Source: Gammaproteobacteria bacterium (GTDB lineage: Bacteria > Pseudomonadota > Gammaproteobacteria > Arenicellales > Poriferihabitantaceae). From it: DNA of 64,000 nucleotides. The DNA is taken from the NCBI GenBank assembly GCA_009842505.1, contig VYFG01000139.1, forward strand, positions 1-64,000, given 5' to 3'. The notes below the pieces were generated by a model. It was not told the DNA's origin. It saw only the letters and a list, made by a program, of their open reading frames with translations, and searched no databases. Both the position numbers and the translations under genes were made by a program. Positions within the stretch are counted from its first letter, which is position 1. Each line of letters begins with the position of its first letter. Positions 1 through 64,000 of this stretch are shown piece after piece.

Positions 1-79
1 CTCAGTCAGTTACATCGGGCGGGGTGTTCACGGCCGCGAACATGAACGTTTGACTACCGATTATTCAGGGGCACCTTCT

Positions 80-1285
80 TTAACAATATTTTGATTCGAG
101 TCCACGGATCTGTGCGGATATTCCTGCTTTGATTAGATTCTCGAAATTCACTACATCCCACCCAACATAGTCCGGTTTCCGTCCTGCTCGTGGCACTATC
201 CATCTCTCCTTTACAAGCTCACTAACTTCGTCCACAGACTTTATTGTGCTGAATATTGGTCGTTTTTGCTCACCGAGAAGAATCTTTGTCGCATTGGTAG
301 CGAGGTTGCAGGTGAACACTTCACGTTGAATTCCATGGCGCAAGAGATCTCCTCTGAATCCCAACTCGTCAAGTGCAGCGCGTATGGTTCTCAGTCGCCA
401 ATTTGGTCCATCCCCAAAGGCGTGGCTGTTCACATATTTATGGCCGATGCCTCGTAGGTATTCTCTCAAATCCCAGAACAAATCATCCGGAACGTGAAAA
501 TGACCCCACCCGCCGGTAAAGCCGATGGAACGAAAATATTCTTCGCCATTGATCTTCAGGCGGTTATATACCGATGACCGGCCCAGCGCTGAAGAGGTCG
601 TCACCATAACCAATTTTGCTCGTTTTGCTTCCTGCGAGATAATGCCGATCGTTTGACCATACTTCGATTGGAAATCACGGCGAACCTGATCTGTTCGCAC
701 CAAGCAAGCGACGAGTTTTCCACAGAGCAGAGAATTGTAGGGGGGAACAGCGCCAAGAACATATGCATCTAGTATGTAGACCATACGCTGTCGGCGTGCT
801 TCTGAATCCCAACCAATATATTCGTCGCGCGCCTTTAAATTGAAGACAGGATCTCCCAATGCAATCAGGCCAATAATCTTCTCGTTATGCTGATCCCAAA
901 CTAGATATCGCATTCTACGGCCAAAGCCTGCGGAAACAGGAATAGACCAGGATAGTGTTGCAAGTCGAAAGAGCTCAGATTGCCATGTGCCAGACCGAAT
1001 AAGTTCTAATTTAGGTTGAATTCTGCCTGGATCGATTTCATACCCTGATGCAAAATAATGTTTTAGCTTGGGTAGTTGACAAGCTACGAAATCGGCATTT
1101 CGTTTCAGAACATCGGCTCGATGAACAGCATGGACTTTTCTGATGGAATCTTTCGTCGAAGCGGGTGGAATTAAATTTCCATTTTTATTCTTTTGGAATC
1201 CAAGAGCTCGTAGGTGGTTGCGAATACGACGCTTTAGTTTGGAGTCTTTGGAAAATGCCGGAATTACTGTACTGTTCTTACCCAT
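80..1285 (-). CDS. druA: DruA-family (DUF4338) protein, orphan
   Basis: This 401-residue protein belongs to the DUF4338 family, whose best-known member is DruA of the Druantia anti-phage system. The family signature is clear: a GRRMRYLVWD stretch, then LGDPVFNLKARDEYIGW, a DAYVLGAVPPYN segment, GKLVACL, and TTSSALGRSSVYNRLK. The biochemical activity of DruA is not settled. No DruB-DruE or large DruE-type helicase gene is visible within the window, so a complete Druantia system is not shown, though the window edge lies only 79 bases beyond the stop codon. The DNA is clearly more AT-rich than the purine genes that follow, which suggests transfer. A small ORF ends 42 bases upstream on the same strand and could be co-transcribed. 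Family assignment is confident; a defence role is inference. Confidence 0.8.
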   Translation of the reverse strand: MGKNSTVIPAFSKDSKLKRRIRNHLRALGFQKNKNGNLIPPASTKDSIRKVHAVHRADVLKRNADFVACQLPKLKHYFASGYEIDPGRIQPKLELIRSGTWQSELFRLATLSWSIPVSAGFGRRMRYLVWDQHNEKIIGLIALGDPVFNLKARDEYIGWDSEARRQRMVYILDAYVLGAVPPYNSLLCGKLVACLVRTDQVRRDFQSKYGQTIGIISQEAKRAKLVMVTTSSALGRSSVYNRLKINGEEYFRSIGFTGGWGHFHVPDDLFWDLREYLRGIGHKYVNSHAFGDGPNWRLRTIRAALDELGFRGDLLRHGIQREVFTCNLATNATKILLGEQKRPIFSTIKSVDEVSELVKERWIVPRAGRKPDYVGWDVVNFENLIKAGISAQIRGLESKYC

Positions 1286-1327
1286 ACTTAGAATTTTCTT
1301 TCATACTGGTATTTCGCATAGGCCCGT

Positions 1328-1588
1328 TTATGCTATGGGATACAACTTCGGAAAGAGTACTTCCAACGTTTCATCAGGCAATCCAGTAATCTGGGGTGTC
1401 TCACCCCGCTTAGACTGGCCACGGATTAACGTCCCCTCTAGAAGCCTAGAAGCCTCCGGTTTCAGCCTATCCCTCCTCTCGATGTAGGTACGAAGTCGCC
1501 ACGCTAGGTATTCCAAGTCGAAAAGGTAGAACACCAAGGTCACCCGATCTGGTCGAGATATTACATAAAGAGACGAGAAGGTCACCAC
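1328..1588 (-). CDS. small hypothetical protein upstream of druA
   Basis: This is an 86-residue frame starting at one of two tandem GTG codons, just upstream of the DruA-family gene on the same strand. It has a charged, plausible protein composition, with LEYLAWRLRTYIERRD in the middle and an acidic, proline-containing C-terminus. The base composition matches the AT-rich druA gene rather than the neighbouring xdh genes. I recognise no domain, and no strong ribosome-binding site precedes it. It may be a small partner of DruA, the remnant of a longer gene, or not expressed. Confidence 0.4.
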   Translation of the reverse strand: MVTFSSLYVISRPDRVTLVFYLFDLEYLAWRLRTYIERRDRLKPEASRLLEGTLIRGQSKRGETPQITGLPDETLEVLFPKLYPIA

Positions 1589-1868
1589 AAAAAAAACGAT
1601 ATAATTCAGTTAGTTATACGAATATCGGAGGAGGCCCTACCGTGACAGAATGGTACCCGAATCCCATCTGATTTTCATCCGTTAGAGGCCAGCGAGGAAT
1701 GACGATCACCGCGTTGTCGGCTGTTACCGTGCCCAGATGGTTTATTTCTGGTCGGACTGGCAGGGATTGCGACGGTTATGATCCTAAGAAGACCCTGGCT
1801 CCGCCCGGGATGATACCGGCCCGCCGCCGAGGCGACGTTGCGCATGGCGTTGGGCGTCTGCTAGAATT
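1589..1868. other. intergenic region between druA unit and xdhA
   Basis: About 280 bases without a convincing gene lie between the divergent small ORF and xdhA. The druA-proximal part is AT-rich and the xdhA-proximal part GC-rich, so the edge of the acquired segment probably falls around 1.65-1.75 kb. I looked for terminal inverted repeats matching the first 80 bases of the window and found none that were convincing. Confidence 0.4.
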
Positions 1869-1884
1869 CTGACCAAATAGTCAG
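1869..1884. promoter_or_regulatory. RutR-like palindromic operator upstream of xdhA
   Basis: The 16-mer CTGACCAAATAGTCAG is an inverted repeat with perfect 5-base arms. It ends 13 bases before the xdhA start codon. It resembles the RutR consensus (TTGACCA-N2-TGGTCAA), RutR being a TetR-family regulator of pyrimidine and purine use. A near-identical site lies in the guaD/uraD promoter region, so both halves of the purine cluster probably answer to one regulator. The regulator gene is not recognisable in the window. Confidence 0.6.
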
Positions 1885-1897
1885 GATTTTCTCCAGT

Positions 1898-3373
1898 GTG
1901 ATCCGGTTTCTGCTCAACGACCAGGAAATTGCGCTTGCGGATTTCGGGGCCCAGACCACCGTGCTTGACTGGCTCAGGCAGGATCGTGGCCTTTGCGGCA
2001 CCAAGGAGGGGTGCGCCTCCGGTGACTGCGGCGCCTGCACCGTGGTGGTGGCCGAACCGGCGGGGGAGGGGCTCGCGTACCACTCGGTCAACAGCTGCAT
2101 CACCTTTCTCGGCGCCCTCCATGGCCGGCAGCTGATCACCGTGGAACATCTGCCGGACGGCGAAACCCTGCACCCGGTGCAGCAGGCCATGGTGGATCAC
2201 CACGGATCCCAGTGCGGTTTCTGCACACCGGGATTCGTCATGTCCCTGTTCGCGCTGGGCAAGGAGCCTCCGCTTGGCGGCGGGACAGAGCACCGGCAAG
2301 CCATACATGAACATCTCGGCGGCAACCTGTGCCGCTGCACCGGGTATCGTCCCATCATCGACGCCGCGCTGGCATCGACCGCTGCCAGGGTGCCGGACCG
2401 GTTTGACCGCCAGTCCCGGAAGACCCGCGCGGTCCTGGACGGAATCCAGTCCGGGGACGGCGTCGGGAGCAATGGGGGGGAAATGCCCGGTGCCCCGGGA
2501 TTCCTGATTCCCCGGGACATGGATGAACTCTCACGGGCGTATCTGGAATACCCGGATGCGAGGTTGCTTGGCGGGGGTACCGATCTTGCGCTCGAGGCGA
2601 CCCAGGCGCTGCGGACCCTGGACAGAATCATTCTTCTTGACCGGGTCGCGGAACTCCGGCAGGTGACCAAGCGCGGCGGGTGGGTGACCGTGGGCGCTAC
2701 GGTTTCCCTGACCCGTTGCCTGGAACTGTTTTCCGGGCACTATCCGCCGGTCACCGACCTCCTCCTGCGCTTCGGATCGCGCCAGGTCCGCAACCTGGGG
2801 ACCTTGGGGGGAAACATCGCAAATGCCTCGCCCATCGGGGACCTGCCGCCGGTCCTGCTGGCCTTGGGCGCCGAGGTTACCCTGCGGCGCGGGAACGACC
2901 AGCGGTCATTGTCGCTGGATAATTTTTTCCTGGATTACCGGGAGACCGCACTCGGGCGGGGAGAGTTCGTGCGCAGCGTTTCCGTGCCGTTGCCGGAGCC
3001 CCGACAGTTCTTCCGCGTCTACAAGATCAGCAAGCGGATCGATGACGATATCTCTGCGGTCTGCCTCGCCGTGAACCTGGTGTTTGAAGATGAAGGGCAT
3101 GACGCCGTGATCCGCAGCGCACGAATCGGCGTCGGCGGCATGGCGGCCATTCCCAGGCGCGCCCCGGCCTGCGAGGCGGCGATGACCGGGAAGCCGTTCG
3201 ATGAATCCACCGCGGCAGTGGCCGCGGCTGCCATTGACGGGGAATTCAGCCCCATCGACGATGCTCGGGCCAGCGCTGCCTACCGCGCGACGGTGGCGGG
3301 CAACCTGTTCCGCCGCTGCTTGCTGGAGTACCGGGGGTCCGAATATCCCCTCAAGGTGACCGATGTCCATTGA
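1898..3373 (+). CDS. xdhA: xanthine dehydrogenase small subunit (2Fe-2S and FAD)
   Basis: This is the 491-residue electron-transfer subunit of bacterial xanthine dehydrogenase, which passes electrons from the molybdenum site in XdhB to NAD. The N-terminal plant-type ferredoxin domain has cysteines 39, 44, 47 and 67. The second [2Fe-2S] domain follows with cysteines 106, 109, 145 and 147 (GSQCGFCTPG and LCRCTGYRP). From about residue 180 comes the FAD-binding domain, with LLGGGTDL and GTLGGNIANASPIGD motifs, then the C-terminal CO-dehydrogenase flavoprotein domain. The start is a GTG immediately downstream of the operator-like palindrome. The 3' end overlaps xdhB by 11 bases, so translation is probably coupled. 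Confidence 0.93.
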   Translation: MIRFLLNDQEIALADFGAQTTVLDWLRQDRGLCGTKEGCASGDCGACTVVVAEPAGEGLAYHSVNSCITFLGALHGRQLITVEHLPDGETLHPVQQAMVDHHGSQCGFCTPGFVMSLFALGKEPPLGGGTEHRQAIHEHLGGNLCRCTGYRPIIDAALASTAARVPDRFDRQSRKTRAVLDGIQSGDGVGSNGGEMPGAPGFLIPRDMDELSRAYLEYPDARLLGGGTDLALEATQALRTLDRIILLDRVAELRQVTKRGGWVTVGATVSLTRCLELFSGHYPPVTDLLLRFGSRQVRNLGTLGGNIANASPIGDLPPVLLALGAEVTLRRGNDQRSLSLDNFFLDYRETALGRGEFVRSVSVPLPEPRQFFRVYKISKRIDDDISAVCLAVNLVFEDEGHDAVIRSARIGVGGMAAIPRRAPACEAAMTGKPFDESTAAVAAAAIDGEFSPIDDARASAAYRATVAGNLFRRCLLEYRGSEYPLKVTDVH

Positions 3374-5672
3374 AAGAATCCGGCTGGTCGGCCAGGCCCT
3401 GGCCCATGACAGTGCCCGCGGGCACGTCTCCGGCACGGCGGTCTATGTCGATGACCTGGTGCCGAGGGAGGGCCAGCTCCATGCATGCGTGGGCGGCAGC
3501 GCCATCGTTCGGGGACGGGTGAGAACCATGGATCTGGCCCCGGTGCGTGCGTCGCCCGGAGTGGTGGACGTGATCACGGCGGACGATGTGCCCGGCAAGC
3601 TGGATATCGGCCCGGTTTTTCCCGGGGACCCCTTGCTGGTGGCCGATGAAATCGAATTTTGGGGCCAGCCCCTGTTCGCCGTCCTGGCGACCAGCCACGA
3701 ACTTGCGCGCCGGGCGGTCGGCCTCGCCGAAATCGAATACGAGGAAATGGAACCGGTGCTGGATCTTGAACGGGCCATTGCCGACGAGTACTACGTACGC
3801 CCGCCGCACCGGATGCAGCGGGGGAATGCCGTGGCAGTGCTCGAGGGGGCGGCCAGGCGATTTCACGGCGAACTCAGGGTGGGCGGCCAGGAACACTTCT
3901 ATCTCGAGGGGCAGGCCTCTCTCGCGATCCCGGAAGAGGAGGGTGGCATGACCATCCACACTTCCACGCAGAATCCCACCGAGGCCCAGAAACTGGCGGC
4001 GGATGTGCTCGGCATTCCCATGCACAAGGTCAACGTCGTCACCCGACGTATGGGCGGGGGGTTCGGCGGCAAGGAAACCCACGGCTCGCCCTGGTCCTGC
4101 ATTGCCGCGGTGTTCGCCCTGCGCAACGGCTGCGCCGTCTCCTGCAGGCTGTCGCGAAGGGACGACATGGTCATGACCGGCAAGCGGCACAATTTTCTGA
4201 ACCGCTACGACGTCTGCCACGACGGGGAAGGCCGGCTGGAAGCCATCCGCTACCGTCTTGCGGCGCAGTGCGGAAATTCGCCGGACCTGTCCGATGCCAT
4301 CGTGGACCGGGCAATGTTCCATTGTGACAACGCCTATTACATTCCGGATGTGCTGGTCGACGGGCTGCGTTGTAAGACCCATACCGTTTCCGCCACGGCC
4401 TTTCGCGGATTCGGCGGCCCCCAGGGGATGATCGCCATGGAGGCGATCATGGATGAAATCGCCTTTAGGGTGGGCAGGGACCCCCTGGATGTGCGGCGGG
4501 TGAATCTCTACGACACCGGGGACCGCAGCGTCACGCCCTATCACCAGCGGATCGAATCCTTTTCGGTGCCGCGCATCCTGGACCAGCTCGAGGCCGAATC
4601 CGACTACCGGGCCCGCAGGGAACAGGTCCGTGCATTCAATCGCCGAAGCCCAGTGCTGAAGAAAGGCATCTCAATGACCCCGGTGAAGTTCGGCATTTCC
4701 TTCACCGTGTCCCATCTCAACCAGGCCGGGGCCCTGGTCCATGTGTATACCGACGGAAGCATCCATCTGAACCACGGCGGCACCGAAATGGGGCAGGGGC
4801 TGATGACGAAGGTGCGGCAGATTGTGGCGGAAGAATTCCGGGTCAGCCCGGACCGCATCTCGGTGACCGCCACCCGCACGGACAAGGTGCCCAACACCTC
4901 GCCCACTGCGGCATCGTCCGGCACCGACATCAACGGCATGGCGGCACTGGACGCGGCGCGTACCATCCGTCGGAGGATGGTGTCGTTCCTTGCCGAAAAA
5001 TACGGCACCGAGGAATCGGAAATTGCATTCCTGGATGACCGGGTGCATGTGGGAGGCCAGACTCTCGGGTTCGGACAGGCGGCGAAGGAGGCCTGGCTCG
5101 GCAGGGTCTCGCTGTCCGCCACGGGCTTCTACCGCACTCCGAAGATCCACTACGACCGACAGCAGGCATCCGGGCGGCCGTTCTACTACTACGCCAATGG
5201 CGCCGCGGTTTCGGAAGTGGTCATCGACACCCTGACCGGGGAATCCCGGTTGCTGCGCGTGGACATCCTGCACGATGTCGGGCGGTCCATCAACCCGGCC
5301 ATCGATATCGGCCAGATCGAGGGCGGTTTCATCCAGGGCCTCGGCTGGCTCACCTGCGAGGAATTGAAATGGGACCGGGAGGGGCGGCTCCTCACCGACG
5401 GGCCGGCCACCTACAAGATCCCGGCCATCTCCGACACGCCGCCAGTCTTCAATACCCAGCTGCTGACCGAGGCGGAGAACAGCGAGGAGACCGTCTTTCG
5501 TTCCAAGGCGGTGGGCGAGCCGCCGCTGATGCTGGCCATCTCCGCCTGGTGCGCGATCCGGGATGCCGTGGCGGCGGTGGGCGACTACGGGATTTTCCCG
5601 GAACTGCACGCGCCGGCCACCCCGGAGGAGATCCTGCGTGCGGTGGACGGGGTGCGGGAGCGGGCCCCATGA
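3363..5672 (+). CDS. xdhB: xanthine dehydrogenase molybdenum subunit
   Basis: This is the 769-residue catalytic subunit, which hydroxylates hypoxanthine to xanthine and xanthine to urate at a molybdopterin cofactor. The cofactor-binding motif GGGFGGKE lies at residues 231-238, and the conserved active-site glutamate is in GEPPLM near residue 719. The length is normal for two-subunit bacterial XdhA/XdhB enzymes. The start overlaps the end of xdhA and the stop overlaps the xdhC start as ATGA, so the three genes form a tight operon. Long open frames on the opposite strand inside this gene are codon-bias shadows. Confidence 0.93.
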   Translation: MSIERIRLVGQALAHDSARGHVSGTAVYVDDLVPREGQLHACVGGSAIVRGRVRTMDLAPVRASPGVVDVITADDVPGKLDIGPVFPGDPLLVADEIEFWGQPLFAVLATSHELARRAVGLAEIEYEEMEPVLDLERAIADEYYVRPPHRMQRGNAVAVLEGAARRFHGELRVGGQEHFYLEGQASLAIPEEEGGMTIHTSTQNPTEAQKLAADVLGIPMHKVNVVTRRMGGGFGGKETHGSPWSCIAAVFALRNGCAVSCRLSRRDDMVMTGKRHNFLNRYDVCHDGEGRLEAIRYRLAAQCGNSPDLSDAIVDRAMFHCDNAYYIPDVLVDGLRCKTHTVSATAFRGFGGPQGMIAMEAIMDEIAFRVGRDPLDVRRVNLYDTGDRSVTPYHQRIESFSVPRILDQLEAESDYRARREQVRAFNRRSPVLKKGISMTPVKFGISFTVSHLNQAGALVHVYTDGSIHLNHGGTEMGQGLMTKVRQIVAEEFRVSPDRISVTATRTDKVPNTSPTAASSGTDINGMAALDAARTIRRRMVSFLAEKYGTEESEIAFLDDRVHVGGQTLGFGQAAKEAWLGRVSLSATGFYRTPKIHYDRQQASGRPFYYYANGAAVSEVVIDTLTGESRLLRVDILHDVGRSINPAIDIGQIEGGFIQGLGWLTCEELKWDREGRLLTDGPATYKIPAISDTPPVFNTQLLTEAENSEETVFRSKAVGEPPLMLAISAWCAIRDAVAAVGDYGIFPELHAPATPEEILRAVDGVRERAP

Positions 5673-6481
5673 ACTGGGTGGAGGCAATTGCGCGGCTGAC
5701 TGCCGGCAACCGGGGATTCGTGGTGGTCACGGTGCTGGAGACCCGGGGTTCCGCACCCCGGGATCGGCAGTCCAAGATGGTGGTCACCGAGGACGCAAAC
5801 CACGATACCATCGGCGGCGGGAATCTCGAATTCCGCGCCATCGAACATGCAAGGGGGCTGCTGTCACGGGGACAGCCCGGCAACGATCGGCAGGTGTACA
5901 CCCTGGGTGAGGATCTATCCCAGTGTTGCGGGGGACGGGCGGAACTCCTCTACGAATGCTTTCCTGCCTGCGATTTCCTCGTTGCGCTCTTCGGCGCAGG
6001 CCATGTTGGCAGGGCCCTGGTACAGATCTTGGCGGGCCTTCCCTGCCGGGTCACCTGGTTCGACAGCCGGGAAGATGTCCTGTCCGCCTCGATGGCGGAA
6101 TCCGGCATGCCCGGCAACGTCATCAGCCAGCTCATGGACAATCCGCATTGCGCGGTGGAGGAACTGTCTCCGGGGACCCGGTGCCTGGTCATGACCCACA
6201 GCCATGAAATCGATTTCGAACTCGTGGAGGCCATGCTGTCGCGCGATGATTTTCCCTACTGCGGCCTGATCGGGTCCAGGTCCAAGTCCGTGAGTTTCCG
6301 CAAGAGATTGTCACGCAAGGGATTTTCCGAGGCAGAACTCGCACGGCTCACCTCGCCCATCGGTGTCGATCTCGGCGGCGGCAAGTTGCCCATGGAGGTG
6401 GCGGTTTCGGTGGCCGCCCAGCTGCTCGGTCAGTACCGGGCAGAATCCCGCAGGCGGGGCGGCCTGTCCGCGGTATCCTAG
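5669..6481 (+). CDS. xdhC: XdhC, molybdenum cofactor insertion factor for xanthine dehydrogenase
   Basis: This 270-residue XdhC/CoxI-family protein is needed to mature and load sulfurated molybdenum cofactor into XDH. The start was set at the ATG that overlaps the xdhB stop (ATGA); an in-frame extension further upstream is shadow sequence inside xdhB. Visible family features are the N-terminal ETRGSAPRD stretch, the IGGGNLEF motif, the Rossmann-like FGAGHVGRALV segment near residue 110 and the C-terminal IGSRSKS...RLTSPIGVDLGGGKLP region. It is the last gene of the xdh operon. Directly after it the purine cluster is interrupted by the AbiE toxin-antitoxin pair. Confidence 0.9.
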   Translation: MNWVEAIARLTAGNRGFVVVTVLETRGSAPRDRQSKMVVTEDANHDTIGGGNLEFRAIEHARGLLSRGQPGNDRQVYTLGEDLSQCCGGRAELLYECFPACDFLVALFGAGHVGRALVQILAGLPCRVTWFDSREDVLSASMAESGMPGNVISQLMDNPHCAVEELSPGTRCLVMTHSHEIDFELVEAMLSRDDFPYCGLIGSRSKSVSFRKRLSRKGFSEAELARLTSPIGVDLGGGKLPMEVAVSVAAQLLGQYRAESRRRGGLSAVS

Positions 6482-6611
6482 CCAGGAATTCTCCGCCCCG
6501 GGTTCGCTCAACCGAGGAACATCGATCAGCCCGAGCGTCCAGTCCAGCTTGCGCCCGGGGGAAGCCTCCTCTCAGGAATCAACCGGTCCGAAAACTACCT
6601 GGCAGGGCGCA

Positions 6612-7502
6612 TCAGGAGGATTGGCCAATGGGAAACTCAAAAGGAATGACATGAATTGACTCCAAAAACACCACGATGTCCCGGATAGCATTCCAGGCCT
6701 CATCAAAATCAATCGACTTCGGAAGGGTTGGATCGTTCTCGTAGGAAGACCGTGTGGTATCAAGGTCCTCTTCGAATGACTGGAGCCCCAGGCAGTCAAT
6801 CAGACGGGACTTACATGCGACTTGAAACTCCTTGCCGGCGGCAATCCAGAATTCGTGGTCATCAAGAGACCTTACACGACGAATTCTGGCAATGTCGAAT
6901 ACATCCTTCACCCGAACGGCCTCACCGGGTTTTGTAACCTTGGTGCGATATGCGGGCAAAGAACTGAGAAACGCCCGAAGCTTCTCACCGGTGATACGTT
7001 CCAGGGTATAGGCCCAAACGGTCGCCTCGTTCATTCTCAGAGGAGCAATGGACCCTTGCCCAAGTGCCTCGGGTGCGGCGATGTCCAGCGTTATCGATGG
7101 CAAACCCAGAACGCGGGGACGGGTGTGGTCGATAATAGAAATTCGTACATCGTACGAATCCCAGCCTCTCGGATGCAATCGAGGAGGTCTTGGCTTTACA
7201 TGAATTGTCTGAAGAGAATACTTTACCGGAGATTGGCTCTGGAAGTATCGAGAGATCGCAAGTTGGAGTTCGCGTTCAAGTATCTCCTGTTGGGTCGTGC
7301 GATCGGGCGTCGATTGGACAAAGCCTTGCAGGAGATTGCTGTCGATATCCAGAGAACGTCTCCCGGGTTCCTGAAGACGTTCGTTCAGTACGTGTGCCCC
7401 TTTGAATACAAGTACAGACTGGAGAGGAGCATGCGTCAATAGAGATTCAAAAATCTCAAGCAGTACTTCTTCTTTCCAATCTTCCGCATCAGCACGATTC
7501 AC
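6612..7502 (-). CDS. abiEii: AbiEii/AbiGii-family nucleotidyltransferase toxin (type IV TA)
   Basis: This 296-residue protein is the toxin of an AbiE-type system. AbiEii homologues are nucleotidyltransferases that block growth, in studied cases by modifying tRNA. The family's first motif is KGAHVLNE (residues 34-41), followed by the metal-binding pair in RRSLDIDSN (Asp52, Asp54). A later VWAYTLERITGEKLRAFLSS block resembles the conserved lysine region of the family. The start is a GTG three bases after the antitoxin stop, preceded by a GAGG ribosome-binding site, so the two genes are one operon. The region is more AT-rich than its neighbours and lies between two purine-catabolism gene groups, which suggests insertion. 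Confidence 0.85.
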   Translation of the reverse strand: MNRADAEDWKEEVLLEIFESLLTHAPLQSVLVFKGAHVLNERLQEPGRRSLDIDSNLLQGFVQSTPDRTTQQEILERELQLAISRYFQSQSPVKYSLQTIHVKPRPPRLHPRGWDSYDVRISIIDHTRPRVLGLPSITLDIAAPEALGQGSIAPLRMNEATVWAYTLERITGEKLRAFLSSLPAYRTKVTKPGEAVRVKDVFDIARIRRVRSLDDHEFWIAAGKEFQVACKSRLIDCLGLQSFEEDLDTTRSSYENDPTLPKSIDFDEAWNAIRDIVVFLESIHVIPFEFPIGQSS

Positions 7503-7505
7503 TTG

Positions 7506-8486
7506 TTACGGGACCTCAAGACCCCAGCCATGGTTCGGGTGACTGAATTCATACCCTGGAAGAAGGGAAATCATTGCGGCTGCCTGGTCTTTGCTGTGTT
7601 GACTACGTATGCGATAAAGGTAGCGACGCAAATCAGTGTTGAGCTTGTGTTGTAGATGATCGTGTAGCATGAAACCTACACGACGGGTCAATCGCTGGTC
7701 CTTGATTGTTCTCAAATGATCCAAGATACGCTTCTGGTCGAGTTCGCCTGCCGCATTTTCCCACGCTTCAAACACGACAGATGGGCCGCCACAGCTCAAT
7801 GGACGATCAAGGGTGTCGAGTAGTGTTTGTTCGTAGGTGGTTATGGAAAATACCGTCTTGTCCGTGTAGTAGCGTTTCTGGATACCAGGTACCCGTGTAC
7901 TTTCGCGATTCGTAATATAGTAAGGAATTCCGTGATAGAGAAATTGTTGTCTACCGAGGCGATTGCGCTTTTTTGGCGCGCCCGTCGAAGGGATTCTGTG
8001 TATGGGTGAAATGGATGGAGCCTTGCGAGGTCGGGACGAAGTTTTGGTTATCCGGGCAATGTGGTGATGTGTCGGGATTTGTGTCGAGAGATTATGAAAT
8101 TGGACTGCGGTGAAGTAACAAACTATGCCCTGGGACACCATCGCCTGAAGGAGTTCAATAGGATTCAGTTCGGAGGTAGACCCATTCAGCCCGATGGAGA
8201 AGAATTGTGCAGGTGACTGGTTATCGGCCGAGTCAATATGCGATACCCGATGTACGAGTCCGCTCCTGAGGAGGAACTCCAAGAGCGCCTGTCCGGAGAT
8301 GTGCCTGGTGCCCGGGTGAGAGAGCCGGTCCCGGATCTCTACGAGTTCCCGGATCAGGGCAGTCCTGGAGATGCAACGAACGGTGGGGTACTTCGAGGAA
8401 GGTGAACCGAAGGTCTTGGAGAACTCTGCCAGGATGTTCGCGAAATGATCGTCCTGAGTTGTTGTTCTTGGGGTAGTCTCACCCAC
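7506..8486 (-). CDS. abiEi: AbiEi-like antitoxin, first gene of the TA operon
   Basis: This gene (326 residues from the chosen start) precedes the AbiEii toxin and is assigned as antitoxin by position, size and overall character. AbiEi proteins have an N-terminal winged helix that binds inverted repeats in their own promoter and a C-terminal neutralising domain. The sequence here is divergent, so the assignment leans on context. A TTG codon at 8549 would extend the frame, but that TTG is the start of a perfect TTGACA -35 box and the extension runs through a perfect palindrome. The better start is GTG 8486-8484, preceded by AGGGGA with a 6-base spacer. That ribosome-binding site lies inside the palindrome arm. 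Confidence 0.65.
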   Translation of the reverse strand: MGETTPRTTTQDDHFANILAEFSKTFGSPSSKYPTVRCISRTALIRELVEIRDRLSHPGTRHISGQALLEFLLRSGLVHRVSHIDSADNQSPAQFFSIGLNGSTSELNPIELLQAMVSQGIVCYFTAVQFHNLSTQIPTHHHIARITKTSSRPRKAPSISPIHRIPSTGAPKKRNRLGRQQFLYHGIPYYITNRESTRVPGIQKRYYTDKTVFSITTYEQTLLDTLDRPLSCGGPSVVFEAWENAAGELDQKRILDHLRTIKDQRLTRRVGFMLHDHLQHKLNTDLRRYLYRIRSQHSKDQAAAMISLLPGYEFSHPNHGWGLEVP

Positions 8487-8489
8487 AAG

Positions 8490-8540
8490 GAATCCCCTGA
8501 AGCTAGGCTCTTGGCCCAAGAGCCTAGCTTCAGGGGATTC
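8490..8540. repeat. 51-bp perfect palindrome P1 (25-bp arms, 1-bp centre)
   Basis: Arms 8490-8514 and 8516-8540 are exact reverse complements around base 8515. The inner part reads CTTGG-C-CCAAG and the outer ends are GAATCCCC/GGGGATTC. On the minus strand the palindrome starts three bases after a TTGACA box and contains the matching -10 box. Its far arm carries the AGGGGA ribosome-binding site of the antitoxin gene. There is no T-tract, so it does not look like a terminator. An RNA that crosses both arms would fold into a 25-bp hairpin hiding that ribosome-binding site. Confidence 0.9.
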
Positions 8541-8549
8541 GATTGTCAA
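8521..8549 (-). promoter_or_regulatory. predicted proximal promoter of the abiE operon
   Basis: On the minus strand there is a perfect -35 box TTGACA (8549-8544), a 17-base spacer and the -10 box TAGGCT (8526-8521). The predicted start of transcription is near 8515, the centre of palindrome P1. Transcripts from here would contain only one palindrome arm, leaving the antitoxin ribosome-binding site unpaired. Confidence 0.6.
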
Positions 8550-8597
8550 GCCCGAAATGAATCCGGGAGTTTTCTGTTAAGTATCAAGATGATGTGT

Positions 8598-8649
8598 ACA
8601 CAGACACCCCGGTATGCTTTGGGCCCAAAGCATACCGGGGTGTCTGTGT
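8598..8649. repeat. 52-bp perfect palindrome P2 (26-bp arms, no centre base)
   Basis: Arms 8598-8623 and 8624-8649 are exact reverse complements with no spacer. The core is TTTGGGCCCAAA and the ends are ACACAGAC/GTCTGTGT. Apart from the GGGCCC-like core, the arm sequence is unrelated to P1, but its placement on a TTGACA promoter is the same to within one base. This repeated geometry with different sequence suggests selection for symmetry at these promoters rather than simple duplication. Confidence 0.92.
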
Positions 8650-8657
8650 CCTGTCAA
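8629..8657 (-). promoter_or_regulatory. predicted distal promoter upstream of the abiE operon
   Basis: On the minus strand TTGACA (8657-8652) is followed by a 17-base spacer and TATGCT (8634-8629). The predicted +1 coincides with the centre of palindrome P2. The -35 box lies exactly 108 bases upstream of the proximal -35 box. RNA from this promoter would run through both arms of P1 before reaching the antitoxin start. Confidence 0.6.
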
Positions 8658-8827
8658 GTATTTCATTGCATAAGTCCTTCGGATCAAGGAAAAGTCTGCA
8701 TTACACGCCAATTGCAGGAAGTCTGACCAATTCAGGGGATTACATTCCAAACATCCCTACTATCTGGTCGGATTTTGGGTGAATTGCGAAAGTCAGATCG
8801 GAATTCTACTTCATGGAATCGAGCAGG
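8658..8827. other. intergenic region between palindrome P2 and guaD
   Basis: About 170 bases with no credible gene, more AT-rich than guaD. It contains the 11-mer TTCAGGGGATT (8731-8741), also present in the right arm of P1 (8529-8539). Nothing else is recognisable here. Confidence 0.4.
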
Positions 8828-10135
8828 TCATAGTGTCTGGCCCCGCCCGTGGGTGGTCTCTCCCAGTATCCGGGTCTCCCTGACGGCGCGGTCATCGCCC
8901 AGCATCTGCAGCACGAACAGTCGTTCCATGAGGCTGGCGGAACCGCGGATGCGCCGGTCGATCAACGGTGTGGCGCGGTAGTCGAGCACGATGAAATCCG
9001 CCTCCTTGCCGGGTTCGAAATTGCCGATATGCGGGTGAAGATCCAGCATGCGGGCACCTCCCAGGGTGGCCAGGTAAAGCGACTCGAAGGGTGACAGGTT
9101 GCAATCCTGCAACTGCTGCACCTTGTAGGCCTCGTTGATCACCCTGAGGAGGGAGAAGCTGTCGCCACCGCCGACGTCCGTGCCGAGCCCGGTATGGACG
9201 CGGTTTTCCCGGGCCGTGCGATAGTCGAACAGACCGCTGCCGATGAACAGATTCGACAGCGGGCAGTGGGCAATGCCGGAGCCCGTTTCCGCGAGCCGCC
9301 GCCATTCACCGTCATCCAGGTGGATTCCGTGGGCGAATACCGAGCGCCGGCCGAGCAGCCCGTGCCGTTCATAGACATCCAGGTAGCCGGCAGCATCGGG
9401 GAACAGTTCCGACACCCAGCGGCATTCCTCGGCGCTTTCAGCGAGGTGGGTATGCAGGTGCACGCCGGGGTGTTCGGCGAGCAGGCGGCCCGCCATGTCG
9501 AGCTGCTCCGGGCTGGAGGTTGGTGCGAAACGCGGCGTCACGGCATATCCCAGCCTGTCCACGCCGTGCCAGCTTTCGATCAGTGACTTGCTGTCGCGGT
9601 AACCCGTGCTTGGCGTGTCGCGAAGATACGCCGGTGCATTCCGGTCCATCAGGACCTTGCCGCAGATCATGCGCAGGTTGCGCTCGCGGGCTGCGGTAAA
9701 GAATGCCGACACCGACTGCGGGTGTACGGTGCCGAACACCAGGGCGGTGGTGGTGCCGTTGCGCAGGAGTTCCTCGAGGAAGAACGAGGCGGTGCTCTCG
9801 GCGTGTGCGATGTCCTCGAATTGCCTCTCCGCCGGGAAGGTATGGGTTTCCAGCCAGTCCAGAAGCCGGGTGCCATAGGCCGCGATGACGTCGCACTGGG
9901 GGTAGTGGATATGGGTATCCACAAGCCCGGGGACTAGGAGGGCGTCCCGGTGGTGCAGGATGTCCGCGTCCGGCGGAAGCGTCCCCCCGAGGACGTCGAA
10001 TGGTCCCGCATCCGCCACGAGGCCATCCTCGACCAGCAACAGTCCGTCGGGGAAATGGACGACGGCCTCCTGCCCCGCGATGCCGGGGTCATCGAGAAAG
10101 TGCAGGATTTCCCCGCGGTGGGCGGTCAAGGCCAT
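8828..10135 (-). CDS. guaD: guanine deaminase
   Basis: This 435-residue amidohydrolase-superfamily enzyme converts guanine to xanthine and ammonia, feeding xanthine dehydrogenase. The zinc-binding HIH motif is at His75 and His77 in PGLVDTHIHYPQ. Further ligands follow in LHTHLAES (His228/His230), FAHG (His269) and TGLGTDVGGG (Asp320). A second guanine-deaminase hallmark is LLDWLETHTFPAE after the HIH motif. The gene diverges from uraD, and a RutR-like palindrome lies 22 bases before its start codon. It is separated from xdhC by the AbiE pair, yet belongs functionally with the xdh genes. Confidence 0.92.
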   Translation of the reverse strand: MALTAHRGEILHFLDDPGIAGQEAVVHFPDGLLLVEDGLVADAGPFDVLGGTLPPDADILHHRDALLVPGLVDTHIHYPQCDVIAAYGTRLLDWLETHTFPAERQFEDIAHAESTASFFLEELLRNGTTTALVFGTVHPQSVSAFFTAARERNLRMICGKVLMDRNAPAYLRDTPSTGYRDSKSLIESWHGVDRLGYAVTPRFAPTSSPEQLDMAGRLLAEHPGVHLHTHLAESAEECRWVSELFPDAAGYLDVYERHGLLGRRSVFAHGIHLDDGEWRRLAETGSGIAHCPLSNLFIGSGLFDYRTARENRVHTGLGTDVGGGDSFSLLRVINEAYKVQQLQDCNLSPFESLYLATLGGARMLDLHPHIGNFEPGKEADFIVLDYRATPLIDRRIRGSASLMERLFVLQMLGDDRAVRETRILGETTHGRGQTL

Positions 10136-10156
10136 GTCGGCATTATAGAAAAAAAC

Positions 10157-10172
10157 TTGACCATATAGTCAA
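10157..10172. promoter_or_regulatory. RutR-like palindromic operator in the guaD/uraD divergent promoter
   Basis: The 16-mer TTGACCATATAGTCAA has perfect TTGAC/GTCAA arms and fits the RutR half-sites (TTGACCA, TGGTCAA) with one mismatch. It lies 22 bases from the guaD start and 40 bases from the uraD start, so a repressor here could control both directions. It differs from the xdhA-site 16-mer only at the two end bases and one central base. Confidence 0.65.
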
Positions 10173-10211
10173 ACTTTCTCATAATCCGGTGACTCCGACC
10201 GGATATCGCCG

Positions 10212-10736
10212 ATGGAAATCGACACCTTCAACGGCCTCGGACATGCCGAGGCGGCTGATGTCATGCAGCGATGCTGTACCGCATCGCGCTGGGTGAACCG
10301 GATGGTGGAGGGCAGGCCATACCCCGGCATTGCAGAAATGCTGGAAAAGGCCAGGGAGCACTGGTCCGGGATGGTCGAGCCGGACTGGCTCGAGGCCTTC
10401 GAGGGACATCCCCGGATCGGGGACCCCGAATCCCTGAAGGCGAAGTACCGGGCCACTCGGGCCACCGCCAGCGGGGAACAGTCCTCGGTCCGCCAGGCGG
10501 ACGAGGAAACCCTCACCGCGCTGGCCGAGGGCAACCAGGCCTATGTCGAGCGCTTCGGTTTCATCTTCATTATTTTCGCAAGCGGCAAGAGCGCCCCGGA
10601 AATGCTGGCACACCTGCGAAGCCGTCTCGGCAACAACCGCCGGACGGAACTTGCCACTGCCGCCGGGGAGCAGTGGAAGATCACCCGGCGACGCCTCGAG
10701 GAACTGTTCGCCTTCACCCGCAGTCATGCTGCCTGA
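10212..10736 (+). CDS. uraD: OHCU decarboxylase
   Basis: This 174-residue enzyme decarboxylates 2-oxo-4-hydroxy-4-carboxy-5-ureidoimidazoline to S-allantoin, the last step of the three-enzyme urate pathway. The catalytic histidine lies in FEGHPRIGD (His66). The ATASGEQSSV segment and the FGFIFIIFASGKSAPEML stretch are conserved in the family. Its length is typical. It is followed 18 bases later by uraH on the same strand and is divergent from guaD, sharing the palindromic operator. No gene for the first urate-oxidising step is visible in the window. Confidence 0.92.
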   Translation: MEIDTFNGLGHAEAADVMQRCCTASRWVNRMVEGRPYPGIAEMLEKAREHWSGMVEPDWLEAFEGHPRIGDPESLKAKYRATRATASGEQSSVRQADEETLTALAEGNQAYVERFGFIFIIFASGKSAPEMLAHLRSRLGNNRRTELATAAGEQWKITRRRLEELFAFTRSHAA

Positions 10737-10754
10737 ACCGGATTCCCGGACCCC

Positions 10755-11093
10755 ATGAGCCAGATCACCACGCACATCCTCGATTTGTCCCTCGGGATGC
10801 CCGCCCGAGGTGTGGCGGCGATACTGTACCGGGGAACAGGAGCGGACAGGACCGAACTCGGGCAGGGGGTCACCGATACGGACGGTCGGATCTCCCGGTG
10901 GCTCGGCGACGAGACATTGCCGGGCGGAACCTACAGTATCATCTTCGCTTCCGGCCGCTATTTCGCGGACCGGGGCGTGGACACGTTCTATCCCCATGTG
11001 GAGATTGTCTTCGGTGTCGCGGAGGGCGGGGCGCATTACCATGTCCCACTGCTCCTCAGTCCCTGGGGCTACTCCACGTACCGCGGAAGCTGA
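10755..11093 (+). CDS. uraH: 5-hydroxyisourate hydrolase (transthyretin-like)
   Basis: This 112-residue transthyretin-fold enzyme hydrolyses 5-hydroxyisourate, the unstable product of urate oxidation, to OHCU. It has the N-terminal THILDLSLGMPA signature with the conserved histidine, and ends with the diagnostic C-terminal tetrapeptide YRGS. Its substrate implies a uricase elsewhere in the genome. It follows uraD closely and the two are probably co-transcribed. Confidence 0.94.
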   Translation: MSQITTHILDLSLGMPARGVAAILYRGTGADRTELGQGVTDTDGRISRWLGDETLPGGTYSIIFASGRYFADRGVDTFYPHVEIVFGVAEGGAHYHVPLLLSPWGYSTYRGS

Positions 11094-11293
11094 AATGGCT
11101 GATGCGGCCGGCAATGCTGAATCAGGGGACATACTTCACCAGGGTTTTGGTCATTCTGGCGAAAGCATGATTTCGCAGCGCGATGTTCAGGGCGATTCCC
11201 GGGGTTTTTGCTAGAATCTCCTCACTGAATATGCAAAACGAATACCAAAACCCAATCCATAAAACCGTCAACCGATCTTCAGAGATAATCACC
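11094..11293. other. spacer upstream of the BMP protein, possible mobile-element scar
   Basis: The first half (about 11.10-11.22 kb) read on the minus strand gives an uninterrupted peptide ending RNHAFARMTKTLVKYVP at a stop at 11122. It resembles the tail of a transposase-like protein but cannot be confirmed by eye. The second half presumably carries the promoter of the BMP gene. I see no complete gene. Confidence 0.3.
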
Positions 11294-12367
11294 ATGCAGA
11301 AAAGAACACTGATCAGGGCTCTTGCGGGAGCCGCACTGTCCGCCTCCCTGGCCATGGGCGCCGCCCAGGCCGAGGACGTCAAGGCGGGATTTGTCTACGT
11401 CGGCCCGGTGGGTGACCATGGCTGGACCTACCGACACGACAAGGGCCGATTGCAAGTGGAAGAGGAACTCGGCGTCGAGACCTCGTTCGTGGAAAGCGTC
11501 GCCGAGGGTGCGGACGCGGAACGCGTCATTCGCAAGCTCGCCTCCAGCGGCCACAATATCATCTTCACGACATCGTTCGGCTACATGAATCCCACCCTGA
11601 AGGTGGCGAAGCAGTTTCCCGACGTGAAGTTCGAACATGCCACCGGGTACAAGCGCCACGACAATCTCAGCACCTACTCCGGCCGCTTCTATGAAGGCCG
11701 CACGGTCATCGGCGCCATTGCCGGCCACATGACCAAGACCGGCGTAATCGGATACATCGCGTCATTCCCGATTCCGGAGGTCATCCGCGGCATCAACGCG
11801 TTCACCCTGGCGTTGCGCAACGTGAATCCTGACGCGGTGGTGAAGGTGGTATGGGTCAATACCTGGTATGACCCGGGCAAGGAAGGGGATGCCGCCAAGG
11901 CGCTGATCGACCAGGGCGCCGACATCATCGCCCAGCACACCGATTCCCCGGCGCCGCTGCAGGTGGCGGAACAGCGCGGCGTTTATGCGTTCGGCCAGGC
12001 CTCCGACATGAAGGCCTTCGCTCCCAATGCCCAACTGACCGCGATCGTGGACGACTGGGGTCCATACTACGTGAGCCGGGTCAAGGCGGTGATGGACGGC
12101 AACTGGGAGAGCATGGACACCTGGGACGGATTTGGTCCCGGCATGGTGGTCATGGCGCCCTACGGTGATGCGGTGCCGGAGAACGTGCGGGCCATCGCGG
12201 ACGAGATCATCGCGGGGGTCACGGACGGCAGCATCCACCCGTTCCAGGGGCCCATCAAGAACCAGGCAGGCGAGCAGGTGATTGGCGAGGGCGAGGCGCT
12301 TGACGATGGCGTGCTGCTCGGCATGAACTACTACGTCGAGGGCGTGCAAGGCGAAATACCGCAGTAA
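11294..12367 (+). CDS. BMP-family substrate-binding lipoprotein-type protein (purine/nucleoside uptake)
   Basis: This 357-residue periplasmic binding protein belongs to the BMP/Med (basic membrane protein) family, which serves ABC importers for nucleosides and purines. A Sec signal peptide covers about residues 1-26 (MQKRTLIRALAG...GAAQA, cut before EDVK). The mature part begins with the family's VGPVGDHGWTYRHDKGR motif. There is no lipobox cysteine. The start was set at the ATG giving this signal peptide; the frame extends upstream without support. The position after uraH suggests a purine-related ligand. No ATPase or permease gene accompanies it. A strong terminator follows directly. Confidence 0.85.
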   Translation: MQKRTLIRALAGAALSASLAMGAAQAEDVKAGFVYVGPVGDHGWTYRHDKGRLQVEEELGVETSFVESVAEGADAERVIRKLASSGHNIIFTTSFGYMNPTLKVAKQFPDVKFEHATGYKRHDNLSTYSGRFYEGRTVIGAIAGHMTKTGVIGYIASFPIPEVIRGINAFTLALRNVNPDAVVKVVWVNTWYDPGKEGDAAKALIDQGADIIAQHTDSPAPLQVAEQRGVYAFGQASDMKAFAPNAQLTAIVDDWGPYYVSRVKAVMDGNWESMDTWDGFGPGMVVMAPYGDAVPENVRAIADEIIAGVTDGSIHPFQGPIKNQAGEQVIGEGEALDDGVLLGMNYYVEGVQGEIPQ

Positions 12368-12389
12368 CCCTCCCCCGGGACCATTGATG

Positions 12390-12415
12390 AAAAAAGCCTC
12401 CTCGGAGGCTTTTTT
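12390..12415. terminator. bidirectional intrinsic terminator
   Basis: AAAAAAGCCTC-CTCG-GAGGCTTTTTT forms a short GC stem flanked by A and T runs. It sits 23 bases after the BMP-protein stop codon and would also serve transcripts arriving from the minus-strand PH-domain gene. Confidence 0.9.
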
Positions 12416-12496
12416 CTTGGCTGAAACCGCCATGGTCACCGGGCAGTCCTGATCCGGAAGGCCGGTCCGGCCCGGTTTGCCGCCGCCATCCGGGTG

Positions 12497-12913
12497 TTAG
12501 GGGGGTGCCCGGGACTGGCCGATGGCAGCCAGGAATCCGTCTCTGTCCTCCGGGGATACCAGCACATGCCGTCCCCCGCGGTAGGTGATGCACAGACGGT
12601 CCAGCGACAGCGCGGGCCCGGACCGGGGGCTCCGGGTGGGGTGAACCGATTCGATCTCGCCGAGCCGAATCCGCCAGGAAAACGGCCCGCTGCGGATATC
12701 GAGCAGGTCCTCCGATACGGTATAGGCGGTCGAGCGAAGTACCCAGAACGGAAGCCCGGCGCCCGCCAGGATGATGACCAGCGCGAACCACTTGCCGCCG
12801 CCCGGCATCACCAGCGCCTGGTAGGCGGCGACGAAGCTGATCACGGTGAGCGCGATCAGGGACCGGACCAGCCAGCGATCCACCCTGGTTCCGAAACGCC
12901 GCTCCGTCGTCAT
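12497..12913 (-). CDS. small membrane protein with PH-like domain
   Basis: This 138-residue protein has two probable membrane segments near the N-terminus (residues about 16-33 and 37-55) followed by a small beta-rich domain. That domain starts RSTAYTVSEDLLDIRSGPFSWRI and resembles the bacterial PH (bPH/YokE-like) domains found in many small membrane proteins. No enzymatic role is implied. It is the last gene of a minus-strand run, 16 bases after the C4-hydratase-like gene. The start was placed at the ATG preceding TTERRFG. Confidence 0.6.
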   Translation of the reverse strand: MTTERRFGTRVDRWLVRSLIALTVISFVAAYQALVMPGGGKWFALVIILAGAGLPFWVLRSTAYTVSEDLLDIRSGPFSWRIRLGEIESVHPTRSPRSGPALSLDRLCITYRGGRHVLVSPEDRDGFLAAIGQSRAPP

Positions 12914-12929
12914 TCGGGGCGGCCCTGGT

Positions 12930-13796
12930 TCAGGTGATATCCGCTTCGGCGCGGGCTGCCAGACCGCCGTCAGGGTCGGCGACCCACAGGCGGCAGACAT
13001 CTTCATCCTTCACCAGGTGCATGGTGAAGGGGCGGTCCGCGAACAGCGGGCTCATGGCCCGGAAACGGAAATTCCGGATATTTTCCTGTCCGGCTTCATC
13101 CGTCAGCAGGTCCAGCAGCAGGGTGGCCGTCAACGGACCGTGGAATACCAGGCCCGGGTAGCCCTCGACGTCACGGCAGTAGTCGATATCGTAATGGATC
13201 CGGTGGCCGTTGAAGGTCAGGGCGGAATACCGGAAAAGCAGCAGGGGCGACGGATCGACGGTGCGCCGGACATCGGACCTGGTTTCCGCCGGCGGCGGCG
13301 AAGGGGGCCCCGACCCGGGCGCTGGGTCCTCCCGGTAGACGATGTCGTGTTCCTCGTCGAGCAGGACCTCGTCTCCGCGGCGATAGGTATGGGAGACGGT
13401 GACGAAACACAGCGGGCCCGACCGCCCGCTTTTCTCTTGGATGCCGCGGATAACCGATTCCCGGGAGATGGCATCGCCCAGCCGGAGCGGCTGGTGAAAC
13501 TCCAGCCTCGAACCTGCCCACATGCGCCGCGGCAGGGAAACCGGGGGGAGGAATCCGCCGCGCATGGCATGCCCGTCGCGGCCGGTTTCCGAAATCCTTG
13601 CGCCGTCGATGAAATACAGCCAGTGCCAGGCGGGCGGCAGCGCGTCTCCTTCACCCAGGGTGGGCTCCCGGTCCAATGTCTGCTGCATGAAGCGGGTGGG
13701 CTGGGGATCGATCCGGTCCTCCGTGACCCGGCGCCGGCCGATCCACTGCGACAGGTCTCCGGTGGGGACTTCGCGGCTGGTGTCGGGTTCAGTCAT
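12930..13796 (-). CDS. HTD2/FAS1-like acyl-CoA dehydratase, mesaconyl-C4/itaconyl-CoA hydratase type
   Basis: This 288-residue protein matches the double hot-dog hydratases typified by mesaconyl-C4-CoA hydratase and itaconyl-CoA hydratase. The N-terminal half contains WHWLYFIDGAR, then GGFLPPVSLPRRMWAGSRLEF. The C-terminal hot-dog has the SALTFNGHRIHYD segment and YPGLVFHGPLTATLLLDLL. Its substrate is probably a C4-linked branched unsaturated dicarboxylyl-CoA. It overlaps the upstream CoA-transferase gene by 8 bases, which supports a joint pathway such as itaconate, mesaconate or citramalate breakdown. The exact substrate is inference. Confidence 0.75.
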   Translation of the reverse strand: MTEPDTSREVPTGDLSQWIGRRRVTEDRIDPQPTRFMQQTLDREPTLGEGDALPPAWHWLYFIDGARISETGRDGHAMRGGFLPPVSLPRRMWAGSRLEFHQPLRLGDAISRESVIRGIQEKSGRSGPLCFVTVSHTYRRGDEVLLDEEHDIVYREDPAPGSGPPSPPPAETRSDVRRTVDPSPLLLFRYSALTFNGHRIHYDIDYCRDVEGYPGLVFHGPLTATLLLDLLTDEAGQENIRNFRFRAMSPLFADRPFTMHLVKDEDVCRLWVADPDGGLAARAEADIT

Positions 13797-14907
13797 GAAG
13801 GAACTCCTCGCGTATTGACCGGGTGTGTTCGCCTGCAAGCGGCACCCTGGCGGCGGCGGCTTCCCCGACGGGCCTGGCCGGGAACAGGATCTCGTCGCCG
13901 CCGGAACTGGTGCCCCGGCGCCGTGCCAGGGCGGGGTGGCGCGAAAAATCCGCCACCGAGTTGACCGCGCCGTAGGCGATATCCGCGCTCTTCAGCCGGT
14001 TCACGAGATCCTCCCGGGAGAGGGACCGCGTCACCGAGATTATGCGTTCATCCAGCGCCGGGCGGTTGGCGACCCGCCGGTCGTTGTCGCGGAAGGCCTC
14101 GCCGTCGACCATCTCCGGCATCCGCAGGACACCTTCGCAGAACCGTGACCATTCCCGCTCGTTCTGGACGGCGATGATCACCAGTTCCCCGTCGCGGGAC
14201 GGGTAGGCGCCGTAAGGGGCGATGGAGGGATGGTTGAGCCCTGCCCGCCCGGGCGCTCTGCCAACATAGTCGTGATGGAGCAGGGGCACCGTCATCCAGT
14301 CCGCGGCGACCCCGAACAGCGACACTTCAACAGCCGACCCCCTGCCGGTCCGCTCCCGTTCAAGCAGTGCTTCCAGGATGCCCGCGTGGGCGGTCATGCC
14401 GGCGCCGATGTCGCAGATGGATACACCGATCCGGCCGAGTTCGTTCTCTCCGCCGGATATGCTGACCAGGCCGGATTCACCCTGCACCAGCAGATCATAG
14501 GCCTTCAGGTCCCGGCCCCCCGGGCCGTTGCCGTAGCCAGAAATTTCGCAGGTGATCAGGCGCGGATGACGCTCGCGAAGCGTGGCAGGGTCGAAACCCG
14601 ACCGGGCGAGCGCCCCCGGTGCGAGATTCTGGATCAGCACATCCGCACGTCCGATGATTCTCTCCAGCAGTTCCGCATCCGGCGGGTTCTTGAAATCCAG
14701 CTCCAGGGACTCCTTGCCTTGGTTCAGCCAGAAGAAATAGGAACTGTCTCCGCCTGCTACACCGTCGTAGGCCCGGGCGAAATCACCCCCTGGACGCTCT
14801 ACCTTGATGACCCGGGCACCGGCCTCCCGGAGCCTCGCACTGCAGAACGGCGCAGCGACAGCTTGCTCCACGGAGACCACCAGAAGGCCTTCGAGGGCGC
14901 CGCTCAT
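13789..14907 (-). CDS. class III (CaiB/BaiF) CoA-transferase
   Basis: This 372-residue family III CoA-transferase moves CoA between carboxylates. The family start GLLVVSVEQAVAAPFCSARL, the IKVERPGGDFAR motif and the probable catalytic aspartate in KAYDLLVQGESG (Asp138) are present, as is the SIAPYGAYPSRDGELV segment. Together with the hydratase it overlaps, it resembles the gene pair used for mesaconyl-CoA C1-C4 transfer or itaconate activation. A lyase to complete an itaconate pathway is not seen nearby. It follows the SDR gene by 16 bases. Confidence 0.85.
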   Translation of the reverse strand: MSGALEGLLVVSVEQAVAAPFCSARLREAGARVIKVERPGGDFARAYDGVAGGDSSYFFWLNQGKESLELDFKNPPDAELLERIIGRADVLIQNLAPGALARSGFDPATLRERHPRLITCEISGYGNGPGGRDLKAYDLLVQGESGLVSISGGENELGRIGVSICDIGAGMTAHAGILEALLERERTGRGSAVEVSLFGVAADWMTVPLLHHDYVGRAPGRAGLNHPSIAPYGAYPSRDGELVIIAVQNEREWSRFCEGVLRMPEMVDGEAFRDNDRRVANRPALDERIISVTRSLSREDLVNRLKSADIAYGAVNSVADFSRHPALARRRGTSSGGDEILFPARPVGEAAAARVPLAGEHTRSIREEFLHD

Positions 14908-14923
14908 CTTCCGTCTCGGGCCC

Positions 14924-15703
14924 TTATTCCCTGACCGGGACCACGTAGTTCAGGCCGAGCCGGCCCCCGTCCGGATACACGGTCTGACCGGTCACGTAGC
15001 TGGAATAGGGGCTGGCAAGAAATACCGCCACCCGGGCCACCTCGTCAGGCTCCCCTGCCCGCTGCATGGGGGTGCGAGACATGACCTCGACCCTTTTCTG
15101 CGGGTTGTCCGCAATCGTCCGGAACATCTCGGTATTGATGGAGCCCGGCCCGATCCCGTTGACTCGGATCTTCTCCGGGGCCAGGCGGATGGCCAGTACC
15201 TTGGTCCACTGGTTCACGCCGCCCTTGGCGATGACGTAGGGCGCAATGGCGGGGATGGCCAGGATCGCGTTGACCGAGGACATGTTGATGATCGTGCCGC
15301 GGGAATCCTCCCGGTCGGGTTCCTGGCCGACCATCAGCCTGGCTGCGGCCTGCCCGGTCAGGAAAACGCCCTTGAGGTTGATGTCGATGACACGGTCGAA
15401 GTCCTTCTCCTCCAGTTCAAGGATGTCCGCCGCATGCACGATGCCGGCATTGGCGATGACCGTGTCCACGCGGCCGTAACGGTCCCAGGCGTAGTCAAGC
15501 AGGGCCTCGATTTCCGGCTTGTGGCAGACGTCGCAGCGGCGGTATACGGCCTTTTTACCAAGCAAGGCCGCAGCAGCCTGCCCCGCCTCGTCGTCGATAT
15601 CGGAAAGAACGACATTCGCACCCTCCTCGACGAATCTCCTGGCGCAGGCCAAGCCGATTCCCCGGGCGGCGCCCGTGATGACGGCGGTCTTGTCATTCAG
15701 CAT
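14924..15703 (-). CDS. short-chain dehydrogenase/reductase
   Basis: This 259-residue classical SDR has the NAD(P)-binding TGAARGIGLA motif at the N-terminus, an acidic residue at the end of the second strand (SDID, favouring NAD), the NAG motif, the catalytic serine in INMSSVNA, and Tyr/Lys in PYVIAKGG. The C-terminal VTGQTVYPDGG region is typical. It is the first gene of a three- or four-gene minus-strand operon with the CoA-transferase and hydratase, so its substrate may be a hydroxy acid or alcohol of the same pathway. Confidence 0.87.
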   Translation of the reverse strand: MLNDKTAVITGAARGIGLACARRFVEEGANVVLSDIDDEAGQAAAALLGKKAVYRRCDVCHKPEIEALLDYAWDRYGRVDTVIANAGIVHAADILELEEKDFDRVIDINLKGVFLTGQAAARLMVGQEPDREDSRGTIINMSSVNAILAIPAIAPYVIAKGGVNQWTKVLAIRLAPEKIRVNGIGPGSINTEMFRTIADNPQKRVEVMSRTPMQRAGEPDEVARVAVFLASPYSSYVTGQTVYPDGGRLGLNYVVPVRE

Positions 15704-15829
15704 GGTTCATGCTTGCAGTTGCAGGGCACAGAGTAATGCATCACGCACCAAAGCATACCGCGAAAATCGCGGTTGCCACCATCGCGAGTCGGCCGGTGAA
15801 ACCTCCCTCCTTCACCGCCGGATGCCTTC

Positions 15830-16420
15830 CTAGAGCTGCAGGGTGGCAGTGCCGACAGGGCAGGTGATTCCGAAATGGCTGGCGAACACGGCGGCAAACT
15901 GGTTCCAGACCGGGATCTGGCTCTGGATGCGGCAACCCATGCCCATCATGACATCAAAGCAGCCGTTGGTCTGCTGCGCGACTCGGGCATGTTCCAGCAT
16001 GTACTCCTGCCCCGTCATTCCCTTCCCGGCGTATACCGGGAGGGGCTCCTGTCCGGTCACCTCCTGCCCTGCCGGTACCGGGATGAGCGCCTGCTCCGTC
16101 ACCTCCTGCGCTGCAAGCTCCTGCTGATGCTCCTGTCCGGTCATCTCTTGCGCTGGAAGCTTCGGCTGATGCTCCTGTCCGGGCATCTCTTGCGCTGGAA
16201 GCTTCGGCTGATGCTCCTGTCCGGGCATCTCCTGTGCTGCTAGCTCCGCGTCATGCTCCTGTTCCGGCATCTCCGTCACGGCATGAACCGCAGGTTCCGG
16301 GGGCAATGGAGCGACGGTTGACAGCTCATGGTCGACGTTCGCGGAATCGAACACGGATGGGGGCAGCGTCAGGGCAAGTGCCAGTCCCAGTGCCGCCATG
16401 ATGTAGACGAGGGGTTTCAT
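15830..16420 (-). CDS. secreted protein with tandem 14-residue repeats
   Basis: This 196-residue protein starts with a signal-peptide-like segment (MKPLVYIMAALGLALALTLPP). Residues about 50-140 are imperfect 14-residue repeats of the form QEMPGQEHQPKLPA, two of which are identical at the DNA level. The repeats are rich in Gln, Glu and Pro with a recurring GQE core. The C-terminal 50 residues are different and contain two cysteines (NGCFDVMMGMGCRIQSQ) and a third in ITCPVG. I recognise no family. It lies between the SDR and the TPP enzyme on the same strand. Confidence 0.6.
   Translation of the reverse strand: MKPLVYIMAALGLALALTLPPSVFDSANVDHELSTVAPLPPEPAVHAVTEMPEQEHDAELAAQEMPGQEHQPKLPAQEMPGQEHQPKLPAQEMTGQEHQQELAAQEVTEQALIPVPAGQEVTGQEPLPVYAGKGMTGQEYMLEHARVAQQTNGCFDVMMGMGCRIQSQIPVWNQFAAVFASHFGITCPVGTATLQL
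16003..16270 (-). repeat. seven imperfect 42-bp tandem repeats inside the repeat-protein gene
   Basis: The phrase GCTCCTGTCCGG (plus strand) recurs every 42 bases near 16128, 16170, 16212 and 16254, with more diverged copies near 16003, 16045 and 16088. Two central units are identical over the whole period. The period is a multiple of three, so copy-number change keeps the frame. Confidence 0.8.
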
Positions 16421-16604
16421 TGTTGTAGTCGTTCCCGAAGATTGGTGTTTTGTCGTGCTTTCGCCACATGGCCCCGGTTTTTATCGTGCGCACCACCCCA
16501 AAAAGCGACCGGTCACGGCAGAAGCCACGCGGCATTGTAGCAGAACTCCGGGGACCGATCGTGCGGGGCAACCGCCAGGGGCGTGGCAGACGTCGTGCCG
16601 GGTC

Positions 16605-18227
16605 TCATTCCACCCGGATTTCAATGATGGAGGGGACCTTGTCCTCAAGCGCGGCGGCAAAAGCCGGCATGAATTCCTCGGTATAGGTCACGACATATCC
16701 CCGGCCCCCGTAGGCCTCGGCCAGACGGGCGAAATCCGGATTCATGAGGTCCGTGCCGACGACGTGTCCGGGATAATGCCGTTCCTGGTGGTTGCGGATG
16801 GAGCCGAGTCGGTTGTTGTTGATGACCAGGAACACGATTGGCAACCCGTATTTCACCGCGGTCGCGAACTCCTGGCCGTTCATGAGAAAGCAGCCGTCAC
16901 CGTTGAAGGACACGACAGGAACTTCCGGCCTGAGCAGTTTCGCCGCCACTGCGGCGGGAACGCTGTACCCCATGGTGCCATTGGTGGAACCCAGCTGGGT
17001 GCCCGACTGCCTGTACTGGTAGAAACGCTGTCCCCAGGAGGTGTAGCTGCCGGCACCCACGGTGATCACGGCTTCCGCCGGCAGGGTTTTCCGGAGTTGG
17101 GAGCAGATCGCATCCATGCGCACCGCCTGGCCCTCGCTCACCGGTTCGTCCACCCATCGCTGGTAGCGCTCGTGCAGTGACTTTATCATCATGCGGCGAC
17201 CGGCGTCCTGTACGGAAACATGCTGCATGGCGGACAGGAAGGCCAGGCTGGTGCTGGTCACGGCGATATCGGCATGAAATACCGCGTTCATCTCCTCGGC
17301 GCCCGGGTGAACATGCACCACCTGCTGGTCGGTGAAACCGATCGCCGGGGGGATGATTTCATAGCCCTGCGTGGTCATTTCACCGAGCCTTGGACCAATG
17401 ACCAGCAACAGGTCGGCGGCGGGAAGGTACTCCTGCAGGACCGGCGATACCATGAGACCCAGTTCGCCGATGTAGTTGGTATGGGTGTTGTCGAAGGCGT
17501 CCTGACGTCGGAACGCGGCGGCCACGGGAATCTGGTGCCGGTCCGCGACCCGGGTCAGCAGGACCAGTGTATCCTGGTTCCAGCTGCTGTCCCCGCAGAT
17601 GATCAGTGGCCGTTCCGATTTTCCCAGAAGGTCGACCACCCGGTCGACCGCGGCGGGTGAGGGCGCTGCGGCGAACCGGGCCTGGGTATGGAGATCCGAC
17701 AAGGGAATGTCGGGCACATCCACCTCGTCACGGAGCATGTCCTCGTACAGCACCACCATCACCGGGCCCGGCCGGCCACCCGTGGCGCATTGCCACGCAT
17801 GATTCAGTTGCTCCGGGATCCGGCGGGCGTCGTCGATGCTGATGACGTGCTTGGCGATCCCGTCGAATGCCCGGTGATAATCCAGTTCCTGGAAAGCCTC
17901 CCGGCCCCGGAAACCCCGGGGGACTTGGCCGACAAAACAGATCACCGGCGTGGAATCCTGGTACGCGGCATGTATGCCCACCATGGCATTGGTTGCCCCG
18001 GGTCCCCGGGAGACGAAACAGATGCCGGGCTGTCCGGTCAGCTTGCCCCAGGCCTCGGCCATATAGGCGGCGCCGCCCTCCTGCCTGCAGGTGACCAGGC
18101 GAAAACGGCCGTGGTGCCCGTAAATTGCATCCAGTGCAGCGAGAAAGCTTTCGCCCGGCACGCAGAACGCGGTGTCCGCGCCCAGACCGAGCAAGCCATC
18201 GATCAGTATCCTGCCCCCGCTACGCAT
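16605..18227 (-). CDS. thiamine-diphosphate-dependent enzyme, acetolactate-synthase-like
   Basis: This 540-residue protein has the three-domain layout of the acetolactate synthase/benzoylformate decarboxylase superfamily. Glu50 in CRQEGGAAYMAEAWG is the residue that activates the cofactor. The central domain begins near residue 190, and the diphosphate-binding GDG...NN motif spans residues 443-472. GPGATNAMVGIHAAYQDSTPVI is conserved in this family. It stands alone without a small regulatory subunit, so it is probably a catabolic carboligase or decarboxylase rather than an anabolic acetolactate synthase. Substrate unknown. Confidence 0.85.
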   Translation of the reverse strand: MRSGGRILIDGLLGLGADTAFCVPGESFLAALDAIYGHHGRFRLVTCRQEGGAAYMAEAWGKLTGQPGICFVSRGPGATNAMVGIHAAYQDSTPVICFVGQVPRGFRGREAFQELDYHRAFDGIAKHVISIDDARRIPEQLNHAWQCATGGRPGPVMVVLYEDMLRDEVDVPDIPLSDLHTQARFAAAPSPAAVDRVVDLLGKSERPLIICGDSSWNQDTLVLLTRVADRHQIPVAAAFRRQDAFDNTHTNYIGELGLMVSPVLQEYLPAADLLLVIGPRLGEMTTQGYEIIPPAIGFTDQQVVHVHPGAEEMNAVFHADIAVTSTSLAFLSAMQHVSVQDAGRRMMIKSLHERYQRWVDEPVSEGQAVRMDAICSQLRKTLPAEAVITVGAGSYTSWGQRFYQYRQSGTQLGSTNGTMGYSVPAAVAAKLLRPEVPVVSFNGDGCFLMNGQEFATAVKYGLPIVFLVINNNRLGSIRNHQERHYPGHVVGTDLMNPDFARLAEAYGGRGYVVTYTEEFMPAFAAALEDKVPSIIEIRVE

Positions 18228-18515
18228 GTTGAAATCGGCCGGTCAGTTTGGTTTGCTGAATTATACGCATGTCCCATCCCCCATTTGACCATGATTCCCC
18301 GCCCCTGCTCCTGTTGCATGCCGCACAGGCGGATGTCACCGGTTGATGGAAACGGGGTCGCGGGTACGGCCTGTCATGGGATACGCCGGCATGGGCGGTC
18401 CGGTTCCGTCCATGGCCGGGATGACCGGAATGACCGGAAGTAATCACGGCCTGCATTGACAATGCCCGCAGCCGGGTTGCATGCTTCGCCGGTCCGTCAT
18501 TCCCCGCCTGCCACC
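18228..18515. other. divergent promoter region
   Basis: About 290 bases between the minus-strand TPP enzyme and the plus-strand flavoprotein. It presumably holds both promoters; a TTGACA lies at 18456-18461. No small gene or clear operator is seen. Confidence 0.4.
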
Positions 18516-20549
18516 ATGTCCAGTTCGCAGGACCCCCTGTTGAGTCCCTTCACGATCCGCGGCAAGCGGTTCCGCAACCGCATCATGTCCACCAGCCATG
18601 CCTGCGGCCTGGAGGAGGACGGCGGCATGCCGGCGGAACGCTACCAGGCCTATCACGAGGCGAAGGCGCGGGGCGGCATCGGTCTGACCATGTTCGGCGG
18701 CTCGGCCTACGTGGCGCCGGATTCCACCTGGCAGTCGGGGCAGCTCAACATGTCCTCGGACCGCATCATCCCCTACCTGACGCAGTTTTCCCGGCGGGTG
18801 CACGATGCCGGTGCGGCGATCATGATCCAGCTGACGCACCTCGGGCGCCGCGGCGAGTCCCTGAGCCAGAACTGGCTCCCCACCCTGGCGCCCTCCGTGG
18901 TGCGGGAAACCGGGCACCGGAGCTTTCCCCGGGAAATGGATCGGCACGACATCGCACGCGTCGTCCGGGCCTTCGGCGACGCGGCCTGGCGTGCCAGGGA
19001 AGGCGGGCTGGAGGGCCTGGAGACCATGATCTGCGGGCATCTGATCGGCCAGTTCCTCTCGCCGGTCACGAACCGGCGAACGGACGTCTACGGCGGCTCC
19101 GAGGAAAACCGTTGCCGTTTCGGCATCGAGGTGCACGAGGAGATCCGCCGCCGGGTGGGGGACGGCTTCATCGTCGGCATGCGTTTCCCCATCGACGAAA
19201 CCCTGGAGGATGGACTGGATTTCGAGGCATGCGTGTCCATGGCGTTGCGTTTCCAGGCATCGGGGCTGGTGGACTACTTCAATGTGAACTACGGCCGCAT
19301 CGACACCGAACTGGTACTGATCACCGATTGCATGCCGGGTATGGCCTCACCCATGGCGCCCTGGCTCGAGAAGGCGGGCGCATTCAAGCGTGAAGTGGGT
19401 CTGCCGGTGTTTCACGCCGCGCGGATCACGGATCTTGCCACCGCCCGATACGCAATCCGTGAGGGCCTGCTCGACATGGTGGCCATGACCCGGGGGCACA
19501 TTGCGGACCCGGAAATCGTCAACAAGCTGATCCGGGGAGAGGAGGAGCGCATCCGGCCCTGCGTTGGGATGACCCATTGCATGGGGGACACCCGCCCCAC
19601 CTGCGCGCACAACGCCGCCACCGGACGGGAACAGCGATGGCCCCAGGTCATCGGCAGGTCGCCGGCACCGAGCCGCCGGTGCGTGGTGGCCGGTGGCGGT
19701 CCCGCGGGACTGGAAGCCGCCCGGGTGCTCGGCAGCCGGGGCCACGACGTCATCCTGTTCGAGGCGGCGGATGACATTGGCGGACAGCTTCGCATGGCCG
19801 GCAGGGCGAGCTGGCGGGGGGATGTCAGCGGCGTCATCGACTGGCGGCGGAACGAACTCGGGCACCTTGGCGTCGACGTGCGTCTCAACACCTATGCGGA
19901 AGCGGAGGACGTCACGGCGGAAAACCCGGATATCGTGATCATCGCCACCGGCGGCGTGCCGGATCTCGAATGGCTGTCCGGCCATGAACTGGTGACCCCG
20001 GCCTGGGATGTGCTCAGCGGGATGGCCACGCCGGTGGACGAGACGGTGATCTATGACGGCACCGGGCGGCATCCCGCACTGACCGTGGCGGAGGTCTGCC
20101 GGGAAGCCGGCAGGGAAATGAAACTGGTGTTGCTGGACGACCGGCCCGGGGTGGAACTGCCTTACGGCGAGCGGGTGATCTGGAAACGGGAGTTTGCCAG
20201 GAAGGGGATCGTGCCGATCCTGGAGCGCCGGCTCACCGGCGTGGAGCGGGACGGGGACCGGCTGCTGGCCCGCTTTCACCATGAACTGACCGGTGAGCCG
20301 ATGACACTGTCGGCGATGCAGGTCGTGGTGGAGCACGGCACTGTGCCCGCCGACGAGCTGTTCCAGTCGCTCAGGGGAGATTCGGTCAACGACGGGGTCA
20401 CCGACCTGGATGCGTTGCTGGCGGGCGAGCCCCAGCCCCACACAGGCGGAGAAAACGGATACGCCCTGTACCGGATCGGCGACGCCGAGTCCAGCCGCAA
20501 CCTGGCGGCGGCGATCTTCGATGCCCTCAGGCTGTGTTCGGTGATGTGA
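18516..20549 (+). CDS. FMN/FAD/4Fe-4S demethylating oxidoreductase, DgcA/StcD (N-methylproline or dimethylglycine demethylase) type
   Basis: This protein (677 residues from this ATG) has the layout of trimethylamine dehydrogenase and 2,4-dienoyl-CoA reductase. An N-terminal old-yellow-enzyme barrel (residues about 5-340) is followed by an iron-sulfur segment and a C-terminal NAD/FAD domain (VVAGGGPAGLEAARVLGSRGHDVILFE). The cluster cysteines lie in RPCVGMTHC and PTCAHNAATGRE, which matches the spacing of the DgcA/StcD demethylases. The likely reaction is oxidative removal of an N-methyl group from a secondary or tertiary amino acid. ATG 18462 is an alternative start; neither has a clear ribosome-binding site. 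Confidence 0.78.
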   Translation: MSSSQDPLLSPFTIRGKRFRNRIMSTSHACGLEEDGGMPAERYQAYHEAKARGGIGLTMFGGSAYVAPDSTWQSGQLNMSSDRIIPYLTQFSRRVHDAGAAIMIQLTHLGRRGESLSQNWLPTLAPSVVRETGHRSFPREMDRHDIARVVRAFGDAAWRAREGGLEGLETMICGHLIGQFLSPVTNRRTDVYGGSEENRCRFGIEVHEEIRRRVGDGFIVGMRFPIDETLEDGLDFEACVSMALRFQASGLVDYFNVNYGRIDTELVLITDCMPGMASPMAPWLEKAGAFKREVGLPVFHAARITDLATARYAIREGLLDMVAMTRGHIADPEIVNKLIRGEEERIRPCVGMTHCMGDTRPTCAHNAATGREQRWPQVIGRSPAPSRRCVVAGGGPAGLEAARVLGSRGHDVILFEAADDIGGQLRMAGRASWRGDVSGVIDWRRNELGHLGVDVRLNTYAEAEDVTAENPDIVIIATGGVPDLEWLSGHELVTPAWDVLSGMATPVDETVIYDGTGRHPALTVAEVCREAGREMKLVLLDDRPGVELPYGERVIWKREFARKGIVPILERRLTGVERDGDRLLARFHHELTGEPMTLSAMQVVVEHGTVPADELFQSLRGDSVNDGVTDLDALLAGEPQPHTGGENGYALYRIGDAESSRNLAAAIFDALRLCSVM

Positions 20550-20620
20550 CGGACCGGGTCAGCGCCGCCGCGGGGAGGAGCAGGGGGCAGCGCGGTTGAG
20601 CGGGTGCATCAGCCGGCGAT

Positions 20621-21583
20621 TCACCCCGCCGGCCCTGAGGAATCCTCCGCCAATAATATCCCGGCCACCATCAGGTCCAGGTGACCGCCTCCGCCGTTCT
20701 TGTACACGGTGATCTCCCTGCCGGATCGCCTGCCGGGATGTTTTCCGCGCGCAAGATCAAAGAGATCGGCCTGGATATCCTCCCTCGACAGCGTACCCTC
20801 GCTGAACGCCGTGATCAGCTCTCCCGAGTCCTCGAGCGCGCTCCAGGGAGAGTCCACGAACACCGAGGAGCGGCTGATGGCCTCCCCGTCGCATTCATGC
20901 ATGTCGGTGCGGAAGCTGCCCACCAGGTCGAGGTGCGTACCCGGCTTCAGCCACTTTCCCAGGATCAGCGGCTCCGTCGCCATGGTGGCGCAGGTGATCA
21001 GGTCGGCCTCGCGGGTGGCGGCCTCGAGGTCCCGGACGGTGGTGAGTTCGACGCCGGGAAGGTCAAGGTCCCTGACCATGCTCGCGGCTCGGGACGCGGT
21101 GCGGTTCCAGACGGCCACCCGGCGGATGGCGGGACGGACCGCCAGGTGGGCCATGGCCAGGTGCGGCGCCAGTGCGCCGGCACCTACCACCAGCAGGGAT
21201 TTGCAGTCCTCGCGGGCCAGGAAATGGCTGCCGGCGGCGGAGTCGGACGCAGTCTTGCGCAGCGTCAGCGCGGTACCGTCCACCACCGCCCTGGGCTTGC
21301 CGTTTGCGCCGTCGAACAGCACGAACACGGCCTGGACCGACGGCAGTCCGCTGCCGTTGAGCTCGTTGTGCGGAAAGACCGTCACCAGCTTTGCTCCCAT
21401 CGCATGTCCGCGTTGCCAGGCCGGCAGGCTGAGGAAGATGTCCTCGCCTCCCCCGGCGCTCGGCTGCGTCTGGAGCAGGCTCTGGGAAAGGTCCACATCG
21501 CGATGGTGCGCGTCGATCAGGGCCGGAACCAGCGATGCGTAGGGCAATGCCCCGTGGACTTGGCTGCTGTCGAAGAAGCGCAT
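20621..21583 (-). CDS. ornithine cyclodeaminase / mu-crystallin family protein
   Basis: This 320-residue protein has the family fold: an N-terminal catalytic region with GAKLVTVFPHN and TALTLRKTASDSAAG, a Rossmann segment LLVVGAGALAPHLAMAHL near residue 130, and the C-terminal KNGGGGHLDLMVAG. Members are ornithine cyclodeaminases, pyrroline-2-carboxylate reductases or other imino-acid reductases. It faces the DgcA/StcD-like flavoprotein tail to tail. A shared role in handling proline-type or N-methyl amino acids is plausible but unproven. Confidence 0.82.
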   Translation of the reverse strand: MRFFDSSQVHGALPYASLVPALIDAHHRDVDLSQSLLQTQPSAGGGEDIFLSLPAWQRGHAMGAKLVTVFPHNELNGSGLPSVQAVFVLFDGANGKPRAVVDGTALTLRKTASDSAAGSHFLAREDCKSLLVVGAGALAPHLAMAHLAVRPAIRRVAVWNRTASRAASMVRDLDLPGVELTTVRDLEAATREADLITCATMATEPLILGKWLKPGTHLDLVGSFRTDMHECDGEAISRSSVFVDSPWSALEDSGELITAFSEGTLSREDIQADLFDLARGKHPGRRSGREITVYKNGGGGHLDLMVAGILLAEDSSGPAG

Positions 21584-21911
21584 GCTGGAACCCGTTCAGG
21601 AATATCGTGATGATCGTACTGCCGGCCCGGGCATGTGGCGCGATGCCCGGCCCGGAAGAGAATACGCCTTTTGCGGGTCCAGGCATAGCCGTGACCGGCC
21701 GTGATTGGCATCCCCGCGGCTTTCAGCGGAAACTGACCCGGGAGCAACGTAGCGGTTACAATCGGAATTCGGGGTCGGGCCGATCAGGGCGGACCAGGCC
21801 GGCGCATCGCCGCCGTTGAAATCGGGAAGCCAGGGCCCAAGTATTTCTACCAGTGAATTCTTCCAGATCGCCAGAAGGCCAGCAGCAACCGTGAATCAGG
21901 CAACCGTTCCC

Positions 21912-23144
21912 ATGGAATCCAGCGTGACGTTCGACATTGATCGGATACGGCGTGACTTTCCCATCCTGTCCCGGGAGGTCAACGGCCGCCCGCTGGTCTA
22001 TCTCGACAACGGCGCCACCTCGCAAAAGCCCCGGTCGGTGATCGACACCATCGACCGCTACTACACGGATGAGAACGCCAATATTCACCGCGGCGTGCAT
22101 CACCTGAGCCAGGTCGCCACCCAGGCCTACGAGGATGCGCGTGAAACCATTGCCCGGTGGATCAACGCACCGGCGAGCCGCCAGGTGCTGTTTACCCGCG
22201 GCACCACCGAAGCCATCAATCTGGTGGCCTCCAGCTGGGGCCGTGACGTGCTCTTCCCGGGTGACGAGATGGTGGTTTCAACCATGGAGCACCATTCCAA
22301 CATCGTTCCCTGGCAGATGATCTGTGAGGAGCGGTGCGCGAAACTGAAAGTGATTCCCATGTCCGGGAACGGCGAGTTGGACATGGACGCCTTCGAGGGA
22401 CTGCTTACCGAGCGCACCCGGCTGGTGTCGGTGGCCCACGTGTCCAATACGCTGGGCACGATCAACCCGGTGCGGGAGATCATCGCCCGGGCCCATGAGG
22501 CGGGCGCGCTGGTGCTGCTCGACGGCGCCCAGGCGCTGCCGCACATGCGGATCGACGTGCAGGAACTGGGCGCCGACTTCTATGCGTTTTCGGGGCACAA
22601 GGTGTTCGGACCCACCGGCGTCGGCATACTCTACGGGCGCGAGGAACTGCTGGATTCCATGCCGCCCTACCAGGGTGGGGGCGACATGATCGAGAAGGTG
22701 ACTTTCGAGCGCACCACCTACAATACATTGCCGCACAAGTTCGAGGCCGGTACGCCGAACATTGTCGGGGGCATCGGCCTTGCGGCGGCCATTGACTATG
22801 TCTCGGCCATGGACCAGGCGGCATTCATGGCCCACGAGAAGGACCTGCTCGACTACGCCACGTCGGCGCTTTGCGACATTCCCGGGCTCGGCATTGTCGG
22901 CACCGCGGCCGACAAGGCCAGCGTGATTTCCTTCAACCTGGAGGGACAGCATCCGTTTGATGTCGGTACGCTGCTGGATCAGCAGGGTGTGGCGGTCCGC
23001 ACGGGGCATCACTGCACCCAGCCGCTGATGGATTACTACGGCATTCCGGGCACGGTGCGGGCATCCTTCGCGTTCTACAACAGCCGCGCGGATGTGGATG
23101 CGCTGGTCAACGCCATCCGGCGCGCGGCGGACATGCTGGGCTGA
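21912..23144 (+). CDS. sufS: cysteine desulfurase SufS
   Basis: This 410-residue PLP enzyme releases sulfur from cysteine as a persulfide for iron-sulfur cluster assembly. The PLP lysine is Lys230 in FSGHKVFGPTGVG, and the sulfur-carrying cysteine is Cys368 in RTGHHCTQPLMDYYG, as in group II (SufS/CsdA) desulfurases. The start was chosen at the ATG in MESSVTFDID, which fits the family N-terminus; the frame stays open further upstream. It overlaps sufE by one base. No sufBCD genes are nearby. Confidence 0.93.
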   Translation: MESSVTFDIDRIRRDFPILSREVNGRPLVYLDNGATSQKPRSVIDTIDRYYTDENANIHRGVHHLSQVATQAYEDARETIARWINAPASRQVLFTRGTTEAINLVASSWGRDVLFPGDEMVVSTMEHHSNIVPWQMICEERCAKLKVIPMSGNGELDMDAFEGLLTERTRLVSVAHVSNTLGTINPVREIIARAHEAGALVLLDGAQALPHMRIDVQELGADFYAFSGHKVFGPTGVGILYGREELLDSMPPYQGGGDMIEKVTFERTTYNTLPHKFEAGTPNIVGGIGLAAAIDYVSAMDQAAFMAHEKDLLDYATSALCDIPGLGIVGTAADKASVISFNLEGQHPFDVGTLLDQQGVAVRTGHHCTQPLMDYYGIPGTVRASFAFYNSRADVDALVNAIRRAADMLG

Positions 23145-23569
23145 TGAACGGGACCATCAACGCTATCCAGGACGAGGTGGTGGAGGAGTTCGGCTTTTTC
23201 GACCGGTGGATGGACAAGTATGAATACCTGATCGACCTCGGCAGGAAACTGCCGCTGATCGATGCGGCGTACAGGGACAGCGCACACCTGATCCCCGGTT
23301 GCCAGAGCCAGGTCTGGCTCCATTCCGAACTTGAGGGCGGACGCGTCCGGTTCACCGCGGACAGCGATGCCATCATCACCAAGGGCATCATCGCGCTCCT
23401 CGTCCGGGTGCTGTCGGATCAGAAACCGGGCGATATCGCCGCCGCGGACCTTTACTTCATCGACCGCATCGGTCTCAGGGAACACCTGTCGCCCACCCGG
23501 TCCAACGGCCTGGTCAACATGGTCAACCGGATGCGGACGATCGGGGAGGAATACGCCCGGTTGAACTGA
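23144..23569 (+). CDS. sufE: SufE sulfur-acceptor protein
   Basis: This 141-residue protein accepts persulfide sulfur from SufS and hands it to the scaffold. The acceptor cysteine is Cys53 in HLIPGCQSQVWL, the family signature. Its start codon overlaps the sufS stop (TGATG), so the two subunits are probably made in step. The pair faces the vWA gene tail to tail. Confidence 0.94.
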   Translation: MNGTINAIQDEVVEEFGFFDRWMDKYEYLIDLGRKLPLIDAAYRDSAHLIPGCQSQVWLHSELEGGRVRFTADSDAIITKGIIALLVRVLSDQKPGDIAAADLYFIDRIGLREHLSPTRSNGLVNMVNRMRTIGEEYARLN

Positions 23570-23654
23570 ACCGTCCGGGTACTTGTCCGGCTTCGCCATG
23601 GCCGGGCCGGAGGGTTCGGTCCGCTACGGGTGTCCTGCCACGGCCGGGCGGGAG

Positions 23655-23690
23655 CTGCCGCCGGTTCGGGTTCGAAGCCGGCGGCGGCAG
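23655..23690. terminator. GC-rich hairpin between convergent sufE and vWA gene
   Basis: CTGCCGC near 23655 pairs with GCGGCAG ending at 23690, with further partial pairing inside. It lies between two convergent genes where a bidirectional terminator is expected, but it has no T-tract, so the call is tentative. Confidence 0.35.
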
Positions 23691-23697
23691 TCTGATG

Positions 23698-25671
23698 CTA
23701 CTGGTCCGTGGCGGTGACAGACTGGGCCAGGCGCACGAGCCGGATGAACTCGTTCCGGTAGCCGTAGGGGTCGTCCCCGCGCGCGCCCTGCGCCAGTGCG
23801 ACGACATCGTCATAACCGTATTCGACGGTGTAACGCCCCCCGTGCAGCAGTTCGCCGAAGGCGGCGACTGCCGCGGCAAAGCGCACATCACGGGGTGCGT
23901 CGTCCACGGTCCCGAACGCATCTGCGACGGTGACAGGCCGCGTGATCAGTGTGCTGGTCTCGGCGTCGGGCTGCTTGTAGCGGATTTTCAGGAAAGCGAA
24001 TTCGTCATTGAATTCGGTGCCCGGCTCCGAACTGTTTTCCTGATAACGGAGGGGCCGTATCAGGCCCCCGTCCGAATCCGTCAGTATCACCTCGTAGATG
24101 GCGGTGACCGTATGTCCCGCACCGATTTCTCCGGCATCGACCTTGTCGTTGCGGAAATCCTCGCGCGCGAGCATGCGGGTCTCGTAGCCGATCAGCCGAT
24201 ACTCCCGAACCGCCGCGGGGTTGAACTCCACCTGTATCTTCACGTCCTTCGCGATGGTCACGAGCGTCGAGGTCACTTCCTCGAGCAAGACCTTGCGGGC
24301 CTCCGACAGTGAATCGATGTAGGCGGCGTTGCCGTTGCCGCTCTGGGCAAGGTGCTGCATGATGTCGTCATTGTAGTTCCCCATCCCGAAGCCGAGCACC
24401 GACAGTGAGATCCCGCTCGCGCGCTTGCGCGAGATGAAGTCCTCCAGTTCCCCGGGGTCGGTCATGCCCACGTTGAAATCCCCGTCCGTGGCGAGGATCA
24501 CCCGGTTGACGCCGTCCTCGACCAGATGCTGCTCGGCCAGGAGGTAGGCCTGGCGGATGCCCTCCTCGCCTGCGGTGGAGCCGCCGGCCCAGAGATTTTC
24601 AAGACTGGCCAGGATCGTTTTCCGGTCAGCGGCCGGGGTCGGCTCCAGCACCACGCCGGAGGACCCGGCATACGCCACGATCGCGACCCGGTCATCCGGT
24701 GCCAGGGCGGTCAGCAGGAGCTTGAAGGAACGGATCAGAAGCGGCAGCTTGTTCGGCTCGTCCATGGACCCCGAGGTGTCGATGAGAAACACCAGGTTCG
24801 CACGGGGCGCGGCGCTCCGGTCTATCTCGTATCCCTTGATTCCGATGTGCATCAGCCGGGCCGCCTCGTTCCACGGTGCCGGCATCAGGGAGACCTGCGC
24901 CGCGAACGGCGGGTTTCGCGTCTCGGGCGGAGTGTAGTCGTAGGCGAAGTAGTTGATGAGTTCCTCGGTTCGCACCGCATCCGTGTCATGGGGCAGATAT
25001 CCGTGGTTCAGCGAAGCCCTGAGGAAAGCGTACGAGGCGGTGTCCACGTCAATGGAGAAGGTCGATACCGGCTCCTCGGCGGCCACCTTGACGGGGTTGG
25101 GAGAGAACTCCGTGAAGCGGTCCTCGCCCTGATATTGGGAATGGAGGGATTCGGCCGGATTTGACAATATCATCAGGCCTCCAGACTTGTTACCGGCCTG
25201 GTAGACCTGCGACCACAACCCGTCCTCCACGGACAGCGGCTGGGTTACGCTTTCTTCCAGTGCTCTGGTTCTGGCCTCCAGGTCCAGAGTCATCTCCGCC
25301 GCGATCTTGGCTTCGTCCCCGGCCGGCTGCTCCGTGCTCGCCGCGGGGGCAGGCGGAGGCTGGTAGGACTGGTAGGGCAGTTTCTGCGTCACCAGGATCT
25401 GGTAGGTGATCAGTCCGGTAACCGCCAAGGCGGCACTCCCGGCGAATGCGAGTGAAGGGCGTGTCAGGGGCATGGCAAGTCTCCTTATCCATTGTGCGAA
25501 TGCGCCGGAATTCGGCGCTCTTCCCCTGTGACGTACTGCGTCGCCGATTCCTTGGTGATGGCGGCTGAACGCCACCTTCGCCTCGGAGATTGTCCGCTCG
25601 CGCACCGGTGCCGGTGCCCGCGGTGTCGTCGCGTGAAGCGCCGACTCAAGTTTCTCGAGTTCGTCACTCAT
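23698..25671 (-). CDS. membrane-anchored von Willebrand factor A protein (YfbK-like, DUF3520)
   Basis: This 657-residue protein begins with a short cytoplasmic region, followed by one membrane span near residues 70-95 (LAFAGSAALAVTGLITYQIL) and a Pro/Gln-rich linker. The YfbK-type region carries STFSIDVDTASYAFLRA, then the vWA domain with a complete metal-site motif DTSGSMD, and a C-terminal DUF3520-like region. The start overlaps the sigma-factor stop by one base. That coupling and the topology suggest the cytoplasmic N-terminus may act on the sigma factor. Confidence 0.85.
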   Translation of the reverse strand: MSDELEKLESALHATTPRAPAPVRERTISEAKVAFSRHHQGIGDAVRHRGRAPNSGAFAQWIRRLAMPLTRPSLAFAGSAALAVTGLITYQILVTQKLPYQSYQPPPAPAASTEQPAGDEAKIAAEMTLDLEARTRALEESVTQPLSVEDGLWSQVYQAGNKSGGLMILSNPAESLHSQYQGEDRFTEFSPNPVKVAAEEPVSTFSIDVDTASYAFLRASLNHGYLPHDTDAVRTEELINYFAYDYTPPETRNPPFAAQVSLMPAPWNEAARLMHIGIKGYEIDRSAAPRANLVFLIDTSGSMDEPNKLPLLIRSFKLLLTALAPDDRVAIVAYAGSSGVVLEPTPAADRKTILASLENLWAGGSTAGEEGIRQAYLLAEQHLVEDGVNRVILATDGDFNVGMTDPGELEDFISRKRASGISLSVLGFGMGNYNDDIMQHLAQSGNGNAAYIDSLSEARKVLLEEVTSTLVTIAKDVKIQVEFNPAAVREYRLIGYETRMLAREDFRNDKVDAGEIGAGHTVTAIYEVILTDSDGGLIRPLRYQENSSEPGTEFNDEFAFLKIRYKQPDAETSTLITRPVTVADAFGTVDDAPRDVRFAAAVAAFGELLHGGRYTVEYGYDDVVALAQGARGDDPYGYRNEFIRLVRLAQSVTATDQ

Positions 25672-26213
25672 CAGGCTGTTTCCTCTTCTGCGGCCAGGGC
25701 ACGAAGTCGTCTGCGAACCTCGTGCATCCGCCATGAAACCGTCTTTTCCGAGATGCCGAGCACCTCTCCTGCCTCCGCGTGGCGCAGCCCCTCTCCGAGC
25801 ACCAGGAACACGGTGGTCCTCAGTTCTTCCGACAATTCGCCGAGGGCCTGGCGCAGCCAGACCGACTCGAACATGCCGGTGCCCTGGCCTTCCCGGGCAA
25901 GGGAATCGAGTTCGGCATAGTTCCGCTCGCCCCGCTGACGCGCGGTCCTGCGGCGCAGGGCATCGTGGGCGGCATTGACCACGACCCGGTAGAGCCATGT
26001 GGTGAACCGGCTTTCTCCGCGGAAGGAGGAGAGCTTGGCTGGCAACGCCACACAGACCTCCTGGGCGAGGTCCGCCGCCTCCTCCGCTTCCCCGAGCACA
26101 CGGGCGCCCACCCGGTAGATCCGGTCATAGTGGCGCTCAAGCAGTGCCGCGAACGCATCCGGATCACCCGCGGCAGCCTTGCGGGCCAGCGAACTGTCGG
26201 TGTTGTCACCCAT
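25671..26213 (-). CDS. ECF-family RNA polymerase sigma factor
   Basis: This 180-residue sigma-70-family protein has region 2 (DAFAALLERHYDRIYRVGARVLG ... DLAQEVCVALPAKLSSFRG ... TTWLYRVVVNAAHD) and region 4 (LRHAEAGEVLGISEKTVSWRMHEVRRRL), separated by a short linker as in ECF factors. It is translationally coupled to the downstream vWA membrane protein, the kind of pairing seen for surface-signalling ECF systems. No separate classical anti-sigma gene is present. Target promoters are unknown. Confidence 0.9.
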   Translation of the reverse strand: MGDNTDSSLARKAAAGDPDAFAALLERHYDRIYRVGARVLGEAEEAADLAQEVCVALPAKLSSFRGESRFTTWLYRVVVNAAHDALRRRTARQRGERNYAELDSLAREGQGTGMFESVWLRQALGELSEELRTTVFLVLGEGLRHAEAGEVLGISEKTVSWRMHEVRRRLRALAAEEETA

Positions 26214-26514
26214 GGGGGTACATCATGGTTCATCCCACAGCAATTTTCCCGTTTGACGCATGCCGTACAGGAATCCTTGGGTTACCCCGCGGGCGGGAAG
26301 GCAGGCGGCGGCGTCACGGTTGCTGGCCCCGGCAGGGATAGCCTCTGCAATGGCGTCGTATTCCGGCGGGAGAGTCCGGGTGCGCATTTCTTCTCGTCCA
26401 GACCCCGCGAATCCGGAACGAATCATGTCCGGGGATTCCGCCTGCCGGAAATTCCGGAGTTCGGTTTGTTTCCCGGATTTCCTGCCGGCGGAATCTCGCT
26501 CCTCCGGGCGGAAA
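26214..26514. other. intergenic region with long imperfect hairpin
   Basis: About 300 bases between the SCO gene stop and the ECF start, both on the minus strand. It contains an imperfect inverted repeat: 26434-26457 and 26473-26495 match at about 21 of 23 positions, with perfect outer 9-mers GATTCCGCC and GGCGGAATC and a 15-base loop. There is no T-tract. It could end the SCO transcript or be an operator for the sigma-factor unit. No gene is visible. Confidence 0.45.
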
Positions 26515-27123
26515 TCAGTCTTGTCCGGACATCGCTGCCGAATCGGCGGCGATTCCCCGTACCAATCGCACGAGGTGTTCCGAAGTGGAGCCGAATGGCG
26601 CCATGGCCCGGATCGTCCCTTCGGGGTCCAGGACATAAACATTGGCCGGGTGTTCCATGGTGTAGCTGGTGCCCTGTTCGATCCGCCGGTAGGAGATGTT
26701 GTACTGGTTCGCCACTTCCCTGATCTCCTCCTCGGTGCCGGTCAGCCCGATGAGGTCCGGATGAAAGAAGGTGACGTAGGACGCCAGCCGCTCCACGGTG
26801 TCCCGCGAAGGGTCGATGGTGACGAAAAGGCCGGTTACCTGGTCATCGGGAAGTGCGTGGAGGGCACGCCCGATGTTGGACAGTTCCAATGGGCAGACAT
26901 CGGGACAGCTGGTGAACCCGAAGTACAGCAGGACAATCTTTCCCTTCAGCCTGTCCGATTCGAACCGGCTGCCGTCATGCGCCGTCAGCGTGAAACTGTC
27001 GCCGGCGGATGGAAGGGATTCTGCCTTGGCATTGACCGGTGCCGACAGGAGCAATCCCGGCGAAGTCAGCAACAGCGCCCCGACAAGACAGTGAATCAGG
27101 CGGGATCCGGGCCGTGCATTCAT
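26515..27123 (-). CDS. SCO1/SenC-family copper chaperone
   Basis: This 202-residue thioredoxin-fold protein has an N-terminal signal sequence (about residues 1-32), the copper-binding CPDVC motif (Cys73, Cys77) in LLYFGFTSCPDVCPLEL, and the conserved histidine ligand His158 in YTMEHPANVYV. SCO proteins deliver copper or reduce thiols at copper sites. Its start overlaps the stop of the SCO-MauG fusion gene (ATGA), so it belongs to the methanethiol oxidase operon, where a copper chaperone fits the copper-dependent MtoX. Confidence 0.92.
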   Translation of the reverse strand: MNARPGSRLIHCLVGALLLTSPGLLLSAPVNAKAESLPSAGDSFTLTAHDGSRFESDRLKGKIVLLYFGFTSCPDVCPLELSNIGRALHALPDDQVTGLFVTIDPSRDTVERLASYVTFFHPDLIGLTGTEEEIREVANQYNISYRRIEQGTSYTMEHPANVYVLDPEGTIRAMAPFGSTSEHLVRLVRGIAADSAAMSGQD

Positions 27124-29069
27124 GGGTCGCGGCCGGAATTCTGCCCGGGATCGCCCACCGGCGCGGCGAATGCATCGAGCACCAGTGCATCCACGTTATC
27201 CCCCGTCAGGGCATGCAGGAAGGCAACCAGGTCCTCCTGTTCGCCGGCATCCAGGCCCAATGGCCGGATCAGCGGGCTGAGGAGTTCGTGGTCCACGCCG
27301 CCCCGGTTGTAGAACTCAACGACCTCCTCCAGGGTGCTGAACTGGCCGTTGTGCATATAGGGCGCGGTCAACGCGACGTTGCGCAGGGTGGGCGTGCGGA
27401 ATTTCCAGCGGTCCGCCGGATCCTCGGTGATCTCGTAGAGCCCGACATCCCCGGGAGGCTTTTCGCCGACGGAAGCCATTACTTCAGGATCCACATCCAG
27501 GAAGACCCCGGGCGCCAGGGTGACGCGGCTCGGCTTGAAGGCATCGCCGATGGAGTTCTCGAAACCCAGGCCGGCGTTGTGAAGCCGGTGATCCGTAAAC
27601 AGCGCGTGATCCCTGTTGACAAGATGGCAACTGGAGCATCCGGCCTTGCCGGTGAACAGGCTGAAGCCGCGCCGTGCGGCATCGTCGAGCGCCGTCTCGT
27701 CCTTGCCGTAGAACCAGCGGTCGAACGGCGAGTTGGCCGAAAGGAGGGTTCGTTCGTAGCTGGCGATCGCCATGCCCAGGGTTTCCATGCCGATGGGTCT
27801 TCCGTCGAAGGCCTCCTCGAACATGCCCTCGTAGTCCGCAAAGGACCGGATCTTCCCGAGCAGGTAGCCCACCGACGGGTTCGCCATCTCGTTCCGGGCC
27901 AGGAACGGCGCCCAGATCTGTTGCTCCAGGTTTTCCTCGCGCCCGTCGTGAAACAGTTTTTCCATGTAGGCGACGTTGTACAGCGTGGGGGCATTGCGGC
28001 GTACCGAGCGCCCCTCGACGCCCACCGCGGTGGCCATTTCGTTGTTGGAGAATCCCTGCTCCGGGATGTGGCACATGGCACAGGAAAAGGTGTCGTTGAT
28101 CGACAGGCGGCGGTCGTAGAACAGTTTCCTGCCGAGTTCGATCTTTTCCCGGGACAAGATATTGTCCGGCGGCTCGGGTATGGGCGGCAGTCCGAGGGGA
28201 GGGGACTCGGCAAGCCCGAGGAGGTCGAACCCCTCTCCCTTCCGGTCGGTGAGGGCCAGGCTGTCCGTTACATAGTCTTCGGACTCGTAGCCTTCCTTGT
28301 CATCGCCGGGGCGCGACAGGACGCTGCCTGACCTGGCCAGCGCCGGGACGGCCCCTTTTCCGTCCGCTTCGAGGAACAGGGAGCGTATGTCGTTCAGCAG
28401 AAGGTCCGCATGCAGGAAGGACACGCTGTAGATGTTGCGGATTTTCCGGTCGGGGTCGATCAGGAACACCTTGAGCAGATGGGAGATGTCCAGGGTTTCC
28501 CCCGTTTTTGCGTCAACCAGTTTCTGCATGTCCTGTCCATAGGCATCGAGAATCGGCTTCAGCGTTTCCTCGGAGTCTGTCGTGACGAAGTCCCAGTCGC
28601 CCCTGGTGCCCGCAAAGCGGAAGTTGTTGCCATAGAGCTTCATGACTTCGGGCGTGTCGCGCTCGGGGTCCAGGCTCAGGCTGACAAGGCGCAGGCCGGC
28701 TTCCAGTTCCGGGTCATCCTGCATCGTCGATTTCAGCCGGTTGAACACATAGGAGGACAGCGGGCATCCGTTGATGTCGCTGCACCGGCTGAACATGAAG
28801 TTCAGCAGGACAATGCGGCCGTCATAGAGGTCGTGGAGGCGGATGCGCCGATTCTCCTCGTCGAGGACCTGCGCATCCCTGGCCGCGCCCAAGGGAGGGA
28901 GGCCGTAGCTGCCGGGTTCCGGCAATTCGTATTCCAGGGGCCCGTAACCGAGTGCGAGTATTCCGCTGCCGGTGTCGGCATGGGTCACGTGGGCGGGCAC
29001 CAGGAACAGGAACGCGCTCCAAAGGAGTGCGCATGATGTTCGGGCTCGCCCGGAAGTGGCCCATGCCAT
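27120..29069 (-). CDS. periplasmic SCO domain fused to MauG-like di-haem peroxidase
   Basis: This 649-residue secreted protein joins two enzymes. After a signal peptide (residues 1-31), residues about 60-235 form a SCO/thioredoxin-like domain. Its cysteines are spaced CSDINGC (Cys96, Cys102), wider than the usual CX3C, with a possible His197 ligand. Residues about 300-640 form a MauG/cytochrome c peroxidase domain with two haem sites, CAMCH (330-334) and CSSCH (478-482). MauG-type proteins mature other enzymes by oxidising protein side chains. The gene lies between mtoX and a second SCO gene, the known gene company of methanethiol oxidase. Confidence 0.88.
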   Translation of the reverse strand: MAWATSGRARTSCALLWSAFLFLVPAHVTHADTGSGILALGYGPLEYELPEPGSYGLPPLGAARDAQVLDEENRRIRLHDLYDGRIVLLNFMFSRCSDINGCPLSSYVFNRLKSTMQDDPELEAGLRLVSLSLDPERDTPEVMKLYGNNFRFAGTRGDWDFVTTDSEETLKPILDAYGQDMQKLVDAKTGETLDISHLLKVFLIDPDRKIRNIYSVSFLHADLLLNDIRSLFLEADGKGAVPALARSGSVLSRPGDDKEGYESEDYVTDSLALTDRKGEGFDLLGLAESPPLGLPPIPEPPDNILSREKIELGRKLFYDRRLSINDTFSCAMCHIPEQGFSNNEMATAVGVEGRSVRRNAPTLYNVAYMEKLFHDGREENLEQQIWAPFLARNEMANPSVGYLLGKIRSFADYEGMFEEAFDGRPIGMETLGMAIASYERTLLSANSPFDRWFYGKDETALDDAARRGFSLFTGKAGCSSCHLVNRDHALFTDHRLHNAGLGFENSIGDAFKPSRVTLAPGVFLDVDPEVMASVGEKPPGDVGLYEITEDPADRWKFRTPTLRNVALTAPYMHNGQFSTLEEVVEFYNRGGVDHELLSPLIRPLGLDAGEQEDLVAFLHALTGDNVDALVLDAFAAPVGDPGQNSGRDP

Positions 29070-29145
29070 TTGGCAGACTTCCGAAAAACCAGGGAACCGG
29101 AACCCCGGGCGCACCGGCGGAACGTGCCGGTGCGCCGTCAGGGGG

Positions 29146-30525
29146 TCAGTCGCTGGAGGCCAGGCGGGTACCCGATTCAATCGCGTTGTTGGACGCGAAC
29201 AGGGAATACGCATTGAAGCGCATCTGGTGGGACCTGCCCAGCTTTTCCTTGTAGAAGTCGACCTCGAACTGCTTGACCAGTTCCTTGCCGTCCCAGTGGT
29301 AGGCGCGGAAATACTGCTCGTCATCCGCACCCTTCTTGTCCCAGTTGGCCAGCAGCGAGCTGGTGAAGTACTGGCGCTTGCCGTCCCAGCTGCCGGAAAC
29401 CATGTTCACTTGCGTGCCGATCACCGTTTCGTACACCTGCTTCGGATTGTGCGGGTCGGTCATGTCGAAGAAACGGGTTTTTCCGTCCATGAAGGTGTTC
29501 ACAAAGAACCCGGAATCGTCGGAAAGGATCGAGAAGTCCACCGGCAGGGGCACCTTGGAGGGATCCCCGATATCGGCCACCGCCTTGGCATGCCACTCGC
29601 CCGTCTCATCCTCGTAGATCATCCAGACCTTGGATGTCAGGGCCGTGGTGGTCAGGCACCAGTTGTGATTCGGCTGCCACGCACAGCGAAGTTCCAGCGG
29701 GGCGCCGGGTACGTCCAGCACCTTTCTGGGTTTGCGGGTGTGCAAATCCCACACGACGACGGTGTTGCCGAACCGTTTCATGGCCTCGGCGTCGCCCAGC
29801 ATCTTGCCGAAATCCATCATGTAGTTGGACCAGCCGGTGAAGGAAGAGGTGACCATGAGGTTCTTTCTGGGCAGCACGCGCACGTCGTAGCCGTAGCCGT
29901 CAGCGTACTTCCCGCCCTTTTCGGCTCCCAGGAGGTCTCCATCGGTGGGCATCCAGTGGGTTGCCACGTATTCGCCGGTATTGGTGTACTCGACCATGCC
30001 GGTCCGGCCACCGTGGTCCTTGTTGTTGGACAACCCGGTAACCATCATGCGGCCGGGAAACGCATACATCGTGTGGGGTCCGACCACTCCCCCGCTGGCC
30101 GATACGAAATCCTCGATGGTCTTGAACAGGACGGGTTTCGCCGGGTCGGTATGCACATCGAAGATGAATATCTTGTTGGTGTCCAGTCCGCCGGCCCAAA
30201 GGTAGCGCCTGTCATCGGTAAATCCCGAATGATGCGCTTCGTTGCGTCCGCCGACCGACAGGGAATCGATTACGGTGCCATAGTTCGGCGAGGCCGGGTT
30301 CACATCGATCGTGACCAGCTTGTCCTGCCCGTCACCGATGCCTTCCACGCCCAGGGTCCACACGTAGACAAAGTCCTCCTGGCCGGTGATCTTGGCCATG
30401 TAGGGTGACATGCAGGTTTCATCCGCGGTCGCGGTCGAGACCGGCAGGCCCATCGCGAGACCCGCGCCGACGACGATCCCAAGGGCCATCGTACGCATTT
30501 TCTGAATCATCGTAGCTGTCTTCAT
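29146..30525 (-). CDS. mtoX: methanethiol oxidase (SBP56 / selenium-binding protein family)
   Basis: This 459-residue protein belongs to the SBP56 family, which in bacteria includes the copper-dependent methanethiol oxidase. It oxidises methanethiol to formaldehyde, hydrogen sulfide and hydrogen peroxide. Family hallmarks include GGRNEAHHSGFTDDRRYLWAGGLD, GVVGPHTMYAFPGRM, SSFTGWSNYMMDFG and the C-terminal GRSHQMRFNAYSLF. A signal sequence (MQKMRTMALGIVVGAGLAMGL region) indicates a periplasmic location. The start is the ATG just after GGGGAGAAAAG, an excellent ribosome-binding site; an earlier in-frame start lacks one. The downstream SCO-MauG fusion and SCO chaperone strongly support the MtoX assignment. 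Confidence 0.9.
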   Translation of the reverse strand: MKTATMIQKMRTMALGIVVGAGLAMGLPVSTATADETCMSPYMAKITGQEDFVYVWTLGVEGIGDGQDKLVTIDVNPASPNYGTVIDSLSVGGRNEAHHSGFTDDRRYLWAGGLDTNKIFIFDVHTDPAKPVLFKTIEDFVSASGGVVGPHTMYAFPGRMMVTGLSNNKDHGGRTGMVEYTNTGEYVATHWMPTDGDLLGAEKGGKYADGYGYDVRVLPRKNLMVTSSFTGWSNYMMDFGKMLGDAEAMKRFGNTVVVWDLHTRKPRKVLDVPGAPLELRCAWQPNHNWCLTTTALTSKVWMIYEDETGEWHAKAVADIGDPSKVPLPVDFSILSDDSGFFVNTFMDGKTRFFDMTDPHNPKQVYETVIGTQVNMVSGSWDGKRQYFTSSLLANWDKKGADDEQYFRAYHWDGKELVKQFEVDFYKEKLGRSHQMRFNAYSLFASNNAIESGTRLASSD

Positions 30526-30592
30526 CTTTTCTCCCCTTATGTCAGTTATGTAATTCAAATTGTGAGCATTGCGGTTTGCAACAGGAAGATAG

Positions 30593-30619
30593 TGAATACC
30601 TTTCGGGCTGCCTTGTCAA
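30593..30619 (-). promoter_or_regulatory. possible mtoX promoter
   Basis: On the minus strand a perfect TTGACA (30619-30614) is followed after 15 bases by TATTCA (30598-30593). The spacer is shorter than ideal, so this is tentative. It would give an mtoX leader of roughly 60 bases. Confidence 0.35.
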
Positions 30620-31472
30620 GAAAGGTGCAGGCAAGGTGCAGGCAAGGTACCGGATGTACGATCACCCTGGGAAGATTCCCTGGCAATCGACGCCGACAGG
30701 GAAACTGCCGGGATACCGGTAACGGGGGCCGAAGGGTCGGGATCTGTACCTCAACTGGACGGGCGAGGATGGAATCGCCGCTCCCTGTTGCCGGACCCGG
30801 CAAGATTGGCGGATACCGGTACTTCCCACTGCGTGCGGCACCCCGTTGCCGCCGTCGCATGACGTGCGGGGATGCAGGCACTTGATGGGCGTGCAGGGTT
30901 CCATCACGATGTGCATGGCGGACCAGAACCCGGCGCGGCATCGCAGCGACGATCTTGACAATGCCCGCCATATCGCCGAGGGAATGTTCACTGCCGCGGG
31001 GCGGGATGGGATTGAGTTGTTCATCGACACGTTCATGGACCTGGACCGGGGTCACGGGGTGCGCAACGGAGTGATCGACCGATGGTGCAATCCGCGGCCC
31101 GCGATGTCCGTGGTGCGAAATCTATGCGCCATCATGGCCCCCGTCCGCGGCCGGTCATGTCGGGTTGATCGTGGGATGCTGAACGCTGGGCGTTGGATAT
31201 CCAGAGGGCAGGGTGACGAGATGCTGTTGCTGATCTTGCCAAACTCCCCGTCAAGGGAATTTGTTCTCGAAGGCCCGGTTCCGGAGTTCAGGGACGGATG
31301 CCATGAAGCGGTGGACCTCGTCGCCGGAACGGTCAGGCCGGTCGAGGCCAGGCCCGGGAAAGAGGGCGGGGTGCTGGATTTCGGGAGCAGCGTATCCGGG
31401 GCACTACTGGTCTGGCTTTCTCCGGGAAGGCAGGCGAATGCGCCGTGACTTCCCGGTCGGAAACCATTCCGC
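30620..31472. other. 850-bp region without a convincing gene
   Basis: No frame here looks like a conserved protein. A 200-residue plus-strand frame (30846-31448) and a 166-residue minus-strand frame both lack recognisable motifs and ribosome-binding sites. Near 30625 there is a short direct repeat (GGTGCAGGCAA twice). A decayed gene is possible because frames shift every few hundred bases, but nothing identifiable remains. Confidence 0.4.
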
Positions 31473-32393
31473 CTAGCCGGTAGTCTTCCCGTTTGCGTGC
31501 CGGAAAAAAAGCAGCCAGGCAGTTTCCAGCACGCCGGCCACGGTGATGAACGTCACTCCGATGACCTGCCGGAGACCGAACGGCTCGCCAGCCCAGATCG
31601 CCGCGGTGATCACACCCACGCTGATCTCGGCCATGAACAGGATACCCACGATGCCGGGATTGAGCTTGGTCGGGGCGAAGACGGTGGCCACCGCGGCGGG
31701 AACAATGACGATCAGCGCAAAGGGAATCAGCCACAGCATGACCTCCCCGATCAACGACCAATTCGCGGGGGAAAGCGTTCCTTGGCCGGTGGAAAGCCCG
31801 GCAAGGGTCGCGGTGATCAGGAAGGCCCAGACGATAAACCCGGCCCCGTAGGTGGTCGCCTTCTCCTGCCGGTCCATCAGGAGCATCAGGGAGGCTCCCG
31901 CCCACAGCAGGCCGGCGGACAGAGACATCCAGTCGCCGATGTTGCGGGGCAGGGGGAATGCCATGCCTTCACCGAGGATCACCCACATGCCGGCGAACCC
32001 CAGGATCATGGACCACCAGCGTGCGGGGGTGATGGGGTCGGCGATGATCCAGCGCGCCAGGAGAAAACCCCAGATCGGCATCAGGTAGAAAAGGACGATG
32101 ACATTCACCACCTCGGTATAGACATAGGCGGACGCGTAGAGGGCGTACCCGAGGCCGGTGCCGAAACAGATGACGTGGAAGCGAAGGCGGCCGGGGAAAA
32201 AGCGTCTACGGTCACGCCAGATCAGGGGCAGGATAATGAGCACGGACGCCAGGTTGAATATCGTGGTGGCCCACAACCCTGGAAATCCGGCGCCTTCCAG
32301 CGCCCGGATGGGTATCCAGTAGATGCCGAAGACCAGGCCCGCGTACACAGCGGCCAGCTTGGCCAGGGTCTGGTCGTCGGGGCGTTTCAGCAT
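31473..32393 (-). CDS. EamA/DMT-superfamily transporter
   Basis: This 306-residue inner-membrane protein has about ten hydrophobic segments arranged as two five-helix EamA repeats, the layout of drug/metabolite transporters. The first repeat starts AAVYAGLVFGIYWIPIRALEGAGF and the second DWMSLSAGLLWAGASLMLL. It probably exports or imports a small metabolite; substrate cannot be predicted. It is a single gene, with a sizeable non-coding stretch downstream. Confidence 0.85.
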   Translation of the reverse strand: MLKRPDDQTLAKLAAVYAGLVFGIYWIPIRALEGAGFPGLWATTIFNLASVLIILPLIWRDRRRFFPGRLRFHVICFGTGLGYALYASAYVYTEVVNVIVLFYLMPIWGFLLARWIIADPITPARWWSMILGFAGMWVILGEGMAFPLPRNIGDWMSLSAGLLWAGASLMLLMDRQEKATTYGAGFIVWAFLITATLAGLSTGQGTLSPANWSLIGEVMLWLIPFALIVIVPAAVATVFAPTKLNPGIVGILFMAEISVGVITAAIWAGEPFGLRQVIGVTFITVAGVLETAWLLFFRHANGKTTG

Positions 32394-32516
32394 GGCCCGA
32401 TTTGACTGGCAGCGGACCCGGCGGTCAAGGAGGCAGATGGCATACCGCTTTTCGGGTAGGGGTCCGGGTACCTATGCGTCCGCACGCGAAGGCTCCGCTC
32501 CTGCAGTGTGATCCGG

Positions 32517-33446
32517 TCAGAACGCGCCCAGCTCCCGGATCGCATCACAGGTCCGGCGAAAGCTGTCCCCGATATCCGCGCTCATGTAGCGACCGCGCAG
32601 GTAGCCGTGCACCAGGCCCCTTTCCACGGTACAGGTGGCCTTGACGCCGGCGGTGTCCAGCCGGCGCACGTATTCGACCGCATCGTCCCGTATGGGATCG
32701 TGCTCCGCCGCGAAGGCCGCGCAGGCAGGCAGGTCCGAGAAATCCGGGTGTGCAAGGGGGAAGTAGGTCGGGTCGTGTGTTTCGGGTGCCCCCGCACTGC
32801 GCAGGGCCTGATAGTCCCTGATGTCCTGGCGGGATAGTCCGGGCGCGTCCGCCTTCTCGTCGTAGGATGGAAGATCGAACATTTCCCCGCCAAGCCAGGG
32901 ATAGATCAGCACCTGTCCCACGGGCTGTCTTTCGCTGCCGTGCTGGGCCACGCACACCGCCGCCGCCAGGGTGCCGCCGGCGGAATCGCCGGCCACCACG
33001 GTATGGCCGAGGTCCAGGGCCAGGAAGACATCCAGGGCGTCCTCGAACGGTACCGGGTGCACGAACTCCGGTGCCAGCCGGTAGTCCACCGCGACCACCC
33101 GGTAGCCGGTCGCATGGGCGATGTCCGCACAGATCGAGTGATGGCTGTCGAGATTGCCCACCACGAATCCGCCGCCGTGATAGTAGATGACCGTCACCGG
33201 GGAGTGGTGTTGCGGGTTCTCGTAGATGCGGATGGGTATGTTCCCGTTGCGGCCGGGAATCTGGTGGTTAGTTGTCGCCACATCGTCGGCGACGGGAGCC
33301 TCGAAATCCGCACACATGGCGAGATAGAGGCGCCGGTTTTCTTCCACGTCGAGCGCGCCGCTGTCGTCCGGGTATCTGGCCGCCACCCGGTCCAGGTAGG
33401 CGATCACTTCCGGTTTCATGGGGTACTTGGAAAGGTCGTAGGGCAT
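32517..33446 (-). CDS. alpha/beta hydrolase, hormone-sensitive-lipase-type esterase
   Basis: This 309-residue enzyme has the oxyanion-hole motif HGGG (90-93), the nucleophile elbow GDSAGG with Ser155, a likely acid in EHDPIRDDA and the catalytic histidine in LVHGYL. These place it in the HSL (family IV) carboxylesterases. DYRLAPE after the first motif is also diagnostic. It has no signal peptide and probably acts on small acyl esters in the cytoplasm. Substrate unknown. Confidence 0.9.
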   Translation of the reverse strand: MPYDLSKYPMKPEVIAYLDRVAARYPDDSGALDVEENRRLYLAMCADFEAPVADDVATTNHQIPGRNGNIPIRIYENPQHHSPVTVIYYHGGGFVVGNLDSHHSICADIAHATGYRVVAVDYRLAPEFVHPVPFEDALDVFLALDLGHTVVAGDSAGGTLAAAVCVAQHGSERQPVGQVLIYPWLGGEMFDLPSYDEKADAPGLSRQDIRDYQALRSAGAPETHDPTYFPLAHPDFSDLPACAAFAAEHDPIRDDAVEYVRRLDTAGVKATCTVERGLVHGYLRGRYMSADIGDSFRRTCDAIRELGAF

Positions 33447-33593
33447 GGCCGGAAGAGGGGTGAGCTTTTCCCGTTAGGATACCCTGATTTCTGCGGCCCG
33501 TGGGCCCGGCGGTCCTCCCCGGCGGGGCGCGGGCCATGGCCCGTTTGCGGCTGCGAGCGGCCCGGCAGGGGACCCGTATTGTCCGGGGGGCCC

Positions 33594-34271
33594 CTATTCC
33601 ACGACCGGGTAGTAGGGGCGGCCCCAGTCCTCGTCCGGGTTGTCCATCATGACATCGATGAAAACGGGCACTAGGAAGGACAGGATGGCGGCCCCGTCAC
33701 GCACCTGGCTGCGGTTGACGCTGCTGTTCCAGGTCGCGCCGCCATGGATGATCTGGTTGCGCAGGACATAGAGCCTGTCGAACACGAGATTCAGGACCTC
33801 GACGGTGTTGTGCGTCTTTAGCGCCAGTATGAAACGCCGCTCCGCGGACCGGAACATTTTCTCCCACTCCTCGTATCCGCTGATCCCGTTGTGGTGCTTC
33901 CAGAACGGGCTGAACACGTAACGGTTGTCCAGAAGCACCCGGATGGGTCCCGAGAAATTGTCCCAGATGGCGTCGTATACCCTTTGGCCGGTATCGAGCG
34001 TCACGACCTTGTGGAAAAACCCGGTGAACTCGGTCCGCGCTTCTGACATGGTCTTGTGGACCTCCTCTTCGTCCGCATAGGCCGCGTTGAAACCGATCCA
34101 CATGAAGATGAACCGCCCGTCGTCATCGGTTGCCTCCTCGGCCCGCCCGATCCAGCTGATCGAGCGGTGCACGCGCAGTCCCATGGTTTGCGGAAAATCT
34201 TCACGCAACGCCCGTTGCTTGGCCTTCAGGACTGCATGCGTAAGGGCTGTTGGCGTCGTTTCTTCCAGCAT
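33594..34271 (-). CDS. HEPN-like protein, function unknown
   Basis: This 225-residue protein is mostly helical and hydrophilic. Its C-terminal part contains LRNQIIHGG, an RX4H motif (Arg171, His176) typical of HEPN domains, many of which are RNases in toxin-antitoxin or defence systems. The following WNSSVNRSQVRDGAAIL and DNPDEDWGRPYYPVVE segments look like a conserved tail. No antitoxin-like partner is adjacent: the neighbours are an esterase and an aminotransferase. The HEPN call rests on the motif alone. Confidence 0.55.
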   Translation of the reverse strand: MLEETTPTALTHAVLKAKQRALREDFPQTMGLRVHRSISWIGRAEEATDDDGRFIFMWIGFNAAYADEEEVHKTMSEARTEFTGFFHKVVTLDTGQRVYDAIWDNFSGPIRVLLDNRYVFSPFWKHHNGISGYEEWEKMFRSAERRFILALKTHNTVEVLNLVFDRLYVLRNQIIHGGATWNSSVNRSQVRDGAAILSFLVPVFIDVMMDNPDEDWGRPYYPVVE

Positions 34272-34496
34272 CGTTCGAAACTCGGGCTGCCGCGTGGGGA
34301 CCGCCAGGGGGTCGGGGCACCGGGTATTTCACCATACGCCCGAGCAGCCCGTCTGTGCAACCCCCGAACGAATTCGACCGCCCAAAACGGATCGCCGGCA
34401 TGTCCCGGGGCCGGCCGCAGGCGTCCCGCCGTTCCATGCCCTGCTGTTCAGGGGTCGGCCGGGCCGGGTGCACCCCTCATGGCGTTTTCCCGGGAA

Positions 34497-35867
34497 TCAG
34501 GCGGTCACACCGGCATACAGGTCGGCGAAGCTGGCGTCGATTGCCTGCTCGAAAAAGGCCACGTCCTCCATCTGGATGCAGAGCGGCGGGCAAATCCGCA
34601 GCACGTTCCGGTAGGCGCCGGACTTGGACGCCACCAGGCCGTGCTTGCGGGTTAGCTGGAAGAGCTGGTGCATCTCATCCGGAGCCGGCTCCTTCGTTGC
34701 GCTGTCCTTTACCAGTTCCGCTGCCATCATGAGTCCCCGTCCCCGGACATTGCCGACAAGGTCGTACTTCCGCTCCATGTCCTTCAGCACCTGCAGCATG
34801 GCCGCGCCCACTGTCCGGGCATTGTCGATGAGCCCGCATTCGTCGATGACGCGCAGTACCGCCCGGCCGGCGGAGCAGGATACCGGGTTGGCCCCGTAGG
34901 TGTTGAAATAGAACTTGTCCGCCATGGCCTCGGCGATGTCGCGCTTTGCCACCACCGCGCCCAGCGGGTATCCGTTGCCGATGCCCTTGGCCAGGACCAC
35001 GATGTCCGGCACGACACCGTCATGTTCGTATGCCCAGTACCCCTCACCGGTACGGCCGAAGCCCGACTGGACCTCGTCCACGATGCAAAGGCCTCCGGCG
35101 GCCCGCACCCGTTCGAAGGCGCCCTCGAGGTAGCCGTCCGGTGCGGGAACGATGCCGCCGTAACCCTGGACCGGTTCGAAGAACATGCCGGCGATCCGGC
35201 CGCTCGTGCCGTAGTGGATGGCCCGGTCGATGTCGTCGAGGTAGGGCTCGACCCCTTCGCCATGGATGCCCCGGTACTGGTCCGGGTTGGGGACGAACTG
35301 GATGCCTCCGAGAAGGGGCACCGGGTGGCGGAAATTACTGATCCCGGTCACGGACTGGGCGCCCAGGGTAGGGCCGTGATAGGAGTTGGTCAGCGAAAGG
35401 ACATCGCCAGTGCGGGTGTGGGAGCGGGCAAGCAGGAGCGCGAAATCGATTGCCTCGGCGCCAGAGTTGGTGAAATGGACCACCCATTCCTCCCCCTCGG
35501 GGAACTTGGCGGCCAGTTCCTCGGCAAGGTGGGCGGGCACCGGGTGAAAGAACATGGTGGTGCAGTGCTGGATCTGTGCGGCCTGTGCCTGCACGGCCCG
35601 GGTCACCGCCGGATTGTTGTAGCCGATGCTGACGCAGAGATTCTGGCTCAGGCAGTCGAGGTACTGGTTGCCCTGTTCATCCCAGAGATACTGGTCCTGG
35701 CCGCGCTGGAAGATGAGCGGGGTCTTGTAGGGGACGAAGGCACGCTGCGAAGCGGCGTAAAACCGCTCCCGGCGGCCGACGATGGCGTCGGTGTTCCAGT
35801 CCACGGGCAGGGTGAAATGATCGGGGTCTGCCTCGATCCGGTTGGTAATTCGCGTAGTGGTCTTCAT
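34497..35867 (-). CDS. class III PLP aminotransferase (AGXT2-like)
   Basis: This 456-residue aminotransferase resembles alanine-glyoxylate/aspartate-family class III enzymes. The PLP lysine is Lys294 in VLAKGIGNGYPLGA and the pyridine-binding aspartate is Asp264 in CIVDEVQSGFGRTG; TNSGAEAID and NSYHGPTLGA bind the phosphate. The start is the ATG 11 bases after the stop of the BetI-like regulator gene, so the two are one transcript. Divergence from a methylated-amine cluster suggests it handles glycine, sarcosine, beta-alanine or a related amino acid. Substrate is inferred. Confidence 0.85.
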   Translation of the reverse strand: MKTTTRITNRIEADPDHFTLPVDWNTDAIVGRRERFYAASQRAFVPYKTPLIFQRGQDQYLWDEQGNQYLDCLSQNLCVSIGYNNPAVTRAVQAQAAQIQHCTTMFFHPVPAHLAEELAAKFPEGEEWVVHFTNSGAEAIDFALLLARSHTRTGDVLSLTNSYHGPTLGAQSVTGISNFRHPVPLLGGIQFVPNPDQYRGIHGEGVEPYLDDIDRAIHYGTSGRIAGMFFEPVQGYGGIVPAPDGYLEGAFERVRAAGGLCIVDEVQSGFGRTGEGYWAYEHDGVVPDIVVLAKGIGNGYPLGAVVAKRDIAEAMADKFYFNTYGANPVSCSAGRAVLRVIDECGLIDNARTVGAAMLQVLKDMERKYDLVGNVRGRGLMMAAELVKDSATKEPAPDEMHQLFQLTRKHGLVASKSGAYRNVLRICPPLCIQMEDVAFFEQAIDASFADLYAGVTA

Positions 35868-35878
35868 GGTCAGTTCGG

Positions 35879-36523
35879 TTACGGGGTAGGGTGACCCAGG
35901 CAGCCGTCGATGTACCGGTCGCACAGTGACTGGGCGGATTTTCTGGTCAGTCGGTCCTTGCCGGTGGCGAGGCTGTTCCACAGGCCGTCATCGAGTATAT
36001 ACAGGCCAAGGGCGCATTTACGGGCGTCGATCCGGATACCGTGTTCCAGGGCGGCACCTTCGAAGAGCTCCCGCACAATGGCGGTGACACGGCGGCTGGT
36101 ACGCCGGATGGGGCGGACGAATTCGGGGTGGTAACGGCTCGCGTTGGTGAACGCCTGCCAGGCTGCCGCCATTTCCCAGCGGTAGGTGGGGGGCATGAAC
36201 GAGGAATGCGCCACCTGCCTGAGCCTGGATTCGGCTGTACTCCCGCTGTCCGCCGCGATGGCCGACTTGATGGCAATGGACTGCCGGTACCATTCCTCCA
36301 GGGCGGCCAGGAGGAGCGCCTCCTTGCCGTCGAAGTAGTGGGCGATCAGGCCGCGTGAGGCCCCGGCCTCGGCACAGATTCGTTCCACGGTGGCGCCGTG
36401 GATGTCATGCCGGGCCACGGTCCGGATGGCGGCGTCCAGCAGGCTGCGCAGGCGGTATTCGCGGTTCTCCGCCCGGGTCCGGCGCCCCGGCCCGCCGCCG
36501 AACCCGTGAAGATTCGGATTCAT
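35879..36523 (-). CDS. TetR-family regulator, BetI-like
   Basis: This 214-residue repressor has an N-terminal helix-turn-helix (ATVERICAEAGASRGLIAHYFDGKEALLLAAL) and a C-terminal domain like BetI, the choline-responsive repressor of glycine-betaine genes (MAAAWQAFTNASRYHPEF ... LYILDDGLW). The start was set at the ATG before NPNLHGFGG; upstream sequence in the same frame is low-complexity shadow. It lies head to head with the MttB/DMGDH genes, and a BetI-box-like sequence sits in the gap. It probably responds to a quaternary amine or its breakdown product. Confidence 0.85.
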   Translation of the reverse strand: MNPNLHGFGGGPGRRTRAENREYRLRSLLDAAIRTVARHDIHGATVERICAEAGASRGLIAHYFDGKEALLLAALEEWYRQSIAIKSAIAADSGSTAESRLRQVAHSSFMPPTYRWEMAAAWQAFTNASRYHPEFVRPIRRTSRRVTAIVRELFEGAALEHGIRIDARKCALGLYILDDGLWNSLATGKDRLTRKSAQSLCDRYIDGCLGHPTP

Positions 36524-36560
36524 CGATACCAGGTTCCGGGTGACAGGCACAGATAAAAAT

Positions 36561-36584
36561 ATTGGACGATCATCATAATTATGA
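36561..36584. promoter_or_regulatory. BetI-like operator and adjoining palindrome
   Basis: ATTGGACGATCAT (36561-36573) matches the E. coli BetI box core (TTGGACGTTCAA) at 10 of 12 positions. It is joined to a perfect 12-base palindrome TCATAATTATGA (36573-36584) in a short AT-rich patch within GC-rich DNA. It lies about 40 bases from both divergent start codons, as expected for a repressor site controlling both. Confidence 0.55.
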
Positions 36585-36628
36585 CTATTATTCAATAAAT
36601 CACCGCCTGCCACAATCCTGTTATCCCG

Positions 36629-38224
36629 ATGCCCGATGCCGCCAAGCCCGCCTGTCCGCCTGCCGGGGATCCGGTCCCGTCCGCAGGGACCGGCGCCGGT
36701 CCGGGGCGCAGGGCGGGGCGCCGGCAGCGGACGGCGGCGCGCAGGGAGGCCCGCCCCGTACGGGCTCCCCATATCCGTCGCCGCATCGCGACCTACGACG
36801 TCCTTTCCGAGGAAGGGCTCTGCCTGATCGAACGGAACGCCGACACCATCCTGCGCGACGTGGGCATGGAGGTGCGGAACGACCCCGAGGCGCTACGTCT
36901 TTACCGGGAGGCGGGGGCGGATGTGCGGGATACCCGGGTGCGGTTCGAACCCGGGTTCTGCCGGCGGATCATCCAGGATTCGGCGCCCGCTGAATTCGTC
37001 CAGCATGCACGGAATCCCGACAACAGCGTGGTCATCGGGGGGGACAACACCGTGCTGGCGCCGTCGTGGGGCCCCCCGTTCGTGCATGACCTCGACCGCG
37101 GCCGGCGCTACGCCAGGCTCGAGGACTTCCACGAGTTGGTGAAGATTCACCAGACCATCCCCTGGCTGCATCATTCCGGCGGCATCGTCTGCGAGCCGGT
37201 GGACGTCCCCACCAACAAGCGGCACCTGGACATGCTGCTCGGGCACTTCCGGTATTCGGACCGGGCCTGTTTCGGCGCGCTCATCGGAGAGGAACGGGCA
37301 AGGGATTCGGTTGCCATGGCGAAGGTAGTATTCGGCGAAGAGTTCGTCGAGCAGCATTGCGTGCTCTATTCCGTGGCCAATACCAATGCGCCGCTGGTGC
37401 TGGATTCGGCCATGTCCGGCGCCCTTCGGACCTATGCCGCCCACAACCAGGCGGTGGCCTGCACCCCCTGGACCCTGGCCGGTGCCATGAGCCCCTGCAC
37501 GGTGGCGGGCACCCTGGCCCAGGTCCTGGCAGAGGCCATGGCGGTGTGTGCGCTGACCCAGCTCGTGCGGCCCGGCGCGCCCTGCCTCATGGGCAGTTTC
37601 GCCACGGCCATCTCCATGCAATCCGGCGCGCCCACCTTCGGCACCCCGGAAGCCGCCAAGCTGGTGCTGGCGTCGGGACAGCTCGCCCGCCGCCTGGGAC
37701 TGCCCCTGCACACCGTAGGCGCACTGTCGGCCTCCAAGCTGCCCGATGCCCAGGCAGAGCAGGAGGCGGTGATGGGCCTGACCATGGCGGTGCTTGCCGG
37801 GGCGAACTTCATCAACCACGCCACCGGCTGGCTGGAGGGCGGGCTGGTGACCGGGTACGAGAAGACCATGATCGACGCCGACCTCTGCGGCAAGCTCGTC
37901 GATTTCTGCAAGGGCGTTGACCTGTCCGACGAGGCCCAGGCCCTGGAGGCGATCCATGAAACCGGGCCCGGCGCCCACTTCCTGTCGAGTCCCCACACCC
38001 TGCGCAATTTCGACAGCGCCTTCTACCGTTCCAGCGTGGCGGACAACAATGCCTTCGAGCAGTGGCAGGCGGACGGCGCCATGGACGCGGCCGCCCGCGC
38101 CAACCGGCTCTGGAAACAGGCCCTCGAGGACTACCGTGAACCTGCCATGGAACCCGCCATTCTCGACGGCCTTGAGGATTACGTGGCCCGGCAGAAGGCC
38201 CGGACGCCGGATCGGTGGTATTGA
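36629..38224 (+). CDS. MttB-superfamily methyltransferase (non-pyrrolysine type)
   Basis: This 531-residue protein belongs to the trimethylamine methyltransferase (MttB) superfamily. Non-pyrrolysine members demethylate quaternary amines such as glycine betaine by moving a methyl group to a corrinoid protein. Family features include YDVLSEEGLCLIERNADTILRDVGMEV, GPPFVHDLDRGRRYARLEDF, NTNAPLVLDSAMSGALRTYAAHNQ, and the barrel segments around SPCTVAGTLAQVLAEA. The frame is uninterrupted, so there is no in-frame UAG for pyrrolysine. The first 45 residues are Pro/Gly/Arg-rich and may be non-conserved. No corrinoid-protein gene is adjacent. Two DMGDH-type genes follow. Confidence 0.85.
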   Translation: MPDAAKPACPPAGDPVPSAGTGAGPGRRAGRRQRTAARREARPVRAPHIRRRIATYDVLSEEGLCLIERNADTILRDVGMEVRNDPEALRLYREAGADVRDTRVRFEPGFCRRIIQDSAPAEFVQHARNPDNSVVIGGDNTVLAPSWGPPFVHDLDRGRRYARLEDFHELVKIHQTIPWLHHSGGIVCEPVDVPTNKRHLDMLLGHFRYSDRACFGALIGEERARDSVAMAKVVFGEEFVEQHCVLYSVANTNAPLVLDSAMSGALRTYAAHNQAVACTPWTLAGAMSPCTVAGTLAQVLAEAMAVCALTQLVRPGAPCLMGSFATAISMQSGAPTFGTPEAAKLVLASGQLARRLGLPLHTVGALSASKLPDAQAEQEAVMGLTMAVLAGANFINHATGWLEGGLVTGYEKTMIDADLCGKLVDFCKGVDLSDEAQALEAIHETGPGAHFLSSPHTLRNFDSAFYRSSVADNNAFEQWQADGAMDAAARANRLWKQALEDYREPAMEPAILDGLEDYVARQKARTPDRWY

Positions 38225-38307
38225 GCCGGTGACGGTGGGCAGCCCGCTTCCGTGCCGGCGGATGACCCCGGCGCCCTGGCCGGGAGATTCCGTGGAGCCC
38301 GGTCCGG

Positions 38308-40728
38308 ATGGCTGACGGCTGGACCATCGTGGTCGGTGGCGGCGCCATCGGGCTCAGCGTTGCCTACCACCTTGGCAGGGCAGGGGTCGGTGATGTCCTG
38401 CTGCTGGAACGCAACCGGCTCGGCAGCGGCACCTCGTGGCACGCCGCCGGCATCGTCGGCCCGCTCAGGGCGACCCGGAACCTGACCGAACTCGCCCGTT
38501 ACGGCGTCGGCCTCTTTCGCCGCTTGGAGGACGAAACCGGGCAGGCCACGGGCTATCGACGGACCGGCGGCTACTGGCTGGCACAGACCGATGCCCGCCT
38601 GGTGGAACTGAAGCGCCTGGCCGGCCTTGGACAGATGCATGACCTTGATGCCCGTGTCGTTGCACCGCGGGCCGTGGAGGAGCATTTTCCTCACCTGGAT
38701 GCCGGGGATCTGCGCGGCGCGCTATGGGTCGCCGAGGACGGCCAGGTCAACCCGGTGGACCTCTGCATGGCCTACGCGCGCGGCGCCCGCAATCACGGCG
38801 TGGAAATCCGGGAACAGGCCGGTGTCACCGGCATGACCCGGCGCGGCGGCCGGGTGGCGTCGGTCAGGCTTAGCACCGGGGAGGAAATTCCCGCCCGTGC
38901 GGTGATCAACTGCGCTGGCCTCTGGGCCCGGGAACTGGCTGCCCTGGTAGACGTGGACGTGCCGCTCAGGGCGGTGGAGCACATGTACATTGTCACCGAG
39001 CCGGTCGACGGACTGCCGCATCCCTGCCCGGTTGTCCGCGATCTCGACAGCGGCATCTACCTCAAGGGAGATGCCGGGAAGCTGGTGCTCGGCATGTTCG
39101 AGCGCAATGCCCGTACCTGGGATCCCGCCAGCGTGGACGCCGGGGCGGATTTCCTGGAATTCCCGGAAGACTGGGATCACGCCGAGCCCATGCTGGAGGC
39201 GGGCATCCGGCGGGTGCCAACGATGGCGGAACTCGGCATCTCCCGGTTCATGAACGGGCCGGAGAGCTTTACCCCGGACACCCGGCAGGTCATGGGACGG
39301 GCGCCGGGCCTCGCCAACTTTTACGTCGCCGCGGGATTCAATTCCATCGGCATCATGTCTTCCGCCGGGGTGGGGCGGGCCATGGCGGAGTGGGTGATCC
39401 GCGGGCGTCCGGACCGGGAACTGTGGTCGGTGGACGTCCGGCGCTTCCTGCCCGGCGACAACGACCCGGATTTCCTCGATGACCGTATCCCGGAATCCGT
39501 TCACGCACAGTTCGACGTTCACTGGCCCTACCGGCAGCATTGCACCGGGCGGGACCGGGTACGAAGCCCCTGGCATGCCGAGCTGGCCGCCCGCGGAGCC
39601 GTGTTCGGCGCCCCCACGGGCTGGGAGCGGCCGTTGTGGTTTGCCAAGGACGGGGACGAGAGGGAGTTCCGCTACAGTTACGGCCCTCAGTGCTGGTGGC
39701 CGGCGGCCAGGCGCGAGGCCGGCCGGCTGATGGCTTCGGGGGCGGTGTTCGAGCTGTCGCCGTTCAGCAAGTTCCTGGTGGAAGGGGACGGCGTTCTGGA
39801 TTCGCTGCAGCGCCTTTGCACCAACCGCATTGATGTGGCTCCGGGACGGATCGTGTACAGCCTGTGGCTGAACGAGGACGGCGGGATCGAGGGGGACTGC
39901 ACGTTGACCCGGACCGCTCCGGGGGCCTGGCTGGTGATGACCGGCGCCGCCACCCGGGTAAAGGATTTCCATCATCTGCGCGAACGGCTGCCTGCACGGG
40001 TCAAGGTGACCGACGTGACCGCAGAGCATGCCGTCTTGGGGGTGATGGGGCCGGACAGCGGGGCGCTGCTCGGGGCGCTGTGTGACGTGGACACCGGCCA
40101 GGCAGCGTTTCCCTTCGCCTCGTCCCGGCAGGTCGCCATCGGCGGCGCGGACGTCCGGGCCAGCCGGATCAGCTATGCCGGCGAGCGGGGCTGGGAACTG
40201 ATGGTCCCGGCGGAGCAGGCCGGGAGCGTGCTGGATGCGGTGATGGAAGAGATGGAGCCGAGGAACATGGGTTTCGCCGGCCATTTCTGCCTCGACGGCT
40301 GCCGCCTGGAAAAGGGCTACGTGCACTGGGGGCATGACGTCGGTCCCGATGACGATCCCCTGGGGGCCGGGTTGATGTTCGCCGTACGGATGGATGGCGG
40401 ATTCGATTTCATCGGTAGGGCGGCGCTGGCATCGAAGGCCGGAACGCCGCCGGAGACGGCAAGGCGCCTGTTCGAGGTGCTGGCGCCGGAGCCGCCGCTG
40501 CTGCTCCACGACGAGCCCATCTGGTGCGGGGAAGCACGGGTGGGTCATACCACGTCCGGCGGTATCGGCTTTCGGACCGGCAAGGCGCTTTGCATGGGGT
40601 ATGTCTCCGCGGCCGGCGCCGGGCCGGATGAAGACGGATGGGCCGTCGAGCTCGCCGGTGAACGGCTTCCCCTGCGTGTTCTCGAACGCGCGCCCTACGA
40701 TCCTGAAGGCAGTAGGATGCGGACATGA
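38308..40728 (+). CDS. dimethylglycine/sarcosine dehydrogenase-type flavoprotein with GcvT-like domain (first copy)
   Basis: This 806-residue protein has an N-terminal FAD domain (VVGGGAIGLSVAYHLGRAG) with GTSWHAAG, where His45 is the expected covalent FAD ligand of DMGDH-type enzymes. The C-terminal half (from about residue 430) is an aminomethyltransferase-like folate domain, with a GELG-type strand (ISYAGERGWELMVP) and RLEKGYVHWGHDVGPDDDP. Such enzymes oxidise N-methyl groups of dimethylglycine or sarcosine and pass the one-carbon unit to tetrahydrofolate. It follows the MttB gene by 83 bases and overlaps the second copy by four bases (ATGA). Confidence 0.88.
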   Translation: MADGWTIVVGGGAIGLSVAYHLGRAGVGDVLLLERNRLGSGTSWHAAGIVGPLRATRNLTELARYGVGLFRRLEDETGQATGYRRTGGYWLAQTDARLVELKRLAGLGQMHDLDARVVAPRAVEEHFPHLDAGDLRGALWVAEDGQVNPVDLCMAYARGARNHGVEIREQAGVTGMTRRGGRVASVRLSTGEEIPARAVINCAGLWARELAALVDVDVPLRAVEHMYIVTEPVDGLPHPCPVVRDLDSGIYLKGDAGKLVLGMFERNARTWDPASVDAGADFLEFPEDWDHAEPMLEAGIRRVPTMAELGISRFMNGPESFTPDTRQVMGRAPGLANFYVAAGFNSIGIMSSAGVGRAMAEWVIRGRPDRELWSVDVRRFLPGDNDPDFLDDRIPESVHAQFDVHWPYRQHCTGRDRVRSPWHAELAARGAVFGAPTGWERPLWFAKDGDEREFRYSYGPQCWWPAARREAGRLMASGAVFELSPFSKFLVEGDGVLDSLQRLCTNRIDVAPGRIVYSLWLNEDGGIEGDCTLTRTAPGAWLVMTGAATRVKDFHHLRERLPARVKVTDVTAEHAVLGVMGPDSGALLGALCDVDTGQAAFPFASSRQVAIGGADVRASRISYAGERGWELMVPAEQAGSVLDAVMEEMEPRNMGFAGHFCLDGCRLEKGYVHWGHDVGPDDDPLGAGLMFAVRMDGGFDFIGRAALASKAGTPPETARRLFEVLAPEPPLLLHDEPIWCGEARVGHTTSGGIGFRTGKALCMGYVSAAGAGPDEDGWAVELAGERLPLRVLERAPYDPEGSRMRT

Positions 40729-43142
40729 CGAGTCACGCGCGGGTTGCCATTGTCGGCGGCGGCATCTACGGCTGCGGCCTGCTCCTGCAGCTGGTGGAAA
40801 AGGGCTGGCGCGACGTGATCCTGATCGAGAAGTCCGAACTCACCGCAGGCTCCACCTGGCACGCCGCGGGATTCTGCACCCACTACAGTTTCAGCCCGAC
40901 CCATCTCTACATGCGCCAGTTCAGCACCGATCTGTATCGCCGGCTGGAAGAGGAGGGCGCAGAGCCCACGGGCTACCATCGCTGCGCCGGCCTCCGCGTG
41001 ACCCATGATCCGGACCGCATGGACGAATTCCGTCACGGCATTTCCGTGGGCCGGCAGATGGACATCGACTTCGAGCTGATCGGCCCGTCCGAGATCGCGG
41101 ATCTCTTTCCGCTCATGGATACCGGAGGCTTGGTCGGCGCTCTCTACGAACCCACCGACGGTTACGTCGACCCGGCCCAGACCACCCATGCCATGGCCCG
41201 CCTGGCGCGGGCGGGCGGTGCGCGCATTTTCCGGCAGAACCCGGTGGAGACCATCGAGCGGACGCCGTCAGGGGAATGGCGTCTTGGAACACCGGAGCAC
41301 GAGATCATAGCCGAGCACGTGGTGATCGCCGCCGGCTTCTGGGCCAACGGGGTGGGCGGGCTGCTCGGCCTCGATTTGCCGGTCACCCCCATGCTGCACC
41401 AGTATGTCGTCACCGAGGACCACCCGGAAATCGCCGCCTGCCCGGCGGACAGCATTCCCCTGGTGCGTCATCATGACTATCAGTGGTACACCCGCCGCGA
41501 GCGCGACGGCCTGATACTCGGGGCCTACGAGGGGACGCCCCGGACCTGGTCCGTGGACGGGGTGCCCGAGGATTTCGGCATGGAGCTGTTCGACCCCGAA
41601 CTCGAGCGGGTGGCGCACCTGATGGCGGATGCCATGGAACGGATACCGGTGCTGGGCGAGGCGGGGATCCGGACAACTGTGCACGGTCCCGTGAGCTATT
41701 CGGCCGACGGCCAGCCGCTGATCGGTCCCGCACCGGGACTCAGAAACGCCTGGCTTGCCTGCGGCAGCGGTTTCGGTATCGGCGAAGGTGCGGGCGCGGG
41801 CAGGTTGCTGGCGGAATGGATCGTCGAGGGGCAGCCGCCCATGCACATGGGCATCTTCGACCCGCGGCGGTTCGGCGATTACGCCGGCCGCGTATATCGT
41901 GTAGCGAAGGCGGTGGAGGTGTTCGCGCTGCAGTTCGCCACCCATTATCCACTGGAGGAACGGCCTGCCGGCCGTCCTGTGAAGAAAACACCTGTCTACG
42001 ATCGGCTGAAGCAGGCAGGTGCCCGATTCGGCTGTGTCTACGGCTGGGAGCGGGCGAACTGGTTTGCCGCCGGCGATGAGCAGCATACCCTCGGCTTCCG
42101 TCGCACCGAATGGTTCGATGCCGTGGCGCGGGAAGTGAAGGCGGTGTCGGAACACGCCGGCGTGATCGACGCTTCCGGGTTCAGCAAGCTCAGGGTCAGC
42201 GGCGGAGATGCCGCCGCATTTCTCGATCGGCTGTCCGCCAACCGGTTGCCGGGCAGGGCAGGCGAGATTCGCCTTTGCCATTGCCTCAACCCGAGGGGCA
42301 CCGTGGAGTGCGAGTTCACCGTCACGCGGTTGCGGGACGGTGCGTTCTACCTGGTCTTTGCGGCCACTGCGGAGTCGCACCACCTGGACTGGCTTCGCGG
42401 TCACCTCCCCGAAGGCGCCGATGTCACCATTGAAAACATCACCGTCTCCCGGGGGGTTCTCGGGCTCGCGGGCCCCGCCTCGCGGGACATCCTGTCGGGG
42501 TTGACCGGCGCTTCCCTCGACAACGGGGCATTCCCGTGGCTGTCCGCGAAGTCCATCAGGGTGGCCGGGAAGGACGTTTTGGCCATGCGCGTCAGCTACA
42601 CCGGGGAACTCGGCTGGGAACTGCATCACGACCTCGACGACCAGGTTGCCCTGTACGACGCCCTGAAGGGGGTGGCAGGGATCGCGCCGCCTGCGGATTT
42701 CGGTTTTTATGCCATGAACAGCATGCGCATGGAAAAGGCCTACAGGGCCTGGGGCGGCGAACTCACGGTGGAGAACACTGCCTGGGAGCTTGGCCTGGAT
42801 CGTTTTGTCGACCTTGGGGGGCGTGATTTTATCGGCCGGGATGCTTTGGTGGAACAGCGAAGGGTTGGTGTCGGACGCCGCCTGTTTTTCGCGGAGGTGG
42901 ACACCGTCGATACCGACATCATCGGTGGTGAGACCGTGTTCCGGGAAGGCGAACGGATCGGTGTGGCAATTTCCGGTTCCTACGGACACCGGGTCGGACG
43001 GAACCTTGCATTCCTGCTGCTCCCGTACGACACGGCCAGGCAGAATGGCTCTCTTGTCGTCGAGGTGCTGGGACGCATGTGTCCCGCGATCCTGGTGAAC
43101 GAGCCCGCTTACGACCCCGAAAACAGGCTGGCCCGGGGGTGA
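40725..43142 (+). CDS. dimethylglycine/sarcosine dehydrogenase-type flavoprotein with GcvT-like domain (second copy)
   Basis: This 805-residue paralogue of the preceding gene starts within its stop codon. The FAD motif is VAIVGGGIYGCGLLLQL and the probable covalent histidine is His46 in AGSTWHAAGF. Beyond the catalytic domain comes a folate-binding GcvT-like half with SYTGELGWELHHD and MRMEKAYRAWGGEL. The two copies have the same domain order but clearly different sequences, so they are likely to act in series, for instance on dimethylglycine and then sarcosine. The order of action is inference. Confidence 0.88.
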   Translation: MTSHARVAIVGGGIYGCGLLLQLVEKGWRDVILIEKSELTAGSTWHAAGFCTHYSFSPTHLYMRQFSTDLYRRLEEEGAEPTGYHRCAGLRVTHDPDRMDEFRHGISVGRQMDIDFELIGPSEIADLFPLMDTGGLVGALYEPTDGYVDPAQTTHAMARLARAGGARIFRQNPVETIERTPSGEWRLGTPEHEIIAEHVVIAAGFWANGVGGLLGLDLPVTPMLHQYVVTEDHPEIAACPADSIPLVRHHDYQWYTRRERDGLILGAYEGTPRTWSVDGVPEDFGMELFDPELERVAHLMADAMERIPVLGEAGIRTTVHGPVSYSADGQPLIGPAPGLRNAWLACGSGFGIGEGAGAGRLLAEWIVEGQPPMHMGIFDPRRFGDYAGRVYRVAKAVEVFALQFATHYPLEERPAGRPVKKTPVYDRLKQAGARFGCVYGWERANWFAAGDEQHTLGFRRTEWFDAVAREVKAVSEHAGVIDASGFSKLRVSGGDAAAFLDRLSANRLPGRAGEIRLCHCLNPRGTVECEFTVTRLRDGAFYLVFAATAESHHLDWLRGHLPEGADVTIENITVSRGVLGLAGPASRDILSGLTGASLDNGAFPWLSAKSIRVAGKDVLAMRVSYTGELGWELHHDLDDQVALYDALKGVAGIAPPADFGFYAMNSMRMEKAYRAWGGELTVENTAWELGLDRFVDLGGRDFIGRDALVEQRRVGVGRRLFFAEVDTVDTDIIGGETVFREGERIGVAISGSYGHRVGRNLAFLLLPYDTARQNGSLVVEVLGRMCPAILVNEPAYDPENRLARG

Positions 43143-43291
43143 CCATTGTTCCCTTTGCCGGTTTTGACGAGGTTCCTACATTAGGTTATCGTGTTGAGAA
43201 CAAGCTGGTTGCAGGGTTTCGCTGATGTAATCTGTCAGGGAGGCACTGTTGTGCTGGACGCACTCGAACTGCCGGTCAGGTCCTGCAGGCA

Positions 43292-44632
43292 CTATGCCTC
43301 CTTGATGTGACCGGCCCTTGTGGCGGCCTGCAGGGACAGGGGAACGTCGCTCGACTTCAGGTGCAGGTCCCGTTGCGGGAAGGGAATCTCGATCCCGCGC
43401 TCGTGGAACTGGTCCCATACCCGGAGCAGGACCTCGCTGATGACATTGGACCGGCCCTCGGACGGGTCATCGATCCAGATCCTTATTTGGAGGTCTACCG
43501 AACTGTCGCCAAAACCCATGAGCAGGCAGCGCGGAGCCGGGTTGGACAGCACCCGGGGAACGGCGGCGGCTGCCTCGCGGCACAGGTCGATCGCGAGACG
43601 CACATCGGACTTGTAGGAAATCCCCACCGGGATGTTGAGCCGGACGGCCTTGTCGCTGTGAGACCAGTTCTCCACCCGCTGGGTGATCAGTTCCTCGTTC
43701 GGGATGAGGTATTCGACCCCGTCGCGGGTCCGGATCGCCGCGTACCGCGCCCCGAGGGACGCGACCCAGCCATAGGTGCCGCCCACCGCGATGACGTCGT
43801 TCGGCTTGATCGACTTGTCCATCAGCAGCAATAGACCGCTGACCAGGTTGGATACGACTTTCTGCAACCCGATACCGACACCGATACCAAGGGCGCCGCC
43901 GAACACGGTGAGGGCCGTGAGGTCGATACCCAGTCCGCCGATTGCGATCAGGAATGCCAGGACGACCAGGACGATCTTGATGATTTTCGTGACCAGCACC
44001 TGGACCGACGGCGTCAGGTCTTTCGACTGGCCGATACGCCGCTCGAGCACCGTGGATACCGTTGCAAAGAACCAAAGGAGCAGGCCGAGGATCAGGGCTG
44101 CCTTGGCCAGGGAGAGGAGCGAGATCCGGACTTCCCCGAAGGTCATGCCGACACCGTCGAGCAGCATGATCGCGGCATCGAGCAACCCCAATGCCGCCAG
44201 CGCGGCGATACTCCACGCGGTCCAGGCCACGATCCGGGACAGCAGATCGTTCCGGATGATCCCTGAGGCCAGTCGGATGATCACCCAGGCCCCGGCCAGA
44301 ATGGCCGCGGTCTGCGTCAGGTAATGACCGAACAGGGCGGACTGTGCGCCCGCTTCGGCCACGATCCACAGGAAAACCAGGGCCACGATCGGGGTGGAAA
44401 GGCCGGAGAGGCGGGAGAGGAAACCCTGGAGTTCGGCGCGCTTGGCCTGGTTCTCCGACAGGTTCCCGATGACCCTTCTGAGCCTGGGGCCGAACAGCCG
44501 GGCGATTCCCAGCGCCAGCAGGATCAACCCGGCCTGGACCGCGTTGTCGACGACCAGCACATGGCTGTCGATCCAGCGCAACAGCGTTGCAAGGATCTCG
44601 GAAACATTCAGCATTTGGGTGAGTTCGTTCAT
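43292..44632 (-). CDS. MscS-family mechanosensitive channel
   Basis: This 446-residue protein has six or so hydrophobic segments, then the MscS pore helix (ALTVFGGALGIGVGIGLQKVVSNLVSGLLLL) and the beta domain (SIKPNDVIAVGGTYGWVASLGARYAAIRTRDGVEYLIPNEELI). The C-terminal alpha/beta region is complete. It opens under membrane tension to release osmolytes. The length is that of mid-size MscS paralogues. It faces the DMGDH pair tail to tail with 149 unremarkable bases between. Confidence 0.92.
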   Translation of the reverse strand: MNELTQMLNVSEILATLLRWIDSHVLVVDNAVQAGLILLALGIARLFGPRLRRVIGNLSENQAKRAELQGFLSRLSGLSTPIVALVFLWIVAEAGAQSALFGHYLTQTAAILAGAWVIIRLASGIIRNDLLSRIVAWTAWSIAALAALGLLDAAIMLLDGVGMTFGEVRISLLSLAKAALILGLLLWFFATVSTVLERRIGQSKDLTPSVQVLVTKIIKIVLVVLAFLIAIGGLGIDLTALTVFGGALGIGVGIGLQKVVSNLVSGLLLLMDKSIKPNDVIAVGGTYGWVASLGARYAAIRTRDGVEYLIPNEELITQRVENWSHSDKAVRLNIPVGISYKSDVRLAIDLCREAAAAVPRVLSNPAPRCLLMGFGDSSVDLQIRIWIDDPSEGRSNVISEVLLRVWDQFHERGIEIPFPQRDLHLKSSDVPLSLQAATRAGHIKEA

Positions 44633-45190
44633 GGGACCGGCTCCTGGGGCTAAACCTGCCTCTGGAATGCTTGGGGATGACGTTTACGGCGAAGGCGGCA
44701 TGGCGCCTGCATGGCCGGGTCGGTCATCCTGATGACCAGCGGATTGAAGTGGCGCATGCCGGTACGCTCCCGCCCGATCCCTGGTTCCGGGGTCCGACAG
44801 CGCCGTCGAGGGGTGATCTGCAGCCGCGTTTTCGATTGCATGGTGATTTCTCGGGGTTCTTCCCGGGATCTTGTCGCATCCCGTTACCGGAAAAGTCCAT
44901 TATGAACCAATTTTCCCCTCTCGCCACCCGCTCCGCTGCGGGTGAAGGGGAAACGCTCATCCTACCGCCTTCAGTTCCCCGTCGGCCACGTAGACATGGT
45001 GCCGGTTTCGGCCTTCCCGAATGTCGGGTGACGCTGTAACGCAACCGATTTCACCACGGGCGGCTGCCGTGACCAGCCAAGGATTGAGTCCGCATGAAAC
45101 AGGCAAATCCTGCCAGGCAGATAGTGCCCCGGTTTCAGGGGATTCCAGGTTGCTGTCCGGGTGTTTTCGGGGAGTTCCCGAACCGGATGT
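44633..45190. other. 560-bp intergenic region downstream of tRNA-Leu
   Basis: No gene is supported here. In the middle is a GC-rich imperfect hairpin (44912-44953): outer arms TTTCCCCT/AGGGGAAA and inner arms CACCCGC/GCGGGTG. Next to the tRNA, TTCGGG/CCCGAA (45166-45182) forms a small hairpin that may end the tpiA-secG-tRNA transcript, though it lacks a U-tract. In many gammaproteobacteria rimP-nusA or nuo genes would follow here; their absence marks a rearrangement. Confidence 0.5.
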
Positions 45191-45275
45191 TGGTGCCGAA
45201 GGAGGGACTCGAACCCTCACGCCGTAAAGCACAGCCCCCTCAAGACTGCGTGTCTACCAGTTCCACCACTTCGGC
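45191..45275 (-). tRNA. tRNA-Leu (anticodon GAG)
   Basis: Read on the minus strand the sequence begins GCCGAAGTGGTGGAACTGG and ends CTTCGGCACCA, giving a 7-bp acceptor stem with encoded CCA. The anticodon arm is CAGTC-TTGAGGG-GGCTG, with anticodon GAG. The long variable arm typical of leucine tRNAs and the GGTTCGAGTCC T-arm are present. It lies directly after secG, as in many gammaproteobacteria. Confidence 0.96.
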
Positions 45276-45321
45276 GATTTTTCCTTGTCGGATTATACCC
45301 TTGACCGTGTGATTCGATGTA

Positions 45322-45708
45322 TCAGTTGCTGTCCGGTGCAGCGGGAATGTCGGACTCCTCCTGGAGGATCACCGGCTCATTGGCGCTGTCTGTTGCGGGC
45401 ACTTCGCTGTTCGGCGGGGATTCCGCCTGTTCCAGCACGGATCCTTCCAGGACGCTGCGGGGGCCCGCCTGCTTCGAGTAATAGAGCGCCAGGGTAATGC
45501 TGGTGGCAAAGAACAGGGTGATCAGTACCGAGGTGGTACGGCTGAGGAAATTTGCGGATCCCCTTGCCCCGAAGAGGCTCTGGGAGGAACCGCCGCCGCC
45601 GCCAAAGGCCGCCCCCGCATCGGCTCCCTTTCCCTGTTGCAACAGGACCAGGACCACGATTGTCACGGCAATGACCAGGTGAACGGCAAGCAACAGGTTG
45701 GCAAACAT
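45322..45708 (-). CDS. secG: protein translocase subunit SecG
   Basis: This 128-residue small membrane subunit of the SecYEG channel has two membrane helices (residues about 4-22 and 55-75). They are joined by the conserved loop [38 protein letters not shown]. The acidic, proline-containing tail after residue 85 is longer than in E. coli SecG and is variable in the family. It lies 21 bases after tpiA and is followed by tRNA-Leu. Confidence 0.95.
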
Positions 45709-45729
45709 GGATGGTATATGGAATGGTTG

Positions 45730-46506
45730 TCAGCCGGATTTCGGTACCGCCCTGTCGGCGGCTGCCCGGCAGATGGCAAGAAAGTCGTCTTCATTCAGGG
45801 AAGCGCCACCGATGAGCCCGCCATCGATATCCAGCTGGTCCAGGAGCTCGGCGGCATTGTCCGGTTTCATGCTTCCCCCGTACAGTATACGACAACGGGC
45901 GGCAATATCGGCATCGTGATCGGCCAGTCTCCGGCGGATCAGCGAATGAACCTCCTGGGCCTGGTCCGGAGTCGCGGTGAGGCCGGTGCCGATGGCCCAG
46001 ACCGGTTCGTAGGCGATGATGCCCTTGCTGAATGCCCCGATTCCGCATTGCCCGATGACCGGGTCCAGTTGACCGAGCACCACTTCATCGGTGTGGCCGC
46101 CTTCACGCTGTTCCCGGGACTCGCCCACGCATACGATGGGTATGAGCCCGCGGGACAGGGCGGCATGTACTTTGGCCGCGATCCGTTCGTCGTTTTCACC
46201 ATAAAGAACGCGTCTTTCGGAATGGCCGAGGATCGTGTGACTGCCGCCGGCGTCCCGCACCATGTCGGCGGAGACCTGCCCGGTAAAGGCGCCCTTTTCG
46301 TGTTCATCGATATCCTGGGCACCGGTGGCGATGATACTGCTGCTGACCGCTTCGCTGACCCGGTGGAGCAGCGTAAACGGCGGGCAAATGAGCACGTCGA
46401 TACCCGTCAGGGGGGCGACGCCCGACACCAGGTCGCGGCAGAGCGCGAGGGCCATGGACTGGCTCCCGTTCATCTTCCAGTTGCCGGCGATCAGGAGCTT
46501 GCGCAT
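45730..46506 (-). CDS. tpiA: triosephosphate isomerase
   Basis: This 258-residue glycolytic enzyme interconverts dihydroxyacetone phosphate and glyceraldehyde 3-phosphate. Asn9 and Lys11 are in AGNWKMNG, the catalytic histidine in ILGHSERR, and the catalytic glutamate in IAYEPVWAIGTG. The phosphate-binding ILYGGSMKPDNAAELL is complete. The start was placed at the ATG of MRKLLIAGNW, which is the family N-terminus. It heads the tpiA-secG-tRNA-Leu run. Confidence 0.97.
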   Translation of the reverse strand: MRKLLIAGNWKMNGSQSMALALCRDLVSGVAPLTGIDVLICPPFTLLHRVSEAVSSSIIATGAQDIDEHEKGAFTGQVSADMVRDAGGSHTILGHSERRVLYGENDERIAAKVHAALSRGLIPIVCVGESREQREGGHTDEVVLGQLDPVIGQCGIGAFSKGIIAYEPVWAIGTGLTATPDQAQEVHSLIRRRLADHDADIAARCRILYGGSMKPDNAAELLDQLDIDGGLIGGASLNEDDFLAICRAAADRAVPKSG

Positions 46507-46599
46507 TCCCTCGGGGTGGAAAAAAGGGGCTGGATGGTACCTTCTGGCCGCAGCGAAATCAAACCACCCGGGCGGCATGGGCCGGCCCCTGGCGCCGGC

Positions 46600-47745
46600 T
46601 CATTCGACAGGCTCCCTGGTCAGGCAGCGGAAGAACCAGATGGACAGCAGGGTCAGCACGACAAACACCAGGATCGTGCCCTGCCAGCCCATCCAGCGGT
46701 ACATGACCAGGGGCAGCCAGGAACCCAGTGTTCCGCTCAGGTAGTAGACCGACACGTAGATGCCGTTGACCACGCCCTTGTGCTCGCTGGCGGTGTGGTT
46801 GAGATAGCCGGACAGGGTGGCATGAATCAGGAACATGCCTGCGGCGAGCACCAGCATCAGTACAAACAGCAACGACATGTTCGGCACCAGGAATAGCGCC
46901 AGGGAGCACAGGATGGCGCCGGCACCGATCATCAGGACGATCTGCTCGCCGTGAAACCATGTGACCAGGCGGTTGCTCGAAAGCGCCACCGGTATGCCGA
47001 TCATGTAGCCGACGTAGGCCAGTGAGATGACGAAACTGCTGGTGCCGGGGCGGATGTCCTCGATGCGGAACGGCAGCATGGCGAGGATGCCGGTGAAGCA
47101 GAAGAAGATCGTGAACAGTGCGAGATAGGACCAGGCATAGTTGGGCACCCGCAATACCCGCCCGATCGCCCTGGCATCCAGGCGGTCGAAATTGAGCCTG
47201 GCATCCGCTCTCAGCCGTCCGCAGAGCCAGGCCGGGAGCAGCAGCGAGAGGCCGAGAACGAGGAATACCCACTGCCATCCCGCGGTGGAGGCCAGGAAAC
47301 CGGACAGAACCCGGCCGCCGAACCCTCCGGCAATGGTGGCCGCGATATACATGCCCATGACGGCGCGGATCCGGCCGGGCAGCGCCATGCTGGCGGCATA
47401 GGTCATGGCCGCGGTGAACAGGGCCGGCAGCAACAGGCCCTGGATGAAGCGCAGCGCCAGCAGCTGCCAGAATTCGGTGGCGAAGAACAGCGCCAGCTGG
47501 CCGAGGGAGATCAGGGAGAGGGAGGCGAGCAGCATGGTGCGCGCCGGCACCGCCTGGAGAAAGTAGCCATAGAGAACCGGTGCAATGCCAAGCGGCAGGA
47601 GCACCACCGTGATCATCAGCGCCGCGCTGGTGATGGGAACGTCGAAATCCCTGGCCAGTTGCGGCAGGATGGGCTGGGGTGTGTAGAGGGTACAGAAGAC
47701 GAGAAAGGTCGTCGCAAGTACGATCCCGAGCTGACCGCGGGTCAT
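46600..47745 (-). CDS. MFS transporter, 12-helix
   Basis: This 381-residue protein has 12 predicted membrane segments and the major facilitator layout, with VPARTMLLASL after helix 2 and ALPGRIRAVMGMYIA near helix 5. It resembles YnfM-like sugar-efflux or arabinose-type exporters. It is the last gene of a four-gene minus-strand operon with the phosphodiesterase-like, sulfotransferase-like and aminotransferase genes, 21 bases after its neighbour. It may move a product of those enzymes. Substrate unknown. Confidence 0.85.
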   Translation of the reverse strand: MTRGQLGIVLATTFLVFCTLYTPQPILPQLARDFDVPITSAALMITVVLLPLGIAPVLYGYFLQAVPARTMLLASLSLISLGQLALFFATEFWQLLALRFIQGLLLPALFTAAMTYAASMALPGRIRAVMGMYIAATIAGGFGGRVLSGFLASTAGWQWVFLVLGLSLLLPAWLCGRLRADARLNFDRLDARAIGRVLRVPNYAWSYLALFTIFFCFTGILAMLPFRIEDIRPGTSSFVISLAYVGYMIGIPVALSSNRLVTWFHGEQIVLMIGAGAILCSLALFLVPNMSLLFVLMLVLAAGMFLIHATLSGYLNHTASEHKGVVNGIYVSVYYLSGTLGSWLPLVMYRWMGWQGTILVFVVLTLLSIWFFRCLTREPVE

Positions 47746-47766
47746 GGATGGCGGGTGCCCGGAGGC

Positions 47767-48627
47767 CTAGAAGTCAATTTCGGTCCAGAGCGGCAGGTGA
47801 TCCGACCCGGTGGCGGCGGTGTCGATGCGGCAACTTCGCACCCGTTGCCGGATGGCGGGGCTCACGAAGCAGTAGTCGAGGATTGCAGGGACACCGCGTA
47901 CGTCGCTGGTATGGCCCTCATCCCGGTCGTTGCCCGCCGCGACCCAGGCATCCACGAAGCCGTCCTCGGGGGTGATCCTGCCGCCGTAATCGCTCCCGGG
48001 GCCGGCGATCCGGTCGTATTCCGGCGAATCCGGCTGGCAGTTGAAATCCCCCATCAGGATGGCAAGATGGGGCACGGACTGGTCATGGACGCCGGTTTCA
48101 TAGGGAATTCCGGACAGGTTCCCGCACATGGCGGCACCCTCGTGCACGGCGCTGCGGTGGATATCGATCAGGCGGTCCACCTGGGGCAGACGGCTGGCGG
48201 AAGAAAGGTGGCACAGGTGTACCGAGTAGATCCTGACACGGGTGTCGCCGCAGTCGATGGTGGCCTCCACGATGCTGCGCTGGATGCTGAGGGCGTCGAC
48301 GCTGCCCATCTTCGGCAGAAGGTGATGGCGGCTTCTCAGGATGGGATACCGGCTCAGCACCAGGTTGCCGAACTGGCGGCGGCGCGCCTCTTCCGGGCGG
48401 CTCTTGCCGATGTGGATGTCCACCCCGGGCCCGTAGGACCAGAAGTACGCGGGCAGGTGCTCCGTCAGCAGCGCGACCTGGTCGACCATGCCGGTATGGG
48501 GCCAGTGACGGTCCACTTCCTGGAGCGCGATCACATCGGCGCCAGCCACTTCCCGCGCGATCCGCGCAAGGTCCACCGCCCCGTCCCGGCCCTTGCCGTA
48601 CTGGATGTTGTAGGAAACGAAACGCAT
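47767..48627 (-). CDS. endonuclease/exonuclease/phosphatase-family hydrolase
   Basis: This 286-residue EEP-superfamily enzyme has the metal-binding order SYNIQYGKG (Asn), ALQEVDRH (Glu), the central YSVHLCH histidine, LMGDFNCQPDSPEY (Asp/Asn) and the C-terminal SDHLPLWTEI (Asp-His). Members cut nucleic acids, phospholipids or small phosphodiesters. Its start overlaps the stop of the sulfotransferase-like gene by one base. Substrate unknown. Confidence 0.88.
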   Translation of the reverse strand: MRFVSYNIQYGKGRDGAVDLARIAREVAGADVIALQEVDRHWPHTGMVDQVALLTEHLPAYFWSYGPGVDIHIGKSRPEEARRRQFGNLVLSRYPILRSRHHLLPKMGSVDALSIQRSIVEATIDCGDTRVRIYSVHLCHLSSASRLPQVDRLIDIHRSAVHEGAAMCGNLSGIPYETGVHDQSVPHLAILMGDFNCQPDSPEYDRIAGPGSDYGGRITPEDGFVDAWVAAGNDRDEGHTSDVRGVPAILDYCFVSPAIRQRVRSCRIDTAATGSDHLPLWTEIDF

Positions 48628-49355
48628 CAGACCACCAGGCGCTGCCGGTAAAGCGACTGGTAGAACGGCTCCGCCGCGTCCGCGATCTTGCGAAGGGCCG
48701 GCCCGAGATCGGGTTCCCTATCCCGGTAGGGTTCGAACGAGGTGGATTTCCACACCGAGTCATACCAGTATTTGCCCCATACCCCGTCGCTGTCCCTCCG
48801 CCCCGGCGGCCAGGAAGTCATTTCACCGAGATAGGGTATGCCGAACTGATCGCACATGGCCTCCAGCATGGGCCTGGGATTCATCAGGAAGTCCCGGCTG
48901 TCGATCACCAGCGGCGGCGTGGTCGCGGTCCCGGCCACGTAGTCGTAGAGCTCGGCCTGTTGGCGGAATCCGACGTCCTCGGCCGTGACATCGGGACGGA
49001 CGCGGCCATAGGAGGCGACGACCTGGTCCGGGCGCCGGATCAGGAAGCAGTTGACGAGGCCGTGCATCCAGTCCCTGCCCATTTCAGGGAGCAGGTGCAT
49101 GGTCATGTGTTTCTGGTAGAAGACCGGGGATCCTCCGGGCGGATCCTCGAGGCAGCGCCTGGCGATTGCTTGCCAGTCCGTCCCCTGGTCTGCGATGACT
49201 TCCCCGGCTCCGGGATGCTGGATTCCGGTCCTGTGGAGGTAGTGACCGTAGAAGGGCTCGTCCCAGACCTCGGTGTCGGGCCGGTTCTCGAAGGCGCGCA
49301 TCATCGCGGTGGAGATGTTGCGCGGGCCCGACCACATGGCGATCCGCAGGGTCAT
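48627..49355 (-). CDS. sulfotransferase-like protein
   Basis: This 242-residue protein begins with MWSGPRNISTAMMRAFENRPDTEVWDEPFYGHYL, which resembles the PAPS-binding loop of sulfotransferases. FLIRRPDQVVASY corresponds to the second cofactor motif. It overlaps the aminotransferase gene by four bases (ATGA), a pairing known for aminotransferase/sulfotransferase-like gene neighbours. Whether it transfers sulfate, or uses the fold otherwise, cannot be told from sequence. Confidence 0.75.
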   Translation of the reverse strand: MTLRIAMWSGPRNISTAMMRAFENRPDTEVWDEPFYGHYLHRTGIQHPGAGEVIADQGTDWQAIARRCLEDPPGGSPVFYQKHMTMHLLPEMGRDWMHGLVNCFLIRRPDQVVASYGRVRPDVTAEDVGFRQQAELYDYVAGTATTPPLVIDSRDFLMNPRPMLEAMCDQFGIPYLGEMTSWPPGRRDSDGVWGKYWYDSVWKSTSFEPYRDREPDLGPALRKIADAAEPFYQSLYRQRLVV

Positions 49356-50257
49356 GACTCGTTTTCGATCAGTTCGAGGTACAGCTGCTGCAGCCGTTCC
49401 ACCAGGGGGCCGCGCCGGCCTTCGCCGATGACGCGGCCGTCCACTTCCGATACCGGTGCCACGCCCGCGAAGGTACCGGTGACGAAGCTTTCCTCGGCGC
49501 CGTAGACGTCGGTGAGGCTGAAATTCCGCTCGCAGACGGGGATGCCGTTGTCGCGGCAGATCCGGATGATGTTGCCACGGGTGATGCCGCCGAGGCAGTA
49601 GTCGCCCCCCGACGTCCAGACTTCCCCGCCCCGGACAATGAAGAAATGGGTGGAGTTGCAGGTGGCGACGAAGCCGTGGGGGTCCAGCATCAACGCCTCG
49701 TCCGCTCCGGCCTTGGCCGCCTGGATGCAGGCGGTGATGCAGTTCAGCTTGGAATGGCTGTTGAGCTTGGGGTCCTGGACATCCGGGTATCCCCGGCGGA
49801 CATGGACGGTAAAGAGCCGGATCCCGCGGGTCAGCGTTTCCGGCAGGGCGGTCTTGTATTCCGGGATGATCACGATGGTGGGCGGCGAGATCGTGACCCT
49901 GGGATCCTGGTAGGGCGTTGCCTTGACGCCGCGGGTGACCATGAGGCGGATGTGCACGCCGTCGGTCATGTCGTTTGCCTGCAGGCAGTCGCGGAGTCGC
50001 CGTTCCAGTGCTTCCGTTGACACGTCCATCTCCATGTCGATGGCCTTGGCGCCCTCGTACAGCCTTTTCAGGTGCTGGTCCAGGAAGGCGATTTTCCCTT
50101 TGTGGACACGGAGTCCTTCCCAGATCCCGTCACCGAGCACGAACCCGCTGTCAAAGACCGAGACCTTCGCCTGGTCCCGGGGATACAGTTCGCCGTTGAT
50201 GTCGATCAGGATGGACGCATTGCGCGGATCGTCCCGGTAATCGTGGGTGCCCTTCAT
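49352..50257 (-). CDS. class IV PLP aminotransferase (branched-chain/D-amino-acid type)
   Basis: This 301-residue class IV aminotransferase contains VFDSGFVLGDGIWEGLRVHKG at the N-terminus, the PLP lysine in LNSHSKLNCITACIQAAKAGADEALMLD, and the C-terminal GGITRGNIIRICRDNGIPVCERNFSL. It could act on branched-chain, D-amino or aminodeoxychorismate-like substrates. The start was chosen at the ATG of MKGTHDYRDD; upstream in-frame sequence is not protein-like. It heads the four-gene operon and diverges from the purine permease. Confidence 0.85.
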   Translation of the reverse strand: MKGTHDYRDDPRNASILIDINGELYPRDQAKVSVFDSGFVLGDGIWEGLRVHKGKIAFLDQHLKRLYEGAKAIDMEMDVSTEALERRLRDCLQANDMTDGVHIRLMVTRGVKATPYQDPRVTISPPTIVIIPEYKTALPETLTRGIRLFTVHVRRGYPDVQDPKLNSHSKLNCITACIQAAKAGADEALMLDPHGFVATCNSTHFFIVRGGEVWTSGGDYCLGGITRGNIIRICRDNGIPVCERNFSLTDVYGAEESFVTGTFAGVAPVSEVDGRVIGEGRRGPLVERLQQLYLELIENES

Positions 50258-50565
50258 GGCGGCGGTGGAGCAAAGTCGGTTTCGGGGAGCGCAATCATAC
50301 CAATCCGGGTGGTGTAAGTCCTGCGGGCCGGCGCCTGCAACGCCCGAACCCGGGCGATTTCCTCTTCCCGGCCCCCTGTGGCCGCAACGATGCGTCGTCA
50401 CGGCCTGGCTGCGGAATCCGGATCTCCATCGGTGATGCATGTCCGGCCCGTGGAGGGCACATGCTCCGCATGGTATGATGCGCGGCAGCCGGCGGGGCCC
50501 GCCGGCACAGCGCCGGGCGATGGAAAACCCGTGCCGCCACATCGCACTCGTGGGGGGAACAGACC
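50258..50565. other. divergent promoter region, aminotransferase/permease
   Basis: About 310 bases between divergent genes with no supported ORF. A strong GGGGGGAACAGACC ribosome-binding site lies directly before the permease ATG. I searched for the RutR-like palindrome found at the purine cluster and did not see it here. Confidence 0.5.
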
Positions 50566-51939
50566 ATGGCTTTGAACAATCCTAAACTCGGGACGCCGGA
50601 GCAGCTTCGGGACCCGGACTACACGCCATCGCTTGCATCGGCCATTCCGCTCGGCATCCAGCATGTGCTGGCGATGTTCATCAGCAACGTGACGCCCGCG
50701 ATCATCATCGCGGGCGCGGCGGGATTCGGCTTCGGCTCGAATTCGCCGGATTTCCCGAACCTCATCTACATGATCCAGATGTCGATGCTGTTCGCAGGCG
50801 TCGCGACATTGATCCAGACAATCGGCTTCGGGCCGGTTGGGGCGCGTCTGCCGATCGTGCAGGGCACGAGCTTCGCATTCATACCGATCATGATTCCGCT
50901 GGTTGCAGGCAAGGGCGTCGATGCCATGGCCGCGGTCATGGGCGGAGTGCTCGTCGGGGGCCTGTTTCACACCTGCCTTGCCCCGATCATCGGTCGAATC
51001 CGGTTTGCGTTGCCGCCGCTGGTGACCGGACTCGTCGTCATGATGATCGGATTGGCGCTGCTCAAGGTCGGGATCCAGTATGCCGCCGGCGGCGTGCCCG
51101 CAATCGGGAAGCCCGAATACGGCAGCCTGCTGAACTGGTCCGTGGCACTGGTCGTCATCGTGGTGACGCTGGGGCTGAAGTTCTTCACCCGCGGCATGGC
51201 CTCCGTGGCCGCCGTGCTGCTCGGGCTCGTCGCCGGCTACCTCGTCGCCCTGGCACTGGGCATGGTGAACTTCGGTGCTGTGGGACGGGCCGCGGTATTC
51301 GCGTTGCCGAATCCGCTGCATTTCGGGATCGAGTTTTCCGCTGCCGCCATTATCGGCTTTTGCCTGATGGCGTTCATTTCCGCCATCGAGACAGTAGGCG
51401 ACGTGTCCGGAATCACCAAGGGCGGCGCAGGCCGGGAGGCAACGGATGAGGAAATCAAGGGCGCGACGTTCGCCGACGGCGCCGGCACGGCGATATCCGG
51501 CCTGTTCGGTGCCCTGCCGAACACCTCGTTCTCGCAGAACGTCGGCCTGATCGCGATCACCGGGGTGATGAGCCGGCACGTCGTGACGTACGGCGCCATC
51601 CTGCTGGTGATCGCGGGCCTTGTGCCCAAGGTGGGGGCGCTGGTGTCGACCATCCCGATCGAGGTGCTCGGCGGCGGCGTCATCGTGATGTTCGGCATGG
51701 TGGTTTCTGCGGGCATCAACATGCTCTCCTCCGTCAACTGGAACCGGCGCAACATGGTGATATTCGCTGTCTCCGTGTCCATCGGGTTCGGCCTGCAGCT
51801 TGAGCCAGGCGCACTGCAGCACCTGCCGTCAACCGCCAAGATCCTGCTGACCTCGGGACTCCTGCCCGCCGCCGTCATCGCGATCGTCCTGAACCTGGTG
51901 CTGCCCGAGGAGCTCGTCGGCGATTCCGAGGAATCCTGA
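50566..51939 (+). CDS. NCS2-family xanthine/urate permease
   Basis: This 457-residue inner-membrane protein belongs to the nucleobase-cation symporter-2 family, with about 14 hydrophobic segments. IQHVLAMFISNVTPAII and QGTSFAFIPIM near the start, FISAIETVGDVSGITKGG in the middle, and PNTSFSQNVGLIAITGVMSRHV are the substrate-region motifs. The QNVGLIxITxVMSRHV form is typical of xanthine or uric acid carriers rather than uracil carriers. It would supply substrate to the xanthine/urate pathway at 2-11 kb, although it is encoded about 40 kb away. Confidence 0.88.
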   Translation: MALNNPKLGTPEQLRDPDYTPSLASAIPLGIQHVLAMFISNVTPAIIIAGAAGFGFGSNSPDFPNLIYMIQMSMLFAGVATLIQTIGFGPVGARLPIVQGTSFAFIPIMIPLVAGKGVDAMAAVMGGVLVGGLFHTCLAPIIGRIRFALPPLVTGLVVMMIGLALLKVGIQYAAGGVPAIGKPEYGSLLNWSVALVVIVVTLGLKFFTRGMASVAAVLLGLVAGYLVALALGMVNFGAVGRAAVFALPNPLHFGIEFSAAAIIGFCLMAFISAIETVGDVSGITKGGAGREATDEEIKGATFADGAGTAISGLFGALPNTSFSQNVGLIAITGVMSRHVVTYGAILLVIAGLVPKVGALVSTIPIEVLGGGVIVMFGMVVSAGINMLSSVNWNRRNMVIFAVSVSIGFGLQLEPGALQHLPSTAKILLTSGLLPAAVIAIVLNLVLPEELVGDSEES

Positions 51940-52012
51940 CCCGGAACGGCGGCATCGCCAGCATGCATGATGCCGGGCCGGCCTCCGCCGGCAGGGGATT
52001 GAATCGGCTGCC

Positions 52013-53224
52013 TTATTGCCCGAAAACCAGTAGTTTGAGCTCCCTGTCCTGAACCGATACCAGTCCGAGTTCGGCCAGATTGCGCAGGTCCCTGTCCCGT
52101 GTTTTCCGGGTGAGTTTTTCGTACATCCCCGTATACCATGGCTGTGTCTGGACACTTCGGAGCGCGTGTCCGGTGCCCCTTGGCAGCAGGTTGTTGATGA
52201 TCATGAACTGGCGCCCGTTGATATCCCCTTCCCGGTAGCAGGACGAGACATGATTTTCGTAAAGGACCACGCCGAGCAATTGGTTGACCCGGAAATGCAG
52301 GGAGAAGAACACCTCCCTGAGGCGATTCAGGAAATACTCCACAAAGGGTGTATTTGCCACTTCTCTCTCCTTCTTTTCGAGTTTCCGTGACGTATTGAAT
52401 ACCAGGAAATACCCATCGATGTGTTCCAGGTAGGCCCTTGAGAGCGCATGGTGTGCCAACGGCATTCCCGAGCATTTGACCAAGAGTGCCTCGATGAGCC
52501 TTCCAATCCGTCCGTTTCCGTCATAAAACGGATGGATCCGTTTGAAATAGTAATGTGCCAGCGGAGCCCTGACTAGGGGATGCTGCCCAAGCATGTAGTC
52601 GCTGTTGATCCATTGGATGTAATGTTTCATCAGCTTCTGGATGTCCTCCAGGCACTTGGGCGGTGTATAGATGCCGCCATGAGCGGGATCGCCGACGACC
52701 GTTTCCGCCTGCCGGGTGTTGTTGCGATATCTGCCGGGTTTGTTTGACGGATGGGTGAGACCGCCGGTGATCAGTTCGTGCAGTTCAATGATCAGTTCTT
52801 CGCTCAGAAGGAACGAAATTCCATTGGGGTCCTCGACTCCGTCCTCCCGGTTCCGGGCGAGCAGATCGACATGCTCGTATGCCCTTTTCAGGTTCACCAC
52901 TCGGCGTTCCCTTTCTGTGGTGATCTCTTCGACCTGGGAGTCTTTCCTGAAGATCTCGCCGATTTCCGTTTCCGACATGGTTCCGCCCTCGATCGTGTTG
53001 GTACCGAACACGCTGGAGACCAATACCTCCCACTCCATTTCCATGGCGATTTGCGGCAACTGCGGCACCGATGCAAACACAGCATGGGCGTCCGCCACCC
53101 TCTCAATGAGTGGCGTAATGGCGGACATGTCCAATCCGACCTGGAAATGGAAATTTCCGGATCGATTTGTTTCCACAATAATGTCCTCGATTTCCTGAGA
53201 AAAAATGTCTGATTGTTTTCTCAT
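52013..53224 (-). CDS. Fic-domain protein (likely AMPylase), class II
   Basis: This 403-residue protein has the complete Fic active-site motif HPFYDGNGRIGR (residues 231-242) with catalytic His231. Fic enzymes transfer AMP or other nucleotides to protein side chains. The inhibitory motif (S/T)XXXE(G/N) is present at residues 75-80 (TNTIEG), N-terminal to the Fic core, which makes it a class II, self-inhibited enzyme. The C-terminal part has a winged-helix-like end (RNLAELGLVSVQDRELKLL). The gene is more AT-rich than its neighbours and is preceded by a very AT-rich promoter region. Confidence 0.92.
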   Translation of the reverse strand: MRKQSDIFSQEIEDIIVETNRSGNFHFQVGLDMSAITPLIERVADAHAVFASVPQLPQIAMEMEWEVLVSSVFGTNTIEGGTMSETEIGEIFRKDSQVEEITTERERRVVNLKRAYEHVDLLARNREDGVEDPNGISFLLSEELIIELHELITGGLTHPSNKPGRYRNNTRQAETVVGDPAHGGIYTPPKCLEDIQKLMKHYIQWINSDYMLGQHPLVRAPLAHYYFKRIHPFYDGNGRIGRLIEALLVKCSGMPLAHHALSRAYLEHIDGYFLVFNTSRKLEKKEREVANTPFVEYFLNRLREVFFSLHFRVNQLLGVVLYENHVSSCYREGDINGRQFMIINNLLPRGTGHALRSVQTQPWYTGMYEKLTRKTRDRDLRNLAELGLVSVQDRELKLLVFGQ

Positions 53225-53598
53225 AATTATTTATTATATACAATAATATATATAATATTACCATAAACTATATGAAAAAATATGTCCTAATATATGTCTT
53301 GAAATTAGTTCGTGAATCAGCTGCAGTGTTCGCTGCAGTCCCGAAGGTCGATTTCCCGATAAACCGTACCGGCGCCAAGCCGGGTCTGGAATCACTTTCC
53401 TTCGTGGCATGCCATAATCAGGCCCATCAAGCGTCCGACCCATGATGCTGGTTTACAACAGGTGAAATCTGTCCATCCCGCGAAGTCCCGAATCTCCCGT
53501 ATGAAGGGTCTGCCTGGATCAATATGCGCATGCCGTGGACCTGCCCGAACGGGTATTCCGACTCGCGCACGTTGCAGCCGGTTGTACGGAATCTGAAC
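53225..53598. other. AT-rich divergent intergenic region
   Basis: The 60-80 bases next to fic are almost wholly A/T (TATATA-type runs), unlike anything else in the window, and probably carry the fic promoter. The rest returns to average composition. No gene is supported. Confidence 0.5.
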
Positions 53599-54069
53599 AT
53601 GTTCGAGGCTGCGCCCGACTGGACGGTCCGCGAGTGGCTGAATACCGACAGGCCGCTCTCATTGCAGGATTTCCAGGGGAAAGTCATCGTGATCGAGGCG
53701 TTCCAGATGCTGTGCCCGGGATGCGTCAGCCACGGTCTGCCCCTGGCCCAGAAGATTCGGGATACGTTCGGTGCCGACCAGGTCGCGGTGATCGGGATTC
53801 ATACCGTTTTCGAGCACCACGACGTCCAGGGAGGCAAACCGGCACTGGAGGCCTTCCTGCACGAGTATCGATACCGGTTCCCCGTCGGGATCGACCTGCG
53901 CAATGAAGGGGAGCGGATTCCCGCTACCATGGGCCACTATGAAATGCAGGGCACTCCCACCTTCGTTCTCATTGACAAGAAGGGTCGGCGCAGGAGACAG
54001 TATTTTGGTATGGTCAGTGAATTGGTCATTGGCTCCGAGATCGGCCAGTTGATAGCGGAACCGCTGTAG
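53599..54069 (+). CDS. thioredoxin-fold redoxin
   Basis: This 156-residue protein has a thioredoxin fold with a CPGC motif in VIEAFQMLCPGCVSHGLPLAQKI and a conserved cis-proline region (MQGTPTFVLIDKKGR). It resembles the AhpC/TSA-redoxin and TlpA/ResA group. The start was set at the ATG of MFEAAPDW with GGAA upstream; a longer form begins 75 bases earlier. No signal peptide is seen, so it is probably cytoplasmic. Partners are not evident. Confidence 0.8.
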   Translation: MFEAAPDWTVREWLNTDRPLSLQDFQGKVIVIEAFQMLCPGCVSHGLPLAQKIRDTFGADQVAVIGIHTVFEHHDVQGGKPALEAFLHEYRYRFPVGIDLRNEGERIPATMGHYEMQGTPTFVLIDKKGRRRRQYFGMVSELVIGSEIGQLIAEPL

Positions 54070-54285
54070 CGGTCGGGCACGTCCGGCGAATCAGAACAAC
54101 TCCTTGCAGCGGCGCCTGCTTTCGATTGATCCGTGACAGACAGTAAACTGGGCATCCCTGCTGGCACATTTCCCGGGCCTGGAATTCCTGGCGAGAAGGC
54201 CGGGACGATTCCGGGGCACCTGGCCGGGAGGGCGAACCGCCCGTTGGCCCTGAGAGAGCCTTAAAGCAACATTTTATCCAGAACC

Positions 54286-55692
54286 ATGAATACGCAGAAT
54301 CCGGGCATACGAATACTGGTGGACGCACTGTCAACCGGCGAACTGACCGCCACCGCGCTGGTCGGGGACAGGTACAACCGGGCGCAGGATATCGAGGGTG
54401 TGTTCGTCATGCTCGATGACGGGGCGCCGGAACAGGCGCGGGAGGTCGACCGGCGCCGCGCCGCCGGGCAGGCCGGTCCGCTCGAGGGTATCCCGGTGAC
54501 GCTCAAGGATCTTTTCAACGTCCGGGGCCAAAGGACGCTGGCCGGTTCCCGGGTGTTGTGGGATTCCGCGCCGGTCGAATCCGAGGATGCCGCGGTCGTC
54601 TCCCACCTGCGGGCGGCGGGGATGCTCTTCCTCGGGCGGGCCAACATGAGCGAGTTCGCTTTCAGCGGCATGGGGCTGAACCCGCACCACCCGCCGCTTT
54701 ACTCGGTATGGGACCGTGAAACCGGCCGCCTGCCCGGCGGATCCTCTTCCGGCAGCGCGGTCAGCGTGGCCCTTGGCATCGTGCCCGGCACCCTGGGATC
54801 CGACACCGCCGGCTCCTGCCGGATCCCCGCGGCGTTCAATGGCATCGTCGGCGTCAAGCCAAGCTTCGGCCGTCTCTCCCTGGAGGGCGTCTACCCGCTT
54901 TCCCCCACCTCCGATGCCCCCGGCCCCCTGGGCGTGGACGTGGATACCTGCTTCATCCTGGATCACCTGATGTCCGGCGCATTCGACGGGAGCCTGCCGA
55001 CCCTGCTGCCCCTTGAACCGGAACCGACGACGCTGACGGTTCCCGGCGGCGCGGCCCTGGCCGGGCTGGATCCCGAGGTGGAGCAGGCGTTTTCCATCGC
55101 CGTCAGCCGGCTGGCGGCGGGCGGGATCACGGTCGAGCGGCAGCCGACACCCGTCATCGACGACAGCATCCGGATGTTTCTCGAACGGCCTGTGGTTCTG
55201 TACGAGGTCTGGCGGGACCATGCGGCAAGACTGGAGAGCCGTGGCGATGAGTACGACCCCTACGTGCGCAAGCGGATGGGCGGTGGGCGCAACGTGAGCC
55301 GCGAGGATCAGGAAAACCGTTATCGTGAAAAAGAAAGCCTTGTCAGGAGGTTGGATTCCGAATTTAAAGAGAAATCGATGACAGCACTGATGTATCCAAC
55401 TGCGGTCTGCATCCCCCCGGCGGTGTCGGAGACCGGGGATCCGGACAGGATCGGCGACGTCAACATGCGCTGTCTTCGCAACGCCGCGTCGGTGAATTAT
55501 TTTGACGGATGTGCCATCAGCCTGCCCTGTCACCGGGACGGCGAAGCCCCGGTGGGGCTGATGCTGGCCATGCCCCGCGGCCATGACCGTGAACTGTTCC
55601 GGCTGGCAGCGCTGGTCGAAAACCTCCTCCGGCCGGTCCGGACCGGGCAGTACCGGGTCCCGCAGCCGGAACCGGCAAGGCAGTTCAACTGA
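54286..55692 (+). CDS. amidase-signature-family amidase
   Basis: This 468-residue enzyme has the Ser-cisSer-Lys triad of the amidase signature family: Lys74 in [12 protein letters not shown], the cis-serine in [12 protein letters not shown] (about 153-155) and Ser177 in [16 protein letters not shown]. It hydrolyses amides to carboxylic acid and ammonia. Its position 112 bases before the nitrile hydratase genes, same strand, fits the standard nitrile pathway in which hydratase makes the amide and amidase completes hydrolysis. Confidence 0.9.
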
Positions 55693-55804
55693 AAACCGGC
55701 GGGTTGCAGGGAATTCCCCCTTGGCTGCCGGCCCAGGGGAATCTGTCGTCCATTTCCGAACTGTGGGAAAATTCCGTCCCCCGGCACGCCACGAGCAGAG
55801 CGCG

Positions 55805-56425
55805 ATGCGAGAACACGACCACGAACACGGGCACCCCCATCACTCCGTCCCTGCCGGCGATATCGAACGGCGGGTAAGCAGCCTCGAGGCACTGCTGCTG
55901 GAAAAGGGGCTCGTGGACGCCCATGCCATGGACCGGCTGGTGGATACCTACACGAACCGGGTGGGACCGGGGAATGGTGCCAGGGTGGTGGCCCGGGCCT
56001 GGACCGATCCCGACTACAAGGCGCGCCTCATGGAGGACGCCACCGGCGCCATCCGGGAGATGGGTTACACGGGCCGCCAGGGAGAGCACATGGTGGTGGT
56101 CGAAAACACCGAAGCGGTGCACAACATCGTGGTCTGCACGCTCTGCTCGTGCTACCCGTGGCCGGTGCTGGGGTTGCCGCCGGCCTGGTACAAGTCCTCC
56201 GAGTACCGGGCGCGGGCGGTAAGTGAGCCAAGAGCGGTGCTGGCGGAGTTCGGGGTCGACCTCGATCCCGGCGTCGAAATCCGCGTGTGGGATTCCACGG
56301 CGGAAATCCGCTACCTCGTGCTGCCGCGCCGGCCCGGGGACACGGAACACCTGTCGGACGGGGAACTGGCGGTCCTGGTGCACCGTGACGCCATGATCGG
56401 CACCGCGCTCGTGGAGGCGCCCTGA
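55805..56425 (+). CDS. nthA: nitrile hydratase alpha subunit, cobalt type
   Basis: This 206-residue subunit holds the metal site of nitrile hydratase, which converts nitriles to amides. The claw-setting motif is CTLCSC (111-116). Threonine in the second position marks the cobalt-dependent type; iron types have serine there. The N-terminus is unusually histidine-rich ([13 protein letters not shown]), which could bind metal. The start is the ATG before REHDHEHG. The stop overlaps the beta-subunit start (TGATG). Confidence 0.95.
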
Positions 56426-57084
56426 TGGACGGCGCCCATGATCTCGGCGGGATGCACGGATTCGGCGCCGTCGACCGCAGCCAGGAGGCCCATTTCCCGC
56501 AGGACTGGGAGGAGCGCGTTTTCCGCCTGACCCTGGCCTGCGGAATGCTGGGAAAGTGGAACCTGGACATGTCCCGATCGGCCCGGGAGCGGATGGAGCC
56601 CGCGCATTACCTCGCCAGCAGCTATTACGAGCACTGGCTGCACGGGCTCGAATCGCTGCTGGTGGACAAGGGGCTGGTGACCCCCGGGGAGCTGTCGAGC
56701 GGACGTGCCGGGGAAGGCAGGATCTTCGATCCCGTTCCCGGGGACCGGGTTAAGGAGATCCTGGAAAGGGGAGGGCCGACGCTGATGGAGGCGCATGCGC
56801 CGAGGAAGTATCGCGCCGGCGACCGGGTTCGAATCGTCAACGAACACCCGCGTCACCATACCCGGATGCCGCGGTATATTCGCGGCCGCGCCGGGGAGGT
56901 CGTGTCCTGCCACGGAGCGCATGTGTTCCCGGACGAGCACGCCACGTCCGGCGAGAAGATTCCCCATTACCTGTACGGGGTCCGCTTCACCGGCGAGGAA
57001 CTCTGGGGGGCGGGTTTCGCGGAGGAAGGTGCAGTGGTCTACGTGGATGTCTTCGAGCCCTACATCGCCGGTATCGCCGATTGA
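56425..57084 (+). CDS. nthB: nitrile hydratase beta subunit
   Basis: This 219-residue subunit pairs with NthA to form the active site. The family start [16 protein letters not shown] is intact. FRLTLACGMLGKWNLDMSRSARERM and the C-terminal SH3-like domain (YRAGDRVRIVNEHPRHHTRMPRYIRGRAGEV ... YGVRFTGEELWG) are as expected. Translation is coupled to nthA by a one-base overlap. The length is typical of this family. Confidence 0.95.
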   Translation: MDGAHDLGGMHGFGAVDRSQEAHFPQDWEERVFRLTLACGMLGKWNLDMSRSARERMEPAHYLASSYYEHWLHGLESLLVDKGLVTPGELSSGRAGEGRIFDPVPGDRVKEILERGGPTLMEAHAPRKYRAGDRVRIVNEHPRHHTRMPRYIRGRAGEVVSCHGAHVFPDEHATSGEKIPHYLYGVRFTGEELWGAGFAEEGAVVYVDVFEPYIAGIAD

Positions 57085-57157
57085 AGCGCCTGCGGTACAT
57101 CCGGCGGACCCGGCCATCCCGGCAGCCGGCCGGTGGACGCAGTCCCTGGCCGGGCCG

Positions 57158-57412
57158 ATGATCGAGCCGCATCCCTCCCAGCCACGGGTGGACGGGGAGC
57201 CCGTATTCGATGCCCCGTGGCAGGCGCGTACGTTTGCCATGGCGGTACACCTGCACGAGGCGGGCCTCTTCACCTGGGGGGAATGGTCGGAACGGCTCGC
57301 GCGGCAGATCGCCGCGCGGGAACGCCTCCGGCCCATCGCCGGCAGCGACGACTATTACCGGGTATGGCAGGACACCCTGGAGGCACTGGTCGCGGAACGG
57401 GCCGGAACATGA
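57158..57412 (+). CDS. nitrile hydratase activator (P14K/cobalt-subunit-exchange type)
   Basis: This short protein (84 residues from this ATG) matches the activator of cobalt nitrile hydratases, which forms a complex with the alpha subunit and swaps in the metal-loaded form. Hallmarks are EPVFDAPWQARTFAMAVHLHEAGLFTWGEWSERL and a C-terminal YYRVWQDTLEALVAER. The true start is uncertain: the frame is open further upstream, but no better start is visible between the nthB stop and 57158. The HAD gene start overlaps its stop (ATGA). Confidence 0.8.
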   Translation: MIEPHPSQPRVDGEPVFDAPWQARTFAMAVHLHEAGLFTWGEWSERLARQIAARERLRPIAGSDDYYRVWQDTLEALVAERAGT

Positions 57413-58110
57413 TCGTGGACGACCAGGAAATCGAGTGCGTCACGTTCGATCTGGATGACACCCTGTGGCTGTGCTTCCCGGTGATCCTCAAGGCCGAGTC
57501 CGTCTTCTACGACTGGCTCGGGAAACACTATCCGCGGATCGCCGAAGCATTCACGTTTGAAGGCCTGATCGACCGTCGAAGAGACTTTTTCAGCGGGCTT
57601 CCCGCCGGGATGGCGCATGATGTCACCTGGCAGCGGATGCGCTGGCTGGAGAAACTGGCGGATGATTTCGCCTGCCCGCGCGGGCACCTGGTCCAGGAGG
57701 GTTTCGAGGTCTTCCTCGCGGCACGCAACGACATCGAGCTGTATGACGGCGCCCATGAAATCCTCCGACTCGCCAGCGAGCGGTACACTTGCGGCACCAT
57801 TACCAACGGCAACGCCGACGTTGCGCGCATCGGCATCGACCACTATTTCGATTTCAGTATCACCGCCTCCGGCGCCGGCGCAGCCAAGCCGGATCCGGCG
57901 ATCTTTCTCGCCGCCGCCGAGGCCGCGGGCATGCCGCCGGAAAAGATCCTGCACATCGGCGACGATCCCGAGCGCGATATCCGGGGTGCCGCCAATGTCC
58001 GGATGAAAACCCTCTGGATCAACCCGGACGGGAAGCTCTGGGAAGGACCGGGGAGTCCGGACATGGAGCTTCGAAGCATCAATGAACTGGCAGGCCTGCT
58101 GGTTCACTGA
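57409..58110 (+). CDS. HAD-superfamily hydrolase
   Basis: This 233-residue phosphatase-like protein carries the HAD motifs: the nucleophile in FDLDDTLW (Asp14, Asp16), TNGN (motif II), KPDPAIF (motif III) and GDDPERDIRGA (motif IV). It belongs to the subfamily with a helical cap (YjjG-like). It overlaps the nitrile hydratase activator gene and precedes cobT by 99 bases, so it could be part of either process or be a housekeeping nucleotidase. Confidence 0.88.
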   Translation: MIVDDQEIECVTFDLDDTLWLCFPVILKAESVFYDWLGKHYPRIAEAFTFEGLIDRRRDFFSGLPAGMAHDVTWQRMRWLEKLADDFACPRGHLVQEGFEVFLAARNDIELYDGAHEILRLASERYTCGTITNGNADVARIGIDHYFDFSITASGAGAAKPDPAIFLAAAEAAGMPPEKILHIGDDPERDIRGAANVRMKTLWINPDGKLWEGPGSPDMELRSINELAGLLVH

Positions 58111-58209
58111 CGGGTTTCCGGCCGTGATGGACTCGCAACATGGAGGCAGCATGTTCCGGCTCCGGGGACCGGACCCGCAACCACCCGACACCACTTTCCG
58201 GATCACGCC

Positions 58210-59283
58210 ATGAACGAAACGCTTCCCTGGCACCAGCAGGCAACCAGGAAGATCGACCGTGCAGCCGTCGCGCGTGCGGAGGAACGCCAGCGCATGCTGA
58301 CAAAACCCCCGGGTTCCCTGGGAGCGCTGGAACGCCTCGCGGTGCGTGCCTGCGGATGGATGGGGGATGCGCCGGCGGTCAATCGCCCCGCCGTGGCGGT
58401 GTTCGCCGCCGATCATGGCATCGCGGCTGAGGGCGTGTCGGCCTTTCCCCAGGCCGTGACCGGGGAGATGGTGCGGAATTTTTCCGCGGGCGGCGCCGCC
58501 ATCAGCGTACTCGCCGGGTCCGTGGGGGCCATGCTGGAGGTGGTTCACCTGGGAACGGTCAATGATCCGGGTCCGCTGCCCGGCGTGGTTCGGGCGCACA
58601 TCGCGCCCGAGACCGCGAATTTTCTCCGCGGCCCCGCAATGACCGGGGACCAGCTGGAGCAGGCGCTGGCGGCGGGAAGAATGACGGTGGAGCGCTTCGT
58701 TGGCCGGGGCGCGGACATCCTCGCCTGCGGCGAGATGGGGATCGGCAACACCACCTCGTCCACGGCCCTGGCCTGCGCCTATCTCGGATTGTCCCCCAGG
58801 GACGTGGCGGGCCCCGGAACCGGCCTGGATGCCGCCGGGGTCGAGGCCAAGGCACAGGTGGTGGCCGGGGCGCTGGAATTTCACCGGGAGGGGCTCGCGG
58901 ACCCGATGTCGGTCCTTCGGCGGGTGGGCGGTTTCGAGATCGCTGCGCTCACCGGCGCCTTCATCGCCGCCGCCCAGTCGGGATTGCCGGTCCTGGTGGA
59001 CGGGTTCATCGCGTCCGCGGCGGCCCTCGCTGCCGTCAGGATCCGGCCATCGTCGGGCGAATGGATGCAGCTTTCCCATCTATCTGCGGAACCGGGCCAT
59101 GCGCTGCTCCAGGCAGCGCTCGCGCGGGAAACCGGAAGCCCCCCGCTGCTCGACCTCGGGATGCGGCTGGGCGAGGGCAGCGGTGCCGCACTGGCCATTC
59201 CCCTGGTGAGGCTTGCCCTGGACCTGCACCGGGAGATGGCCACTTTCGCGGAAGCCGGCGTCTCCGGGGCCGACAGACCATGA
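58210..59283 (+). CDS. cobT: nicotinate-nucleotide-dimethylbenzimidazole phosphoribosyltransferase
   Basis: This 357-residue enzyme activates the lower-ligand base of cobalamin as alpha-ribazole phosphate. Recognisable stretches are [63 protein letters not shown] and the C-terminal [20 protein letters not shown]. The length is normal for the family. It is followed with a four-base overlap (ATGA) by the alpha-ribazole phosphatase gene. Confidence 0.95.
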
Positions 59284-59903
59284 GTACCGCGGGCCATATC
59301 GAGCTCCTGCGCCATGGCCGCACCCTCAACGAGGGGGTCTTCCGGGGCCGGCTGGATGAATCCCTGAGTGACGAGGGGCACGCGCAGATGGCGGCGTCGG
59401 TGGACGGGCACCGGTGGTCCAGGGTCATTGCGTCCCCCCTCAGCCGCTGCCGGCGGTTCGGCGAGCATCTTGCCCGGGAAAGGGGGATTGAACTGGCCGT
59501 TGACGAGCGGCTGGCGGAATATGATTTCGGCGAATGGGAGGGCAGGACCATCCAGTCCGTGATGGAATCGGAGGGGGATTCCGTGCAGCGGTTCTTCGCC
59601 GATCCTTATGCCTTCACCCCGCCAGGCGGGGAGAATTTCCGCCGTTTCAACGAACGGGTGCTGGGAGCCTGGCGGGACCTATCGGGGAATATCCCCGGCA
59701 GCGCCGTTGAAACCGGTGATAACATTCTGGTCATCACCCACGGCGGAGTCATTCTCAGTATCCTTGCCTCCGTGCTGGACCGGGAGGGACTGCACATGCG
59801 AATCGACGTGCCACATGCCTGCATCAGCCGTATTGCCCGGGCCTGGGAAGACCGGCCCCAGCGTCTGCTGTTCCATGGTGTAGGGCCCATCCGGGATGCC
59901 TGA
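59280..59903 (+). CDS. cobC: alpha-ribazole phosphatase / histidine phosphatase
   Basis: This 207-residue histidine phosphatase has the LLRHGRT motif with catalytic His12, and DYDFGEWEG-like [13 protein letters not shown], plus the C-terminal [10 protein letters not shown]. In a cobT-cobS setting it is most likely the alpha-ribazole-5'-phosphate phosphatase, removing the phosphate before or after joining to cobinamide. The start was placed at the ATG overlapping the cobT stop; an in-frame extension upstream is shadow sequence. Confidence 0.85.
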
Positions 59904-60684
59904 CATGCGCCTGGATTCGCTCCCGCCGATCCTTCATTCCCTCTGGCGTTCATTCCGGGTGGCCCTGGGTCTCTTGACCCTGCTGCCGGCGGGGGATCTG
60001 TCCGGTGCGACACCGGCGGAAAGAAGGCAATCGCTGTATCTCCTGCCGCTGATCGGGCTGGTGATCGGCATCCTGCTCTGGTTCGCCTGGTTCATGCTTC
60101 CCCGGTCCCCGTGGCTGGCCGCCATGGTGGTTCTCGTGATCTGGGTGGTGCTGACCGGCGCCCTTCACCTGGATGGCCTGGCCGACAGCATGGATGCATG
60201 GATGGGGGGACACCGGGACCCGAACCGGACGTTGTACATACTGCGCGATCCCACCTGCGGCCCGATGGCGATCGTGGCCCTGATCCTGGCTCTCGGCCTG
60301 AAACTCGTTTCGCTGGGTACCCTGTTCCAGGCGGATGCGGCGATATTCCTGCCCGCGGTGCCCGTGATTGGCCGCGTCGGCATCATCATCCTGTACGGAA
60401 CCACGCCCTATGTGCGCCCTGGCGGCCTCGGGGAGGCCCTCCGCCCCGAGGCCCAGGACCGATACTGGCTGTTTTCAAGCCTGGCGGGCAGCCTGGTGGT
60501 GATGGTATTGTTCCTCGGCTTCGTCCTGGTGGCAGCGCTGGTCGCGGCGGCGGTGGCGTTTGTCCTAGTCCGCTGGGCCGCCATGGTACGGCTGCGGGGA
60601 TTTACCGGTGACGTGGCCGGCGCCATGATCGAGTTGGTGGAGACGGCCGCGCTGCTGGTCATCGCCCTGGTTGTCGCCATGTGA
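59896..60684 (+). CDS. cobS: adenosylcobinamide-GDP ribazoletransferase (cobalamin synthase)
   Basis: This 262-residue membrane enzyme joins alpha-ribazole to adenosylcobinamide-GDP, giving cobalamin. It has several hydrophobic segments, the family start SFRVALGLLTLLPAGDLSGATPAERRQSL, LTGALHLDGLADSMDAWMGGHRDPNRTLYILRDP and the TPYVRPGGLGEAL loop. The gene begins within the cobC stop region (ATG 59896 or 59905). It ends the plus-strand array that began with the amidase. Confidence 0.93.
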   Translation: MPDMRLDSLPPILHSLWRSFRVALGLLTLLPAGDLSGATPAERRQSLYLLPLIGLVIGILLWFAWFMLPRSPWLAAMVVLVIWVVLTGALHLDGLADSMDAWMGGHRDPNRTLYILRDPTCGPMAIVALILALGLKLVSLGTLFQADAAIFLPAVPVIGRVGIIILYGTTPYVRPGGLGEALRPEAQDRYWLFSSLAGSLVVMVLFLGFVLVAALVAAAVAFVLVRWAAMVRLRGFTGDVAGAMIELVETAALLVIALVVAM

Positions 60685-60694
60685 TCCGGGGAGG

Positions 60695-60713
60695 CCGGCT
60701 GTCCGGCAGCCGG
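60695..60713. terminator. probable terminator after cobS
   Basis: CCGGCTG-TCCGG-CAGCCGG followed by TTT lies about 10 bases after the cobS stop, between two convergent genes. The T-tract is short, so strength is uncertain. Confidence 0.55.
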
Positions 60714-60790
60714 TTTCCCGTAGCGTATGCCCCGGTCCGTCGCAGGTCCCGCACCCGGGCTCCGCAACCACGCAGGGATGGAATATCAGC

Positions 60791-61546
60791 CTACGATTTC
60801 AGCAGCAGGCCGCCATCGACCGCCACATCAATCCCGGTGATGAAGCCAGCGCCATCGGAGAGCAGGAACATGGCGGTATTGGCCATGTCTTTCGGCGTGC
60901 CGAGCCGCCCGAGCGGAATGTTCTTTGCCACCTGGTTCTGCACCTCCTCGGTATCCCAGCGGGCCTGCATCGGAGTCAGTGACAGTCCCGGGCAAATCAC
61001 GTTCGACCGGATGCCGTCCGCCGCAAGCTGCATCGCCAGTGACCGCGAAAAGGCGCTCACCGCCGCCTTTGAGGCCGCATAGGCGTCCTGTGGCACCGGG
61101 TCGCCGCGCATCCACTGGATGGTCGAGAAGTGCACCATGGCGCCGGCACCGGGAGACGCCTTCATCAGGGGCGTACAGGCCCGTGCCGTGTACACCATGG
61201 ACTTCAGGTTGATGTCGAAGACCCGGTCCCATACGTCAAGGTCGATTTCGAACACCGACCTGTCGCGGTCGAACCATAGAACGCCGGCCACATTGCACAG
61301 GTAGTCCAGCCGTCCGGTGCGGTCATGGGTGTCCCGGGAGAAGCGGTTCACGAAAGCCTCGTCCGTGAGGTCGCCCCGGACGTAGACAACGTTGTCCAGT
61401 CCGGCAAGGGATTCGGGGCACGGTTTGAGATCAACGGCAGTCACCCGACAACCGGATGTCGCCATTCCAAGGGCAATCTGCTCGCCCATGCCGCCGCCGG
61501 CGCCGGTCACGACAGCGGAGCGTCCGGAAAAGTCAAATTGGATCAT
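60791..61546 (-). CDS. short-chain dehydrogenase/reductase
   Basis: This 251-residue SDR has TGAGGGMGEQ for cofactor binding, VDLKP at the end of strand 2, NVAG, the serine region MVHFSTIQW and the YAASK catalytic pair. It lies downstream of the aldehyde dehydrogenase and glutamine-synthetase-like genes on the same strand. A shared role in amine or alcohol catabolism is possible. Substrate unknown. Confidence 0.87.
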   Translation of the reverse strand: MIQFDFSGRSAVVTGAGGGMGEQIALGMATSGCRVTAVDLKPCPESLAGLDNVVYVRGDLTDEAFVNRFSRDTHDRTGRLDYLCNVAGVLWFDRDRSVFEIDLDVWDRVFDINLKSMVYTARACTPLMKASPGAGAMVHFSTIQWMRGDPVPQDAYAASKAAVSAFSRSLAMQLAADGIRSNVICPGLSLTPMQARWDTEEVQNQVAKNIPLGRLGTPKDMANTAMFLLSDGAGFITGIDVAVDGGLLLKS

Positions 61547-61650
61547 ACGTCTGCACCCTTCTGTTTCGGAGACATGTTGCTGCAGGTCCGCGGGGTATTG
61601 CCGCTTCGGAAATGCCGCGGCCCGTCAGACCGGCCCGCTCCCGGCCCGGG

Positions 61651-63036
61651 TCATGCGGTCACTTTCTTCAGGTGGAAGGACTTCGGCCTGGTCAGGTTGT
61701 GGTACCCGATGAATGACAGTCCTCCGCCACGGCCCGTGTTCTTGCAGCCGGTCCAGCACAGGGCCGGATCGAGATAGTCGCAGCGGTTCATGAACACGGT
61801 GCCCGTCTCGATCCGCCGGCCGATTTCCGCCGCCTTTGCCGCATCCCGCGTCCAGATCGAGCAGGTCAGGCCAAACTCGCTGTCGTTCATCAATGCGATG
61901 GCCTCTTCGTCCGACGATACCTTCATGATGCCGACCACGGGCCCGAAACTCTCGTCCTTCATGATCCGCATGTCGTGGTTGACGCCGGTCAGGATCTGCG
62001 GCGAAAGATAGGTCCCGCCATCATCTTCCGCGAAGGTTTCGATGTGGGCCTTCGCGCCGGCCGCCACCGCCTCGGCGATCTGTGCGCGCACCTCGTCGGC
62101 AAAGCGCACATGCGCCATCGGCCCGATGGTGGTTTCCCCGTCCAGGGGATTGCCCAGCCTGTAGTCGTTCACGATCCCGACCGCCTTTTCCACGAACGCA
62201 TCAAACAGGCTTTCGTGGACATAGATCCGCTCGATACCGCAGCAGCACTGGCCCGAGTTGAACATGGCCCCGTCGATCAGTGTTTCCGCCGCCGCGTCGA
62301 GATCGGCGTCGGCACGCACGTATCCCGGGTCCTTGCCGCCCAGTTCCGTGCCCACCCCGGTGAAGGTGCCCGCGGCCGCCTTTTCCATGGTCGCGCCGGC
62401 CCCCACGGAGCCGGTAAAGTTCACGAAGCCGAAATGGTTGGCCGCAATCAGGGCGGTGGTGGTGTCGTGGTCGAGATAGATATTCCGGAAAACATCCGCC
62501 GGGACGCCCGCCTGGGAGAAGGCCTGTTCCATGCGTTCGCCCACCAGCAGGGTCTGGGTGGACATCTTGAGCATGACGGCACTGCCGGTGATCAGCGCGG
62601 GTGCGACCGTGTTGATCGCGGTCATGTAGGGATAGTTCCAGGGCGCCACGACCAGGACCAGTTCATGGGGTATGCGTTCGATCCAGCGTTCGAAGTCGGC
62701 GCTGTCCTCGATCCTGACGGGCGCCAGCGCCTCGGCCGCGATCGACGCCATGTATTCCCCCCGCTCCCTGTAGCCGCTGAATTCGCCGCCATAGCGCACC
62801 GGGCGGCCCATCATGTGGGCCAGCTCGGTCACGAGTATCCCGTCGCCCATGTTGCCGAGCGCGTCGATGCCGGCGACAACCAGGTCGGCCCGCTCCTTGA
62901 GGGGGCGGGTGGCCCAGGCCTTCTGCGCCGCCTTGGCGCGCGCCACCGCGGCCTCGGCCGCGGCAAGGTCGGCCGTTTCCCGCTCGGCAAAGACCGAGCC
63001 GTCAATGGGCGAGATGCATGTCAGGACACGGGTCAT
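61651..63036 (-). CDS. aldehyde dehydrogenase (NAD-dependent family)
   Basis: This 461-residue aldehyde dehydrogenase has VVAPWNYPYMTAINTVAPAL, FTGSVGAGATMEKAAAG, the catalytic glutamate in TELGGKDP and the catalytic cysteine region SGQCCCGIERIYVH. The C-terminal KDESFGPVVGIMKV is typical. Next to a glutamine-synthetase-type ligase gene, it could oxidise a gamma-glutamyl-amino-aldehyde, as in putrescine or alkylamine pathways. That link is inferred from gene order alone. Confidence 0.88.
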   Translation of the reverse strand: MTRVLTCISPIDGSVFAERETADLAAAEAAVARAKAAQKAWATRPLKERADLVVAGIDALGNMGDGILVTELAHMMGRPVRYGGEFSGYRERGEYMASIAAEALAPVRIEDSADFERWIERIPHELVLVVAPWNYPYMTAINTVAPALITGSAVMLKMSTQTLLVGERMEQAFSQAGVPADVFRNIYLDHDTTTALIAANHFGFVNFTGSVGAGATMEKAAAGTFTGVGTELGGKDPGYVRADADLDAAAETLIDGAMFNSGQCCCGIERIYVHESLFDAFVEKAVGIVNDYRLGNPLDGETTIGPMAHVRFADEVRAQIAEAVAAGAKAHIETFAEDDGGTYLSPQILTGVNHDMRIMKDESFGPVVGIMKVSSDEEAIALMNDSEFGLTCSIWTRDAAKAAEIGRRIETGTVFMNRCDYLDPALCWTGCKNTGRGGGLSFIGYHNLTRPKSFHLKKVTA

Positions 63037-63092
63037 TTCATCCTCCGGGTTTCGCGCAATAGTCGGGGCAGCATCGGGAATCTGTCAGTCGG

Positions 63093-64000
63093 TCAGGCTT
63101 TCTCGAAGCCGCGTGCAATTTCGTAGTCGGTGACGACCCGGCCGAACTCCTCGAGTTCCCATTCGGCGGCACGGGCATAGTGATCCACCACATCGTCGCC
63201 CATCGCGGTGCGCAGCATGGCGGAACCCGCCAGGGTCTCGCGGGCATCGCGCAGGTTCGCGGGGATCGAGCCGCTGTCGTCGCCGGCATAGACATCCCCG
63301 ATCGCGGGCAGCGCCAGTTTGAGCTGTTCCTCGATCCCGCGGATCCCGGCAGCCAACTGCGCGGCCAGCGCCAGGTAGGGGTTCATGTCCGAACCGCCGA
63401 TCCGGCATTCGATCCGGACACCCCTGGTGTTGGCGCCGCACAGGCGGAAACCCGCGGTGCGGTTGTCCACCGACCAGATGATCCTGGTGGGTGCAAAGCT
63501 GCCTTTCACGAACCGCTTGTAGCTGTTCACATAGGGAGCGAGGAAATAGGTGTAGTCGGGGGCGTATTTCACTAGGCCCGCCACATACCGCTTCATCAGC
63601 CGGCTCATGCCAAGGGGGTCTTTCTCGTCAAAGAACGCGGGTTGGTCGTCCTGCCACAGCGACTGGTGCACATGGCTTGATGAACCCAGGTCATCATGGC
63701 TCCACTTGGCGATGAAGGAGGCGGCCCGGCCGTTCTGCCAGGCAATCTCCTTGACCGCGTGCTTGGCGATGGTGTGGTAATCCGCCGTATCCATCGCCGG
63801 GGCGTATTTGATGTTCAGTTCCTCCTGCCCGATCCCGGCCTCGCCCTTGGTGTTCTCCACGGGGATGCCCGCAGCCCACAGATGGTTGCGGACCGGACGC
63901 ATCACATGCTCTTCCTTGGTGGTCTGCAGGATGTGATAGTCCTCGTTGTAGCCGGAATACGGCTTCAGGTTGCGGTAACCGCCTGCGCGCAGTTCCTCAA
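63093..64000 (-). CDS. glutamine synthetase family ligase, partial (5' end outside window)
   Basis: The C-terminal 300 or so residues of a glutamine-synthetase-fold enzyme are present; the reading frame runs off the end of the window. Visible parts are NLKPYSGYNEDYHILQTTKEEH, GIPVENTKGEAGIGQEELN, GSSSHVHQSLW, NSYKRFVKGSFAPT, DNRTAGFRLCG and IECRIGGSDMNPYLALAAQLAAG. This form resembles the gamma-glutamylamide-forming enzymes (PuuA and IpuC type) more than housekeeping GlnA. The downstream aldehyde dehydrogenase and SDR genes support an amine-catabolic role. The missing N-terminal third prevents a firmer call. Confidence 0.88.
   Translation of the reverse strand, partial: EELRAGGYRNLKPYSGYNEDYHILQTTKEEHVMRPVRNHLWAAGIPVENTKGEAGIGQEELNIKYAPAMDTADYHTIAKHAVKEIAWQNGRAASFIAKWSHDDLGSSSHVHQSLWQDDQPAFFDEKDPLGMSRLMKRYVAGLVKYAPDYTYFLAPYVNSYKRFVKGSFAPTRIIWSVDNRTAGFRLCGANTRGVRIECRIGGSDMNPYLALAAQLAAGIRGIEEQLKLALPAIGDVYAGDDSGSIPANLRDARETLAGSAMLRTAMGDDVVDHYARAAEWELEEFGRVVTDYEIARGFEKA

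Follow-up and report, generated by a model that had tools for sequence, protein, structure and literature searches.

Why does a toxin-antitoxin operon carry, ahead of its first gene, two long palindromes whose arms mirror each other perfectly, and why does each of them overlie a promoter? The operon lies in a contig of a Gammaproteobacteria bacterium (assembly GCA_009842505.1, contig VYFG01000139.1), of which positions 1-64,000 were analysed; this whole stretch of 64,000 nt is called the window. The following features, in window coordinates, are concerned.

6615 to 7502, minus strand: toxin gene, an AbiEii nucleotidyltransferase, with GTG start at 7502 (PF08843, invariant motif residues)
7509 to 8486, minus strand: antitoxin gene of the AbiEi family, with GTG start at 8486 and stop codon at 7508-7506 (PF09407, PADLOC, alignment with eight relatives)
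7514 to 7517, minus strand: GAGG preceding the toxin GTG, inside the antitoxin coding sequence, at a long spacing of 11 nt
8490 to 8540, no strand: palindrome P1 (proximal), 25-nt arms, 1-nt loop, 100% complementary (sequence, DNA folding)
8493 to 8498, minus strand: AGGGGA, the antitoxin's ribosome-binding site, within the P1 right arm (sequence, RNA folding)
8520 to 8525, minus strand: predicted -10 of the proximal promoter, TAGGCT, inside the left arm of P1 (promoter scoring)
8543 to 8548, minus strand: predicted -35 of the proximal promoter, TTGACA, 3 nt outside P1 (sequence and promoter scoring)
8598 to 8649, no strand: palindrome P2 (distal), 26-nt arms, no loop (sequence, DNA folding)
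8629 to 8634, minus strand: predicted -10 of the distal promoter, TATGCT, inside the left arm of P2 (consensus scan and promoter scoring)
8652 to 8657, minus strand: predicted -35 of the distal promoter, TTGACA, 2 nt outside P2 (consensus scan and promoter scoring)

Judged from its sequence, the gene pair is a type IV AbiEi/AbiEii toxin-antitoxin operon. The antitoxin matches PF09407 with 25.3 bits, above the cut-off of 22.2, and the PADLOC AbiEi models with a best E of 1.3e-18; no NCBIfam model matched it, and a PDB sequence search gave no convincing relative. Its AlphaFold model (three rows) has a mean pLDDT of 47.4, too poor for a fold search or for recognizing a winged helix, and places, at this low confidence, N-terminal helices at 10-26, 41-55 and 65-75 and strands at 78-81 and 95-98. 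The toxin matches PF08843 (AbiEii) with 48.6 bits, and nine of nine subfamily toxins match this model. The nine aligned toxins share invariant G35, A36, R48, D52, D54, K174, A177, K199, D200 and D203, and contain the residues of motifs I-IV described for AbiEii/DUF1814 proteins, namely G-x15-DhD with an arginine in II (I/II), KLxA-aromatic (III) and +DxxD (IV) (PMC3985639). The antitoxin gene is upstream, and in the window 3 nt separate its stop codon from the toxin GTG. In five of the nine loci with both genes, antitoxin stop and toxin start share a 4-nt overlap, and in eight the two overlap or lie at most 7 nt apart, so translational coupling of the two genes is likely.

Antitoxins of the same subfamily were found at nine further loci (L009, L010, L011, L072, L073, L075, L076, L077 and L078). 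Among 369 genomes, L011 was the one close match besides the window, 11 of these genomes giving either the window itself or AbiEi-like matches that are only distant. L072 and L073 were found in 288 genomes (3/288 positive with the genome of L010), L075 and L076 in 269 (3/269 with that of L072), and L077 and L078 in 161 (3/161 with that of L073). Further sets of 398, 277, 2 and 60 genomes yielded no additional antitoxin of comparable closeness, and the antitoxin was absent from four other genomes of the same genus that were searched. A tblastn search of plasmids and phages with the window antitoxin, plasmid searches with the antitoxins of L011, L009 and L010, and searches of viral contigs by protein and by core pattern gave no relatives; with the window toxin, four Riemerella plasmids matched at 26% identity. 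The antitoxin of L078 is cut by a contig end and was left out of the antitoxin alignment, and this locus has no toxin to align. In the window, a guanine deaminase gene adjoins the operon, with what reads as a xanthine dehydrogenase-like subunit nearby (8828-10135 and the 3363-5672 region). By eye, the neighbors elsewhere suggest mobile or defense settings: a type I restriction specificity subunit (L075, 1-1215), a UmuC-like polymerase with a Fic pair (L009, 282-2696), an S24-type repressor (L072, 428-1312), and a conjugation-type ATPase with a transposase (L010, 64-2741).

The palindromes are not a product of chance, since in 351,394 bases of the same genome (the 64,000 of the window and 287,394 sampled in 20 stretches) P1 and P2 are the sole perfect palindromes with a loop of at most 4 nt and arms above 18 bp, and their DNA hairpin z-scores are -10.9 and -10.6. 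The next-longest perfect palindrome in the sampled sequence, with 18-bp arms and a 4-nt loop (L087, 12383-12422, contig C20), lies 13 nt before an ORF (12436-12693) that reads as a ParD-like antitoxin. A search of the hairpins against Rfam returned nothing beyond sub-threshold microRNA-like and pseudoknot matches. Nine of the ten loci, window included, have palindromes whose arms measure 22-30 bp, eight of them having two and L010 one. The two members of a pair are 37-77 bp apart, and the two arms of a palindrome 0-3 bp. The exception is L073, which has a subfamily antitoxin, yet its sole palindrome spans 24 bp (arms of 11); the toxin at this locus is truncated, its aligned frame having 249 residues rather than about 293.

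How are the promoters placed on the palindromes? Scored with weights that are approximate values drawn from general knowledge, both window promoters read along the minus strand (TTGACA-17-TAGGCT proximal, TTGACA-17-TATGCT distal), with predicted starts 0.5-1 nt from the palindrome centers; a stricter consensus scan listed the P2 promoter alone. For the window, L009, L010 and L011, the -35 stops no more than 3 bp to either side of the palindrome edge, and the -10 (TATGCT or TAGGCT) falls within the palindrome. Both palindromes of L077 and P2 of L078 carry TTGnnn-17-TACnCT instead; their -10 is some 5 bp in from the edge, and the start is predicted 7-8 bp short of the center. P1 of L078 has this motif by eye, its top promoter score falling on an unrelated pair. 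The scoring gave no assignable promoters for L072. The distal palindrome of L076 has TTGACA on its far side and scores higher in reverse (6.9) than forward (4.8); that of L075 has TTGACT there by eye and marginal scores (6.3 against 5.4). Both of these promoters are most likely directed away from the operon, clearly so by score in L076 and marginally in L075. A six-codon frame at L011 (1425-1445) has GAGGAG immediately before its ATG, the two together spanning 1419-1445. The frame starts within the P1 right arm and stops 19 nt upstream of the antitoxin ATG at 1465, and this second ATG lacks a clear ribosome site of its own.

Three other roles for the palindromes were considered and rejected. 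As a terminator, P1 has just a weak T tail in the window, and none is common to the relatives. As bidirectional promoters, the palindromes do contain a mirror -10, but most have no far-side -35 of comparable score. Single-stranded-DNA promoters exist in phage N4 and F; here the position of the -35, at the edge of the fold or beyond it, disfavors such a promoter. A gapped promoter-palindrome pattern matched 37 viral stretches, two of which (L052 and L056) hold 18-bp-arm palindromes placed like those of AbiE, a third (L059) one shorter palindrome by eye, and the remainder apparently chance matches. The palindrome at L052 13505-13575, which recurs in L056 from 452, has TTGACA-17-TATGCT inside it and is directly followed by a G+C hairpin and a T-run, and a transcript started at its center would be only about 45 nt long.

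The arms mirror each other without sharing their sequence. In the 17 palindromes, 426 of 432 pairs are Watson-Crick, four are G-T and two are other; self-pairing is 200/204 within 12 bp of the center and 200/200 between 12 and 24 bp. When a left arm is paired with the right arm of another locus, complementarity is at chance beyond 8 bp (0.24-0.25), and between P1 and P2 of the same locus it falls from 0.70 (0-4 bp) to 0.44 (8-12 bp), 0.34 (12-16 bp) and 0.12-0.14 (16-24 bp). Most loci share an inner part, some 12 bp in each arm, and beyond it the arms, as compared here, carry almost no shared information. In the close pair L075 and L076, with 83% identity between their antitoxins (256/308), the inner 14-16 bp per arm are identical apart from the center pair, whereas of 17 outer pairs, 13 have changed on both sides, four are unchanged and none has changed on one side. 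The mirror, on these comparisons, is kept while the letters vary. Since the outer 8-13 bp or so differ between P1 and P2, they are probably not read as sequence, and the near-lack of G-T pairs points to a cause acting on DNA rather than an RNA hairpin. Either a DNA fold would be under selection, or template switching would homogenize the arms.

The best explanation, to which we give a probability of about 0.72, is that P1 and P2 serve the AbiEi antitoxin as tandem operators, each covering one of two promoters of the type IV operon. In Streptococcus agalactiae, AbiEi binds two 23-bp inverted repeats at its own promoter and represses it (PMC3985639), and at the S. suis promoter it binds two palindromes (PMC11062541). 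Autorepression through inverted repeats therefore explains palindromic promoters with no need of an RNA switch. As in the known operators, inverted repeats of operator size (half-sites of about 23 bp) overlie the promoters; their span, position and number agree with that arrangement, and the outward fall of complementarity between P1 and P2 is as expected of an inner recognition core. It is from this anatomy that we class the palindromes as AbiEi operators and infer binding and repression by the window antitoxin. By analogy with the relatives that have been studied, AbiEi would bind the two half-sites of each palindrome and, once bound, block RNA polymerase, so that the operon would be expressed when the antitoxin is scarce; the inner 12 bp or so of each arm would form the recognition core. 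Several distant AbiEi loci (the repeat scan omitted L022, which is too short) have inverted repeats, most of them imperfect, that are similar in span and lie 35-100 nt upstream of the start; at several others the best repeat is no better than in shuffled sequence.

Some observations count against the operators. The spacing of the TATGCT-like half-sites varies (by eye, the cores measure 20-23 bp), which would be unusual for the site of a rigid dimer. L073 has a subfamily antitoxin with its mere 24-bp palindrome, PF09407 is matched at E<=0.01 by just three of nine subfamily antitoxins, and the antitoxin model is of low confidence (pLDDT 47). Sequence-specific binding alone does not require perfectly mirrored outer arms, and recognition of sequence leaves the mirroring of these unshared parts unaccounted for.

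What, then, keeps the outer arms identical? One answer, possible though somewhat short of an even chance, is concerted evolution with no function for the fold: the arms of an imperfect AbiEi operator would be made identical by template switching during replication, and the outer arms would drift together. This accounts for the perfection and is compatible with the operators themselves. According to one study (PMC8794818), template switching both creates perfect stems and maintains them, and the process would cover both the near-absence of G-T pairs and that of one-sided changes, as in the outer pairs of L075 and L076. It sits less well with the lack of other long perfect palindromes in 351 kb of the same genome, with the narrow range of arm lengths and the ending of the arms at the -35 in the TATGCT group, and with the mostly imperfect operators of distant AbiEi loci.

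Alternatively, the fold itself may be the switch, which is unlikely on present evidence. Cruciform extrusion under negative supercoiling, or folding of single strands, would remove the -10 from the duplex and leave the -35, at the palindrome edge, within it, so that promoter activity would report supercoiling or the stress of replication or phage. The position of the -35 within 3 bp of the palindrome edge and of the -10 inside it (window, L009, L010 and L011) would suit such a device, as would perfect mirroring under free divergence of sequence, arms held to 22-30 bp, and the absence of a long palindrome from L073, where the toxin is truncated. A cruciform that repressed an E. coli promoter is on record (Horwitz and Loeb 1988, as cited in PMC6060812). 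Against this, centers such as TTGGGCCCAA are G+C-rich, the -10 of L077 and L078 is merely about 5 bp inside, and template switching could yield the same pattern with no function. G+C-rich palindrome centers are slow to extrude. In its broadest form, an improbable one, the idea is that these promoters are fold-back DNA, the operator being recognized or switched as a fixed-arm cruciform or hairpin and not by its outer sequence; the operon would then sense supercoiling or single-stranded DNA, for example in phage attack, and be a natural counterpart of the E. coli promoter.

The earlier note had proposed a switch in the RNA: promoter choice may set whether the antitoxin can be translated, since a hairpin of P1 in the distal transcript would hide its ribosome site and could so favor the toxin. 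Much of the anatomy on which this rested is confirmed. AGGGGA does lie in the right arm of P1, 6 nt before the GTG at 8486, which is itself 3 nt beyond the palindrome; the proximal start is predicted within 1 nt of the center, as proposed; and a distal transcript would hold both arms of P1, with AGGGGA at a computed unpaired probability of 0.00 in the distal or longer leaders. The short leader, said to leave the site free, leaves it partly open (0.17-0.61, depending on the start and on the 3' end or coding sequence used), and the toxin site, said to stay open, does so in part (GAGG 0.56 unpaired, GTG 0.21). The start zone is also less open in the long leader at L011 (0.51 to 0.11), L077 (0.41 to 0.23), L072 (0.87 to 0.36) and L078 (0.70 to 0.27), the starts used being uncertain for the last two and the L078 values approximate, as its start was entered 3 nt off (codon CCT); L075, with an uncertain start, was not folded. 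At L009, the ribosome site AGAGGG is outside the arm and half open in the long leader (0.53, against 0.67 in the short one). The inference that distal transcription favors the toxin is not supported, as the proximity of toxin start and antitoxin stop in eight of nine loci makes coupling likely, and a blocked antitoxin start would then leave the transcript poor in toxin too. Nor does a switch in the RNA explain P2, which is as perfect as P1 although neither transcript holds both of its arms. Read-through from the distal promoter is compatible with the layout of L009, L011, L077 and L078; it fails in L010, which has a single palindrome, and in L076 and marginally L075, where the apparently divergent distal promoter cannot transcribe P1, yet both palindromes are kept. 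An RNA constraint would, moreover, tolerate more than four G-T pairs in 432. Promoter choice of this kind is physically possible in the window, neither conserved nor needed, and as the reason for the palindromes it is very unlikely.

Less credible still is an insulator, in which both palindromes, in transcripts entering from the upstream gene, would form RNA hairpins of 22-30 bp, and these would prevent translation of the antitoxin or recruit RNase III and so isolate the operon from its neighbors: the upstream neighbor is co-directional in all nine loci where it is visible, and P1 of the window is followed by a weak T-rich tail, called terminator-like, but co-directional neighbors are common anyway, there are hardly any G-T pairs, and the flanks of the other palindromes have no clear T-run.

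If the mirror symmetry is selected, the shape of DNA would serve as an input to a defense-type toxin-antitoxin operon; if it is not, these operators would be a clear natural case of template switching keeping arms identical in bacteria over large divergence. In the open-access papers searched, no paper naming both AbiEi and cruciform was found, and no report of an AbiEi palindrome, or of a perfect palindrome as an antitoxin promoter or operator, of this kind.

Among known systems, the tandem operators proposed here resemble that of S. agalactiae AbiE. Both systems have a bicistronic antitoxin-toxin operon, AbiEii motifs, a short 5' leader (the mapped S. agalactiae start is 26 bp from the ATG) and, at the promoter, an operator made up of two inverted 23-bp half-sites, and the 4-nt gene overlap of S. 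agalactiae recurs in five of nine loci of the present subfamily (PMC3985639). The S. agalactiae repeats are separated by 3 bp (PMC7319586). They form one operator with four mismatches in 23 bp, whereas the window has two operators and two promoters, and its palindromes are perfectly mirrored with unshared outer arms. Rv2827c-Rv2826c of Mycobacterium tuberculosis likewise has an antitoxin of the AbiEi kind and two pairs of 23-bp inverted repeats over its promoter, bound with different affinity (PMC7319586). Its repeats are 13 bp apart within a pair and its pairs 4 bp apart, against 0-3 bp and 37-77 bp in the present loci, and in the window each palindrome has a promoter of its own. The E. coli promoter repressed by a cruciform would be a parallel under the reading as a fold, being likewise controlled by a palindrome (as cited in PMC6060812). 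The operators appear to be of the known AbiEi kind, their unusual part being the perfect mirroring, and whether this is selected or not, it sets the present AbiEi subfamily apart from the members studied so far.
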